DNA of 43,843 nucleotides from Treponema sp. GTDB taxonomy: Bacteria > Spirochaetota > Spirochaetia > Treponematales > Breznakiellaceae. A program made the position numbers and the translations under genes. Location of the stretch: contig JAITUR010000107.1 in NCBI GenBank assembly GCA_031286205.1, positions 1-43,843 on the forward strand. The letters run 5' to 3'. The first letter of the stretch is position 1, and each line of letters starts with the position of its first letter. The notes under the pieces are model-generated. The model had not been told where the DNA came from, searched no databases, and worked only from the letters and a program-made list of their open reading frames with translations. Shown piece after piece: positions 1-43,843 of the stretch.

Positions 1-50
1 GCAATAAAAAAAAAAAAAAAAAAAAAAGTCCCACCCCCCCCCCCCCCCCG
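1..50. other. homopolymer low-complexity edge
   Basis: The window opens with 22 consecutive A (6-27), a short linker and 16 consecutive C (34-49). Kinase-like coding sequence begins about 20 bases later. No other part of the window has such tracts. The likeliest reading is an assembly or sequencing artefact at a contig edge. A real homopolymer that interrupts the kinase gene is possible but less likely. Confidence 0.6.
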
Positions 51-70
51 TACAATTTTTTATTTTTCTT

Positions 71-1150
71 TCGATCAAAGATACCGGCATTGGCATACGC
101 CCGGAAGATATAGGAAAACTGTTTGAAAACTATTCTCAGCTTGAAACAGGCGCAAGCCGAAGAGCCGAAGGAACAGGTCTGGGGTTAGCCATAACCAAAA
201 AACTGGCAGAGATGATGGGCGGCAGTATTACCGTAGAAAGCGAATACGGCAAGGGTACCTGTTTTACAGTGCGGATTATTCAGCAATCACTTCCAGAGCA
301 AGGCGTATTAGGTGACGAAACTGCATCTGTCTTGCGGAATATGCAATATACAGTTAACCAGAATGAAAGCATAATATATTCGCAAACACCTTATACAAAA
401 GTGATACACTCCAGGGTACTGGCAGTTGACGATGTACCTGCGAATCTTAAAGTGATAGAAAAAATGCTTGCCCCATACGACTTGCATATCGATATTGCTT
501 TGTCGGGGCGGGAAGCTATCGAAAAAATACAAAACAGCGAATACGATTTAATTTTACTGGATCACATGATGCCTGAAATGGACGGCACAGAAACCCTTAA
601 ACAAATCCGCGAATGGGAAAAAAACCCGGGGCAAACTCCTGTTGTTGCATTTACCGCAGACGCTATGCATGGAATGAAAGAATATTATATCGAACAGGGC
701 TTTAACGACTATCTTCCCAAACCAATCGATACAAAAGAATTAGACGAAATACTCAGGAAATGGCTAAAGACAAAAGAAAAAAGCGAAGAACCAGATTCGC
801 TTATGACCGAACCGAAGGGTCGAGTCCATACCTCATTGCTTATTCGCCAAGCGATAGAAGCGCAGAGGCTGGATGCGTTAAATCATCTCCGTGCAGCGTT
901 TGACAGAGCGGCTGAAAACGGCACCGGCGAATATAATTTCGAAAAGTTCATTGCGATAATCGAAACATGGACATCTCATAAAACAGAAAGTTTGCGGGAA
1001 TGCGCCTTAGCGCTGACAGAAGCGGGACGGCAAAAGGACATACAGAGTATACGCGGGCAGCTTGGCAATTTTTACGATATGGTAAAAGATCAATTAACAT
1101 CTGCAGAAATACCCAAAGATATATTGCAGCATTGGGAAGAACAGCCATGA
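71..1150 (+). CDS. hybrid sensor histidine kinase, 5'-truncated (HATPase-REC)
   Basis: This is the 3' part of a membrane or cytoplasmic hybrid histidine kinase. The frame is open from base 8, but homology-like sequence starts near base 71 with the ATP-binding G1 box DTGIGI, then the F box (LFENYSQ) and the G2 box GTGLGLAI just before the internal ATG at 212. A receiver domain follows at roughly 415-760, with acidic pair AVDD, phosphoacceptor Asp codon at 560-562 (LILLDHMMPEMDG) and a late Lys in YLPKPID. The last ~110 residues are helical and could be HPt-like, but no phosphoacceptor-type His motif is seen. The sensor, the DHp helix and the N box are missing, lost at the homopolymer edge. The stop overlaps the next gene's start as ATGA, so the two are a co-translated two-component pair. 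Confidence 0.85.
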   Translation, partial: SIKDTGIGIRPEDIGKLFENYSQLETGASRRAEGTGLGLAITKKLAEMMGGSITVESEYGKGTCFTVRIIQQSLPEQGVLGDETASVLRNMQYTVNQNESIIYSQTPYTKVIHSRVLAVDDVPANLKVIEKMLAPYDLHIDIALSGREAIEKIQNSEYDLILLDHMMPEMDGTETLKQIREWEKNPGQTPVVAFTADAMHGMKEYYIEQGFNDYLPKPIDTKELDEILRKWLKTKEKSEEPDSLMTEPKGRVHTSLLIRQAIEAQRLDALNHLRAAFDRAAENGTGEYNFEKFIAIIETWTSHKTESLRECALALTEAGRQKDIQSIRGQLGNFYDMVKDQLTSAEIPKDILQHWEEQP

Positions 1151-1779
1151 AAAAAATATTAATAGTGGAAGATCAAGCTATGCTGCGCGAATTGCTGGAA
1201 AACCTTATTAACGAGCAGACAGATATGGAAGTAGCGGGGATTACAGATGATGCCGCTAATGCGCTGGAACTATGCCATAAAATTAAACCAGATTTAGTTT
1301 TAATGGATGTAGTAACAAAGAACAATTCCAACGGCATAAGATACACTGCGGAAATTCGCAAAGAAATGCCTAAAATAAAAATAGTAATAATTACCGCCCT
1401 GCCGGAAATTACTTTTATAGACGAAGCAAAAAAAGCGGGAGCGCAAAGTTTTATGGACAAGGAAATGGGCAGCGAAAATTTATTACAAGTTATACGTAAA
1501 ACCCTGGAAGGCTACAGCATTTATTCCGTCCGCGCGGATCGCCCGTCTTTTGCCGTCCAATTTACGGAAAAAGAAATAGCTGTCCTTCGGCTTGTATGTC
1601 AAGGTAAAACCAGAAGCGAAGTAGCCAATGAAATGGGAATATCGGAAGTAAGGCTTAAACCGCTTATAACTTCCATTCTGGACAAATCGGGCTTTGATAA
1701 TATTATGAAATTCGCAGTCTACGCGACAGGCAGGGGGCTTATATTACCGGCACAGGACTGGAACTCGCCCAGCCAATAG
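1147..1779 (+). CDS. NarL/LuxR-type response regulator
   Basis: A 210-residue DNA-binding response regulator. The receiver domain (1-120) has acidic residues E8 and D9, phosphoacceptor D54 in LVLMDVV, the Thr of ITAL and the switch Lys K105 in FMDKE. A LuxR-type helix-turn-helix follows at about 140-200 (FTEKEIAVLRLVCQGKTRSE, then VANEMGISEVRLKPL). The ATG at 1147 overlaps the kinase stop by 4 nt (ATGA). A longer in-frame start at 1000 would lie inside the kinase gene and adds nothing receiver-like, so 1147 is preferred. It is presumably phosphorylated by the upstream hybrid kinase. The last codons and the TAG stop lie within an 89-bp direct repeat (1773-1861) found again at 9011. Target genes are unknown; the envelope cluster starting 150 bases downstream is a natural candidate. 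Confidence 0.88.
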   Translation: MKKILIVEDQAMLRELLENLINEQTDMEVAGITDDAANALELCHKIKPDLVLMDVVTKNNSNGIRYTAEIRKEMPKIKIVIITALPEITFIDEAKKAGAQSFMDKEMGSENLLQVIRKTLEGYSIYSVRADRPSFAVQFTEKEIAVLRLVCQGKTRSEVANEMGISEVRLKPLITSILDKSGFDNIMKFAVYATGRGLILPAQDWNSPSQ

Positions 1780-1861
1780 GTATCATAAAAACAGCCACTT
1801 GGCAGCAGTATTTTCTTAACATAATTTATAGTTTCTTTAGCGGGGTTTTCCGCTGGAAAAA
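1773..1861 (+). repeat. 89-bp direct repeat, copy 1
   Basis: About 94% identical by eye to 9011-9099, in the same orientation, both starting ccaataggtatcataaaaac. It contains a hairpin core AGCGG-GGTTTT-CCGCT. The hairpin is not followed by a U tract on either strand, so it is not an obvious terminator. The copy begins at the response regulator's stop codon (TAG 1777-1779) and ends 66 bases before the next start. Both copies lie just upstream of genes for secreted or lipid-anchored proteins. It could be a shared regulatory leader, a mobile repeat or a recombination site. Confidence 0.75.
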
Positions 1862-1927
1862 TCCTTAACACGCTTAATCGCAGGTACCATTCATCAAACA
1901 TAACAACAATAAGGAGAAATAAATAAG

Positions 1928-2362
1928 GTGAAACAAACTATCGTACTTTTAGGGCTTTTGTGCTTATTAGCCCCGCTTACACTTTCCGCACAAACGGCAG
2001 CGGAAATGGAAACCCTGCTGGGAACACCCGCAATAACCGGCGCGCAGGCGGCAAAGTTTATACTAGGAGCAGCAGGAAGCGCCTCCAACACATACGAATC
2101 AGCCGCAGCAAATGGTTGGCTGAACAATACAGAAGCAGATATCCCAATCACATTGGATAAACTTTCTTTTCTAATGATGAAAGCCTTCGAAATAAAAGGC
2201 GGGTTAATATACACCCTTTTTCCCGGTCCCCGGTATGCCTACAGAACAATGATAAGCCGTAATTTTTTACAAGGCATAACCGACCCCGCAATGACAATAA
2301 GCGGAGACGAATTCTTGCTTGTGCTAGGAAGGGTTTTAAGTGCGCAAGGAGACGGCCAATGA
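1928..2362 (+). CDS. small secreted protein of envelope cluster
   Basis: A 144-residue protein with a cleavable signal peptide (hydrophobic 5-20, cleavage near LSAQ). The mature part is alanine-rich with no recognised catalytic motif. The start is GTG; AAGGAG at 1911-1916 is a Shine-Dalgarno at long spacing. The stop overlaps the ATG of the next gene as ATGA (2359-2362), so it is translationally coupled to the beta-barrel-like protein. This suggests a periplasmic partner of that barrel. I do not recognise the family. Confidence 0.7.
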   Translation: MKQTIVLLGLLCLLAPLTLSAQTAAEMETLLGTPAITGAQAAKFILGAAGSASNTYESAAANGWLNNTEADIPITLDKLSFLMMKAFEIKGGLIYTLFPGPRYAYRTMISRNFLQGITDPAMTISGDEFLLVLGRVLSAQGDGQ

Positions 2363-3510
2363 AACGATTAATAATTTTTATCCTTTTGATTTTTTCAACT
2401 ACCTTGATCTTCTCCTTTGATTTCGGCTTACTGCATAATCAAAAAATAGAAGCCGGCAACAACGAATTTTTATACAACCCCGATTTTACTCCGTGGTTTT
2501 CCTGGAATAACAAACAGGGACCATCCTTATACCTTTCCGCTTTTCTTTCGTTAAAAATCGACAATGGAGAAAACCCCGTATTTATTCCCGAATTATCTCG
2601 TTTTGCTTTTATTTACCGCTTTGGAAACGGAATGTCTGTCGAAGCAGGCAGGATTGTATACAGCGATATTTTAGGAATAAACGCAGGCGGGCTTTTTGAC
2701 GGACTTCGTTTCGAAGGCAGCAATCTAAGCGCATCATTTTTATACACCGGCTTTTTGTACAAGGACACCGCAAAAATAATTATGAGTGCGGACGATGCGG
2801 AAAATTATTCCGAGCCTTGGAGTTATGATAATTTCGATAAATACTTCGCCTCTCGCCGCGCCATTGCCAATGTCCGTTATAAGATTCCGTTAAAAGAAGG
2901 AAGTTCTCTTACGGCAGAGCTTCTGTGCCAGTTTGATTTAAACGACAGCAAGCAAACCATACATTCACAGTACGGAACCCTTCTTTTCGATTTTTTTCCG
3001 GCAAACAAACTGCGCATTACTGCCGGCGCGATTTTAGAAACGATGCAAATTACTGATACAGACTTTGGTTTCGCATTTGGCGGCTTAGCGCAAATACAGA
3101 CAGCACTGCCAACCCCTATCAATGATATGTTAAGCATAACAGTAAAATTCACGACCGGTTCCGGCGGAGGCGTAAACGCCTTTATCCCCGTAAATTCGGT
3201 ATCACAAGGCGGAGCTTTCCCCGGAACAATCGGGGGGCTTGCGCTTGCCAGTCTGAACTACGAAGCAAGGCTGGGGCCCTCGTTTTTCGCCGAATGCACC
3301 CTTCGTTACTTTATAAGAACTTACAACGATGATTCATCACCGGGAAATTTCTACGGCGCAGAGATATGGGCAACAGCCGCATGGCAGCCCTTTGACGACC
3401 TTCGTTTTAACCTTGCAGGCGGAGCATTTTTCCCCGGCATGGGAAATATAGATATGTATGGAGATGTTGTGTTGTGGAAAGTATTTGCAGGAATAACGAT
3501 AGCGTTTTAG
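2359..3510 (+). CDS. predicted outer-membrane beta-barrel protein
   Basis: A 383-residue exported protein. The signal peptide covers roughly 1-19 (MKRLIIFILLIFSTTLIFS). The rest is a succession of amphipathic strands rich in aromatic and Gly residues with short turns (for example FAFIYRFGNGMSVEAGRI, LRFNLAGGAFF). The chain ends in Phe (VFAGITIAF), as outer-membrane beta-barrel proteins typically do. There are no helical membrane segments after the signal. It is coupled to the upstream small secreted protein by a 4-nt overlap and followed 23 nt later by the FecR-domain gene. Barrel topology is inferred from sequence character; the transported substrate, if any, is unknown. Confidence 0.65.
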   Translation: MKRLIIFILLIFSTTLIFSFDFGLLHNQKIEAGNNEFLYNPDFTPWFSWNNKQGPSLYLSAFLSLKIDNGENPVFIPELSRFAFIYRFGNGMSVEAGRIVYSDILGINAGGLFDGLRFEGSNLSASFLYTGFLYKDTAKIIMSADDAENYSEPWSYDNFDKYFASRRAIANVRYKIPLKEGSSLTAELLCQFDLNDSKQTIHSQYGTLLFDFFPANKLRITAGAILETMQITDTDFGFAFGGLAQIQTALPTPINDMLSITVKFTTGSGGGVNAFIPVNSVSQGGAFPGTIGGLALASLNYEARLGPSFFAECTLRYFIRTYNDDSSPGNFYGAEIWATAAWQPFDDLRFNLAGGAFFPGMGNIDMYGDVVLWKVFAGITIAF

Positions 3511-3533
3511 ATGTTAGGATATAAGGAGTTTTT

Positions 3534-4208
3534 ATGAAAAGATTTGTATTATTTTTTGCGGTAGCGGCAATAATCGCCGCACAAACGGCAACGGCACAGA
3601 CGGCGGTTATTAAGGAGATGACGGGGACTGTGGAATTGCAAACTAGCGCAGGCGGAAACTGGATACCTGCCAAGGAAGGGAGTACTATCCAAAAAGCAAC
3701 TATAGTATCTACCGGGTTTAGAAGTACGGCAATACTTTCTGTAGGAAGCACGACTATTACCGTTCGTCCTCTTACACGGCTTACTTTGGAAGAAATTATA
3801 AAGCTGGAAGAAACCGAAACTGTGAATCTTAATCTTTCCAGCGGCAGGGTAAGGGTAGAAGTAAAGCCGCCTGCAGGAAGCAGGGCAAATTTTTCGGCTC
3901 AGTCTCCGTCTGCAACCGCTTCTGTGCGCGGAACATCTTTCGAGATGGATACAGTAAGCATCCGCGTACTGACAGGTGGGGTCTATTATACTCCGGTGTC
4001 CGCTGCCGCACACTCTGTAACTGTCAGCGCAGGGAGTGAAACAAGAATAAACCCCGAAACGGGAAATGCAGAACAGCCGATGATTATGTCTCAGATTTTG
4101 CGCTCGTTGCCGCGCCTGCCCGGAGAAACAGCAGGTACCGGCAGTGATAATGCTTTGTTATTACATTCGGGGACGGTTATTATAACTGTCGAGATTGGAA
4201 CGAAGTAA
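3534..4208 (+). CDS. FecR-domain periplasmic protein
   Basis: A 224-residue secreted protein with signal peptide 1-22 (ending ATAQ). A FecR-like domain spans about 25-160. It has the usual pattern: TGTVELQ, then a 'G..I...' threshold segment, TIVSTGFRSTAILSVGSTTI, a strand LNLSSGRVRVEV, and the late ATASVRGTSFEMD motif. FecR domains sit in the periplasm or at surfaces and act as signal-relay or binding modules; no cognate ECF sigma or TonB receptor is next to it here, so the classical FecIR role is not supported. The ATG follows a good Shine-Dalgarno (aaggag). It lies in one operon with the barrel protein (23 nt upstream) and the large lipoprotein (9 nt downstream). Confidence 0.78.
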   Translation: MKRFVLFFAVAAIIAAQTATAQTAVIKEMTGTVELQTSAGGNWIPAKEGSTIQKATIVSTGFRSTAILSVGSTTITVRPLTRLTLEEIIKLEETETVNLNLSSGRVRVEVKPPAGSRANFSAQSPSATASVRGTSFEMDTVSIRVLTGGVYYTPVSAAAHSVTVSAGSETRINPETGNAEQPMIMSQILRSLPRLPGETAGTGSDNALLLHSGTVIITVEIGTK

Positions 4209-4217
4209 GGAGTCAAT

Positions 4218-6554
4218 ATGAAAAAAACAGGTTTATTTTTTATAGTAGTTGTAATTATTGCGGGAGGAATATTTTCCTGTGATTTGTTTGATAAAAGCGA
4301 TTTAGGAACTTTGGTTGTTAGACTGCCGGGTTCCGGCACGGCTCGTTCTGCCGCATTCGAAAACTTTGTAGAGACTCTAAAGTATCAAATTGATTGTACT
4401 AACGGAAGCGAAACTATAGGCAATATTTACAGCCCGGGCGAAGCAGTAACAATCTCGCTTTCTGCGGGTACTTGGGTTATTACATTAAAGGCACTTGATA
4501 AAGAAGATTACACTATTGGCGAATATACGGAAACGGTTGATATAAAACCGGGAAAAACTACAACTGTAAATATGAATATTAAAATTAATACACAAAATAC
4601 TTCTATAACCAATTTTGTTTTAAAAGACGTTGCATTTCAACAAATGGAAATTACAGGCGAAGAAACAATAAAAATAACAGTACTGCAAGCCGTTGATATT
4701 AGTGATTTACAATTTACAGTTGAACATACCGGTAAAAAAATAAGCCATTTTAATACTGTCTATATTGACGGGCTTCCTGAAAGCTGGGATTTTAGCAATA
4801 ATAATGACCTTCTTGTCAGGGTATTTGCGGATTACGATGAGACTTTTCAGGGCTACACTTTAAAGGTAGTAAATGCCGACAAAATTCCGCTGACAACGAA
4901 TAATTTCACTGTTACCGACGGAGACACAATCAACAGAGAATACAACCGTTCGCCGCAGACAGTAGCGGTTAATTTTTCCGGCGTAGGTGTAGATGCAACC
5001 ACAGCCGGTACAATAACTGTCTATTATGTCAGTAAGGAAGGAACAACTTATGACAGCGCAACCCCGCCAACCAATGCCGGAACTTATGGCATTGAAGTAT
5101 CCACAGAAGGAGGTACTACATTTGCTTCATTCAGCAGAGCACCTCTTCCCGGAGTAACATTAACTGTAAGCCGTATTTCCCTTACCTGGTCTAACGGTAC
5201 GGTACATAATAAATCTTACGACACCACTACGACAGCTACAGTCAATACACCCCCAACATTGATCGGTGTTCTGGACGGTGATATAGATACAGTAACCATT
5301 ATTGAAGGCGATGTAAACTTTGCACAAGTTAATGCCGCAGACGACCTTGCCGTTACAGCCAGCAACTGGGGCATTGGCGGCACTAGCGCGGCAAACTACA
5401 ATGCGCCGACATTGCAGCCTGTTTTCGCAAACGCTAATATTACCAAAGCTAACGGCGCTGAGGTTAATGCTCCTACCGAGTTTAGTAAAACCCCAACCAG
5501 TATTACAGTTAATACGATGGTTCAGCCTTCTACCGGACAAACTGTTCAATATGCCATTAGCACAGCAAGCAACGGAAACGGCTTGTCAACATGGCAGCCC
5601 GGCACGACATTTAACGATCTGATATACAACACAACATACTTTGTTTACGCGCGTTCTGCAGAAAACATCAATTATAATGCAGGGGCGTACAGTGCAAGCG
5701 CACCGATTATAACCTTGCAAGGTACATACACCGTATCCTTTAATCCCAATATAGATGATAGGTACACAGGAGGGATGAACAATCAGACACATACAATTGG
5801 GCAAACGCAGGCTTTGACGCTTAATAACCTTGAACGGGAAGGATTAACTTTTAAGGGTTGGCATACTTCTAGGCAGGTTGTGGGGAGTAGTAACATTGTT
5901 TATATAGATGAACAAAGTGTCACCGATTTAACAACTACAAACGGAGCCACAGTAACCCTCTATGCTGTGTGGGATTTCGCTTATGCAATAGGCGACACAG
6001 GTCCCGGCGGCGGTATAATTTTCTATATTGCTCCAGCAGGCTCTGGCTTTACAGTAGAGGCATCGCCGGCGGGGACACCGCCAGACAGGGCTTGGGCAGA
6101 ATACACCGCCTACTACCTTGAAGCCGCACCTGCAAATGAAGCTTCAACAGCCCCATGGGTCCCGGTCCCTTTTAATGAAATACAAATACCAGGTGTAACA
6201 GCTTTAGGTAATGCAAATACGGAACTAGGGAAAGGAAGAAAGGATACATGGCTCATTGTAAATCATACTGAATTAAGTGGAACAGCCGCTCAAGTATGCA
6301 CCGCAAAAACAACAAATGTTTTTGGAACCGATTTTAACGACTGGTTCCTGCCTAGTGTGGGAGAATTAAGACAACTCTATCTAAGCAGAAACAATGCTAG
6401 TATAAATATTCTCAATGATGAATTCTGGTCTTCGTCGCAGTCCAGCAATTTTACTCATGCGTGGCTTTTGAATTTTGGAGTTACAACAGATTCTTATTCT
6501 CTGACCCAAGTCAAGAATTTTTCCTACAATGTCCGTGCCATTCGAGCTTTTTAG
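4218..6554 (+). CDS. large surface lipoprotein with DUF1566 C-terminus
   Basis: A 778-residue lipoprotein whose signal ends GIFSC with lipidated C21. In order it has an N-terminal beta domain (about 30-130), a YDG/MBG-like adhesin region (about 240-410: NAGTYGIEVSTEGGTTF, then SNWGIGGTSAANY), and a fibronectin-like stretch (about 415-500). Then come an InlB B-type (Listeria-Bacteroides) repeat (GLTFKGWHTS to VTLYAVWDF, about 505-590) and a C-terminal DUF1566/Lcl-type C-type-lectin-like module (about 595-778: GDTGPGGGIIFYI, DWFLPSVGELRQLY, FWSSSQ, final VRAIRAF). Such modules bind ligands, and in some bacteria they are diversified by retroelements. No reverse transcriptase or template repeat is visible here. 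SD 'aaggag' precedes the ATG. It closes the envelope operon; repeat copy A begins 16 bases after its stop. Confidence 0.82.
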   Translation: MKKTGLFFIVVVIIAGGIFSCDLFDKSDLGTLVVRLPGSGTARSAAFENFVETLKYQIDCTNGSETIGNIYSPGEAVTISLSAGTWVITLKALDKEDYTIGEYTETVDIKPGKTTTVNMNIKINTQNTSITNFVLKDVAFQQMEITGEETIKITVLQAVDISDLQFTVEHTGKKISHFNTVYIDGLPESWDFSNNNDLLVRVFADYDETFQGYTLKVVNADKIPLTTNNFTVTDGDTINREYNRSPQTVAVNFSGVGVDATTAGTITVYYVSKEGTTYDSATPPTNAGTYGIEVSTEGGTTFASFSRAPLPGVTLTVSRISLTWSNGTVHNKSYDTTTTATVNTPPTLIGVLDGDIDTVTIIEGDVNFAQVNAADDLAVTASNWGIGGTSAANYNAPTLQPVFANANITKANGAEVNAPTEFSKTPTSITVNTMVQPSTGQTVQYAISTASNGNGLSTWQPGTTFNDLIYNTTYFVYARSAENINYNAGAYSASAPIITLQGTYTVSFNPNIDDRYTGGMNNQTHTIGQTQALTLNNLEREGLTFKGWHTSRQVVGSSNIVYIDEQSVTDLTTTNGATVTLYAVWDFAYAIGDTGPGGGIIFYIAPAGSGFTVEASPAGTPPDRAWAEYTAYYLEAAPANEASTAPWVPVPFNEIQIPGVTALGNANTELGKGRKDTWLIVNHTELSGTAAQVCTAKTTNVFGTDFNDWFLPSVGELRQLYLSRNNASINILNDEFWSSSQSSNFTHAWLLNFGVTTDSYSLTQVKNFSYNVRAIRAF

Positions 6555-6570
6555 GGGGTAGGAGCGCATA

Positions 6571-6780
6571 GGTAACTATTGCCGCCCTGCGCTTACGCGC
6601 ATAGTTCTACCGGGGCGGGATTTGGGGCGGCAAAAACATTTTCAGGGATTCCCCGCTGGAGAGACCTCGCTGTTTCCTTTGGAAAAAGCGGGGCTCGTAA
6701 GCGGATTCCCCCTTAAGTTTTTGGCGGCACAAATCCCACCCCGGCGGCTAAGATTTAGCGAGTAAAGGTGGAATCTTAAA
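6571..6780. repeat. structured interspersed repeat, copy A
   Basis: One of four related copies (also 7668, 8768, 10135). The element begins with a small inverted repeat (ggtaact..., answered by ...catagttctacc). A long imperfect stem follows, whose arms are accggggcgggatttggggc (about 6609-6628) and its complement near 6725-6745. Inside it is a second stem CCCCGCT/AGCGGGG (6651-6657 with 6687-6693). This copy lacks the usual right end (gtaacagctaccc); a separate palindrome at 6781-6872 takes its place. Open frames inside it are likely spurious. Confidence 0.8.
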
Positions 6781-6872
6781 AGATCGTCGAATTACGCGAA
6801 TTATTGCTTAGATTTCTGATTCTTAATTCGCGCCGTACCGCAGGGTACGCATTCGCGTTAATTCGATGATCA
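6781..6872. repeat. ~92-bp palindrome
   Basis: An inverted repeat with outer arms gatcgtcgaattacgcgaat (6781-6800) and its near-perfect complement ending 6872 (attcgcgttaattcgatgatc). Inside is a tight hairpin CGTACC-GCA-GGGTACG-like core near 6834-6849. It replaces the right end of repeat A and lies a few bases 3' of the RelE-type toxin gene (minus strand). It could stabilise or end that transcript, but it lacks a clean U tract. Confidence 0.65.
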
Positions 6873-6878
6873 AAAGCT

Positions 6879-7232
6879 TTATATTATTTCATCTAAAGGC
6901 ATATCTTTTAACAAATTTATCCAGTCCCTTCTACTATACATAAATCTGAGAATTTTTATATGTCTTTTTTTAATATCATCACTTTCTTTTATCACATAAA
7001 AAAGAGAATAATTATTAATTCTAATTGATCTTAATCCCAAATATGCTAAATATCTGTCGTTTACCAATGGGCGTGCGTATGGATTTTCTTTTAAAAATTC
7101 AATTTTTTCCAGCAAACCATTTTTTAATCTATTGGCAGCATTTAAATTGTTTAAAGTTTCCTTTATATATTTATGGACTTCTTCAATGTCTTCTGGAATA
7201 TATGGGGAAAACTCAACTCTGTACACTTTCAT
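6879..7232 (-). CDS. RelE/ParE-family toxin
   Basis: A 117-residue toxin of the RelE/ParE superfamily. It opens with the family-type YRVEFSPYIPEDIEEVHKYI. The middle carries NPYARPL and the strand pair LGLRSIRINNYSLFYVI, and it ends ILRFMYSRRDWINLL. In this superfamily the products are ribosome-dependent mRNA interferases (RelE) or gyrase poisons (ParE); sequence alone does not say which, although the FMYSRRDW ending is common in RelE/YoeB-like forms. It is encoded second, 3 nt after a Phd/YefM-type antitoxin (7236-7496), which is the usual order for this type. The pair lies between repeat copies A and B. Rejecting a housekeeping role rests on this pairing. Confidence 0.85.
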   Translation of the reverse strand: MKVYRVEFSPYIPEDIEEVHKYIKETLNNLNAANRLKNGLLEKIEFLKENPYARPLVNDRYLAYLGLRSIRINNYSLFYVIKESDDIKKRHIKILRFMYSRRDWINLLKDMPLDEII

Positions 7233-7235
7233 TCC

Positions 7236-7496
7236 TTATAAATTTTTAATAAATTTAATCATTTCCTCTTCATGTATTACTTCGCCATTTTCCATTCGTT
7301 TCAGAGCAATTTCGACTGCATGATACAATTCTAGCTTGCCCAATAATTGATCATATGTATCTTCGGTCATTACAGCATATCTGCCTTGACCATTGTTTGT
7401 TACAAATATCGGTTCTTTGTAATTCTGACAATATTCAAAAACTTCATTTATGTTATTTGAATAATTTATGCTTTTTCTAACGGCCTGTGCTTGCAT
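7236..7496 (-). CDS. Phd/YefM-family antitoxin
   Basis: An 86-residue antitoxin. The N-terminal part (about 8-60) has the Phd/YefM pattern, with RKSINYSNNINEVFEYC, then KEPIFVTNNGQGRYAVMTED, which dimerises and binds the operator. The C-terminal tail (about 60-86), acidic and charged, would wrap the toxin. The start ATG is preceded by AAGGGGG 8 nt upstream, a strong Shine-Dalgarno. The toxin gene follows after 3 nt, so the two are cotranscribed and probably autoregulated from the promoter at 7527-7555. Confidence 0.86.
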   Translation of the reverse strand: MQAQAVRKSINYSNNINEVFEYCQNYKEPIFVTNNGQGRYAVMTEDTYDQLLGKLELYHAVEIALKRMENGEVIHEEEMIKFIKNL

Positions 7497-7526
7497 ATAA
7501 TAACCCCCTTGTTATTGTATTGATTT

Positions 7527-7555
7527 AGCATATTATTACTTTGATATTTAGTCAA
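7527..7555 (-). promoter_or_regulatory. sigma70-type promoter of relE/phd-type pair
   Basis: On the minus strand TTGACT (7555-7550), a 17-nt spacer and TATGCT (7532-7527) lie about 30 nt before the antitoxin start. The spacer is AT-rich. The match is close to consensus in both boxes and the leader carries the strong Shine-Dalgarno. Confidence 0.6.
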
Positions 7556-7667
7556 GCTCCCTCTTATAATTTGGGGTTTTATCGCCGCTCGGAATGAAAA
7601 AAAAGAAGCGTGATTAATACCCAACAAAGTCGCGCAAATGCACCTGTTACCGCAATTTCACAGCGCA

Positions 7668-7893
7668 GATACTAACCACCCTACGCTTACGCGCATAATT
7701 CTACCGGGGCGGGATTTGGGTCGACAAAAACATTTTCAGGGGTTCCCCGCTGGAGAGACCTCGCTGTTTCCTTTGGAAAAAGCGGGGCTCGTAAGCGGAT
7801 TTCCCCCCCCCTTAAGTTTTTGGCGGCACAAATCCCACCCCGGCGGCTAAGATTTAGCGAGTAAAGGTGGAATCGTAAAAGTAACAGCTACCC
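7668..7893. repeat. structured interspersed repeat, copy B
   Basis: Full-length copy with the same order as A: left hairpin (diverged), long-stem arm accggggcgggatttgggt, inner CCCCGCT/AGCGGGG stem, answering arm and right end gtaacagctaccc. It carries a run of nine C (7802-7810) where A and C have about five, a homopolymer-length difference. A 70-codon open frame crosses it (7638-7850), but the equivalent frame is not conserved as a gene in the other copies. It lies between the RelE/Phd and GNAT pairs. Confidence 0.82.
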
Positions 7894-7965
7894 GGATTAC
7901 CTTTTTAACATTTCCATTATATTAGTGAACCACTTCTACTCATTGATATATATCTTTTCTCATAC

Positions 7966-8499
7966 TTATAGTTTTTCTGTTCTTGTTGAAAAGTTCGGTA
8001 TTTGGAATGAAACCATTTTTTTGTAAAATGCAAGAACGCCTGCATCGTGCTCAATATCAGCATCTACAGTTAGAAAACGGCAAGCGCAGAAGTTTATATT
8101 ACACGACCATGCAAGTCTCTCCGCACTGTTTATCATGAATGTCCCAATACCTTTATATCTTTGTGAAAAAGAGCAATCTACCGCCAATTTTGCAATCTTC
8201 ATTGAAGGTATCGTTTTAAATGGATAGTTTAGATTATGAAGTTCTTTTTCGGTAAAAGACAACTTTATTGAATCCATAATCAGAGACATATAAGCTACAA
8301 TTTTTTCTGTAGATCGTTCTGTTAAAAGCCAGGTAAGTGCGATATGATCATTCATGGAACACAGAGAATCTTTTACAAGATATTCATTATATTCGGTTAT
8401 TCCACAATCAAAATTGCCAAGATTAATTGAAGCGGAAAGAAGATTTAATTTAAATTCATTGAAACGCCCGCTTTTTTCAAATTCCTGACGCTTGGACAT
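7966..8499 (-). CDS. GNAT acetyltransferase, TacT-like candidate toxin
   Basis: A 177-residue GNAT protein. It has the FDCGITEYNEYLVKDS opening typical of TacT/AtaT-type toxins, then IVAYMSLIMDSI, the strand MKIAKLAVDCSFSQRY, the acetyl-CoA loop RYKGIGTFMINSAERLAW (R-Y-K-G-I-G as the Q/RxxGxG motif), and the late FLTVDADIEHDAGVLAFYKK. In known TacT-type systems the toxin acetylates the amino group of charged tRNAs and is neutralised by a ribbon-helix-helix DUF1778 antitoxin. Here the ATG overlaps the stop of a 50-codon ORF (TAATG), and no DUF1778 gene is seen. The family call is secure; the toxin role is inferred from motif style, gene pairing and the neighbouring toxin-antitoxin pair. Confidence 0.78.
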   Translation of the reverse strand: MSKRQEFEKSGRFNEFKLNLLSASINLGNFDCGITEYNEYLVKDSLCSMNDHIALTWLLTERSTEKIVAYMSLIMDSIKLSFTEKELHNLNYPFKTIPSMKIAKLAVDCSFSQRYKGIGTFMINSAERLAWSCNINFCACRFLTVDADIEHDAGVLAFYKKMVSFQIPNFSTRTEKL

Positions 8500-8651
8500 T
8501 ATTGGAAAAATTTGTCTATAAAATCCGCTTTTTTCTTGAGCTTCCGGTAAACCGAGGCGGGTATGGGTTTACGGATATGATCAATAACTTTACGGGCGAT
8601 TTTTTTGTCTTTTATCTCCGTCGGCTGAACGGGTTTTACTTTGACTGCCAT
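8499..8651 (-). CDS. 50-residue basic protein, candidate GNAT partner
   Basis: A short ORF immediately upstream of, and overlapping, the GNAT gene by one base (TAATG). The product starts MAVKVKPVQPTEIKDKKIAR, is strongly basic (about 14 Lys/Arg in 50 residues) and ends KKKADFIDKFFQ. AAAGG precedes the ATG and a good promoter lies at 8669-8697. Position and coupling are those of an antitoxin. The sequence is too short for a DUF1778 antitoxin, and I do not recognise the family. It could be a novel small antitoxin, a truncated remnant, or a leader peptide. Confidence 0.6.
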   Translation of the reverse strand: MAVKVKPVQPTEIKDKKIARKVIDHIRKPIPASVYRKLKKKADFIDKFFQ

Positions 8652-8668
8652 TATGTTACCTTTGAATA

Positions 8669-8697
8669 AATATAACATTTTTTAGAGAGTTTGACAA
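8669..8697 (-). promoter_or_regulatory. sigma70-type promoter of the GNAT pair
   Basis: On the minus strand TTGTCA (8697-8692), a 17-nt spacer and TATATT (8674-8669), 17 nt before the ATG of the 50-codon ORF. Both boxes match consensus at five of six positions and the spacing is ideal. It supports the 50-codon ORF being transcribed as the first gene of the pair. Confidence 0.62.
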
Positions 8698-8767
8698 TAG
8701 CAAATTCGCTCTCACAAGTATCCCCTTTCCCAATGGAATTTACAGGAAAATACATAGGAAACGCAAA

Positions 8768-8992
8768 GGTAACTATGCGCATCCGTTATATACTAAGCAC
8801 ATAGTTCTACCGGGGCGGGATTTGGGTCGGCAAAAACATTTTCAGGGATTCCCCGCTGGAGAGACCTCGCTATTTCCTTTGGAAAAAGCGGGGCTCGTAA
8901 GCGGATTCCCCCTGAGTTTTTGACGACACAAATCCCGCCCCGGCGGATAAGATTTAGCGAGCAAAGAGAGAATCACAAAATTAACAGCCACC
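8768..8992. repeat. structured interspersed repeat, copy C
   Basis: Full-length copy with the clearest left end: ggtaactatgcgc pairs with gcacatagttctacc to form the first hairpin. The long stem (accggggcgggatttgggtc with its complement near 8922-8944) and the inner CCCCGCT/AGCGGGG stem follow, and the copy closes with taacagccacc. The outermost ends form a weak terminal inverted repeat (GGTAACTAT against GGTGGCTGT on the other strand). Several base changes lie in stems (for example cccgcccc for cccacccc), and this one improves pairing, which suggests structure is under selection. Confidence 0.82.
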
Positions 8993-9010
8993 TAATTATC
9001 ACACACCTAA

Positions 9011-9099
9011 CCAATAGGTATCATAAAAACAACCACTTGGCAGTAGTATTTTCTTAACATGATTTATAGTTTCTTCAGCGGGGTTTCCCGCTGGAAAAA
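9011..9099 (+). repeat. 89-bp direct repeat, copy 2
   Basis: Second copy of the repeat at 1773-1861, same orientation, with about five differences. Here the hairpin is stronger: CAGCGGG-GTTT-CCCGCTG (9076-9093), against AGCGG/CCGCT in copy 1. It ends 18 bases before the ATG at 9118, so it would form most of the leader of that lipoprotein mRNA if transcription starts upstream. Confidence 0.78.
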
Positions 9100-9117
9100 C
9101 TATTAAGGAGTGTTAGT

Positions 9118-10032
9118 ATGAAACACAAAATTAAATTATTCGGGATTATTGCTCTTATAGCGGTAATCGGGTTTTTTATGACGGCTTGTCCGCCGGAGTC
9201 AGAGGTAGATTCGACTCCAGCCCCAACTATAGCTTTATCATTAAACACATGGACACAGGATAATCTTGCCACATCAAGCAGTGCAGTATGGTATAAGTTT
9301 GATGTTGTTAACGGTACTACCTACTATGTTTGGGTAATGGAGTATTGGTTCAATTCAGTAGATGTGGCAGACGGATATGCTGATGTAATGATTAGCGCAC
9401 ATTACGGCAGCCAAACCGGAACATCTATCTTTGCAAAAAGCGAAAATGGTGCTAATAACACCACTAACGCATATCCTGAGCGGCTGCCTACTGATGCTAA
9501 TTATTGGCCGCCGTCAAACTTCACGGCTACTCAGACCGGCACAGTGTATCTCAAAGTGGAAGCAACGAATGGTATTGGAATAAAAACCGGTCACTTTAAG
9601 GTAGCGGTTACAACCACTAATACAAGACTCCAGGGCGAAAAAGACATGACCATCGGCAGATGGTATCAGGGCAATCTTCCCAACACAAACAGCGAAACAT
9701 GGCATACTTTCGCAGTCGAGTCGGGTACTACTTACTATGTTTGGGTAAAGGAGTATTGGTCCAATTCAGTAGTAGTGGCAGACGGATATGCTGATGTTGT
9801 ATTTGTCGCAAGATATACAAGCAAAACAGGAACGATTGCCATTGAGGAAACTAATAACGGCGCTTTTTCTACTTCTACTTCCGCTTCAAATCCGCATTGG
9901 CCAGCATCGAGCTTCACATCTAATGCCGGCGACACGATGTATCTTAGGGTATATCCAGACCCGGCTCTGCCTATAAAAGGCATTTATAAAGTAGCAGTTA
10001 CAACAACCGCCGCTAGACCGTCCGGCGAGTAA
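9118..10032 (+). CDS. lipoprotein with two tandem ~125-residue domains
   Basis: A 304-residue lipoprotein. The signal peptide ends FFMTAC with lipidated C24. Two homologous beta-rich domains follow, about 40-169 and 177-302, offset by 137 residues. Each carries 'GTTYYVWV(M/K)EYW', then 'VADGYADV', a TGT motif, and ends 'G(H/I)(F/Y)KVAVTTT'. The internal similarity shows a duplication within the gene. The fold resembles jelly-roll carbohydrate- or PPC-type modules in strand pattern, but I cannot assign a family. AAGGAG is placed 8 nt before the ATG (9103-9108). Direct repeat copy 2 is directly upstream, hairpins and repeat D are downstream. Probably an exported ligand-binding or adhesin-like protein. 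Confidence 0.72.
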   Translation: MKHKIKLFGIIALIAVIGFFMTACPPESEVDSTPAPTIALSLNTWTQDNLATSSSAVWYKFDVVNGTTYYVWVMEYWFNSVDVADGYADVMISAHYGSQTGTSIFAKSENGANNTTNAYPERLPTDANYWPPSNFTATQTGTVYLKVEATNGIGIKTGHFKVAVTTTNTRLQGEKDMTIGRWYQGNLPNTNSETWHTFAVESGTTYYVWVKEYWSNSVVVADGYADVVFVARYTSKTGTIAIEETNNGAFSTSTSASNPHWPASSFTSNAGDTMYLRVYPDPALPIKGIYKVAVTTTAARPSGE

Positions 10033-10046
10033 CACATTCATCCCAA

Positions 10047-10126
10047 CGGCGCCGCACAGGCGCCGGGGATATTTCCTCCATTCTTTTTGGGACATACCCC
10101 CTCTCCTTGCTTTTGGGATATGTCCC
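10047..10126. terminator. hairpin pair after lipoprotein gene
   Basis: Two inverted repeats follow the stop at 10032. The first is a perfect GC-rich stem CGGCGCC-GCACA-GGCGCCG (10047-10065). The second pairs GGGACATA (10089-10096) with TATGTCCC (10119-10126). T-rich sequence (ttctttttgg, 10081-10090) follows the first stem only loosely. It probably acts as a transcription end or mRNA 3' stabiliser. Confidence 0.5.
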
Positions 10127-10134
10127 ATATTTAA

Positions 10135-10228
10135 GGTAACTATGCGCATCCGTTATATACTAAGCACATAGTTCTACCGGGACGGGGTTTAGCGAGTAAA
10201 GGGGGAAGAATAAAGGTAACAGCTACCC
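10135..10228. repeat. structured interspersed repeat, copy D (internally deleted)
   Basis: The left 49 bases (ggtaactatgcgc to ttctaccggg) match copy C almost exactly and the right end (tttagcgagtaaag to ggtaacagctaccc) matches copy B. About 130 bases of central stem are missing, with the junction inside 'gggacggggttt'. A deletion of the palindromic centre while both ends survive is typical of replication slippage across a long hairpin, or of a minimal non-autonomous form. Confidence 0.75.
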
Positions 10229-10352
10229 AAATCCTGTATTTCTATATTCTTTCTATATTTATCCTATATTCTAATGAATGTAATACATTTGTAAATGTCC
10301 TAAAATTTATTCTTTCGGCATTTTTACCCGTATTTTTTGTATCGCAAAAAGT

Positions 10353-10382
10353 TTGACAAAATCCACAAAATGAGGGTATAAT
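10353..10382 (+). promoter_or_regulatory. consensus sigma70 promoter
   Basis: TTGACA (10353-10358), an 18-nt spacer and TATAAT (10377-10382). Both boxes are perfect. The expected start is near 10389, giving a ~32-nt leader that carries GGAGG (10411-10415) before the ATG at 10421. Confidence 0.75.
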
Positions 10383-10420
10383 GTACATAAGCAAGTTTAT
10401 TAATATTTTTGGAGGATTTT

Positions 10421-12055
10421 ATGAAAATTAAATCAAATTTGAGGAATTTGGCAATGTTTATTGCCATTTTGATAATTTCTGCGGTATTTTTTACCACTTG
10501 TAACGAAGAGCCGGGCAAAGACGACCAGCCCGTAGGAAACTTTAAGCTGTTCTTAAAAGCAGATGAATTGAACGATTGGAGTGAGTTAGATTACAGACTT
10601 GCTGTGTCTTATGTCAAAGCAGCCGGAACAGAACATACAATTTACAGCGATATAGCTAACCCCCAACTACCGCTGGAAATTCCGCGTGATGCTGTATCCC
10701 TATCAATTAATTTCGAAGTTAATATGATTTTTGAAGCATATTATGGCAGAAAATATTGGGTGGTAGAAGATTCTTTTAATCTTGTAAACGAAGCTTATGA
10801 ACTTAATGATCCTCCTCCTAATATGGAAGTTTTCCCTATCAATTTTTTAAATAATATAAATAAAATTACCGTGGATCTGCTGCGGCTTGATCCTGAAGAG
10901 ACGGATAAATATATAGACTTTGATTTATACATTAATGACAGCGAAACCCCTGCTTTGCTTAATCCACTGTTTGCTCCTCCAATGGCGTCGCCTCCCGGCT
11001 GGAACAATTATTCGGGCGGTGATCCCAAAAGATATATGCATTCAGCTAGCATAAATAACCCTCAGGATGTATTTAAAAAAATCAGACATTCTTCTTTCGA
11101 AAGAATTTTGCCTTTTAGAAAATCCGACACGGTTCCCCATATGCCTTACCCCGGTAGTGGTATCCTTTCTGTACCGGCACGGCATATACAGGGTTTGATA
11201 TATTATGACAGGCATGATATGTATATTTATTCCCATTGTTTTGATGATGATGCCGGATATTTATTTTTTGCTACAGAAACTGACGGATTGGTGGGGCAGA
11301 TAAAAATTATCAACGGACATAAACATCCGGGCGGAATGCAAATTTTGGGCGATTATTTATTTATAGCTATTGAGCAGCCCAATAAAAGATATGTATTAGT
11401 ATATGATTTAATGACATTTACTGGAAATAAAAGTAATCCGCAAAGTGCAAATATAGCAGCCCCTCGTTATGCATTGTACAATATTAGCTCAGGCTCCAAT
11501 AATCCTGCATCTGCAGTTGGAGTTACAAACCTGCCCGGCAATCTAGACTATTTCGGTAGTGGTTCCGGTAATGCAACAGATAACAAATGGGTTATTGGCG
11601 TATACGATTATTCCGCTTCAAGTGTATATCTGTATTATACTGCAACAACAAGCGGAGATCTTGATAGCATTGTTAGTGATGGTCGGTATAATTTTACCGA
11701 CTATGGTCCAAAAGTAGATATGAATATTAAACATCAATATGACAGCATTGCTTTATTTACAGATACTGAAGGTCATATATGGATGATTGGGTTCAGAGGC
11801 GAAGGATCCACTCAGTTTGATAGTTACGCCGATTTATACAAACTTACTCTTGAAGCTGATAATTATAGGATTGTAAGTCAAAATCCTGTAGACAGTACAG
11901 AATCAAAGAAAATTTACACCAAAGGCGGTCTTTATCATAATTCATTTCGTTGGGGCACCAGCTTTCAGATAAAAAGCAGTGACAGCGTACTTATTACGGT
12001 ATCGGAAAGAAATCTTCGCAAATATTCGAATTCCAGAATTGAGCATTACTACTAA
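10421..12055 (+). CDS. lipoprotein of unknown function, 544 residues
   Basis: The start ATG at 10421 is chosen because GGAGG sits 5 nt upstream and a perfect promoter precedes it; an in-frame TTG at 10409 overlaps the Shine-Dalgarno. The signal peptide ends FFTTC with lipidated C27. The first ~130 mature residues are beta-rich. From about 200 on, the chain has repeated strands with short turns (LIYYDRHDMYIYSH, DGLVGQIKIINGHKHPGGMQ, YVLVYDLMTF) resembling a beta-propeller. No catalytic motif is recognised. It has its own promoter and a strong terminator at 12067, so it is a monocistronic, well-expressed surface or periplasmic protein. Function is unknown. Confidence 0.75.
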   Translation: MKIKSNLRNLAMFIAILIISAVFFTTCNEEPGKDDQPVGNFKLFLKADELNDWSELDYRLAVSYVKAAGTEHTIYSDIANPQLPLEIPRDAVSLSINFEVNMIFEAYYGRKYWVVEDSFNLVNEAYELNDPPPNMEVFPINFLNNINKITVDLLRLDPEETDKYIDFDLYINDSETPALLNPLFAPPMASPPGWNNYSGGDPKRYMHSASINNPQDVFKKIRHSSFERILPFRKSDTVPHMPYPGSGILSVPARHIQGLIYYDRHDMYIYSHCFDDDAGYLFFATETDGLVGQIKIINGHKHPGGMQILGDYLFIAIEQPNKRYVLVYDLMTFTGNKSNPQSANIAAPRYALYNISSGSNNPASAVGVTNLPGNLDYFGSGSGNATDNKWVIGVYDYSASSVYLYYTATTSGDLDSIVSDGRYNFTDYGPKVDMNIKHQYDSIALFTDTEGHIWMIGFRGEGSTQFDSYADLYKLTLEADNYRIVSQNPVDSTESKKIYTKGGLYHNSFRWGTSFQIKSSDSVLITVSERNLRKYSNSRIEHYY

Positions 12056-12066
12056 CAAAAGTTTCG

Positions 12067-12123
12067 CCGGTGTTTTGTCATTTAAGACAGAGCACCGGTA
12101 AAACAATTTTTTCCTTTTTTCCC
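12067..12123 (+). terminator. rho-independent terminator
   Basis: A 13-bp stem, 12067-12079 with 12086-12098 and two G-U pairs, encloses an ATTTAA loop. It is followed by aaaacaattttttcctttttt. It begins 12 nt after the stop of the lipoprotein gene. Confidence 0.8.
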
Positions 12124-12181
12124 TACAGGGCTATTATCTCTTTGCAAATTACAGGATAATATAGGCAAGGATGATACATAA

Positions 12182-13042
12182 ATGAAAAAATATATAAATT
12201 GCATTGTACATAATTCCAGCGAGGGTAATCTTCTTGTTGGGGACACTCAAACCGCCCTTATTGATTGCGGTATGTTGTTTTGCGCCGCAGAGACAATCCA
12301 AAGGGTAAAGGATAATCTTGGAGAAAGGCCGCTGGATTATATTTTTTTATCGCATACCCATTACGACCATATCGGCGCTCTGCCGTTTTTCAGAAACGAA
12401 TGGCCGGGGTTGCGCACCATAACTACAGCCGCAGGGGCGGCAGTTTTATTAAAAGATACTCCCCGCCGGGTTATCCGCGAGCTTTCTCTTGTAGCAGCGG
12501 AAAGATACGGCATAAAGATAGATGCAGCTTACAACGATGACGATTTCCGCGGAGATATTATCGTAAAAGACGGCGATAAAATTTCTCTTGGCAATATAAC
12601 TGTAGAAATTCTGGAAACACCGGGACACACAAGAGATTCCATTTGCTTTTTTTTGCCGGAGCTGGAACTGCTTGCGCTAAACGAAACGCCGGGAGTGCAA
12701 ATGCCGGACGGCAGTATGTACCCGGGTTATCTTACCAGTTGTATCGATGCAATTAACTCGATAGAAAAATGCAGAAAAATTCCTTACAAGCATTTATCGC
12801 TGCCGCACCTTGGCATTGTCCCGGACAATATCGCCGACGGTTTCTTTGACAGAGCTTTTACCGCCGCTGCCGCCTGCCGCGATTTTATTCTGAGTCTAAA
12901 AAAACAGGGGTTAAACGAAGAAGAAATGCAGGAAGCGTTTTGCCGCCAATATTACAGCGAAATTCTTTCGGCTTTTCAGCCCAAAGAAGCTTTTATGGCA
13001 AATGCCCGCGCCGCAATTTCCTGCACTTTAAAGGAAGCGTAA
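12182..13042 (+). CDS. MBL-fold metallohydrolase
   Basis: A 286-residue metallo-beta-lactamase-fold hydrolase. The metal motif SHTHYDHIG gives H58, H60, D62 and H63. H149 lies in ETPGHTRDS and a late His in LPHLGIV (H209). The position usually held by the metal-bridging Asp (SGDTLF) reads LNETPG, so the ligand may be E168 or absent. No signal peptide, so cytoplasmic. Family members include glyoxalase II, quinolone-response-type proteins and nucleases; the 286-residue size and an extra helical C-terminus (230-286) fit the broad group of uncharacterised thiol-ester or lactone hydrolases. The gene converges tail to tail with the sigma factor (stops adjacent). AAGGA sits about 10 nt before the ATG. 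Confidence 0.8.
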   Translation: MKKYINCIVHNSSEGNLLVGDTQTALIDCGMLFCAAETIQRVKDNLGERPLDYIFLSHTHYDHIGALPFFRNEWPGLRTITTAAGAAVLLKDTPRRVIRELSLVAAERYGIKIDAAYNDDDFRGDIIVKDGDKISLGNITVEILETPGHTRDSICFFLPELELLALNETPGVQMPDGSMYPGYLTSCIDAINSIEKCRKIPYKHLSLPHLGIVPDNIADGFFDRAFTAAAACRDFILSLKKQGLNEEEMQEAFCRQYYSEILSAFQPKEAFMANARAAISCTLKEA

Positions 13043-14038
13043 TTACAAATTTTCGTTTAGTTCTTTTAAATCGTGGAGAGTGCGGAGTTTCCAGATTGCT
13101 TTTTCCTGTATCTGCCGTACTCTTTCGCGGGTTATTCCCAGATATTTTCCGGTTTCTTCCAGAGTAAGCGGGGTTTCTCCTGTCAGTCCAAAACGCAATT
13201 GGATAATTTTCATTTCTCTTTCCGATAACTGCGAAAGAATTCCGCCCATTGTTTCCTGCAATGTCATGGAGAATACCATTTCGAACGGCTCTGCACGGTT
13301 ATCGTCTTTAATAAGATCTGCAAGACGGGTAAGGTTTCCATCATCTACGATAGTATCCAAACTTGTTGTTTCCTGAGACAATTTTACAATTTCTTTTACT
13401 TTAGAAACCGGAACATTTAAATATTCGGACAATTCTTCTTCGTTGGGGTCTCTGCCAAGATCCTGTGTCAGTTGTTTTGCCACATAATAACATTTTTTAA
13501 TTGTGTTAAGCATATGAATAGGAATACGAATAGCCCGCCCTTTGTCTGCAATACTTTTTATAATAGCCTGCCTAATCCACCATGTACCGTATGTAGAAAA
13601 ACGGCAGCCGCGGGTATAATCGAATCTTTCTACAGCTTCTATAAGACCAATATTTCCTTCGTCGATTAAATCCAAAAGCGACAATCCACGGTGCTGATAA
13701 TTCTTGGCAATACTTACCACAAGGCGTAAATTGGAATTTATCATTGTGTTTTTATAATGTAAAAGCGCGCTGTCCAATGCGGATTTTTCCTGAGTAATAT
13801 CAATTTCGTTATTTTTTATTTTATCGTTATCCAGCGCTTTAAGCTTAGAACGCAGGCTGACAATTTTTTCGCCTATATTCTGTTCTTCCTGCAATGTTAA
13901 AAGCGGAAACCTGGAGATCTGCCTAAAATACAACGCCAACGGGTCAGATTCTTTTTGCGCTTTTACTTTTTTGCGGTTTTTATCCAAAAGTTTCTGCGAC
14001 CGTTTCGTTGTTTTACCTATTCCAACTTCTGTACTCAC
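13043..14038 (-). CDS. group-2 sigma70-family RNA polymerase sigma factor
   Basis: A 331-residue sigma factor lacking region 1.1. It has region 1.2 (DPLALYFRQISRFPLLT) and region 2 with the core-binding and -10 helices (LDLIDEGNIGLIEAVERFDY, then FSTYGTWWIRQAI). Region 3 carries RIPIHM, and region 4 has the -35 helix-turn-helix (LTLEETGKYLGITRERVRQI). The GTG at 14038 is preferred because GGAGG lies 10 nt upstream; an in-frame ATG at 14056 would overlap the upstream gene and has no ribosome site. The length is that of RpoS-like alternative factors and far short of treponemal RpoD, so it is probably a second, stress- or phase-linked sigma factor. It is cotranscribed with the LysM-M23 gene, with 4 nt between them. 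Confidence 0.88.
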   Translation of the reverse strand: MSTEVGIGKTTKRSQKLLDKNRKKVKAQKESDPLALYFRQISRFPLLTLQEEQNIGEKIVSLRSKLKALDNDKIKNNEIDITQEKSALDSALLHYKNTMINSNLRLVVSIAKNYQHRGLSLLDLIDEGNIGLIEAVERFDYTRGCRFSTYGTWWIRQAIIKSIADKGRAIRIPIHMLNTIKKCYYVAKQLTQDLGRDPNEEELSEYLNVPVSKVKEIVKLSQETTSLDTIVDDGNLTRLADLIKDDNRAEPFEMVFSMTLQETMGGILSQLSEREMKIIQLRFGLTGETPLTLEETGKYLGITRERVRQIQEKAIWKLRTLHDLKELNENL

Positions 14039-14042
14039 TTTT

Positions 14043-14888
14043 TTAAGTCCTCCCATTACTGCCGGCTCTTGGAGCTTTTGCGGGGTCTATTGGCGTATCA
14101 TTACGGAAAACCATAAAGAATAACTGCGGTTTTTCTGAAACCGTATTAACGCCTAATTTTCCTACTTCGGTTCCAGGCAATACCCTGTCCCCGACATTTA
14201 CAGATAATGTTTCGCATCCGCCGTACATATAGAAATAGCCTCCCTGCGATTCTACAATTACAACTCTGCCAAACTTCCTCCAGGGTCCTGCGGAAATCAC
14301 ATTCCCCTGCGTTAAACTTTTTACAGATTCATTTGTTTCGCCTTCCAGGACAACGCCCATTTGCCCCGTCATATATGCAATTTCCTTTGGTGTTACAGGC
14401 CATCGCAATGCATAAACCCCTGCCGCTACCTGAGTTGGCGGCGATGTAACAGATGCCGTCTGCTGTGTATTTCGTGCCGGAATTTTTACAATATCTCCGA
14501 CTCTTATTACATGATTCGAAGAGAATCGATTTATTTCCAAAAGATTTGCAAGCGTTATTCCGTTATTCCTTGCAATACTAAAAAGAGTGTCTCCCCTTAC
14601 CACGCGGTAATCCGTTAAATTTAAAGCCGGTCCCTGCGAAGGAAGCGATGCAGACGCAGTTGCCGGAATTCTTAACCTTGCCCCTACAAGCAGCCTTGAC
14701 GGATCGGAGATATTATTAGCCCTCATAAGCTCGTCTGCGTTTACACTGTAAAAGCGGGAAATCGAATAAATGGTATCTCCCCTTCCAACAACATGAATAA
14801 GATCCTCGGGGGTAATCCATGCAACAGGCACCAGGAAGAAAACGGCAGAGAAAACTGAAAATAGCGTCATTCTTTGAAAAAAGTTCAC
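14043..14888 (-). CDS. LysM-M23 domain protein with degenerate peptidase site
   Basis: A 281-residue exported protein. The N-terminal signal or anchor covers about 5-24. Two LysM peptidoglycan-binding domains follow, at about 31-75 (HVVGRGDTIYSISRFYSVNA) and 93-137 (YRVVRGDTLFSIARNNG). The M23-like domain at about 158-272 lacks the zinc-binding residues: the first motif reads GRVVIVESQGGYFYMYG with no His, and the HxH site reads QLFFMVF. Such inactive M23 proteins (EnvC/NlpD-like) usually activate cell-wall amidases. The start is GTG. It forms a two-gene operon with the downstream sigma factor and is divergent from the dCMP deaminase gene. Confidence 0.82.
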   Translation of the reverse strand: MNFFQRMTLFSVFSAVFFLVPVAWITPEDLIHVVGRGDTIYSISRFYSVNADELMRANNISDPSRLLVGARLRIPATASASLPSQGPALNLTDYRVVRGDTLFSIARNNGITLANLLEINRFSSNHVIRVGDIVKIPARNTQQTASVTSPPTQVAAGVYALRWPVTPKEIAYMTGQMGVVLEGETNESVKSLTQGNVISAGPWRKFGRVVIVESQGGYFYMYGGCETLSVNVGDRVLPGTEVGKLGVNTVSEKPQLFFMVFRNDTPIDPAKAPRAGSNGRT

Positions 14889-14933
14889 GGCTCTTCATTT
14901 ATCGGCAGAATTCACCTATTTCCATACCCTAAT

Positions 14934-14963
14934 TTGACACAATAGCTTACTTTTTGTTATAAT
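14934..14963 (+). promoter_or_regulatory. consensus promoter of the dCMP deaminase gene
   Basis: TTGACA (14934-14939), an 18-nt spacer and TATAAT (14958-14963), both perfect. The ATG is at 14971, only 7 nt after the -10 box, so the mRNA is expected to begin at or next to the start codon and to lack a Shine-Dalgarno leader. Confidence 0.75.
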
Positions 14964-14970
14964 AATTATA

Positions 14971-15447
14971 ATGAGTGAATACAAAAGACCAAGCTGGGAT
15001 GAATATTTTATGGAGGTTTGCGAAGCAATCTCCAAACGGGCAACCTGCGACCGCGGAAGAAGCGGCTGTGTAATTGCCAAAAACAAACAGATTCTGGTTA
15101 CCGGTTATGTAGGTTCTCCAACGGGGCTTCCCCACTGCGACGAAGTTGGGCATCAATATAAACAAATGCTCCACGAGGACGGAAATGTTACCAAACACTG
15201 CGTAAGAACTGTCCATGCCGAGCAGAACGCCATTTGCCAGGCTGCAAAAATGGGCATTCCTATAGATGGAGCGACACTTTACTGCAGAATGACCCCTTGC
15301 CGTACCTGCGCAATGTTAATAATTAACTGCGGAATAAAGCGCGTTGTAGCACAGCGCCGTTATCAGGACAGCGAAGATACTATAGAAATGTTTAAAAAAG
15401 CAGGAGTCGAGCTTGAGCATTTAATCGATGAACTACAACAGTATTAA
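14971..15447 (+). CDS. deoxycytidylate deaminase
   Basis: A 158-residue cytoplasmic dCMP/ComEB-type deaminase that converts dCMP to dUMP for thymidylate synthesis. The zinc site is clear: H82-A83-E84 (VHAEQNAIC, with E84 the proton shuttle) and P-C110-R-T-C113. The substrate-side motif TGYVGSPTGLPHCDEVGHQ is also present. Length and layout are normal for the family. The start is fixed by the promoter 7 nt upstream, and there is no Shine-Dalgarno, so translation is probably leaderless. The stop overlaps the 3' end of the convergent gene by 15 nt. Confidence 0.92.
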   Translation: MSEYKRPSWDEYFMEVCEAISKRATCDRGRSGCVIAKNKQILVTGYVGSPTGLPHCDEVGHQYKQMLHEDGNVTKHCVRTVHAEQNAICQAAKMGIPIDGATLYCRMTPCRTCAMLIINCGIKRVVAQRRYQDSEDTIEMFKKAGVELEHLIDELQQY

Positions 15448-16428
15448 GTTTGATTCAAGAATAATTCTGTATTTTAAGTAAATTTCTTCCAATGTATAAT
15501 ATGGTCCCGGTGCTTTAACCCTTTTTCGCAATAAACAGGCATCTCTTCTTTCGACAAAGAAATCGTAAATAGCCCGCGGGTCATAAGTATTTACTACAGA
15601 ATAAACCGGCCTGGAATCTAAATAAGATCGCAATTCGTTATGACCCACAGATGATACCCCGTATTTTTTTAATCTGGAACGAACCTGCGCTATTTCCTCG
15701 AAAGATAACCCAAAAAGAAATTCCTCCAATGCCCATCTGGTTCTTTCGTTTGTGGATTCGTCTTTTAAGAAATCGAGCCATTCGGTATCTGCATCCATAT
15801 CTATGGAAATCCTTAATAATTCCGAATTTCCGTCCATTGTCCCAAAACATGGCGGAGAAGAATCCCTGGCAGACCATAGGGAAGAAAGTGCCATAAGATG
15901 ACGGACACTGCGGGGATCAATCCCTGAATCCCAAAGAGAAATTAAATCATCTGCCAGCTTGGTTTTGGTATCGCTGGAAAAACTTGGGTCTTCCAGACAG
16001 GAAAAATAAACCTCTTCCGCCATCATGGTAAAAACTACGGAAAAAGAGATATTTCTTGCCGGTTTATACAGGTCATTATTTCCGCTGGTAAGGGTGCAAA
16101 TTCTGGAAAAAGCATGAAATTTAGCAATTAAAAAACTCCGTAAAGCCGCTACTTTGGCGGGAGTACGCAAAAGATGGGATATTGCGGAAAAAGCAAGCAA
16201 GGATTCTGTAAGATTTTCGTTTACAAGAATATCTCTTACATAAGTTGTATCTTTTATGGATGGATAATCGAAAACTACATGACCCAGATTTCGTAAACGC
16301 CTAAACCTTTCGCTAATTAATACCTGCTCGTGGGGGTTATTTTCCCTAAGCCATTCATCGACATTTTTTATAAGCAATTCTTCTTCTGCGGATAATACTT
16401 GCATAGAATTTAAGATTAACGAGTCCAT
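15433..16428 (-). CDS. conserved hypothetical helical protein
   Basis: A 331-residue soluble protein, almost wholly alpha-helical, with no signal peptide or membrane segment. I recognise no catalytic motif. A C-terminal stretch (FFVERRDACLLRKRVKAPGP) is basic. The N-terminal ~100 residues resemble a helical scaffold (LLAFSAISHLLRTPAKVAAL). It has its own probable promoter at 16437-16465 with the ATG 8 nt after the -10 box, and overlaps the deaminase gene tail to tail by 15 nt. Function is unknown. Confidence 0.75.
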   Translation of the reverse strand: MDSLILNSMQVLSAEEELLIKNVDEWLRENNPHEQVLISERFRRLRNLGHVVFDYPSIKDTTYVRDILVNENLTESLLAFSAISHLLRTPAKVAALRSFLIAKFHAFSRICTLTSGNNDLYKPARNISFSVVFTMMAEEVYFSCLEDPSFSSDTKTKLADDLISLWDSGIDPRSVRHLMALSSLWSARDSSPPCFGTMDGNSELLRISIDMDADTEWLDFLKDESTNERTRWALEEFLFGLSFEEIAQVRSRLKKYGVSSVGHNELRSYLDSRPVYSVVNTYDPRAIYDFFVERRDACLLRKRVKAPGPYYTLEEIYLKYRIILESNLILL

Positions 16429-16436
16429 AATATTAA

Positions 16437-16465
16437 ATTATAGTGCAATAATAAGAAAAAAGCAA
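16437..16465 (-). promoter_or_regulatory. probable promoter with start codon at transcript start
   Basis: On the minus strand TTGCTT (16465-16460), a 17-nt spacer and TATAAT (16442-16437). The gene's ATG (16428) follows the -10 box by 8 nt. The -10 box is perfect and the -35 box weak. Confidence 0.5.
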
Positions 16466-16484
16466 AAAAAGTGTAATAAATGTA

Positions 16485-16516
16485 TTGTCTATAAATTGGA
16501 TTTGTAGTAGTATAAT
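16485..16516 (+). promoter_or_regulatory. ssrA: probable tmRNA promoter
   Basis: TATAAT at 16511-16516 lies 11 nt before the mature 5' end of the tmRNA. The best -35 candidate, TTGTCT (16485-16490), has a 20-nt spacer, longer than ideal. The mature end may be made by RNase P, so the true transcription start can be upstream of 16528. Confidence 0.4.
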
Positions 16517-16527
16517 AATAAATACTT

Positions 16528-16873
16528 GGGGATGCACCGGCTTCGACCGGTACGCTTCGGGGTATAGACTGCAGGTGGAGCGCCCATCTCCTGATTGGGC
16601 AAAAATTTAACTGCCAATAATACTGTCAGTTACGATTACGCCTTAGCTGCATAATCGCGTGGAACTGTCCCGCCGCTCTGAGGGACAACTTCTGCGTCGC
16701 AATCAGAGCTGGTTTTAATACAGTATCCGGTGGTATTAAGATAAGATTTTCCGGAATACGGACAGACCGCGCGCCGTTTAGCCAAGCCTGTCCCGACAAT
16801 ACAATAAACGGCTAAATCTGTAGATGTCTATGTTTCGCGTATTGGGACGCGGGTTCGATTCCCGCCATCTCCA
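16528..16873 (+). ncRNA. ssrA: transfer-messenger RNA (tmRNA)
   Basis: About 346 nt. The acceptor stem pairs GGGGATG (16528-16534) with CATCTCC (16866-16872), followed by discriminator A (16873). CCA is not encoded. The T-arm-like end ggacgcgggttcgattcccgcc is complete. The coding part runs 16613-16654: resume codon GCC, then a tag read as ANNTVSYDYALAA, and a TAA stop. The YALAA ending is the usual protease-recognition signal. tmRNA with SmpB rescues stalled ribosomes and marks the nascent chain for degradation. The next gene's ATG begins at 16876, 2 nt after the discriminator base. Confidence 0.95.
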
Positions 16874-16875
16874 CT

Positions 16876-17496
16876 ATGAACACCATAAAAGCGGTTTTTT
16901 TTGACTATGACGGCACTATGACCTACGATAGTACGGGAATAGAATCGATATGCAACTACATCTCTCAGTATATGAATATTAATAAAGATATATTCGAAAA
17001 AGAATACAGGAAATATGTAGGAGATTTAATTTTTGGCAAAACTTTCCACGAAGATATATGGGATGAATTGTGTGCGGGTCTTGGCATGAATATTCCCATT
17101 GCTTTTTTATTCCATTCTTTTAACCAAACCCCAATAGATCACGATATGCACGATTTTGTATTAAAGATAAAAGCAAAAGGCTATAAAACAGGTTTAATAA
17201 CCGGCAATTTTTCCGATAGAGTTGTCTACTTAAAACAAAAATTCGATTTAAATAAATATTTTGATATTTTTGCAGTTTCAGGAGAACTTGGTTATGGAAA
17301 ACAAACAGAAAAGATTTTTTTTCACGCTCTGGAACAGCTTGGAATACAGCCCGACGAAAGCGTTTTTATAGATAATCAAAACGAAAACCTGCTAATTCCC
17401 AGAAAAATCGGAATGCGTGTTATTTATTTTTGCAACGAAAAAAGAGACATGGCGCATCTTGTCGGAAACCTGCAAAAATACGGCGTAGAAATTTAG
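16876..17496 (+). CDS. HAD-family hydrolase abutting the tmRNA
   Basis: A 206-residue HAD phosphatase. Motif I is FFDYDGTM (D10, D12), motif II is LITGN, a Lys is in GYGKQTEKIF and motif IV is VFIDNQNENL. The cap is helical (about 20-95). It resembles phosphoglycolate- or pyrimidine-nucleotidase-like HADs, but the substrate is not clear. The ATG begins 2 nt after the tmRNA discriminator base; moving to the next in-frame ATG (16918) would delete motif I, so this start is firm. No Shine-Dalgarno is possible except within the tmRNA acceptor stem. It is probably cotranscribed with the tmRNA and released by 3' processing. It converges on the HD-GYP gene with 3 nt between stops. Confidence 0.88.
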   Translation: MNTIKAVFFDYDGTMTYDSTGIESICNYISQYMNINKDIFEKEYRKYVGDLIFGKTFHEDIWDELCAGLGMNIPIAFLFHSFNQTPIDHDMHDFVLKIKAKGYKTGLITGNFSDRVVYLKQKFDLNKYFDIFAVSGELGYGKQTEKIFFHALEQLGIQPDESVFIDNQNENLLIPRKIGMRVIYFCNEKRDMAHLVGNLQKYGVEI

Positions 17497-17499
17497 TAA

Positions 17500-18561
17500 T
17501 TACTTGTACTTTAATGAAATTTCTTTAAACTTATCTTTAATTAGAACAGCAGCTTCCGCAATAGTGGGATCAAACTGGGTTCCCTTTCCTTCGATAATTA
17601 AACCTAAGGCGTCCTCGTAAGTCATGGCGGATTTATATACCCGTTTACTAATAAGGGCATCGTAAACATCGGCAATAGAAGCAATACGGGCAACTATGGG
17701 AATTTCAGATCCTTTAATCTGACACGGATACCCTTTGCCGTCCCAGCGTTCATGATGCCCATAACAAATATCTTCACAGTGTTTTAAATATAACGAAGTA
17801 TTAACATCGCCAAGCTCGTGAATAATATCCTTGCCGCGGCTTGTGTGGGTTTTCATTATTTCGTATTCATCAGGATCAAGTTTACCCGGTTTTAAAAGAA
17901 TTCTATCCGGTATTGCAATTTTTCCGACATCATGAAGAGCCATAGATTTAACAATAATTTCCGGCTGAAGCTCTTTTAACTCGTTCGCATAAATGGAATT
18001 AGACTCTATTAAGTAGTCGATTAATGCTTTTACATACAACTGAGTTCTTTTTACATGCTCGCCGGATTCCATATCGCGGTGTTCGACAACATTTGCAAGC
18101 CCCTGCAAAGCGTTGTCCAAAGTTTTGACAGCTTCCTCTGTTTTTTCTGCAACCATTTCTTCGAGATTATCGCTGTAATTTTTTAACTCTATATGATTCT
18201 TAACTCTAATCTTAACAATATCGGGATTAAAAGGTTTGTTAATAAAATCGACCGCGCCTGCCGCCAAAAGTTCGCTTTCTGTCTCAGACTCGTTATCTGT
18301 AGTAATAAACACAACGGGTATTCTTTTAAATTTTTCGCAGGTTTTCATTGCATCGAACATTTCGCGTCCGGTCATCTCCGGCATATGAATATCTAAAAGA
18401 ATAATCTTGGGAAGAAGATCGTTTTCTCCCAGTCTTTCTAAAGCTTCTTTGCCATTATAGGCAATTGTGGTTTTATAATCGGATTTTAGGATTTCTTCCA
18501 GAATTGCGACATTTTCGTATTGATCATCAACTATTAAAACAGTTGGAGTTTTATCATTCAT
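17500..18561 (-). CDS. REC-HD-GYP response regulator (c-di-GMP phosphodiesterase)
   Basis: A 353-residue RpfG-like regulator. The receiver domain (about 7-122) has D12-D13 and phosphoacceptor D57 in IILLDIHMPEM. A short coiled linker (about 125-150) leads to the HD-GYP domain: HD at 210-211 (ALHDVGKIAIPD), THTSRGKDI, HH at 269-270 and GYP at 277-279 (WDGKGYP), then IASIADVYDAL. All metal ligands look intact, so it should hydrolyse cyclic di-GMP. It overlaps the upstream HPt gene by 8 nt, so phosphate probably reaches it by relay through H57 of that protein. Cytoplasmic; output is the global c-di-GMP level (motility and envelope traits in spirochaetes). Confidence 0.93.
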   Translation of the reverse strand: MNDKTPTVLIVDDQYENVAILEEILKSDYKTTIAYNGKEALERLGENDLLPKIILLDIHMPEMTGREMFDAMKTCEKFKRIPVVFITTDNESETESELLAAGAVDFINKPFNPDIVKIRVKNHIELKNYSDNLEEMVAEKTEEAVKTLDNALQGLANVVEHRDMESGEHVKRTQLYVKALIDYLIESNSIYANELKELQPEIIVKSMALHDVGKIAIPDRILLKPGKLDPDEYEIMKTHTSRGKDIIHELGDVNTSLYLKHCEDICYGHHERWDGKGYPCQIKGSEIPIVARIASIADVYDALISKRVYKSAMTYEDALGLIIEGKGTQFDPTIAEAAVLIKDKFKEISLKYK

Positions 18562-18898
18562 ACTGCGCTATTACCTTATCCATCTCTGTTAAAGTTAAAG
18601 TAAATACATTTTTTAATTCATCAAACTGACCGGGATTAACTGATCCCGCCTTTATCTGACTTTCCATTTCCAGGCTCTGCTTGTGCAGCTCTACAAGCGA
18701 AAGATTGGCGGCAAGCCCTTTAATGGTATGTACTGCGTTTTTTGCTTTTTCTAAATCTCCCTTGGCAAGGGCTTCTTCCATTTCCTTTATATTGCTATTA
18801 TCACTCTTAAACTTGTTTAACAATTTGGCATAGAGCTTCTCATTGTTCATTACCCTTTTTAAGGCATCTTTTGGGTCAATTAAAACTACATCTGACAT
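18554..18898 (-). CDS. HPt phosphotransfer protein
   Basis: A 114-residue single-domain histidine phosphotransferase. Its helical bundle holds the phosphorylated H57 in AKNAVHTIKGLAANLSL, the standard HPt motif. No catalytic kinase part is present, so it receives phosphate from a hybrid kinase and passes it to a receiver. The next gene (REC-HD-GYP) starts inside it with an 8-nt overlap, making it the evident partner. AGGAG is placed before the ATG. The cognate kinase is not in this stretch. Confidence 0.9.
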   Translation of the reverse strand: MSDVVLIDPKDALKRVMNNEKLYAKLLNKFKSDNSNIKEMEEALAKGDLEKAKNAVHTIKGLAANLSLVELHKQSLEMESQIKAGSVNPGQFDELKNVFTLTLTEMDKVIAQYE

Positions 18899-18912
18899 AA
18901 CATCTCCTTAAA

Positions 18913-19137
18913 TTAGCGTTCGCGGTAAATTATTCTGCCTCTGCTTAAATCGTACGGGGAAAGAGCTATTCTTACACGATCGCCCGGTACTATGCGAATG
19001 TAATGCTTTCTCATCTTCCCTGAAAGATGGGCCAGGATTAAATGCCCGTTTTGATTATCCAACTCTACTCGAAACATGGTGTTTGGAAGAGCTTCCTTAA
19101 CAATACCTTCTACTTCTATCGCTTCTTCTTTGGCCAC
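18913..19137 (-). CDS. infA: translation initiation factor IF-1
   Basis: A 74-residue S1/OB-fold factor that binds the 30S A site. It shows the full family pattern: the opening [47 protein letters not shown] and [19 protein letters not shown]. The start is GTG at 19137 with AAGGAG upstream. It precedes the HPt gene by 14 nt and is divergent from thrC; it is not in a ribosomal-protein operon here. Length is normal. Confidence 0.96.
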
Positions 19138-19197
19138 AATTACTCCTTACTAATATGGTATAGTTTACACACTTTTCTGTCAATGATACAATATATC

Positions 19198-20496
19198 ATG
19201 TTTTATTACAGTACCAGAAGCAGAAACGAAAAGGTCGATTTTAAAGTTGCGGCTCTTACGGGTCTTGCCCCTGACGGCGGGCTTTTTGTGCCGGAGCAAA
19301 TACCCCAATACTCCGGTGCTGTCCGTACCAGCCTTGGGTCAATGAGCTTTACCGATATAGCTTTCGAAACTATAAAACCCTATGTAAAAAACGATATTCC
19401 CGATACCGCATTATCCGACATAGTTCAGTCTGCTTTTACATTTAATGCCCCGTTAGTCCCCATTACAAAGGACAATGTAAACTATCGTTATGCTGTAGAG
19501 CTTTTTCATGGTCCTACGGCGGCTTTTAAGGATTTTGGCGCCCGCTTTATGGCGCGTGCTTTTTCTTTTCTGCGCCGGGGCGAAGATAAACCTCTTAAAA
19601 TACTGGTAGCGACATCAGGTGATACCGGCGGCGCTGTTGCCGACGGCTTTTTAGATGTCGATGGGATTTCTGTCACCGTATTGTATCCTAAGGGCAGGGT
19701 TACACCTCTTCAGGAACGGCAAATAGCGGGGCTTGGCAAAAATATCAGCGCTATCGCGGTCGAAGGCAGCTTTGATGACTGTCAGCAGCTTGTAAAGGCT
19801 GCCCTTGCCGACAAAGACCTAAAAAAGCGCATGGAGATGTCATCGGCAAATTCCATTAATATCAGCAGGTTGATACCTCAGATTGTTTACTATTCAGCCG
19901 CCGCAGGACACGCCCTTACCGATACAAAAAAAGAAATTACTCTTTGCGTTCCGTCCGGAAACTTTGGAAACCTAACCGCAGGATTGTACTCTATGAAAAT
20001 GGGAGCGCCAATAGCGCACTTTACGGCGGCAACCAATATGAATAAAACCGTTCCGGATTACCTTGATTCCGGCGAATACCTTGTGCGTATTTCTCAGGCA
20101 ACAATTTCCAACGCAATGGATGTAGGCGCACCCAGCAATTTCGAAAGAATGTCCGCTCATTTTACTTACGAAGAAATGAAAAACATAATAACAGGCGTTT
20201 TTGTTACAGACGAAGAAACACGCAATACCATTGTACAGGTACATAAAGAAACCGAATATTTCCTTGATCCGCACAGTGCGGTTGGCTGGAAGGGTGTCGA
20301 TAAACTGCTTAAAGAAAATAAAATTTCCAATCCTGTAGGAATACTCTGCACTGCCCACCCCGCGAAATTTTCCGAAATTGTAGAGCCGCTTGTAGGAATG
20401 CCGCCTATTCCCGCATCTCTTGCAAATGCAATGGAACGAACGGTAAATGCAAAAACAATCCCCGTTAATTTCGAAGCATTAAAAAGTGTATTGTAA
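19198..20496 (+). CDS. thrC: threonine synthase
   Basis: A 432-residue PLP enzyme that makes threonine from O-phosphohomoserine. The N-terminus begins FYYSTRSRN, typical of the family, so the ATG at 19198 is chosen over one at 19183; the open frame extends further upstream but adds nothing family-like. The PLP lysine is K111 in HGPTAAFKDFGARF. The phosphate-binding loop is TSGDTGGAV and the pocket SGNFGNLTAG. It is an intact type-2 (~430-residue) form. No Shine-Dalgarno precedes either ATG. A possible -10 box TATAGT is at 19159-19164. The stop is 2 nt from the convergent rtcB stop. Confidence 0.94.
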   Translation: MFYYSTRSRNEKVDFKVAALTGLAPDGGLFVPEQIPQYSGAVRTSLGSMSFTDIAFETIKPYVKNDIPDTALSDIVQSAFTFNAPLVPITKDNVNYRYAVELFHGPTAAFKDFGARFMARAFSFLRRGEDKPLKILVATSGDTGGAVADGFLDVDGISVTVLYPKGRVTPLQERQIAGLGKNISAIAVEGSFDDCQQLVKAALADKDLKKRMEMSSANSINISRLIPQIVYYSAAAGHALTDTKKEITLCVPSGNFGNLTAGLYSMKMGAPIAHFTAATNMNKTVPDYLDSGEYLVRISQATISNAMDVGAPSNFERMSAHFTYEEMKNIITGVFVTDEETRNTIVQVHKETEYFLDPHSAVGWKGVDKLLKENKISNPVGILCTAHPAKFSEIVEPLVGMPPIPASLANAMERTVNAKTIPVNFEALKSVL

Positions 20497-20498
20497 TA

Positions 20499-21650
20499 CT
20501 ACCTTCTTTTTCTTCGTCCTTTACTTTCTGCCGACTTAAAATTGTAAACGGGCTTTATTATTTTTAATATCCTTGCGGTGGGTCCAATGTTGGCAATAAT
20601 ATCTTTCATATTTTTATATGCAAAAGGGCTTTCGTCGATTGTTTGTTTTCGTACACAACTGGAATAGATACCTTTCATTGAGTTTCGATAATCTTCGAAA
20701 CTTATATTTTCGAAAGCCTTGTTCCTGCTCATAAGCCTGCCTGCACCATGAGGAGCGGAATAATTCCAGTCTTCGTTTCCCAATCCTTCGCAGATAATAC
20801 TGCCGTCGCGCATATTCATTGGAATAATAAGTTTTTCCCCCGCTTGCGCCGAGACCGCTCCTTTGCGAAGAATCATCCGCTCTGTATCTATATAATTGTG
20901 AATCGTAGTAAATTGCTCAAAGTCAAGAATCTTTAAACCTTTAATTATAATATCCATCATTGCCTTGCGGTTAAGGTTTGCAAACTGCTGAATAATTTTC
21001 ATATCATGGATATAATCGTCAAAAAGCTGTCCGCTGACATACGCCAAATCTTTTGGAATATCCGTATCTTTGTCTGTATTTAACAGTTGCTGCCACGCAA
21101 GTTTCTGGTAATATTCGGCAACCTCAAGCCCCAAATGGCGGCTTCCCGAATGAATCACAATGTACAGATTATTTTCATCGTCACGATTAGCTTCTATAAA
21201 ATGATTCCCGCCGCCCAAAGTTCCTATACTTAATCTTGCGCGCGATTCTTTTATTTGCCCGTAGCATCGAATTGCGGAAAAATCAATTTTATCCGTATAT
21301 ACATGTTCGCTGTCTCTTATATCCATGCCGCACGGTATTTGCGAGTGAACAAGTGTATCAAGTTTAGCAGGATCGAATTTTTTGGCAAAAGGATTTTTTG
21401 CATCCATTACCAAAGTTTCCATACCACAGCCAATGTCAACTCCAACAAGATTAGGAACTATTTTATCGTTAATTGTCATTGTCGTACCAATGGTACAGCC
21501 CGCCCCTGCATGGACATCTGGCATAAGCCGTATTTTGCTTCCTTCCGTAAAATCCTGATCGCACAGGCGCAAAATTTGTTCCTGGGACAACTCATCAAGA
21601 TTATCCGTAAAAACCTTTGCGGTATTATATTTCCCTTTTATCTCTAGCAT
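20499..21650 (-). CDS. rtcB: RtcB-family RNA ligase
   Basis: A 383-residue RtcB-type 3'-phosphate/5'-OH RNA ligase using GTP and Mn(2+). Metal and catalytic residues are in place: D72 and C75 in GVDIGCGME, H150 in GGGNHFIE, H167 in VIHSGSRH, H251 in TIHNYI, and the guanylylated H301 in SAPHGAGRLMSR. It is shorter than E. coli RtcB (~408 residues), matching the compact RtcB2-like branch. GGAG precedes the ATG. No archease gene is adjacent. It presumably repairs tRNAs or other RNAs cleaved by toxins; several toxin genes lie nearby, but a direct link is only inference. Confidence 0.92.
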   Translation of the reverse strand: MLEIKGKYNTAKVFTDNLDELSQEQILRLCDQDFTEGSKIRLMPDVHAGAGCTIGTTMTINDKIVPNLVGVDIGCGMETLVMDAKNPFAKKFDPAKLDTLVHSQIPCGMDIRDSEHVYTDKIDFSAIRCYGQIKESRARLSIGTLGGGNHFIEANRDDENNLYIVIHSGSRHLGLEVAEYYQKLAWQQLLNTDKDTDIPKDLAYVSGQLFDDYIHDMKIIQQFANLNRKAMMDIIIKGLKILDFEQFTTIHNYIDTERMILRKGAVSAQAGEKLIIPMNMRDGSIICEGLGNEDWNYSAPHGAGRLMSRNKAFENISFEDYRNSMKGIYSSCVRKQTIDESPFAYKNMKDIIANIGPTARILKIIKPVYNFKSAESKGRRKRR

Positions 21651-21799
21651 TGTTTACTCCATATACTCCATTATACTATAAATTTTTTAAGATTTTCCCT
21701 CTGTAAATAAGGGTGTATTTTGAGATTGGATTTTATTAATTTTGGGTGATTTTATTGCTATTAATTTAATTATATTAACATTAAAGGAAGGGTACATTT

Positions 21800-22036
21800 A
21801 TGAATAAGAACAAAGTTAAACGGCTCGTTTTTATGGCGCTGAGTATGTGTGTCATTATGTCATTGTGTATGACATTTATAATGGTCGCAATTAACATGGG
21901 TTTTACCGACGGGTTTCTTCAGGCGTGGCTGATAGGGAGCGCAATTGGATTTTTGGTAGCTTTACCGATTTCATTTTTAGTCCCCATGCTGGTAGAAAAA
22001 TTAAGCGATAGGTTATTCGGTAAGGAGAAGAATTAG
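21800..22036 (+). CDS. DUF2798-family small membrane protein
   Basis: A 78-residue inner-membrane protein with two transmembrane helices (about 8-32 and 43-66). The sequence matches the DUF2798 style: the first helix has MSLCMTFIMVAIN, then GFLQAWLIGSAIGFLVALP and the exit motif. AAGGAAGG precedes the ATG. It stands alone, upstream of the HigBA pair. Function is unknown. Confidence 0.78.
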   Translation: MNKNKVKRLVFMALSMCVIMSLCMTFIMVAINMGFTDGFLQAWLIGSAIGFLVALPISFLVPMLVEKLSDRLFGKEKN

Positions 22037-22220
22037 GGTTTATAATGAAAAGGGAGACTAGTAAATACCCCTATTCCTGACAAATGTAATTCGGTACTCC
22101 GACATACATTACCCGGTTTTTATCGGCTTCCGAAACATATCAGTAATATCATAGATGGTTTTTCCTCGTGGTTTTTAGGGGTGAAATTATCACAGGTTAA
22201 CTACATAACTCATTGACCTC

Positions 22221-22249
22221 TTGACAGTATTCCATGAATGGAATATAAT
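22221..22249 (+). promoter_or_regulatory. consensus promoter with internal palindromic operator (higBA)
   Basis: TTGACA (22221-22226), a 17-nt spacer and TATAAT (22244-22249), both perfect. Within the spacer and -10 lies a perfect palindrome TATTCCAT-GA-ATGGAATA (22228-22245). A repressor bound there would block RNA polymerase. The obvious ligand is the HigA antitoxin. The toxin's ATG at 22256 is 6 nt after the -10 box. Confidence 0.75.
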
Positions 22250-22255
22250 ATAAAT

Positions 22256-22612
22256 ATGTGGAATGTTGAATATACAGACGAATTTGGGGAATGGTGGGAA
22301 ACTCTTAATGAAGATGAGCAAAACGCGGTAGCTTATTCGGTGTGTTTATTGCAAAGCGAAGGTCCGGCATTGAAATTTCCTCATAGCTCTGATGTCAAAC
22401 AGTCAAGGCATAAAAATATGCGTGAATTACGAAGTCAATGTAAAGGAAAACCGTATAGAACTTTTTATGCGTTTGATCTAGGACGCACCGCCATATTACT
22501 AATCGGCGGGAATAAGACGGGTAACGATGATTTTTATGATGAGATGGTTCCCAAGGCAGATAAGATTTATGATCAATACTTGAAAGAAATACAGGAGGAA
22601 AAAAATGGCTAA
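22256..22612 (+). CDS. higB: HigB-type toxin (RelE superfamily)
   Basis: A 118-residue RelE-superfamily mRNA interferase of the HigB/Gp49-like group. It opens MWNVEYTDEFGEWWETL, and the core has KFPHSSDVKQSRHKNMRELR, then PYRTFYAFDLGRTAILLIGG and the final YDEMVPKADKIYDQYL, all typical. The ATG at 22256 is chosen because an in-frame ATG at 22238 lies upstream of the promoter's -10 box and cannot be on its transcript. The chosen codon would be at the mRNA 5' end, so translation is probably leaderless. Toxin-first order with an 8-nt overlap into the antitoxin gene is standard for higBA. Cytoplasmic. Confidence 0.88.
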   Translation: MWNVEYTDEFGEWWETLNEDEQNAVAYSVCLLQSEGPALKFPHSSDVKQSRHKNMRELRSQCKGKPYRTFYAFDLGRTAILLIGGNKTGNDDFYDEMVPKADKIYDQYLKEIQEEKNG

Positions 22613-22913
22613 AAATTTTTCTGAATTACTGAAAAAAATGAACCCCGAACGCAGAGCAAAAATTGATGCAGAAGTTAAAAAGACTTTGGCAGAAATGCCA
22701 TTGCAGGAACTAAGAAACGCCCGAGGGCTTTCGCAGGTGATGCTTGCCGAGGCTCTGCATATTCAACAACCTGCAATTGCAAAACTGGAGAAGCGGACGG
22801 ATATGTATATCTCTACTTTACGGAGTCATATACGAGCCATGGGGGGCGAGCTTGACATTATCGCCCGATTCCCTGATGGAGATGTAAGGATATCCAATTT
22901 TTCACAGATTTAG
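22605..22913 (+). CDS. higA: HigA-type antitoxin (XRE-HTH)
   Basis: A 102-residue antitoxin with an XRE-type helix-turn-helix at about 35-90 (MPLQELRNARGLSQVMLAEA, then LHIQQPAIAKLEKRTDMYIS). A short C-terminal beta part follows (GELDIIARFPDGDVRIS). The N-terminal helices probably contact the toxin. It overlaps higB by 8 nt, and AGGAGG precedes its ATG inside higB. It probably represses the promoter through the palindrome at 22228-22245. Confidence 0.9.
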   Translation: MAKNFSELLKKMNPERRAKIDAEVKKTLAEMPLQELRNARGLSQVMLAEALHIQQPAIAKLEKRTDMYISTLRSHIRAMGGELDIIARFPDGDVRISNFSQI

Positions 22914-22947
22914 TTTGTTTTTCGGCCCTCAATGGAGCGCAATATTC

Positions 22948-23343
22948 TTAATCATCCATAAATATTTCCATTTCAATATTTATATAACTATCATCGTTGT
23001 TTATTGCTTTAACTGTGCCGTATATTAGCTTTCCGGCATCCAAAAGTCTTGCTAAAATAGGATTTTTATTTCGTGGGACATAGCCAAGTTTATTTGCATA
23101 TTGATCTTTTACAATAATAGCTAATTCATCATGTTGATTATCTGGCTCTCTTATAAAACTTAATTTTGAACCTATCTGTATTTCATCAAGCAAGTCGTAA
23201 ATATTTTCAACATAATAAGAACCGGCGATTGAAGCAGATATTAGATAGATTTGTCTGGAAAACGGCTTCCCAATGTCCAGACCGCCTGGAGAATTCAAAA
23301 TAGAAACTATATTTGTATCATCAATACGAATTATATCACTCAT
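22948..23343 (-). CDS. HIRAN-domain protein
   Basis: A 131-residue protein made mostly of a HIRAN domain (about 30-125). It carries IGSKLSFIREPDNQHDELAI, then LGYVPRNKNPILARLLDAGK, the signature seen in HLTF and many bacterial stand-alone forms. HIRAN domains bind DNA ends, often ssDNA 3' ends. It starts 3 nt after the stop of the J-domain protein, with no separate Shine-Dalgarno, so it is translationally coupled. It is the last gene of the minus-strand island operon. Here it may sense damaged or foreign DNA; that role is inferred. Convergent with higA. Confidence 0.82.
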   Translation of the reverse strand: MSDIIRIDDTNIVSILNSPGGLDIGKPFSRQIYLISASIAGSYYVENIYDLLDEIQIGSKLSFIREPDNQHDELAIIVKDQYANKLGYVPRNKNPILARLLDAGKLIYGTVKAINNDDSYINIEMEIFMDD

Positions 23344-23346
23344 ACG

Positions 23347-24147
23347 CTATTTAACCATTGATAACAGTCGTTTTTCAATATCTAAATATTGATTTTGATA
23401 TTCGGTTAGAGCATCAGATAATTCTTCAATTTTTTGCTGCAGTAGATCATTGTTCTGTAGTAATTCTTTTACATTATATGGGAATTTTGTCTTTATGGAT
23501 TGAATGTCACTAATTAAATATTTTTTTTCATAAGATAGTTTTTCTTTCCGTTCATTTAGTTTATCCAAAGAATTGGAAGTATTTTTAATTGTCGTTTTTT
23601 CTAAAAGCAGAAAAATTATACGCATTTCTGAAAGGTCTGCATTTTTATACGCATTAACGGCATCTATAAATTGACCATGCTGTTCTTCCGTTGTATCAGG
23701 GTTTAGATCGGGATGAAGTTTTTTAACTATTTGTGTGTATAGTTTTTTTATTTCTATAGATTCTTCGTCAGTTAATTGTGTACCGTAATTACTTTTCCTA
23801 AAGCGGGCTTCTTCTATTCTCTGTTGCTTCTCTTTGAGTTTTTCAGAATATTCTTGCTGTTCTTTGTCGAGTTGTTTTTCTATTTCATCGATATTATACG
23901 ATTGCTCTTTATTTAAAAATGATTGTATTATTTCTATCTTGCGTTTTACTCTTAAAATTTTACATTGATATTCAAAAATGCTGCATTCAAGTTTTCCTAT
24001 TTTTAGCATATATTCTGTTTCTATTTGCGGGCATGTATGATAAAGTAAATTGTCTCGTTCATAAACAAGACTTGCTAATTCAGTCTCAAGTTCCTGAATA
24101 GAGAAAATAAGTTCTTCATATTCTTTATTTCTTGAAATTTCGCTCAT
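23347..24147 (-). CDS. coiled-coil protein with J-like domain
   Basis: A 266-residue protein. Coiled coils cover about 8-35, 80-118 and 190-262. Between them sits a DnaJ-like segment (about 127-172) with helix II KKLYTQIVKKLHPDLNP holding the diagnostic HPD (145-147), then a partial helix III (QFIDAVNAYKNADLSEM). A J domain recruits and stimulates Hsp70. The surrounding coils suggest a scaffold that brings Hsp70 to a complex. GGAG precedes the ATG. It lies 78 nt after the phosphoesterase-NTPase gene and 3 nt before the HIRAN gene, so the three form an operon. AT-rich, like its neighbours. Confidence 0.8.
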   Translation of the reverse strand: MSEISRNKEYEELIFSIQELETELASLVYERDNLLYHTCPQIETEYMLKIGKLECSIFEYQCKILRVKRKIEIIQSFLNKEQSYNIDEIEKQLDKEQQEYSEKLKEKQQRIEEARFRKSNYGTQLTDEESIEIKKLYTQIVKKLHPDLNPDTTEEQHGQFIDAVNAYKNADLSEMRIIFLLLEKTTIKNTSNSLDKLNERKEKLSYEKKYLISDIQSIKTKFPYNVKELLQNNDLLQQKIEELSDALTEYQNQYLDIEKRLLSMVK

Positions 24148-24225
24148 TTTTTCTCCGGTTGTTTACTTCTATTGGGGTGTAGGGCATTGGGGTCTCCTTT
24201 GGTTTTTTAAAAAACAATTGATAAA

Positions 24226-27225
24226 TTATTTTTTATTACTTTTATAAGAAATTGATAATACCTGTTTTTTTGATGATGAAGTAAATATTTTATCAGCAAT
24301 TTTATCTTTTATATTAAAATCAACATTTCGTGTAATAAGATGTTTTCTTGCAACCATTTTTATTAAATTTGATAATAATAAATCATTTTTACTTTCTTTA
24401 AGCTTTATAGCCTTATTTACAAAATTCTCTGTTGTTCCTCCATTTTCTTCCATAATCAGATTGGATATTTTATAATTCGTTGTTTTCATATCTACCTCAT
24501 TTAGTAAATATAGCGTATCTGTACTTGATCCAAAATATGCGACATGGTCATAAAGTGACAAACATATTGAAATCGCTGAACGATAAAATATTTCTTCTAT
24601 ATCTTGTTTTCTTAACTTAGACGCTTCATCAGTATCTGTGGATTTAATAGATTCATAAATATCATCTATTATTTCATTATATTGATCATCATGAGGTTTA
24701 AATATTGCATATAAAATACGGTTTGGTGCAGAATACATTTGTTCTATTATTTTTTTCTTTTCAGATAGCTCAAAATTAACATTATGACTAATTAATGATT
24801 TTGAAATAATCTCAAGATATTTTACAGCTCTGACAATTCTATTTTTTAAAGTATCTGCATCTTTTTCATTGTAGTCGTATACACTCCTAAATTGTATTTC
24901 CTCATTTTCTTCTTTCCTAAAATGCTTTTCATGATCATCAACTCTTTTTTCCATTTCTTTTTTGTCTTTTTGGGTAGGAATACTCACAGAGAAATCATGT
25001 TGAGGATTTATAAATCCAATATTATTTATATCAAAATTTAATTCATCGAATTCTCTTACTATAGAATCTAGCAACTCACAAATATTAAGTGCAAATTTAG
25101 TATTATTACGTAAAAAAGATAAGAATAAAAGTATATTGTCATTTATTCCGAAACAAATATTTTTGAAAATATATTCTAATTCAAGAATATCAAGTCCATT
25201 ATTTTCGATAAGTTTATTCAGTTTTTTTGCAATAAAATATGCAAGGTAATTTCTATTAGAAAACTCAAAACTATTGTCGTCATCATATTTTTTAATTATT
25301 TTCGAACTTAGAATTATCCCAAAACATTTTTCAATATCTATTTTTAAACCACGATTTTTATTGATTTCATCAATGATGTTTACAATATTTGGATATAAAA
25401 TACGTTCATTTTTATTTTTATGCATACTGAAAGCTATCTCTTCAAGTGATATCAAACAATAATCAACATATCTTTCAGGAGAATTATCTATAATAGCTTT
25501 TCTTATATTGGTTTCAAATATTACATTGAAAACTGCTTCGCCTTTGGTGGTATCATCTGGCTTACTTAGAAAATATTTTACATACTGTACTATATATTCA
25601 GGTGATAACTCAAACAAGCCAAAACGACGTTTTACAAGATTATCAATTATTTCCATTATATTGTTGTCTAACAATTCACTTTTTATTTCATTATTTAAGT
25701 CACATAATTTATTTATTAATTCATTACGTTTTTCTTTATAAAAATCTTCAATATTGATATTGTAATACTCATTATCTCCGATGATTTCTTCTTTTGTCAT
25801 ATGTTTAACATCAAGCTCAAGCCGTTTTTTTGAAGTGAAAACAATAAAAGAAAATTTGTCTTTTGCAACATCTAATAATATTTTTTGACTGTTTTCAGGT
25901 TTAATTAAATCTAAATCATCTATAAATAGAATTTTCTTATTAATTTCTGTTTGCTCATATTTTTCAAAAAGAAAAACTTCTTCTCCATATTGCAAATCAA
26001 AATTATATTTTATTATTTTATCGACAGAAGACTTTACTCGATGAGAATCGGAGCCAATATAAATTGGTAACATTTGTTTTTCTATACATTTGTTAAAAAA
26101 ATATTTAATTAAAGTAGTCTTGCCACTCCTAGACTTTCCCGATATATTTATAATTTTATGCTCTGATAATTCTTTCCAAAATATTTCTTCCGTTAATAAT
26201 TTACTGTCTTCTTGGGATTTTTTTATTTCATGATATAGTTTAGGAAAAACAAAATAATCTAATACATTTTTTGAAATCTTGATAGGGTCTTCAAAGAATG
26301 AGTTAATAAAATTACTATTCGGTTTTAAAAAGGTTGCTTTAGGTGTTATAGTAAACTGTCGTTCATTAGATGTTTTACAGAACATTGTTTTTTCATCATT
26401 CCATTCAAAGTTAATTTCTTCGCATATATTTGAGCATGTATCAAAAGTCAATATGGAGAAAGTACTTTTATGGGTCATTGCTCCAGAAAATTCACCACCT
26501 TTTGAAAGTAAATAGCCATCACTCTGGATAGTGCGAACATTATGTTCATGTCCTTGAAATACAATATCTGAATGTCCACGAATCATTTTTTCTAATGCTT
26601 CTTTTGTTTTAGAATGAAACCATTCTGTACTGTGATGCATTACAGTAATTGACAAATTAACATTATCTTTTTTTACCAATGAAAATAAAAATGAATCCGG
26701 CAAGTGATGAATTTCTTTGTTATCTTTCCTTAATGTCGAAAAGGGGGCTGTATTTATTAAATTATACTGAATTTTATACCCTTTCACATCAATTATGCGC
26801 GAATCTACTACTTTATCACTAACAAAGCATTTTTTTGATTTTTCAAAATAAAAAAAATTATCTTGTGAACTAAGTTCAAGGTTAAAATACTGGTCTTCTA
26901 TTCCTTGTTTAAAATATGATAGAATATTATCACTTGTTCGAGCATCTGAAGGTAGTATCATATCATGATTTCCAGGTACAAGATATAACTCTATATAATG
27001 ATCTTTACTTTTTCTAAGCTTTGGTAATAGTGATGCAAAAAAAGCACTCACACATTTATATTCTTCTTTTTTCCCGGAAAATGCTAAATCACCAGAACAA
27101 ATGAGTATACACTTTTCTACTTTGTCAATTATTTGAGTAGCATTAATAATTTTATCAACCTTTAAGTTGATTTGTGAATCATCTTTAATGTGTAGATCGC
27201 TTAAATGTAAAAATAGGATTTTCAT
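24226..27225 (-). CDS. metallophosphoesterase fused to STAND-like NTPase
   Basis: A 999-residue multidomain protein. The N-terminal calcineurin-like phosphoesterase (1-270) has a complete metal site: DLH (10-12), GD (45-46), GNHD (85-88), MHH (196-198) and GHEH (225-228). A P-loop NTPase follows, with Walker A GKSRSGKT (363-370) and Walker B KILFIDDLDL (431-440). The remaining ~550 residues are helical, charged and of no recognised family. The order effector - NTPase - large C-terminal region is that of STAND-type immune sensors (Avs-like and NLR-like), where the C-terminus recognises an invader and oligomerisation activates the N-terminal enzyme. AAGGAG precedes the ATG. Strongly AT-rich. 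The role in defence is inferred; the domains are seen. Confidence 0.85.
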   Translation of the reverse strand: MKILFLHLSDLHIKDDSQINLKVDKIINATQIIDKVEKCILICSGDLAFSGKKEEYKCVSAFFASLLPKLRKSKDHYIELYLVPGNHDMILPSDARTSDNILSYFKQGIEDQYFNLELSSQDNFFYFEKSKKCFVSDKVVDSRIIDVKGYKIQYNLINTAPFSTLRKDNKEIHHLPDSFLFSLVKKDNVNLSITVMHHSTEWFHSKTKEALEKMIRGHSDIVFQGHEHNVRTIQSDGYLLSKGGEFSGAMTHKSTFSILTFDTCSNICEEINFEWNDEKTMFCKTSNERQFTITPKATFLKPNSNFINSFFEDPIKISKNVLDYFVFPKLYHEIKKSQEDSKLLTEEIFWKELSEHKIINISGKSRSGKTTLIKYFFNKCIEKQMLPIYIGSDSHRVKSSVDKIIKYNFDLQYGEEVFLFEKYEQTEINKKILFIDDLDLIKPENSQKILLDVAKDKFSFIVFTSKKRLELDVKHMTKEEIIGDNEYYNINIEDFYKEKRNELINKLCDLNNEIKSELLDNNIMEIIDNLVKRRFGLFELSPEYIVQYVKYFLSKPDDTTKGEAVFNVIFETNIRKAIIDNSPERYVDYCLISLEEIAFSMHKNKNERILYPNIVNIIDEINKNRGLKIDIEKCFGIILSSKIIKKYDDDNSFEFSNRNYLAYFIAKKLNKLIENNGLDILELEYIFKNICFGINDNILLFLSFLRNNTKFALNICELLDSIVREFDELNFDINNIGFINPQHDFSVSIPTQKDKKEMEKRVDDHEKHFRKEENEEIQFRSVYDYNEKDADTLKNRIVRAVKYLEIISKSLISHNVNFELSEKKKIIEQMYSAPNRILYAIFKPHDDQYNEIIDDIYESIKSTDTDEASKLRKQDIEEIFYRSAISICLSLYDHVAYFGSSTDTLYLLNEVDMKTTNYKISNLIMEENGGTTENFVNKAIKLKESKNDLLLSNLIKMVARKHLITRNVDFNIKDKIADKIFTSSSKKQVLSISYKSNKK

Positions 27226-27256
27226 AATTAAAATATACTCCTTATATCAACTGTCC

Positions 27257-27367
27257 TCATCCCCTTTCCACCTTCGGCAACCCCGCCACAATATTCACAG
27301 TCTTCATACTAACAGCAATAACCGACAAAAGCAAGTCCAATTTCCGAGCAACTCTGTTATCAAACAT
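27257..27367 (-). CDS. possible 36-residue ORF between island genes
   Basis: An ORF reads MFDNRVARKLDLLLSVIAVS and 16 further residues. Its ATG overlaps the last codons of the restriction-methylase gene (ATGTTTGA), with AAGGA about 9 nt upstream. It ends before the Shine-Dalgarno of the phosphoesterase gene. It is less AT-rich than its neighbours. It may be a coupled micro-protein or a remnant of a deleted gene; the evidence for expression is weak. Confidence 0.3.
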   Translation of the reverse strand: MFDNRVARKLDLLLSVIAVSMKTVNIVAGLPKVERG

Positions 27368-30300
27368 TCTCTATTATCCTTATTTCTTCATGGGTAAGTT
27401 TATAAAGTTCGTAAAATATTTTATTAATTTTATCTTCACTATGTAATATTTGTGTCTTTAATTGCTCTTTTTGGTTGGGTAAAGTAGCATTTTGCAGCTC
27501 TTTGTACAAGTTCAATAGCAGTTTGGCATATTTTATAACTTGGGATTTTTTTCCTTCGTCATTTGTATCTAATAATGGAATATTTAAAATAGGTTCTTTG
27601 TCAACTTGAAAAATATTACCTTGCATTTTTCCTTTGTTTTTAAGCCAAAAAGCAACTGTTTTAGAATTTAATAATGCAGTTAAATACATTTGATTGATTC
27701 GTTTAGTTTTAATAATATAGAAAGCTGCCGATGCATAACAGTCAAAATCAGTATAGGTAAATGTTGGCTCTGAACATTTACGAATAGCCATTATTTTTTC
27801 ACCTTTAAAAAACTTTTCTTCTCTTGAACGATGTAACCCATAAGGTTTATTATCAGATGTAATAATGTTCTTAAATTGGTCTAAATGTTTTTTTAAATTT
27901 GGATAATTTTTTATTCTACTTGGATTTTTAAAATCAGAAGTGGTATATATTATCCAGAGTTTATTTTCATTATCGCCATAGTATCTGCCTAATTGTTCTG
28001 TGTTATTATAATATGGTTTTAATATTAATTTTTCATCTTTTGTTAGCCGCAAGCTCTTTTTCTCTTTATGAGATAATCCAAAAATACCTTGACCTTTTAC
28101 ATATTTGCCTTTTGATTTTTCTGCAATTTGCTTGCTGACAAAATCATAATGAGGGTGTATACCATTAGTAACTTCTTCTTTGCCATCTAAAACAAAATTC
28201 TTTTTAGCCTGTATCTTATTAAGTAAATTTTCTGTTTTTCTATCTCCAAATACCAAGTATTTATCTTTATAATCATTTGGTATTATAGATGGCATAAGGT
28301 AATTTAATCCTTGATCAGCCTCTTTTCCTAACAGTTTATATGCCGACTGAATGGCAGGCTTGTTTAAGTCCAATTTTCTATAATCAAAAGAGTATGAAGC
28401 TTGTTTTTTCTTTTCTAAAATTAATACCATTGTTTGAATACTGGCACTGTCAAAAACCATGTAAGAGCCAAAATCAATAATATTTTTAATAATACTGTCT
28501 TCCAATATTTTATTTCTGAGAATACTGGAACCTGCATTTGTAACCCAATTATTAGGAACAATATAACCTAAAATACCGTTTGGCTTTAGTAAATCAATGC
28601 CATAACAAACAAAGAAATACCATAAATCCATTTTTCCCTGATAATATTTTAATAAATGAGACTGTTTTATTTGATCAAATGTTTCTTTGCTTGTATATTC
28701 CTTTACATAAGGAGGATTACCAATTACACAATCAAAACCGCCCTGGACAAAAACAGACGGGAAATTCTTCTCCCATGAAAAAGGCTTTACTTTCTTTTCT
28801 TCGCCAAAATCCAAATTATTATCATAATAATCTAAGCCAATTAAGCTGTTGCCGCATTTTATATTATTATCCAAGTCCGGTAAGACACGGTCGTGAAAAA
28901 GATTTGCCTGTATTTCGATAGATTCTTTTGTTTCACCTTCCATACATTTTAATAATAGAGACAATTTTGAAACTTCTACTGCGTTAGTATCTAAATCTAC
29001 GCCAAATATGTTATTTAATAGAATCTTCTTTTTTATTTCTGTAGTTAATTCACCTGACGGAGTTAAGGGGCTATTTTTCTTGCCTTTGTCCTGACCTTCA
29101 TTTTTATTGTAGTAATCCTTATGCCAATTTAATAAATATTGATAAGCGCCAATTAAAAAACTACCGCTTCCGCAGGCAGGGTCTACAATTTTTATTTTAC
29201 TTACTTCTAATGGTGTCAGATTTCCGATTAGACTTTCTACGGTATTTTTAACTATAAAGTCAACAATGTACTGAGGTGTATAATAAACCCCTCCAGCCTT
29301 ACGAACTTCGGGTTTCTCCTCAATAACAGCACGACCGCTTTTTGAAAGAGAGATTTCCTTTCCTAAAAATTGTTCGTACGCACTTCCCAATATTTCTACT
29401 GCCATTACAGAAAATTCGTAAGGACATATAGGGGGATAAAGTTCAGATATAATACTTTTTATTGTTTTTGGCTGAATAATTATTTTTTCACTTAATGTAT
29501 CCTTTTTAAAATCAAACAGGCTGGAATTGTATTTTTGATCGGCAGTATTGCAAATACTCAATATGTTTTTATAATAATCACCGCTTTTTATTGTGTCCAT
29601 TAATTGTCCATAAGGTTCTATATGGCGGTCTTCGGCAATACGAAGGAAAATAATACGATTAATAATATTTTGTACGACATAATTCAATTCATCTTCATTG
29701 ATTTCATTATTTATAGATATATCTTTAGCTAACACAATACGCCATTTGTCAAGGGAATCAAGGAAATCCTTGTCAACTGTTGATGTACCTTTTTTATTAT
29801 CTTCATTTTGGATATACTTATCTAATCCGCCTTGTTGAACACGCGCTCTGCTGAATGTATCCCAAAAAAAATCAAACTTGGTAATGTAATCGGTGTATTC
29901 AAACTGCATAATTCTGGAAACGCCTGCTTTATCCGTTTGCTTTGTTTTAACTGTACAATCGTAAATAGCAAAATAATCAAAGTTAGTTAATATGCTTATT
30001 GATAAACCGGCACTCCAACCATATCTGCGTACTTGGATAGCGCTATCTGCATCTTCTTTGATATTTGTATGAGGTTTTTTTGCTTCAAGAAAAAACATTC
30101 GTTTTCCGCCAGGAAGTCTAAAAGAATAGTCGGGTAGTTTTGTTGAGCCGCTTACTTTCACTTTATCTTCATGAATAACTTCCCGATAACTTTGCAAACT
30201 ATTACTTTTATTCGCTACATCCCAACCAAGAGCTTCCCAAAATGGGTCTATAAAATCCCGCCTGGTTTGTGTTTCATTATATTCCTGTTTTTTATATATT

Positions 30301-30377
30301 TCATGCTGATCAGCAAAACGATGCACGAGTTCTTTTGTTTTCATTAGCGCTTCTTCTTTGCTTGTTTGGATAAACAT
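27360..30377 (-). CDS. type IIG-like restriction enzyme-methyltransferase
   Basis: A 1005-residue Eco57I-like fused enzyme. The N-terminal HsdR_N-type nuclease (about 20-145) has the PD-(D/E)xK core with D83 (LPDYSF) and E98-x-K100 (FFLEAKK). A helical connector leads to the N6-adenine methylase: motif I DPACGSGSF (399-407) and motif IV NPPY (554-557). The C-terminal ~350 residues resemble a target-recognition domain (TaqI-like). A single such protein cuts and methylates DNA. The ATG at 30377 is not preceded by a clear Shine-Dalgarno; one at 30344 (MKTKEL) is an alternative. It is first in the minus-strand island. Whether it shares transcription with the genes downstream is open (134-nt gap). 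Confidence 0.9.
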   Translation of the reverse strand: MFIQTSKEEALMKTKELVHRFADQHEIYKKQEYNETQTRRDFIDPFWEALGWDVANKSNSLQSYREVIHEDKVKVSGSTKLPDYSFRLPGGKRMFFLEAKKPHTNIKEDADSAIQVRRYGWSAGLSISILTNFDYFAIYDCTVKTKQTDKAGVSRIMQFEYTDYITKFDFFWDTFSRARVQQGGLDKYIQNEDNKKGTSTVDKDFLDSLDKWRIVLAKDISINNEINEDELNYVVQNIINRIIFLRIAEDRHIEPYGQLMDTIKSGDYYKNILSICNTADQKYNSSLFDFKKDTLSEKIIIQPKTIKSIISELYPPICPYEFSVMAVEILGSAYEQFLGKEISLSKSGRAVIEEKPEVRKAGGVYYTPQYIVDFIVKNTVESLIGNLTPLEVSKIKIVDPACGSGSFLIGAYQYLLNWHKDYYNKNEGQDKGKKNSPLTPSGELTTEIKKKILLNNIFGVDLDTNAVEVSKLSLLLKCMEGETKESIEIQANLFHDRVLPDLDNNIKCGNSLIGLDYYDNNLDFGEEKKVKPFSWEKNFPSVFVQGGFDCVIGNPPYVKEYTSKETFDQIKQSHLLKYYQGKMDLWYFFVCYGIDLLKPNGILGYIVPNNWVTNAGSSILRNKILEDSIIKNIIDFGSYMVFDSASIQTMVLILEKKKQASYSFDYRKLDLNKPAIQSAYKLLGKEADQGLNYLMPSIIPNDYKDKYLVFGDRKTENLLNKIQAKKNFVLDGKEEVTNGIHPHYDFVSKQIAEKSKGKYVKGQGIFGLSHKEKKSLRLTKDEKLILKPYYNNTEQLGRYYGDNENKLWIIYTTSDFKNPSRIKNYPNLKKHLDQFKNIITSDNKPYGLHRSREEKFFKGEKIMAIRKCSEPTFTYTDFDCYASAAFYIIKTKRINQMYLTALLNSKTVAFWLKNKGKMQGNIFQVDKEPILNIPLLDTNDEGKKSQVIKYAKLLLNLYKELQNATLPNQKEQLKTQILHSEDKINKIFYELYKLTHEEIRIIENV

Positions 30378-30472
30378 ATTATTGTTCTATCTCACCCCAT
30401 CGCTCTTTGTCCAATGTCATGGTTTGCGACATACAATTATCCCTCCATAAATTCTATAGTACAAAAAAACAC

Positions 30473-31495
30473 CTACCGCTGAACCCTGCCGGATGCATTG
30501 CCGGCGGCAAGTTTTTTTACCTCGTCTGCGCTGACAAAATTAAAATCGCCCTCTATGGTGTGTTTTAAGCAGCTTGCAGCTACGGCAAACTCCAGGCCGT
30601 CTTGCGGGGACATTCCTGTAAGGTTTGCATAAATAAGTCCCGCGCCAAAACTGTCGCCGCCGCCTACCCTGTCTACAATGTGAACAGCATATTTTTTTGA
30701 AAAATAAAAATCGTTTCCGGTACAGAGCATCGCTCCCCAGTTATTGTCGTTTGCAGTGATCGATTCCCGTAAAGTTATTGCAACTTGTTTAAAATTAAAT
30801 CTTTTAATAAGGGCGGCGGCGACTTCCTTGTAACCGTCATGGTTAATCTCGCCTTTGGTAACATCGCTGCCGCTTGCCATAATTCCAAAAACATCGTGGG
30901 CATCTTCTTCATTGGAAATACATAGATCGACATATTCCATTAGCCTGCCCATTACTTCGCCGGCTTTTTCGCGGCTCCACAAATTTACGCGGTAATTTAA
31001 ATCGCACGAAACAGTAACCCCTGCCGCGCGCGCAGCTTTACAAGCCGCCAAGGTTATTGCCGCCGCGTTATCGGAAAGAGCGGGAGTTATCCCCGTAAAA
31101 TGAAACCACTTAACACCCTTAAAAATACCAGCCCAGTCAAAGTCGGATTCGGAAGCAGCGGCAACGGCGGAATTAGCACGATCGTAAATTACTTTGGACG
31201 GGCGTTGGGAAGCGCCTTTTTCCAGAAAATAGATCCCTACCCTGTCGCCGCCCCGGACGATTAACGAAGTATCCACCCCAAACTCCCGCAATTTATTAAC
31301 TGCCGCCTGCCCTATTTCGTGTTTGGGCAATTTGGTAACAAACCCGGCATCAATACCAAAACCTGCAAGCGAAACGGCAACATTTGCCTCGCCGCCGCCA
31401 TAAGTAGCACCATAGGAATTTGCCTGAACAAACCGGTAATAGCCTTCCGGCGCAAGGCGCAGCATTATCTCGCCAAATGTAATTACTTTACTCAT
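30473..31495 (-). CDS. kdgK: 2-dehydro-3-deoxygluconokinase (PfkB family)
   Basis: A 340-residue ribokinase-family sugar kinase that phosphorylates KDG to KDPG in hexuronate breakdown. The N-terminus VITFGEIMLRLAPEGYYRF, the binding motif GGGEANVAVSLAGFG and the catalytic anion hole DRVGGGDSFGAGLIYA (Asp base in GGGDS) are all intact. The ATG at 31495 is preferred: the frame is open to an ATG at 31531, but that lies upstream of the -10 box, and family members start at VITFGE. There is no Shine-Dalgarno and the ATG follows the -10 box by 7 nt. No other hexuronate gene is adjacent. Confidence 0.87.
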   Translation of the reverse strand: MSKVITFGEIMLRLAPEGYYRFVQANSYGATYGGGEANVAVSLAGFGIDAGFVTKLPKHEIGQAAVNKLREFGVDTSLIVRGGDRVGIYFLEKGASQRPSKVIYDRANSAVAAASESDFDWAGIFKGVKWFHFTGITPALSDNAAAITLAACKAARAAGVTVSCDLNYRVNLWSREKAGEVMGRLMEYVDLCISNEEDAHDVFGIMASGSDVTKGEINHDGYKEVAAALIKRFNFKQVAITLRESITANDNNWGAMLCTGNDFYFSKKYAVHIVDRVGGGDSFGAGLIYANLTGMSPQDGLEFAVAASCLKHTIEGDFNFVSADEVKKLAAGNASGRVQR

Positions 31496-31502
31496 AGCAT
31501 TA

Positions 31503-31531
31503 TTTATACCATATATCCGGTTGACAAACAA
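31503..31531 (-). promoter_or_regulatory. promoter of kdgK, start codon at transcript start
   Basis: On the minus strand TTGTTT (31531-31526), a 17-nt spacer and TATAAA (31508-31503); the ATG at 31495 follows by 7 nt. On the plus strand a TTGACA (31521-31526) overlaps it and may serve the divergent lipoprotein gene, although its -10 (CATACT, 31544-31549) is poor. Confidence 0.5.
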
Positions 31532-31606
31532 CTATGTTTTATACATACTGTAAAAATAAAAAGTAATTAAATTTATTTAATTATACAAATTTGTAGGAGG
31601 AAGATT

Positions 31607-31954
31607 ATGAGAAAAGTAGTTTTTGTTTCTATTTTGGTTGTCATGGCGCTGCTTGTCAGCTGCTCCGCAGGATCACCAAAATCTGCCGTTCAGAAGTTTT
31701 TTGACGCTGTCGAAAAAAACGACGAAAAGGCAATGGCTGAAGTTGCTACCCCGGAAACAGTGCAGATAATGACACTGTTTGGCGCTAAAACACAGGGTAT
31801 GGTAGCGGAAACCGGAGGAATCAAAAGTATTACCGAAACAATTGATGGTGATACCGCAGTTGCAGTTGTTACTTTTAACAATGGCGAAGAATCAAACATT
31901 GACCTTATAAAAGTCGATGGCAAATGGAAAGTTTCCATGTCTATGGAAAAATAG
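31607..31954 (+). CDS. DUF4878-like small lipoprotein
   Basis: A 115-residue lipoprotein with signal ending LLVSC (lipidated C19). The mature part has the DUF4878/NTF2-like pattern: SPKSAVQKFFDAVEKNDEKA, AVVTFNNGEESN and DLIKVDGKWKVSM. Such proteins are small alpha+beta folds at the envelope with unclear roles. A strong AGGAGG lies 6 nt upstream of the ATG. The YiiX-like gene follows after 10 nt. Confidence 0.82.
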   Translation: MRKVVFVSILVVMALLVSCSAGSPKSAVQKFFDAVEKNDEKAMAEVATPETVQIMTLFGAKTQGMVAETGGIKSITETIDGDTAVAVVTFNNGEESNIDLIKVDGKWKVSMSMEK

Positions 31955-31964
31955 CCTGCAAGCT

Positions 31965-32588
31965 ATGCAAAAGAAAATACTTGTTGGCGTTTTTATAATT
32001 ATATGTGCTGCGGCTTTTGTAACAATTAACCTCCAGTATAGATATAGAAAACGCCAGCATAGTATTTTGCAATTAATTAAAGAAGATGACATATCACCTT
32101 ATATAAACGACGGCGATATTATTTTTAGGCTTGGCGACAGAATTTGGTCTACCTATATTAAAGAAATGTCTCCGACAGATAAAAGGTTTTCTCATCTTGG
32201 AATTATTAGAAAATACGACAAAAAAGTTACAGTAATAAACGCCGAAGGTTTTACAGCCGAAGGCAATGATTTTGTCAACGAAGTTCCATTAAATGATTTT
32301 CTGAAAAGCGCTCTAAGCATAGGAATTTACAGAATAAAATCAATAGAAGGAAAAATAATTTCTGATACAGCTATGGAATTTATTGGGCTTCCTTTCGACT
32401 GGCAATTCGATATGGAAGATAACAGCAAACTATATTGTACAGAATTATTATATGTTATACTAAAAAAACTTGAATCTGACATAGATTTAAATAAAATATG
32501 GGTAAAAGAAATTAACAAATATGTAATTCCTTTGGATATATATACCCAATCAGAATATTTTGAAGAAGTAGGACATTGGCATGAATAA
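31965..32588 (+). CDS. YiiX-like permuted papain-fold hydrolase
   Basis: A 207-residue membrane-anchored protein: one N-terminal transmembrane segment (about 4-22), then a YiiX/NlpC-type circularly permuted papain fold. Motifs are GDIIFRLGDR (start of the fold), H77 in RFSHLGII and C158 in LYCTELLY, giving the expected His then Cys order of permuted members. The ATG at 31965 is chosen because an upstream in-frame ATG (31917) lies inside the preceding gene. Family members hydrolyse amide or ester bonds in cell wall or lipid substrates; the substrate here is unknown. It overlaps the next gene by 8 nt. Confidence 0.76.
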   Translation: MQKKILVGVFIIICAAAFVTINLQYRYRKRQHSILQLIKEDDISPYINDGDIIFRLGDRIWSTYIKEMSPTDKRFSHLGIIRKYDKKVTVINAEGFTAEGNDFVNEVPLNDFLKSALSIGIYRIKSIEGKIISDTAMEFIGLPFDWQFDMEDNSKLYCTELLYVILKKLESDIDLNKIWVKEINKYVIPLDIYTQSEYFEEVGHWHE

Positions 32589-33450
32589 AAAAATCGACCC
32601 CGCAAAAATAAAAGCTCTTGCTATCGATCTTGACGGAACCACCCTTTTGCCCGACACAACTTTGGGCGAGCGAACCTGCCTTTGCATACAAAAATTACTT
32701 TCGCAAGGGATGCAGATAATTATCTCGACAGGCAGGGCAATAGAAGCTTCAGAAAGATTCCGAAGCGCAATGGGTGTTAAGGGACCTATGGTATTTTTTA
32801 ACGGCGCAGAGGTTGCCGATGTCCCGCAAGGAAAAATTTTATATACCAATTTAATTAATCTTGATGTTATCGATTACGGGACAGATATTGCCCGGGAACT
32901 TGGCGTGCATTATCAGGTTTATTTACAGGCAGGATTGTCTCCCGAAACCGGCAAGCCGGATCCAAACCAAAAATGGGAAGCCCTCTTAATAGAAAAATAC
33001 GGCGAAGAAGCGGAATTTTACTACAAACATACTGGAATAAAACCCGTTGTAACAGACTTAAAAAAAACAGCCACACTTCCCATAAAGGGCTGTATAAAAG
33101 GGATGTATGTTGCCGACCCTTCCCTGCACGATGAAATTCGCAAAAGAATGTACGCCCGCTTTGGAGATAATATCCAGGTGCTTCGCAGTTACCCCACTTT
33201 TTTGGAAGTAATAAACAAGGGGGTTTCCAAAGGCGAAGGGCTGAAAGTTGCCTTGCAGCACAGGGGGTTAAAACCGGAAGAAGTAATTGCCTTTGGAGAC
33301 GAAGAAAACGATTTATCCATGTTCGAAGTTGCCGGTTTTTCTGCCGCCCCGGAAAGCGCCAGAGCGGCAATTAAAGAAGCGGCAGATGTCGTTTACGGCT
33401 CCAATGCGGAAGAAGGGCTTGCGGCGTATCTGGAAAATATGTTCTTTTAA
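32581..33450 (+). CDS. Cof-type HAD-IIB phosphatase
   Basis: A 289-residue cytoplasmic HAD hydrolase. Motif I is AIDLDGTTLLPD, motif II is IISTGRA, the cap is of IIB type, and the late motifs are GVSKGEGL and VIAFGDEENDLSMFEVAG. Cof-type enzymes dephosphorylate sugar phosphates or flavin and pyridoxal nucleotides. It overlaps the YiiX-like gene by 8 nt, so it is translationally coupled. Confidence 0.9.
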   Translation: MNKKIDPAKIKALAIDLDGTTLLPDTTLGERTCLCIQKLLSQGMQIIISTGRAIEASERFRSAMGVKGPMVFFNGAEVADVPQGKILYTNLINLDVIDYGTDIARELGVHYQVYLQAGLSPETGKPDPNQKWEALLIEKYGEEAEFYYKHTGIKPVVTDLKKTATLPIKGCIKGMYVADPSLHDEIRKRMYARFGDNIQVLRSYPTFLEVINKGVSKGEGLKVALQHRGLKPEEVIAFGDEENDLSMFEVAGFSAAPESARAAIKEAADVVYGSNAEEGLAAYLENMFF

Positions 33451-33489
33451 CCTATAGACATTTTTTTTACTTTATATTAAATTGATACT

Positions 33490-33690
33490 ATGATGATTTT
33501 TCCACTTAAAGAGCTCATCGAACACGATGAAAATATGTACGAAATAACCGTTGCGGCTTCCAGAAGAGCTTTCCAGCTTTCCTCGGTATTGGAAAAGGAC
33601 GAAAAGGAAGACTGGGAAGGCAAAATGGTAGCTCTGGCAGCCCGCCAGGTTTTTACCCAGGAAGTCCAATTCCGCCTAGAAGCCGAATGA
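33490..33690 (+). CDS. rpoZ: RNA polymerase omega subunit
   Basis: A 66-residue omega-like subunit with the conserved signature: FPLKELIEHDENMYEITVAA, then SRRAFQL, and the ending LAARQVFTQEVQFRLE. Omega helps fold and assemble the beta' subunit. Short forms like this are typical of spirochaetes. The first two codons are both ATG (33490 and 33493). It is followed by miaA after 13 nt; the pairing supports the call. Confidence 0.78.
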   Translation: MMIFPLKELIEHDENMYEITVAASRRAFQLSSVLEKDEKEDWEGKMVALAARQVFTQEVQFRLEAE

Positions 33691-33703
33691 TTTTTGGATA
33701 ACT

Positions 33704-34705
33704 TTGGATAACTCTAAAATACCGGTTTTAGTTCTCTTTGGACCAACAGCATCGGGAAAGACCGGTATTTTACTGGAAACATTCGGTTCTGCCGCCATGC
33801 AAAAAAAAGCCGCAGAAGTTATCTCTGCCGACTCCATGCAGGTTTACAGAGGCATGGATATAGGTACTGCCAAACCGACAGCCGAAGAAAAAGAAATTCT
33901 GCCACATCATTTAATTGATATATGCGATCCTTCCGAACAATTTAATGCCGGAGATTTTGTCCGCCTTGCCGGAGAGATCTGCCTGGATATAGCCGGGCGC
34001 GGCAAAATACCCGTAATATCAGGGGGGACAGGTTTTTATTTAAAAAACTTTATTATGGGGTTAAGCGAAGCGCCCCCGGGCGATCCGGAAATCCGTTCTG
34101 TTTTAAGGGAAGAGCTGGAAAAAAACGGAGCTCTGTCCCTTATGAAGGAGCTTGCCGCAGTGGATCCTGTAAGCGCAGAACGAATACACATTAACGATGA
34201 ATACCGCCTTTTGCGCGCGTTGGAGGTATGGCGCTTCTGCGGAAAACCGCTTTCCTCGTTTAAAGCGCCAACTTTAGGAACAGAGATCGAAAAACCGCCT
34301 TCGGAACGCTTTAACTTTATTATAATAGGACTTTCGCGCCCCAGAGAGGAATTATACAGCCGCATAAACGAACGCTGCGCGCAAATGTTCGGCAGGGGTC
34401 TCCCCGACGAAGTGCGGGCTCTCCACAAAAAGGGTTATACACCCAACGACCCCGGTTTGCGCGCAATTGGTTACCGCGAATTTTTTGTAGAAGACGGAGA
34501 CAACTCATGGCGGCTTTCGCAGGATATGGATGGCGTACAGGCTCTTGTTGCGCAAAACAGCCGCCGGTATGCTAAAAGACAAATAACTTTTTTTACCGGT
34601 ATCCTTGCCCGCAATAATAGTCATTATATAAAATGGGTAGAATGTAAAAAGAGCGATAAACAAACAGCGGAAGTAGTCCAAAAAGAATTGGAGAATTTTT
34701 TATGA
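33704..34705 (+). CDS. miaA: tRNA dimethylallyltransferase
   Basis: A 333-residue enzyme that adds a dimethylallyl group to A37 of tRNAs reading U-initial codons. The P-loop is GPTASGKT (13-20), followed by ISADSMQVYRGMDIGTAKP, HHLIDI, SGGTGFYLKN, and the late GLRAIGYREF and RRYAKRQITFF. All are standard. The start must be TTG at 33704: a stop lies in frame at 33677 and no ATG or GTG follows it before the P-loop. A perfect 10-bp tandem repeat (ttggataact twice, 33694-33713) creates the start region; the first TTG is out of frame. The gene overlaps the MFS gene as ATGA. Confidence 0.93.
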   Translation: MDNSKIPVLVLFGPTASGKTGILLETFGSAAMQKKAAEVISADSMQVYRGMDIGTAKPTAEEKEILPHHLIDICDPSEQFNAGDFVRLAGEICLDIAGRGKIPVISGGTGFYLKNFIMGLSEAPPGDPEIRSVLREELEKNGALSLMKELAAVDPVSAERIHINDEYRLLRALEVWRFCGKPLSSFKAPTLGTEIEKPPSERFNFIIIGLSRPREELYSRINERCAQMFGRGLPDEVRALHKKGYTPNDPGLRAIGYREFFVEDGDNSWRLSQDMDGVQALVAQNSRRYAKRQITFFTGILARNNSHYIKWVECKKSDKQTAEVVQKELENFL

Positions 34706-35946
34706 AGCGCCCTGCGTTTATTAACAATATTTACAAACCCGATGTAAAAGTGGGACGGTTTCTCTCTGTCCTAATCCTTTTTGGAATAGCCTTTGGACTT
34801 AAACGCGGAATACAAGATAATTTTCTTTCTGATATCATGAAGATCGATGAATTTGAACGCGGTCTTGTAGAATTTTTTAGGGAATCGCCCGGGCTTCTTT
34901 TAATGTTTATCCTTGCATTAATGTATAAATTTGCAGACTCCAGGGTTTTTAAGGTCGGTATCGGCATGATGGTTGCAGGTCTTGTCGGGCTTTTTTTTAC
35001 AGCCAGCACTGAATTTTTTATGACAAAATTATTTGTAGTTATGTTTATGACAATTTTTAGTACCGGCGAACATATCATTATGCCTGTACGAAGCACTATT
35101 GCAATGGAACTTGCAAAAAAAGAAAAATCCGGCGCAAGTCTTGGAGTTACTACTTCTCTTAACCAACTTGGCAATATAGCGGGATTTATTCTTGTAACAG
35201 GAATCTTTTTTATTATTGGAAAATTAGGATTTACAAGAGCCGATCTTATTGGCTACAGAATTGTTTTTGGCGTATCTCTGGCATTAATGACAGGCGCGGC
35301 TTTTACAGCGGCGGCTTTAAAAGAAACAACCTTAAAAGCGCCAAGGCAGCGTTTATACTTTGCAAAAAAATTCCGTACATTTTATATGCTGGAAGTTTTT
35401 TACGGATCGCGCAAACAAATTTTTCTTACTTTTGCTCCTTATGTGCTGATTTTGCACTATGGCGCAGACCCTGCAATTATGGCGATACTTTATGCAATCT
35501 GTTCTGTTTTTGTTATGACCCTTGGTCCATTAATTGGCAGGCTTATAGATAAAGTCGGTTACAAAGCTGTAATGGTAGGCGATACTCTGGTTTTAGTTGT
35601 AGTCTGTGTAATGTACGGGTTTGCCCACAGATTTTTCCCTTTCCATATTGCCTACATAATCGTATGCATTAATTTTGTACTGGATCAAATTATTTCCATT
35701 GCAAGCATGGCAAGCAATGTATATGTAAAAGACATTGCATCTAACCAGGAAGAAGTTACGGCGACATTATCTACAGGTATTTCCGTGAATCATGTTTTTA
35801 GCATTATTATAGCATTGTTGGGCGGCTGGGTTTGGAAAGCAACGGGCATAGAAGTATTGTTTAGTATTTCGGCGGTGCTTGGTATTATAAACAGTATTTA
35901 CGCCGCAACAATTAAACCCAATTCTTCGGGTATTCAAACTTCTTAG
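34702..35946 (+). CDS. MFS transporter
   Basis: A 414-residue integral inner-membrane carrier of the major facilitator superfamily with about 12 transmembrane segments. The central loop after helix 6 is short (LKETTLKAPRQRLYFAKKFR). The first conserved loop region (KFADSRVFKVGIGMM) and the matching loop in the second half (GRLIDKVGYKAVMVGDT) fit MFS symmetry. The substrate is not clear. It starts inside the miaA stop (ATGA overlap), so it belongs to the rpoZ-miaA operon. Its 3' end overlaps the convergent gene by 35 nt. Confidence 0.83.
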   Translation: MKRPAFINNIYKPDVKVGRFLSVLILFGIAFGLKRGIQDNFLSDIMKIDEFERGLVEFFRESPGLLLMFILALMYKFADSRVFKVGIGMMVAGLVGLFFTASTEFFMTKLFVVMFMTIFSTGEHIIMPVRSTIAMELAKKEKSGASLGVTTSLNQLGNIAGFILVTGIFFIIGKLGFTRADLIGYRIVFGVSLALMTGAAFTAAALKETTLKAPRQRLYFAKKFRTFYMLEVFYGSRKQIFLTFAPYVLILHYGADPAIMAILYAICSVFVMTLGPLIGRLIDKVGYKAVMVGDTLVLVVVCVMYGFAHRFFPFHIAYIIVCINFVLDQIISIASMASNVYVKDIASNQEEVTATLSTGISVNHVFSIIIALLGGWVWKATGIEVLFSISAVLGIINSIYAATIKPNSSGIQTS

Positions 35947-36931
35947 ACTGCCAAATTTTTCTGCCTTCGAAGTCTTTACTGGAAATAAAACAATCCTGTA
36001 TCTGCTTTGGGACAGAAACACCGGGCAATTCGCCGGATAATGTAAGCCGCCCCAGCTCCGCCTTTTTTGTCCCCAGATGAAAAACAAAATTAATTGCATC
36101 GCTGACTACAGTTCCGGTTTTTCCGGGCGGCTTGTAATTGATTGTTCCATAATGCAGGGCAAAAATAAAATTAACCGGCAATGTAAGATCCAGATATTCC
36201 AATGTAAACAATGGCGCGGATACCAGCATATTAAAACAGGCTTTAATTGCCAATTCTATACATTTTTGTTTTGGCGGAACAAGAAAGAGGCAGTCTCTTC
36301 CGGAGTTCATCCATAAAAGACTGTCGCTGTCGTCTAAGTTATCCTGTAAAAATTCAATAAACCGTTTGTGAATTGCGGCTACTATTTTTTCGTTAAAACG
36401 AGAATCCAGCGAGGTTTTTCCTTCCACAGAACAATATAAAAGATAAAAAGGCATACTCATACCCGGCTGCATTTTTTTCCAACCGGGGAATGCGCTGGAC
36501 GAAGGAAGCTTAATACTGCTGCTTAAGAATTTTGCTCCTTCTTCTCCGGAAGAAGAATCGTCTTCTGTTATGCCGGCAAGTTTTTTTCTCCATTTTTGCG
36601 CTTCTGCAATCCGCTTAAGATCTATACCTGATTTTAAGGAAGCCGCTCCAAGATAATCGCTTGCGCCGTCAAAAAATAAAGCGCCAATATCTTTTACGCT
36701 TCCTTTGGAATCTATAACTCCCCACGGAGAAGTTTTACACTTGTTTTTTATTTGAGTAAGTATTTTTTTTAGTTCCGCGCCTTCAAGACCGCCGGCATCG
36801 ATATATGAAATATCATTATTATCCGGCGAATGTTTAGATAACGCCGCCATAGAAAGTATTTCGGCGTTTTTTGGAAAAGTTCCTTTATCTTTAATGGAAG
36901 CCGGTTTATCTGTAAATATAAAAATTCCCAT
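35912..36931 (-). CDS. degenerate cyclase-like protein
   Basis: A 339-residue cytoplasmic protein. The N-terminal ~130 residues are of unclear fold. The C-terminal ~190 residues follow the class III nucleotidyl-cyclase strand order: YLLYCSVEGK, SLLWMNSGRDCLFLV, NFIFALHYGTINYKPPGKTG, then VVSDAINFVFHLGTKKAELG. The metal-binding Asp residues are replaced (C and N/S), so catalysis is unlikely. It probably senses or binds nucleotides, or regulates its neighbour. Spacing to the upstream cyclase-like gene is 10 nt (same strand), and GGAG precedes the ATG. The 3' end overlaps the MFS gene. Confidence 0.55.
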   Translation of the reverse strand: MGIFIFTDKPASIKDKGTFPKNAEILSMAALSKHSPDNNDISYIDAGGLEGAELKKILTQIKNKCKTSPWGVIDSKGSVKDIGALFFDGASDYLGAASLKSGIDLKRIAEAQKWRKKLAGITEDDSSSGEEGAKFLSSSIKLPSSSAFPGWKKMQPGMSMPFYLLYCSVEGKTSLDSRFNEKIVAAIHKRFIEFLQDNLDDSDSLLWMNSGRDCLFLVPPKQKCIELAIKACFNMLVSAPLFTLEYLDLTLPVNFIFALHYGTINYKPPGKTGTVVSDAINFVFHLGTKKAELGRLTLSGELPGVSVPKQIQDCFISSKDFEGRKIWQSKKFEYPKNWV

Positions 36932-36941
36932 ATTAACTCCG

Positions 36942-37871
36942 TTAACTCTTTCCCATAACTACATGATAAGCTCTGTATTTATCTGTAGCGCCGGAAACAG
37001 TTTTTATGCTGCTAAAAATATCAAGCAATGCCTGATCTTGCGACATTGCAAGACTTTCTGAAATTACAAGAGAATTGGGTGTTGCCGCTTTAGATTCCAA
37101 CTCTATTGTTTTTTTAATAATATCTGTCTTTGAAATTTTTGTATCGTTAGATGAATAAATAAAGCTGCCCGAGTGTACGGCTATTCTTAATTTAATTTCG
37201 GAATCCAAAGGGTTATCCATCTTGTTAAACAAAAACATTGCATCCAATATTTCCATTGCGGCAAAAATTGACATTCGGCTATAGTCGCCCAGCATAAAAA
37301 CAGCCAGAGCGCCGTCGCCTTCCCATGTCCATAATCTGCCAAGGCGGGAAACAACGGCATTGTCTACAATTTTTCTAAGATGCGTGTAGGTTTTGTCCAC
37401 CTGTTGTCTTGGATTATTTTTTACGATGGCCGAGTTGCCTACAATGTCCAATCTTAAAACAGCCATTAACCGTTCGTCGCCTTCTACCAGCCTGCCCCAG
37501 TTACGGGTAACCCGCTGATCTTGATCTTCAAAGAAAAGACCGGTAGTTTCGTCGTACTCGTAACCTGCCTGAAGAATGTCGTTAATGACATCATCCAAAC
37601 CCCGTAAAGCATATTTGCGGCCCATGTAGCCTTTTGCTTCCAATTTAACCAGCAGCTCTACAAAGTCAAGGTAATACCCGCTTTGCAGCATATCGCCGAC
37701 AATACGATCTGCCGCTTCGTGAACACCGACAGGACGGCCTTTAGAAAAGCCGTATTTTTTGTAAAGATCATAATCCGGCAGAATCATTTTGGCGAATCGA
37801 TTTATGTCTTCGGGAGCCATCGAGAGCGCCAGACATTTACGGCAAAATCTTGTAGAAAATTTAGAACTCAT
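36942..37871 (-). CDS. class III cyclase-like protein, probably inactive
   Basis: A 309-residue cytoplasmic protein. A helical N-terminal half (about 15-130) starts with a Cys pair (FCRKCLAL). The C-terminal cyclase-like domain (about 138-305) has the metal Asp pair in LRLDIVGNS and WEGDGALAVF. However, the transition-state Asn and Arg (normally NLASR) are changed to Lys and Glu in IIKKTIELESKA. So metal binding may persist while catalysis is doubtful. It is the first gene of a pair with the degenerate cyclase-like gene. A heterodimer of the two is plausible. The intact cyclase at 38972 is 1.1 kb away on the other strand. Confidence 0.62.
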   Translation of the reverse strand: MSSKFSTRFCRKCLALSMAPEDINRFAKMILPDYDLYKKYGFSKGRPVGVHEAADRIVGDMLQSGYYLDFVELLVKLEAKGYMGRKYALRGLDDVINDILQAGYEYDETTGLFFEDQDQRVTRNWGRLVEGDERLMAVLRLDIVGNSAIVKNNPRQQVDKTYTHLRKIVDNAVVSRLGRLWTWEGDGALAVFMLGDYSRMSIFAAMEILDAMFLFNKMDNPLDSEIKLRIAVHSGSFIYSSNDTKISKTDIIKKTIELESKAATPNSLVISESLAMSQDQALLDIFSSIKTVSGATDKYRAYHVVMGKS

Positions 37872-37915
37872 GGTATTATAGTATCAAAAATAAAATAAAT
37901 AGTATAGTGGGGGTG

Positions 37916-38701
37916 TTAACTCTTTCGTCCAATCACAATAAGTTTTACGGCATTAATATCGTATGGGGCTTCGTTCCAGTCGCCGAAAATTTCCACAGCG
38001 CTAAAACCTGCTTCCAATAAAAGAGATCTAAGCTCGGCTGCCGAGTACAACCGCTGGGTAAAAACCTTCTCTACCCGCTTCCCATCTTTAATTAATATCC
38101 ATTTATTTTTCATAAGCGACCAGGAATCGAGTGTTTCGTATTGGGTAAGCACGGTAAAGCCGGCGCGTTCGAACCATTCACCGTCGGTAAAATCGCGCAC
38201 AGCAATTTCCTTGCCATGAGTTTCTATCATAAAACAACCGCCGCTGTCTAACGATTCGTACACATTGCGTACAAGCAGAAGATCGTCTTTTGGGTCTGCA
38301 AAAAAACCAAAAGAATTATAAAGGTTAACAGCTATATTAAAATAGCCGGGGTTTTTGTATTCTCTTGCATCAATATTAATGTATTCTATGGGTAGATTTT
38401 CATGGGCTGCATCTTCGCGCGCGGTACGCAAATAACTTTCCGTAATATCAATGCCGGTAACAGCAAACCCCCTGCGGGCAAGCTCGCCGCTTATTCTGCC
38501 AATGCCGCAGCAAAGATCCAGCGCTTTAGGATTTGTATTTAACAAAGGACGGGAAGGCTCATCATTGTAAAGATTAAAATTTCCCAAATGGGCAATGCCG
38601 TCAGCTACATAAGAAACTTCTGCCCAATGCGCTTCATCGAACATAATGGGAGCGTATTGCTCCCAAAAATCAGAGTCATTAAACCACTGAAAATTGCCCA
38701 T
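37916..38701 (-). CDS. class I SAM-dependent methyltransferase
   Basis: A 261-residue methyltransferase. Motif I is LDLCCGIGRISGELARRGFAV, followed by acidic IDITESYL, the motif II-like INIDAREYKN, and a later helical cap. The N-terminal helices (about 1-45) are typical of this small-molecule group. The substrate cannot be told. Its ATG abuts the stop of the small upstream gene (TAA then ATG), so it is translationally coupled. Confidence 0.85.
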   Translation of the reverse strand: MGNFQWFNDSDFWEQYAPIMFDEAHWAEVSYVADGIAHLGNFNLYNDEPSRPLLNTNPKALDLCCGIGRISGELARRGFAVTGIDITESYLRTAREDAAHENLPIEYINIDAREYKNPGYFNIAVNLYNSFGFFADPKDDLLLVRNVYESLDSGGCFMIETHGKEIAVRDFTDGEWFERAGFTVLTQYETLDSWSLMKNKWILIKDGKRVEKVFTQRLYSAAELRSLLLEAGFSAVEIFGDWNEAPYDINAVKLIVIGRKS

Positions 38702-38905
38702 TTATGCTACGGCTTCGACCATAGGGTTAATGTATCCGGTTTGTACACAGATGTTAAAAAGATGCCTTGTAATGGTTTCTTCTGTTGTTTTTTCATTGCC
38801 GTTGCTTTCTCGTGTAAAGCGAACAACATACTCATTTTCTAGCTCTTTTAGAATATCAATATATTCTATCTTGCCCGGTAAACATTTAATAACATATCTT
38901 TTCAT
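38702..38905 (-). CDS. small conserved-type protein upstream of methyltransferase
   Basis: A 67-residue protein of mixed alpha/beta character (MKRYVIKCLPGKIEYIDILK, then ENEYVVRFTRES and TRHLFNICVQTGYI). No recognised domain. It is directly coupled to the methyltransferase gene (stop and start adjacent), so it may be a partner or regulator. The start lacks a clear Shine-Dalgarno. Confidence 0.5.
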   Translation of the reverse strand: MKRYVIKCLPGKIEYIDILKELENEYVVRFTRESNGNEKTTEETITRHLFNICVQTGYINPMVEAVA

Positions 38906-38936
38906 ACTATTAATATCGGAATCTTAAAATTATAGC

Positions 38937-38965
38937 TTGAGATTTTTTGTAGTTTCATTTACATT
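38937..38965 (+). promoter_or_regulatory. promoter of the adenylate cyclase gene
   Basis: TTGAGA (38937-38942), a 17-nt spacer and TACATT (38960-38965). The ATG at 38972 follows 6 nt after the -10 box; no Shine-Dalgarno is present. Box matches are moderate. Confidence 0.42.
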
Positions 38966-38971
38966 AGAATT

Positions 38972-40645
38972 ATGAAAATTAGGTTAAAAATGTTCCTGGT
39001 GGTGCTCCCCCTAATTATAGTCCCCTTGATTCTTGCCGAAACAGCCTCTTATTTTCAGGCTATAAACGGCGTTACAAGGCTTGCCAGACAGCTTTTGGGC
39101 TTTAAATTGGGGGAACTGGAAAAGTTTGCCTCTAATCAGTGGGGTTTGCTGGAAGAGAATAACTACTCGGACAGGGAAGATATGGTGGATGCCGCCAAAA
39201 AAGCGGTTGAACAATACGGACAAACCATCCTTCTTAGTAATTCAGAGATAATCTTTGCCATAGATAAAAACGGTAATCCCGGAATGTCAACGGCAGACCC
39301 GGGGCTGCTGGAATCCGAAACCGCTCATCTTTTACAGATTCTTGCCGGCGAAAATCATGGACTGCAAACTGCCTATATTGGGGGCGAGCGGCGGATTTTA
39401 CAATCTTTTTATTTTGAGCCTTTTAACTGGTATATTTTAATTACAGAAAAAGAACAGGTTTTTTATACCGATGCAAGAAGCATTGCGTTTCAGACTCTTG
39501 TAACGCTTGCCGCCGCTGTGGTTGTTGCGGTTATTTTATTAATTTTTATAACCAGCGGTTTTACAAAGCCAATAGGAAAAATTGTAAAGGCAATGAATTC
39601 CATTATAGAAACCGCGGATCTTTCTTCCAGGGTAGAAGTTGAGTATAACGATGAAACCGGAAATCTTGCAATGACCTTTAACAAAATGGCGGAAGAACTT
39701 GACAGGGCATATGGGCAAATTAAACGCTATGCTTTTGACGCTGTTCTTGCCGGAAAAAAAGAAGAACGCATTCGCCATATTTTCCAAAAATATGTTCCCA
39801 ACACTGTAATAGAAAAGTTTTTTGCATCTCCGGAAAAAATGCTTATTGGCGATAATCGCAGTTTGTCTATTTTATTTTCCGATATTCGTTCTTTTACAAC
39901 TATATCCGAAGGCATGGCTCCGGACGATTTAGTAAATTCATTAAATCGATACTTTTCCGGCCAGGTTGATATTATTTACAACAGAAAGGGCATTGTCGAT
40001 AAATATATAGGAGATGCCATTATGGCATTTTGGGGCGCGCCTGACAGACACGAAGATGATGCCCTGCAATCGGTAATTTCCGGAATCGAAATGATCGATG
40101 CCGTTGGCAAGTTTAACGAAAACCAGCGAAAACTTGGCAAATGCGAGTTTCAAATTGGCATTGGGCTGAATTACGGGGAAGTAACTGTCGGCAATATCGG
40201 CAGCGAAAGAAAAATGGACTATACTGTAATTGGAGATGCCGTTAATCTTGCGTCGCGCATGGAAGGTCTTACCAAAACATATCATTCCGATATTTTAATT
40301 TCCGAAAGCCTTTTCGAAGAATTAAGAAAAAAATCTCCAAATGCGGGTTTGCATTACAGGCTTTTGGATACTGTTGCGGTAAAGGGAAAAACCAAGGGTG
40401 TTAGAATTTTTACGGTAAAACACAGGCTTACAGCAGCGGAAGCAAAAGCATGGCCTATTCATAATCAGGGAATGAAGCTGTACTACGGCCGCGATTTTAA
40501 CGAAGCGGGAAAAAAGTTTAAGGAAGTGTTATCCCTTTTGTCAAATGATTTTAACGCGGATAATCTGCTTCGCCGCTGTAAGGACTATGCCGTTAACCCG
40601 CCGCCGGAAAATTGGGACGGTGTAGAGATAATGAAGAGTAAGTAG
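38972..40645 (+). CDS. membrane class III adenylate cyclase (HAMP)
   Basis: A 557-residue inner-membrane sensor-cyclase. Transmembrane helices at about 7-25 and 173-195 bracket a periplasmic sensor domain (about 30-170). A HAMP linker (about 196-250: FTKPIGKIVKAMNSI, then DETGNLAMTFNKM) leads to the cyclase domain (about 290-480). The metal residues are D304 (LFSDIRSFTT) and D348 (YIGDAIMAFWG). The transition-state residues are N425 and R429 (GDAVNLASR). The last ~70 residues are TPR-like. All are intact, so it should make cAMP in response to an extracellular signal. Leaderless start likely. The next gene follows after 16 nt. Confidence 0.9.
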   Translation: MKIRLKMFLVVLPLIIVPLILAETASYFQAINGVTRLARQLLGFKLGELEKFASNQWGLLEENNYSDREDMVDAAKKAVEQYGQTILLSNSEIIFAIDKNGNPGMSTADPGLLESETAHLLQILAGENHGLQTAYIGGERRILQSFYFEPFNWYILITEKEQVFYTDARSIAFQTLVTLAAAVVVAVILLIFITSGFTKPIGKIVKAMNSIIETADLSSRVEVEYNDETGNLAMTFNKMAEELDRAYGQIKRYAFDAVLAGKKEERIRHIFQKYVPNTVIEKFFASPEKMLIGDNRSLSILFSDIRSFTTISEGMAPDDLVNSLNRYFSGQVDIIYNRKGIVDKYIGDAIMAFWGAPDRHEDDALQSVISGIEMIDAVGKFNENQRKLGKCEFQIGIGLNYGEVTVGNIGSERKMDYTVIGDAVNLASRMEGLTKTYHSDILISESLFEELRKKSPNAGLHYRLLDTVAVKGKTKGVRIFTVKHRLTAAEAKAWPIHNQGMKLYYGRDFNEAGKKFKEVLSLLSNDFNADNLLRRCKDYAVNPPPENWDGVEIMKSK

Positions 40646-40661
40646 ACAGAAGGAAGTAATA

Positions 40662-41573
40662 ATGACAAGTAACGAAGAAATAATTTTAGACTCCGGTTCC
40701 GGAATATCAATAGAAGAACAGCGGGAAATATTGTCGCAAATTAACGGGATTGCGGAAAAAAACCGAAGGTCGCTTTTAGAAGCCGCAGCAAGTATCCAGG
40801 ACGAAAAAAAAATAAAAATTAACGCAAAAAAGAAAGGGATATTTCCGCTGGTTGTTAATATTGCCGCTCTTTTAATTCTGGCAGGCGGCGGTTTAAGTTT
40901 GTATCTTGTAAATTCAAAAAAAGAACACCAAATAAGGGAAGGCAGCGGAGTTTTTTCCATAACAGAACAGGCTCTTATTGGCGAATTAACCGCTGCACAG
41001 CAGGAAGCATATTCGACTCTTCAGCAGTTGGCTACCGAACAGGAAAGAGCCGCAGCCATAGATTCGTATATTTCCGGAGCAATTACCAAAATAAGCGAAT
41101 TAATTTTAAGCGACGAGTTTGATCTTGCGGCTATTTCCATAAAAGAACTGCAAAATTTTATTCATACTCCTTCTTTCGAGGCAAATCGCGCGTTTATTTC
41201 TAGAAAAGAATTTTATATTCAGTCTATAAATTCATTGGAAAAACTTATAGATGATATTAGAAAAAGCGGTTACAGCTATGTAATGGCTTTGGAAGCAAGA
41301 AATTCGCATTTGGAAAACACTGTAGAAACAATGGATAATACAATAAACTCTCTAACCAGCAGAAACACGGAACAAGCCAGCCGAATAATTCAATTACAAG
41401 ATACTGTAACAGAAAAGGACAGGAGTATTTCGTCTTTGGAAACAGAAAAAAACACTCTTAACCAAAATGTTTCTTCCCTGCAAAATACCAATACCCAGCA
41501 GCAAAACGAGATTGTCCAGCTTAATGATCAATTAACCAATATTAGGCAGGCGTTGCAGGCATTAAGCCAGTAA
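40662..41573 (+). CDS. membrane-anchored coiled-coil protein
   Basis: A 303-residue protein with one transmembrane helix (about 62-84: FPLVVNIAALLILAGGGLSL). The N-terminus is cytoplasmic (IEEQREILSQINGIAEKNRR). The C-terminal ~200 residues are helical, ending in a long coiled coil (about 210-303) of NTxxxLxxxN heptads (SLETEKNTLNQNVSSLQNTN). Shine-Dalgarno agaaggaag precedes the ATG. It is cotranscribed with the adenylate cyclase. It could be a structural partner; function is unknown. Confidence 0.72.
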   Translation: MTSNEEIILDSGSGISIEEQREILSQINGIAEKNRRSLLEAAASIQDEKKIKINAKKKGIFPLVVNIAALLILAGGGLSLYLVNSKKEHQIREGSGVFSITEQALIGELTAAQQEAYSTLQQLATEQERAAAIDSYISGAITKISELILSDEFDLAAISIKELQNFIHTPSFEANRAFISRKEFYIQSINSLEKLIDDIRKSGYSYVMALEARNSHLENTVETMDNTINSLTSRNTEQASRIIQLQDTVTEKDRSISSLETEKNTLNQNVSSLQNTNTQQQNEIVQLNDQLTNIRQALQALSQ

Positions 41574-41596
41574 GCGTTCTTGACTGACAGGGGAAG

Positions 41597-41637
41597 ATTA
41601 GAAATTTAACGCGGAAATTGCGATTTTAACTTCTAAT
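41597..41637 (+). terminator. weak inverted repeat after coiled-coil gene
   Basis: attagaa (41597-41603) pairs with ttctaat (41631-41637), with a further aligned tttaa/ttaa. The loop is AT-rich and there is no clear U tract. A transcription end here is plausible but not certain. The region to 41698 holds no gene. Confidence 0.35.
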
Positions 41638-41698
41638 TCATAACTTCCACCCCTAATACCTAGCTTGCTTTTTGTACTAAAATGTATTACCATATCTT

Positions 41699-42382
41699 AT
41701 GAACAAATATTCACTAGTATCAATATTATTAATTGCGGTTATTGTATTTTGCGCCTGCAATTCTACGCCTAAACCGCAGGAAGAAGTCTTTGAGCCTTCG
41801 CTGAAATCACCCAGTATCATTCTTGGCGAAATCGAGGTTCAATTTAATAGGCCATTTCCGTTAATCGGCATAGTAAAACGAGCTGTAAATGTTCTTTATT
41901 ACCCGACAGAAGATGCTGTCTGCCTCCAGTGGAGAATGGACATGGTAACATATCACCAGTTTTGGAGTCCGGAAGGACGAGAATTATTTGTATCGGCATT
42001 GCTTCAATATAAGGAAGACTTTGAAGAGCGTAATTTTGGCAGCAACAACAGAAGGTCAAAACGAAAGTACGGGACAACTTCGGGTTACATTTACTGGCAA
42101 ACATTCAGTATTGCTGTTTTGGCAAATACCGCAAACAAAGTGGAACTAGGATACTATTTTGTGAATAGACAGCCGTATTTTATTGCGAATCAAAGAGAAG
42201 CCGATTATATAGACCCCTTATCAAGGGAAAGCAACAGAACTCATCCGGAAATGCCAATATATTTTACAAGGGCGCAGGCGGACTCTCTTGCAGAATTTTT
42301 TGACCCTATCTTCCTTTCCGAAGCTGTTTCAAACTCCTCTGCAATAATAAGAGATACGGAAATAGGTATCGATGAATATTAA
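41699..42382 (+). CDS. lipoprotein upstream of moxR
   Basis: A 227-residue lipoprotein. The signal ends IVFCAC, so lipidation is at C18 or C20. The mature chain is mixed alpha/beta with a charged insertion (FEERNFGSNNRRSKRKYGTT); no known domain is recognised. It overlaps the MoxR gene by 11 nt, so the two are coupled. The pairing with a MoxR/DUF58 chaperone pair suggests a substrate or partner at the envelope. No Shine-Dalgarno is evident. Confidence 0.7.
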   Translation: MNKYSLVSILLIAVIVFCACNSTPKPQEEVFEPSLKSPSIILGEIEVQFNRPFPLIGIVKRAVNVLYYPTEDAVCLQWRMDMVTYHQFWSPEGRELFVSALLQYKEDFEERNFGSNNRRSKRKYGTTSGYIYWQTFSIAVLANTANKVELGYYFVNRQPYFIANQREADYIDPLSRESNRTHPEMPIYFTRAQADSLAEFFDPIFLSEAVSNSSAIIRDTEIGIDEY

Positions 42383-43346
42383 AGAAGAAATGGATAATTG
42401 CACCAATCTTCTAGCTGCCTGCCGCAATGAAATGGGAAAAAGAATCATTGGGCAACGCGAAATGATCGACGGTCTTTTTGCCGCTCTTATTGCAGGCGGA
42501 CATATATTGCTGGAAGGTGTGCCCGGTCTTGCAAAAACTCTGGCAGTAAAAAGCCTTGCGCATATTACCGGGCTGGATTTTAAAAGAATCCAATTTACTC
42601 CCGATCTTCTTCCTGCAGATCTTACAGGAACATTAATTCTAAACCAGGCAAGCGGCAATTTTGCGGTTAGGCGCGGACCGGTTTTTGGAAATGTAATTCT
42701 TGCGGACGAAATTAACCGCGCACCCGCTAAAGTACAGTCCGCTTTGCTGGAAGCAATGGAAGAAAAACAGGTAACAATCGGAGAAAAAAGTTTTCCCCTG
42801 CCCGACCCTTTCTTTGTTTTGGCAACGGAAAATCCAATAGAACACGAAGGCACTTATAAATTACCGGAAGCAGAATTGGATCGATTCTTAATGAAGCTTT
42901 TAATTGTTTATCCAGCTCCTGTAGAAGAACTGGAAATTATAAAAAATTCGGAAAAACCTGCGGCTCCGCTTTCTCCTATTTTAAATGCGGAAGCTCTGGC
43001 AAGTTTAAGAAAAACAGCGGAATCTATTCATATAGACGAAGAAATAACAAAGTATATAGTATCTATAGTTACCGCAACACGTCCGGCGGCAAATGTTTCC
43101 AGAACCGAGGGGATCTATCGTTATGTGTCATTCGGTGCGTCTCCAAGGGCTTCCATTGCATTGTACAAATGCTCGCGTATTTACGCAATGTTCCAGGGAC
43201 GGCAATTTGTAAGTCCGGAAGATGTAAAACAGGCGGCATTTCCTGTACTGCGGCATCGTATTGTACTTTCGTACGAAGCGGAAGCGGAAGGCATGGATAC
43301 GGATGCCGTTATTTCCAGAATACTAAACCATATACCTGTTCCATAA
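42372..43346 (+). CDS. MoxR-type AAA+ ATPase
   Basis: A 324-residue MoxR-family AAA+ ATPase that acts as a chaperone with a partner DUF58/von Willebrand A protein. Walker A is GVPGLAKT (49-56), Walker B is ILADEINR (109-116), sensor 1 is FVLATENPIEHEGTYKLPEA, and the C-terminal lid ends in the standard motif (SPRASIALYKCSRIYAMFQG). Intact and of normal length. The DUF58 gene follows after 18 nt. Confidence 0.92.
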   Translation: MNIKEEMDNCTNLLAACRNEMGKRIIGQREMIDGLFAALIAGGHILLEGVPGLAKTLAVKSLAHITGLDFKRIQFTPDLLPADLTGTLILNQASGNFAVRRGPVFGNVILADEINRAPAKVQSALLEAMEEKQVTIGEKSFPLPDPFFVLATENPIEHEGTYKLPEAELDRFLMKLLIVYPAPVEELEIIKNSEKPAAPLSPILNAEALASLRKTAESIHIDEEITKYIVSIVTATRPAANVSRTEGIYRYVSFGASPRASIALYKCSRIYAMFQGRQFVSPEDVKQAAFPVLRHRIVLSYEAEAEGMDTDAVISRILNHIPVP

Positions 43347-43364
43347 ACGCTGTCGGAGTACTCT

Positions 43365-43843
43365 ATGGAAACAAATGAGCTTCTGCGAAGCATTACAACC
43401 CTTCCCGTTATTTCCACAGGATTGGCGGAAGAAATGCTTGCGGGGAATTTTCGCTCGATTTTTAAAGGGCAGGGAATGGAGTTTGATGAAGCGCGTCATT
43501 ACCAGCCCGGAGACGATATTCGCTCTATAGACTGGAACGCCAGTGCGCGTTTTGGAACGCCGTTTGTCAAAATGTACCGCGAAGAACGAGAGCTTACTAT
43601 TTTTTTATTGATTGATATTTCGCCATCTATGCACAGAAGCAGTATTTCCCGCCCGGGTTTGTCGCCTTATGAACAGGCTCTGCTTTCCGCGGCATTAATT
43701 GCATTTTCCGCCGAACATACAGATCAGCTGGTAGGCGCTTTTTTCTTTGACAGGGATGTAAAAGTTTTTCCGCCCAGAAAAGGACGGCACAATATACTGA
43801 AGACTGTTTTGGCGGGCTTTCAGCATAAAAATGATTATGGTAC
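43365..43843 (+). CDS. DUF58 protein, 3' end cut by window
   Basis: The first 159 codons of a DUF58 protein. The signature opens with FRSIFKGQGMEFDEARHYQP, followed by GDDIRSIDWNASAR. The von Willebrand-like MIDAS Asp is in LLIDISPSMHRSS. DUF58 proteins partner MoxR ATPases in envelope maturation (BatA/aerotolerance-like operons). The rest of the gene lies outside the window. Confidence 0.88.
   Translation, partial: METNELLRSITTLPVISTGLAEEMLAGNFRSIFKGQGMEFDEARHYQPGDDIRSIDWNASARFGTPFVKMYREERELTIFLLIDISPSMHRSSISRPGLSPYEQALLSAALIAFSAEHTDQLVGAFFFDRDVKVFPPRKGRHNILKTVLAGFQHKNDYG

What the first reader, a model, noticed from the sequence alone, without database searches (positions are those of the whole stretch)
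6571..10228. Cassette-like alternation of a ~225-bp structured repeat with toxin-antitoxin pairs
Three full copies (6571, 7668, 8768) and one internally deleted copy (10135) lie in the same orientation. Between them sit, in turn, a RelE/Phd pair, a GNAT/50-residue pair, and a duplicated-domain lipoprotein. The first two repeat-to-repeat steps are almost equal (1097 and 1100 bp). This resembles a modular array in which each unit is one repeat plus one selfish module. No transposase or integrase is nearby, so the repeat may be a non-autonomous mobile element or a structured recombination site.
Basis: partly seen in the sequence, partly recalled or inferred. Interest (0 to 1): 0.68.

Follow-up and report, generated by a model that had tools for sequence, protein, structure and literature searches.

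The report
Dispersed hairpin repeat bracketing small genes
The repeat is one member of an apparently undescribed family of hairpin-forming, mobile-looking DNA elements scattered through termite-gut Treponema genomes; most copies stand alone beside ordinary genes, but they also pair up about 1 kb apart, far more often than chance, around small accessory genes such as toxin-antitoxin pairs.

Summary
In detail: three full repeats (hairpins 6610-6744, 7704-7843, 8810-8943) and one copy that lost its hairpin (10133-10228), all direct, about 1.1 kb apart, with a ParE/Phd pair, an AtaT/KacT-like GNAT toxin plus a 59-aa partner, and a lipoprotein between them. The repeat belongs to a large structured family not in Rfam. 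A covariance model finds it in 42 of 394 genomes of the order, all in one family, with 5 copies here and at least 76 in one relative. Base pairs covary strongly; the core is conserved while the outer stems change but stay complementary. Elements are present or absent at the same intergenic site in different species. Most copies are solitary beside housekeeping genes, so the repeat is not a toxin-module part. Direct pairs 0.6-2 kb apart are still strongly enriched (19 against 2.9 expected, P 3e-10) and hold small accessory genes. In five pairs the two cores are 98-100% identical to each other and, where other copies could be compared, 79-84% to the best of them. Best reading: a MITE-like hairpin element that forms composite-transposon-like units. 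Integron membership fails. No mobilising enzyme was found.

The parts
6570..6782 (+). Copy A of the hairpin element (left end AGGTAACTAT; right terminal motif missing)
6610..6744 (+). Hairpin of copy A (CCGGGGCGGG...CCCACCCCGG), model hit 6619-6734
   Evidence: ends carried over from copy C by the alignment
7676..7892 (+). Copy B (left end diverged; right end GTAACAGCTACC at 7881-7892)
7704..7843 (+). Hairpin of copy B, model hit 7713-7833
8766..8992 (+). Copy C, both ends present (AAGGTAACTATG ... TTAACAGCCACC)
8810..8943 (+). Hairpin of copy C, model hit 8819-8933; this stretch matches the repeat's reverse complement
10133..10228 (+). Copy D, ends only; whole hairpin deleted at a short ATTT/TTT repeat
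6879..7232 (-). ParE/RelE-superfamily toxin
   Evidence: Pfam ParE_toxin E 3.2e-10; RelE_StbE below cut-off
7236..7496 (-). Phd/YefM-like antitoxin
   Evidence: Pfam PhdYeFM E 6.4e-6, below cut-off
7966..8499 (-). GNAT acetyltransferase, AtaT/KacT/TacT-like toxin
   Evidence: PDB 6gts 1.8e-6, 6ajm 3.2e-6, 5zgn (KacT) 1.3e-3; no Pfam hit
8499..8678 (-). 59-aa partner, candidate antitoxin by position only
   Evidence: abuts the GNAT gene; no family match
9118..10032 (+). Lipoprotein with duplicated domain, between copies C and D

Best explanation
The repeat is a copy of a non-coding, MITE-like hairpin element: an imperfect palindrome of about 150 bp inside a 200-300 bp unit, at least some units bounded by short terminal inverted repeats, found in one family of Treponema relatives. 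It inserts between genes, moved by an enzyme acting in trans that was not identified (inferred). The core is conserved and the arms are kept complementary, so the folded strand is probably what is recognised or protected (inferred). When two copies lie in direct orientation around a small gene, the whole behaves like a composite transposon or a recombination cassette (inferred from sister pairs), so small accessory genes, toxin-antitoxin pairs among them, gather in arrays such as this one. Shown here: family, structure, distribution, presence/absence at orthologous sites, enrichment of direct pairs, sister identity. Not shown: transposition, the enzyme, movement of the cargo.
For: Covariation: 813 cells changed on both sides against 279 in shuffles, score 0.558 against 0.07-0.12 with slid partners (the MAFFT alignment A1 likewise). 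Copy numbers 5 to 76 per genome, restricted to one family. Presence/absence at the same site: upstream of fliO, a 247-bp gap in G035 but a 2.5-kb island with two elements in G008 and one element in G002; at the junction of the dCMP deaminase gene and the next gene, a 490-bp insert with an element in G007 and no element in the other genomes compared. A 241-bp unit bounded by inverted repeats in G033. Direct pairs 19 against 2.9 expected. Sister pairs L052, L053, L054, L055 and L058 with cores 98-100% identical; best other copy compared 79-84%, none for L053. Cargo: ParE/Phd, HEPN/MntA, HEPN, DUF1902, three Rpn nucleases, lipoproteins; a TenpIN toxin lies in the G008 island. TIME-COMP2 is a published precedent: two direct MITE-type copies moving unrelated cargo (PMC4133298).
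Against: No autonomous partner or transposase was linked. No consistent target-site duplication. Terminal repeats differ between genomes (GTAnCTGTTAC type, AGAAATGTATGC type), and an inverted-repeat score above z 3 was seen in only 24 of 129 copies. In sister pairs the shared flanks vary from 25 to 153 bp, so the duplicated piece is not one fixed unit. In this genome the tandem copies are no closer to each other than to the dispersed copy on C113.
Confidence: 0.55

Rival explanations
1. Structured RNAs: long intergenic or 3'-UTR hairpins that spread by duplication and act on mRNA processing or termination; the pairs around small genes are a by-product of integration hot spots.
For: Strong covariation and a conserved core; G.T mismatches twice as common as A.C on the + strand (78 against 37 in 41 non-redundant copies, sign test P 0.0013); 31% of copies between convergent genes against 11% of other gene pairs.
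Against: No strong orientation preference relative to genes. Head-to-head pairs in G102 and G028 and sister pairs around cargo are not explained. The G.T excess also fits strand-biased cytosine deamination.
Confidence: 0.2
2. Local duplication: hairpin-induced breaks are repaired by capturing a foreign fragment while the hairpin and some flank are copied, leaving two sisters around the insert.
For: Sister pairs share locus-specific flanks of variable length; tandem half-hairpins and arm duplications in G013 and G002 show that the palindrome is prone to duplication; copy D shows hairpin deletion at short repeats.
Against: Does not explain dispersal to many loci or defined terminal repeats, nor pairs of different subfamilies.
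Confidence: 0.13
3. Integron-like cassettes: the hairpin is a single-strand-folded recombination site like attC, each cassette is one repeat plus one gene, and a tyrosine recombinase in trans moves them.
For: Direct orientation, about 1 kb steps, one gene or pair per interval, near-identical sites in some arrays. Stem mismatches are strand-asymmetric (G.T twice A.C), as for a site folded on one strand. Tyrosine recombinases related to IntI but below its cut-off exist in the genus.
Against: No IntI above cut-off in the 37 genus genomes searched, the window's included; Treponema integrons are reported as gained after the termite-gut species branched off (PMC3607928). No attC R boxes (RYYYAAC/GTTRRRY). 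Most copies solitary. Cargo orientation mixed.
Confidence: 0.12

Closest known systems
Bacterial MITEs such as Correia elements (Neisseria) and ERIC/IRU (enterobacteria)
   Same: Short, non-coding, palindromic, many intergenic copies per genome, some with terminal inverted repeats, presence/absence between relatives
   Different: Conserved core with changed but complementary arms; terminal repeats vary; restricted to one Treponema family; no parent insertion sequence found
TIME-COMP elements (two MITE-type copies flanking cargo, PMC4133298)
   Same: Two near-identical non-autonomous copies, also in direct orientation, around unrelated cargo without transposase
   Different: Transposition not demonstrated here; no target duplication seen; shared flank of the sisters varies
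REP/BIME and REPIN elements with RAYT transposases
   Same: Head-to-head hairpin pairs 300-500 bp apart in G102 and G028; palindromic GGTAnCwGnTACC motifs next to copies
   Different: The hairpin is far larger; presence of a Y1 transposase does not track the element
Integron attC/VCR arrays
   Same: Direct-repeat hairpins alternating with single genes, cargo including toxin-antitoxin pairs
   Different: No IntI, no R boxes, most copies solitary

Membership tests
MITE | Short (<500 bp), no coding capacity, multicopy | tested here: met
   200-300 bp, up to 76 copies
MITE | Terminal inverted repeats | tested here: inconclusive
   Clear in G033, G035, G001, G002, G005; short (about 9 bp) in this genome; a score above z 3 in 24 of 129 copies
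MITE | Target-site duplication | tested here: inconclusive
   No consistent duplication seen; a possible CTAG at one related unit in G033
MITE | Autonomous parent with the same ends | tested here: inconclusive
   None among 1.0 Mb of fetched loci; whole genomes were not searched for it
MITE | Insertion polymorphism between relatives | tested here: met
   fliO upstream and dCMP deaminase sites
Composite (TIME-COMP-like) unit | Two near-identical copies around cargo | tested here: met
   Five sister pairs, cores 98-100% identical
Composite (TIME-COMP-like) unit | The whole unit transposes | not testable with these tools
   needs a trap assay
Integron / attC | IntI integrase | tested here: not met
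   No hit above the TIGR02249 cut-off in the genus genomes searched
Integron / attC | R boxes RYYYAAC and GTTRRRY | tested here: not met
   Core boxes are AAAAAC and GTTTTT; stem bases unrelated; read by eye
Integron / attC | Sites in one array, cassettes co-oriented | tested here: not met
   Most copies solitary, cargo in both orientations
REP/BIME with RAYT | Cognate Y1 transposase in the genome | tested here: not met
   G000, G001, G005, G008 have 5-15 copies and no Y1_Tnp hit; G010 and G012 have Y1_Tnp and no element; the drafts are incomplete
Known Rfam RNA | Match above gathering score | tested here: not met
   Only tmRNA in the window; weak miRNA-hairpin matches in relatives

The most novel reading that the evidence does not exclude
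The hairpin is the folded single-strand site of an unrecognised cassette-shuttling system in gut Treponema, distinct from integrons, that captures and exchanges small genes such as toxin-antitoxin and Rpn modules at many chromosomal loci.
Probability: 0.12. Interest if true: 0.85.

Novelty: new variant of a known kind. Interest (0 to 1): 0.55.

Why it matters
It would explain how these symbionts gather small accessory genes without integrons or nearby transposases. It is also a clean case of arms changing under compensatory substitution around a fixed core, which makes it possible to ask whether bacterial palindromic repeats are kept for their folded DNA or for their RNA. In practice it also matters for assembly: many contigs of the high-copy genomes end close to a copy.

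Tried and rejected
Integron membership and RAYT linkage were rejected as above. Rfam: no family. Viral contigs, by an exact core pattern: no hit. Phages and plasmids, by blastn: no hit. The core pattern found one named record, MAG Treponema sp. isolate Cyl330_bin39. A search for an autonomous element with GTAnCTGTTAC ends found only non-coding units. Orientation relative to genes as proof of terminators: too weak. The equal spacing of 1097/1100 bp was first taken as meaningful and then dropped, since spacings elsewhere vary.

Full report
What is there. The window holds three direct copies of a repeat of about 220 bp and one copy lacking its hairpin. Read on the + strand, a full copy runs AAGGTAACTATG..., then a GC-rich stem (CCGGGGCGGGATTTGGG), a fixed box AAAAACATTTTC, a stem, GGAGAGACC, a variable tip, GGCTCGTA, the return arm, GTTTTT and the complementary GC-rich arm, and ends near GTAACAGCTACC. 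Both strands fold well beyond shuffles. Copy D keeps both ends and lacks everything between two short ATTT/TTT stretches, as slippage over a palindrome would give.

The genes between. A ParE/RelE-superfamily toxin and a Phd-like antitoxin lie between A and B. Between B and C lies a GNAT protein that Pfam misses but whose PDB relatives include KacT and other acetyltransferase toxins, with a 59-aa neighbour of unknown family. A lipoprotein with a duplicated domain lies between C and D.

A family, not a local oddity. BLASTN finds two further copies in the same genome and, in relatives, only the core. The relatives' hits turned out to be hairpins with the same core but different outer stems, each still complementary. 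A 12-sequence MAFFT alignment with a hand-written structure gave 19 of 34 pairs with changes on both sides. The covariance model R1 found the family in 30 of 100 relatives and in 42 of 394 genomes of the order, all within one family: at least 76 copies in G013, 43 each in G028 and G039, 28 in G059, 33 in the single-contig genome G102. G102 is 4,059,867 bp, which fits T. primitia ZAS-2 as I remember it; this was not checked. With 106 copies the covariation is far above shuffled and slid controls. That alignment was fitted to the structure, so one search is the cleaner test, although its structure was also written from one of its members. In other genera the fixed part shrinks to about GGAATTC...GGCGGA.TC.ACA, again with changed arms.

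RNA or DNA. In the outer stems G.T mismatches are about twice as common as A.C on the + strand, in both orientations of the pair and after thinning to 41 dissimilar copies (78 against 37, sign test P 0.0013). This says the + strand is special, through RNA folding, single-strand DNA folding or strand-biased deamination; it does not choose between them.

Insertion. Upstream of fliO, G035 has 247 bp between the neighbouring gene and fliO. G008 has the same flanks with a 2.5-kb island holding a TenpIN type III toxin with tandem repeats beside it, a 133-aa membrane-protein gene, an element, a lipoprotein and a second element whose right end meets native DNA at CTAT/TGCCATTAATAG. G002 has one element there with a repeated right half. 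Between the dCMP deaminase gene and the next gene, both present in this window at 14971-16428, G007 has a 490-bp insert holding an element and a second small inverted-repeat unit; the window and most other genomes compared have little or nothing there, and G033 has a different inverted-repeat unit of about 270 bp at that site. G033 also has a 241-bp unit with clear terminal repeats around the hairpin.

Singles and pairs. Neighbours of solitary copies are ordinary genes. Yet 19 same-strand pairs lie 600-2000 bp apart against 2.9 expected, with 6 opposite-strand pairs (the expectation assumes uniform placement and ignores the intergenic bias). Cargo of such pairs includes ParE/Phd, HEPN/MntA, a second HEPN, a DUF1902 protein, three Rpn nucleases, an EFR1 ferredoxin, lipoproteins and unknowns. 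Short intervals favour small genes, so the absence of housekeeping cargo is suggestive only. In five pairs the sisters are nearly identical and much less like any other copy that could be compared; not all copies of each genome were fetched, and for the G021 pair no other copy was. In this genome and in G001 all copies are alike; in G039 and part of G013 pairs mix subfamilies. So pairs arise in more than one way.

Judgement. The structure, the distribution and the insertion polymorphism are shown. That the element moves by transposition, and that pairs carry their cargo, is inferred from composite elements of the TIME-COMP kind (PMC4133298) and from MITE biology (PMC10969869). Integrons are set aside because no IntI passes in the genus, because the sites lack the attC boxes, and because a published survey places the Treponema integron after the termite-gut lineage split off (PMC3607928).

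Noticed in passing
1763-1868 and 9001-9106: A 106-nt repeat (89%) stands directly upstream of the lipoprotein at 9118 and again at 1763, so the lipoprotein and its leader may have come as a unit from a lipoprotein family.
   Followed up: no
window 22238-22913: A second toxin-antitoxin-like pair (Gp49/HigB-type toxin and HTH antitoxin) with no hairpin element beside it.
   Followed up: partly
window 22948-30377: HIRAN-domain protein, DnaJ-like protein, metallophosphoesterase with a weak STAND match, and an Eco57I-type restriction-modification protein in one run: a possible defence island.
   Followed up: partly
L052:3197-3777: TenpIN type III toxin (NCBIfam E 2.4e-37) next to two 41-nt repeats that could be its RNA antitoxin, inside the G008 island.
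   Followed up: partly
L200:2890-3080 and L052:3920-4050 (approximate): A second inverted-repeat unit with hairpin GGGGNCCTGTC...GCCACCCC and ends GAAGGTACGCTGCC or AGAAATGTATGC, in G007 and G008.
   Followed up: no
G102 and G028 (L180-L184, L058, L059, L106): Copies in close head-to-head pairs 300-500 bp apart, all in the order minus then plus.
   Followed up: partly
L061, L070, L084, L086, L133: Half-hairpins: the right arm with its tail, or the left arm with its flank, repeated in tandem next to a full copy.
   Followed up: no
L206:2342-2815 and L211:2561-3034: The dCMP deaminase gene is inverted in place in G002 and G028 relative to this window.
   Followed up: no
L099:724-1989 (G000:C89): A 421-aa tyrosine recombinase, partly IntI-like but below the cut-off; similar ones recur across the genus, often near contig ends.
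   Followed up: partly
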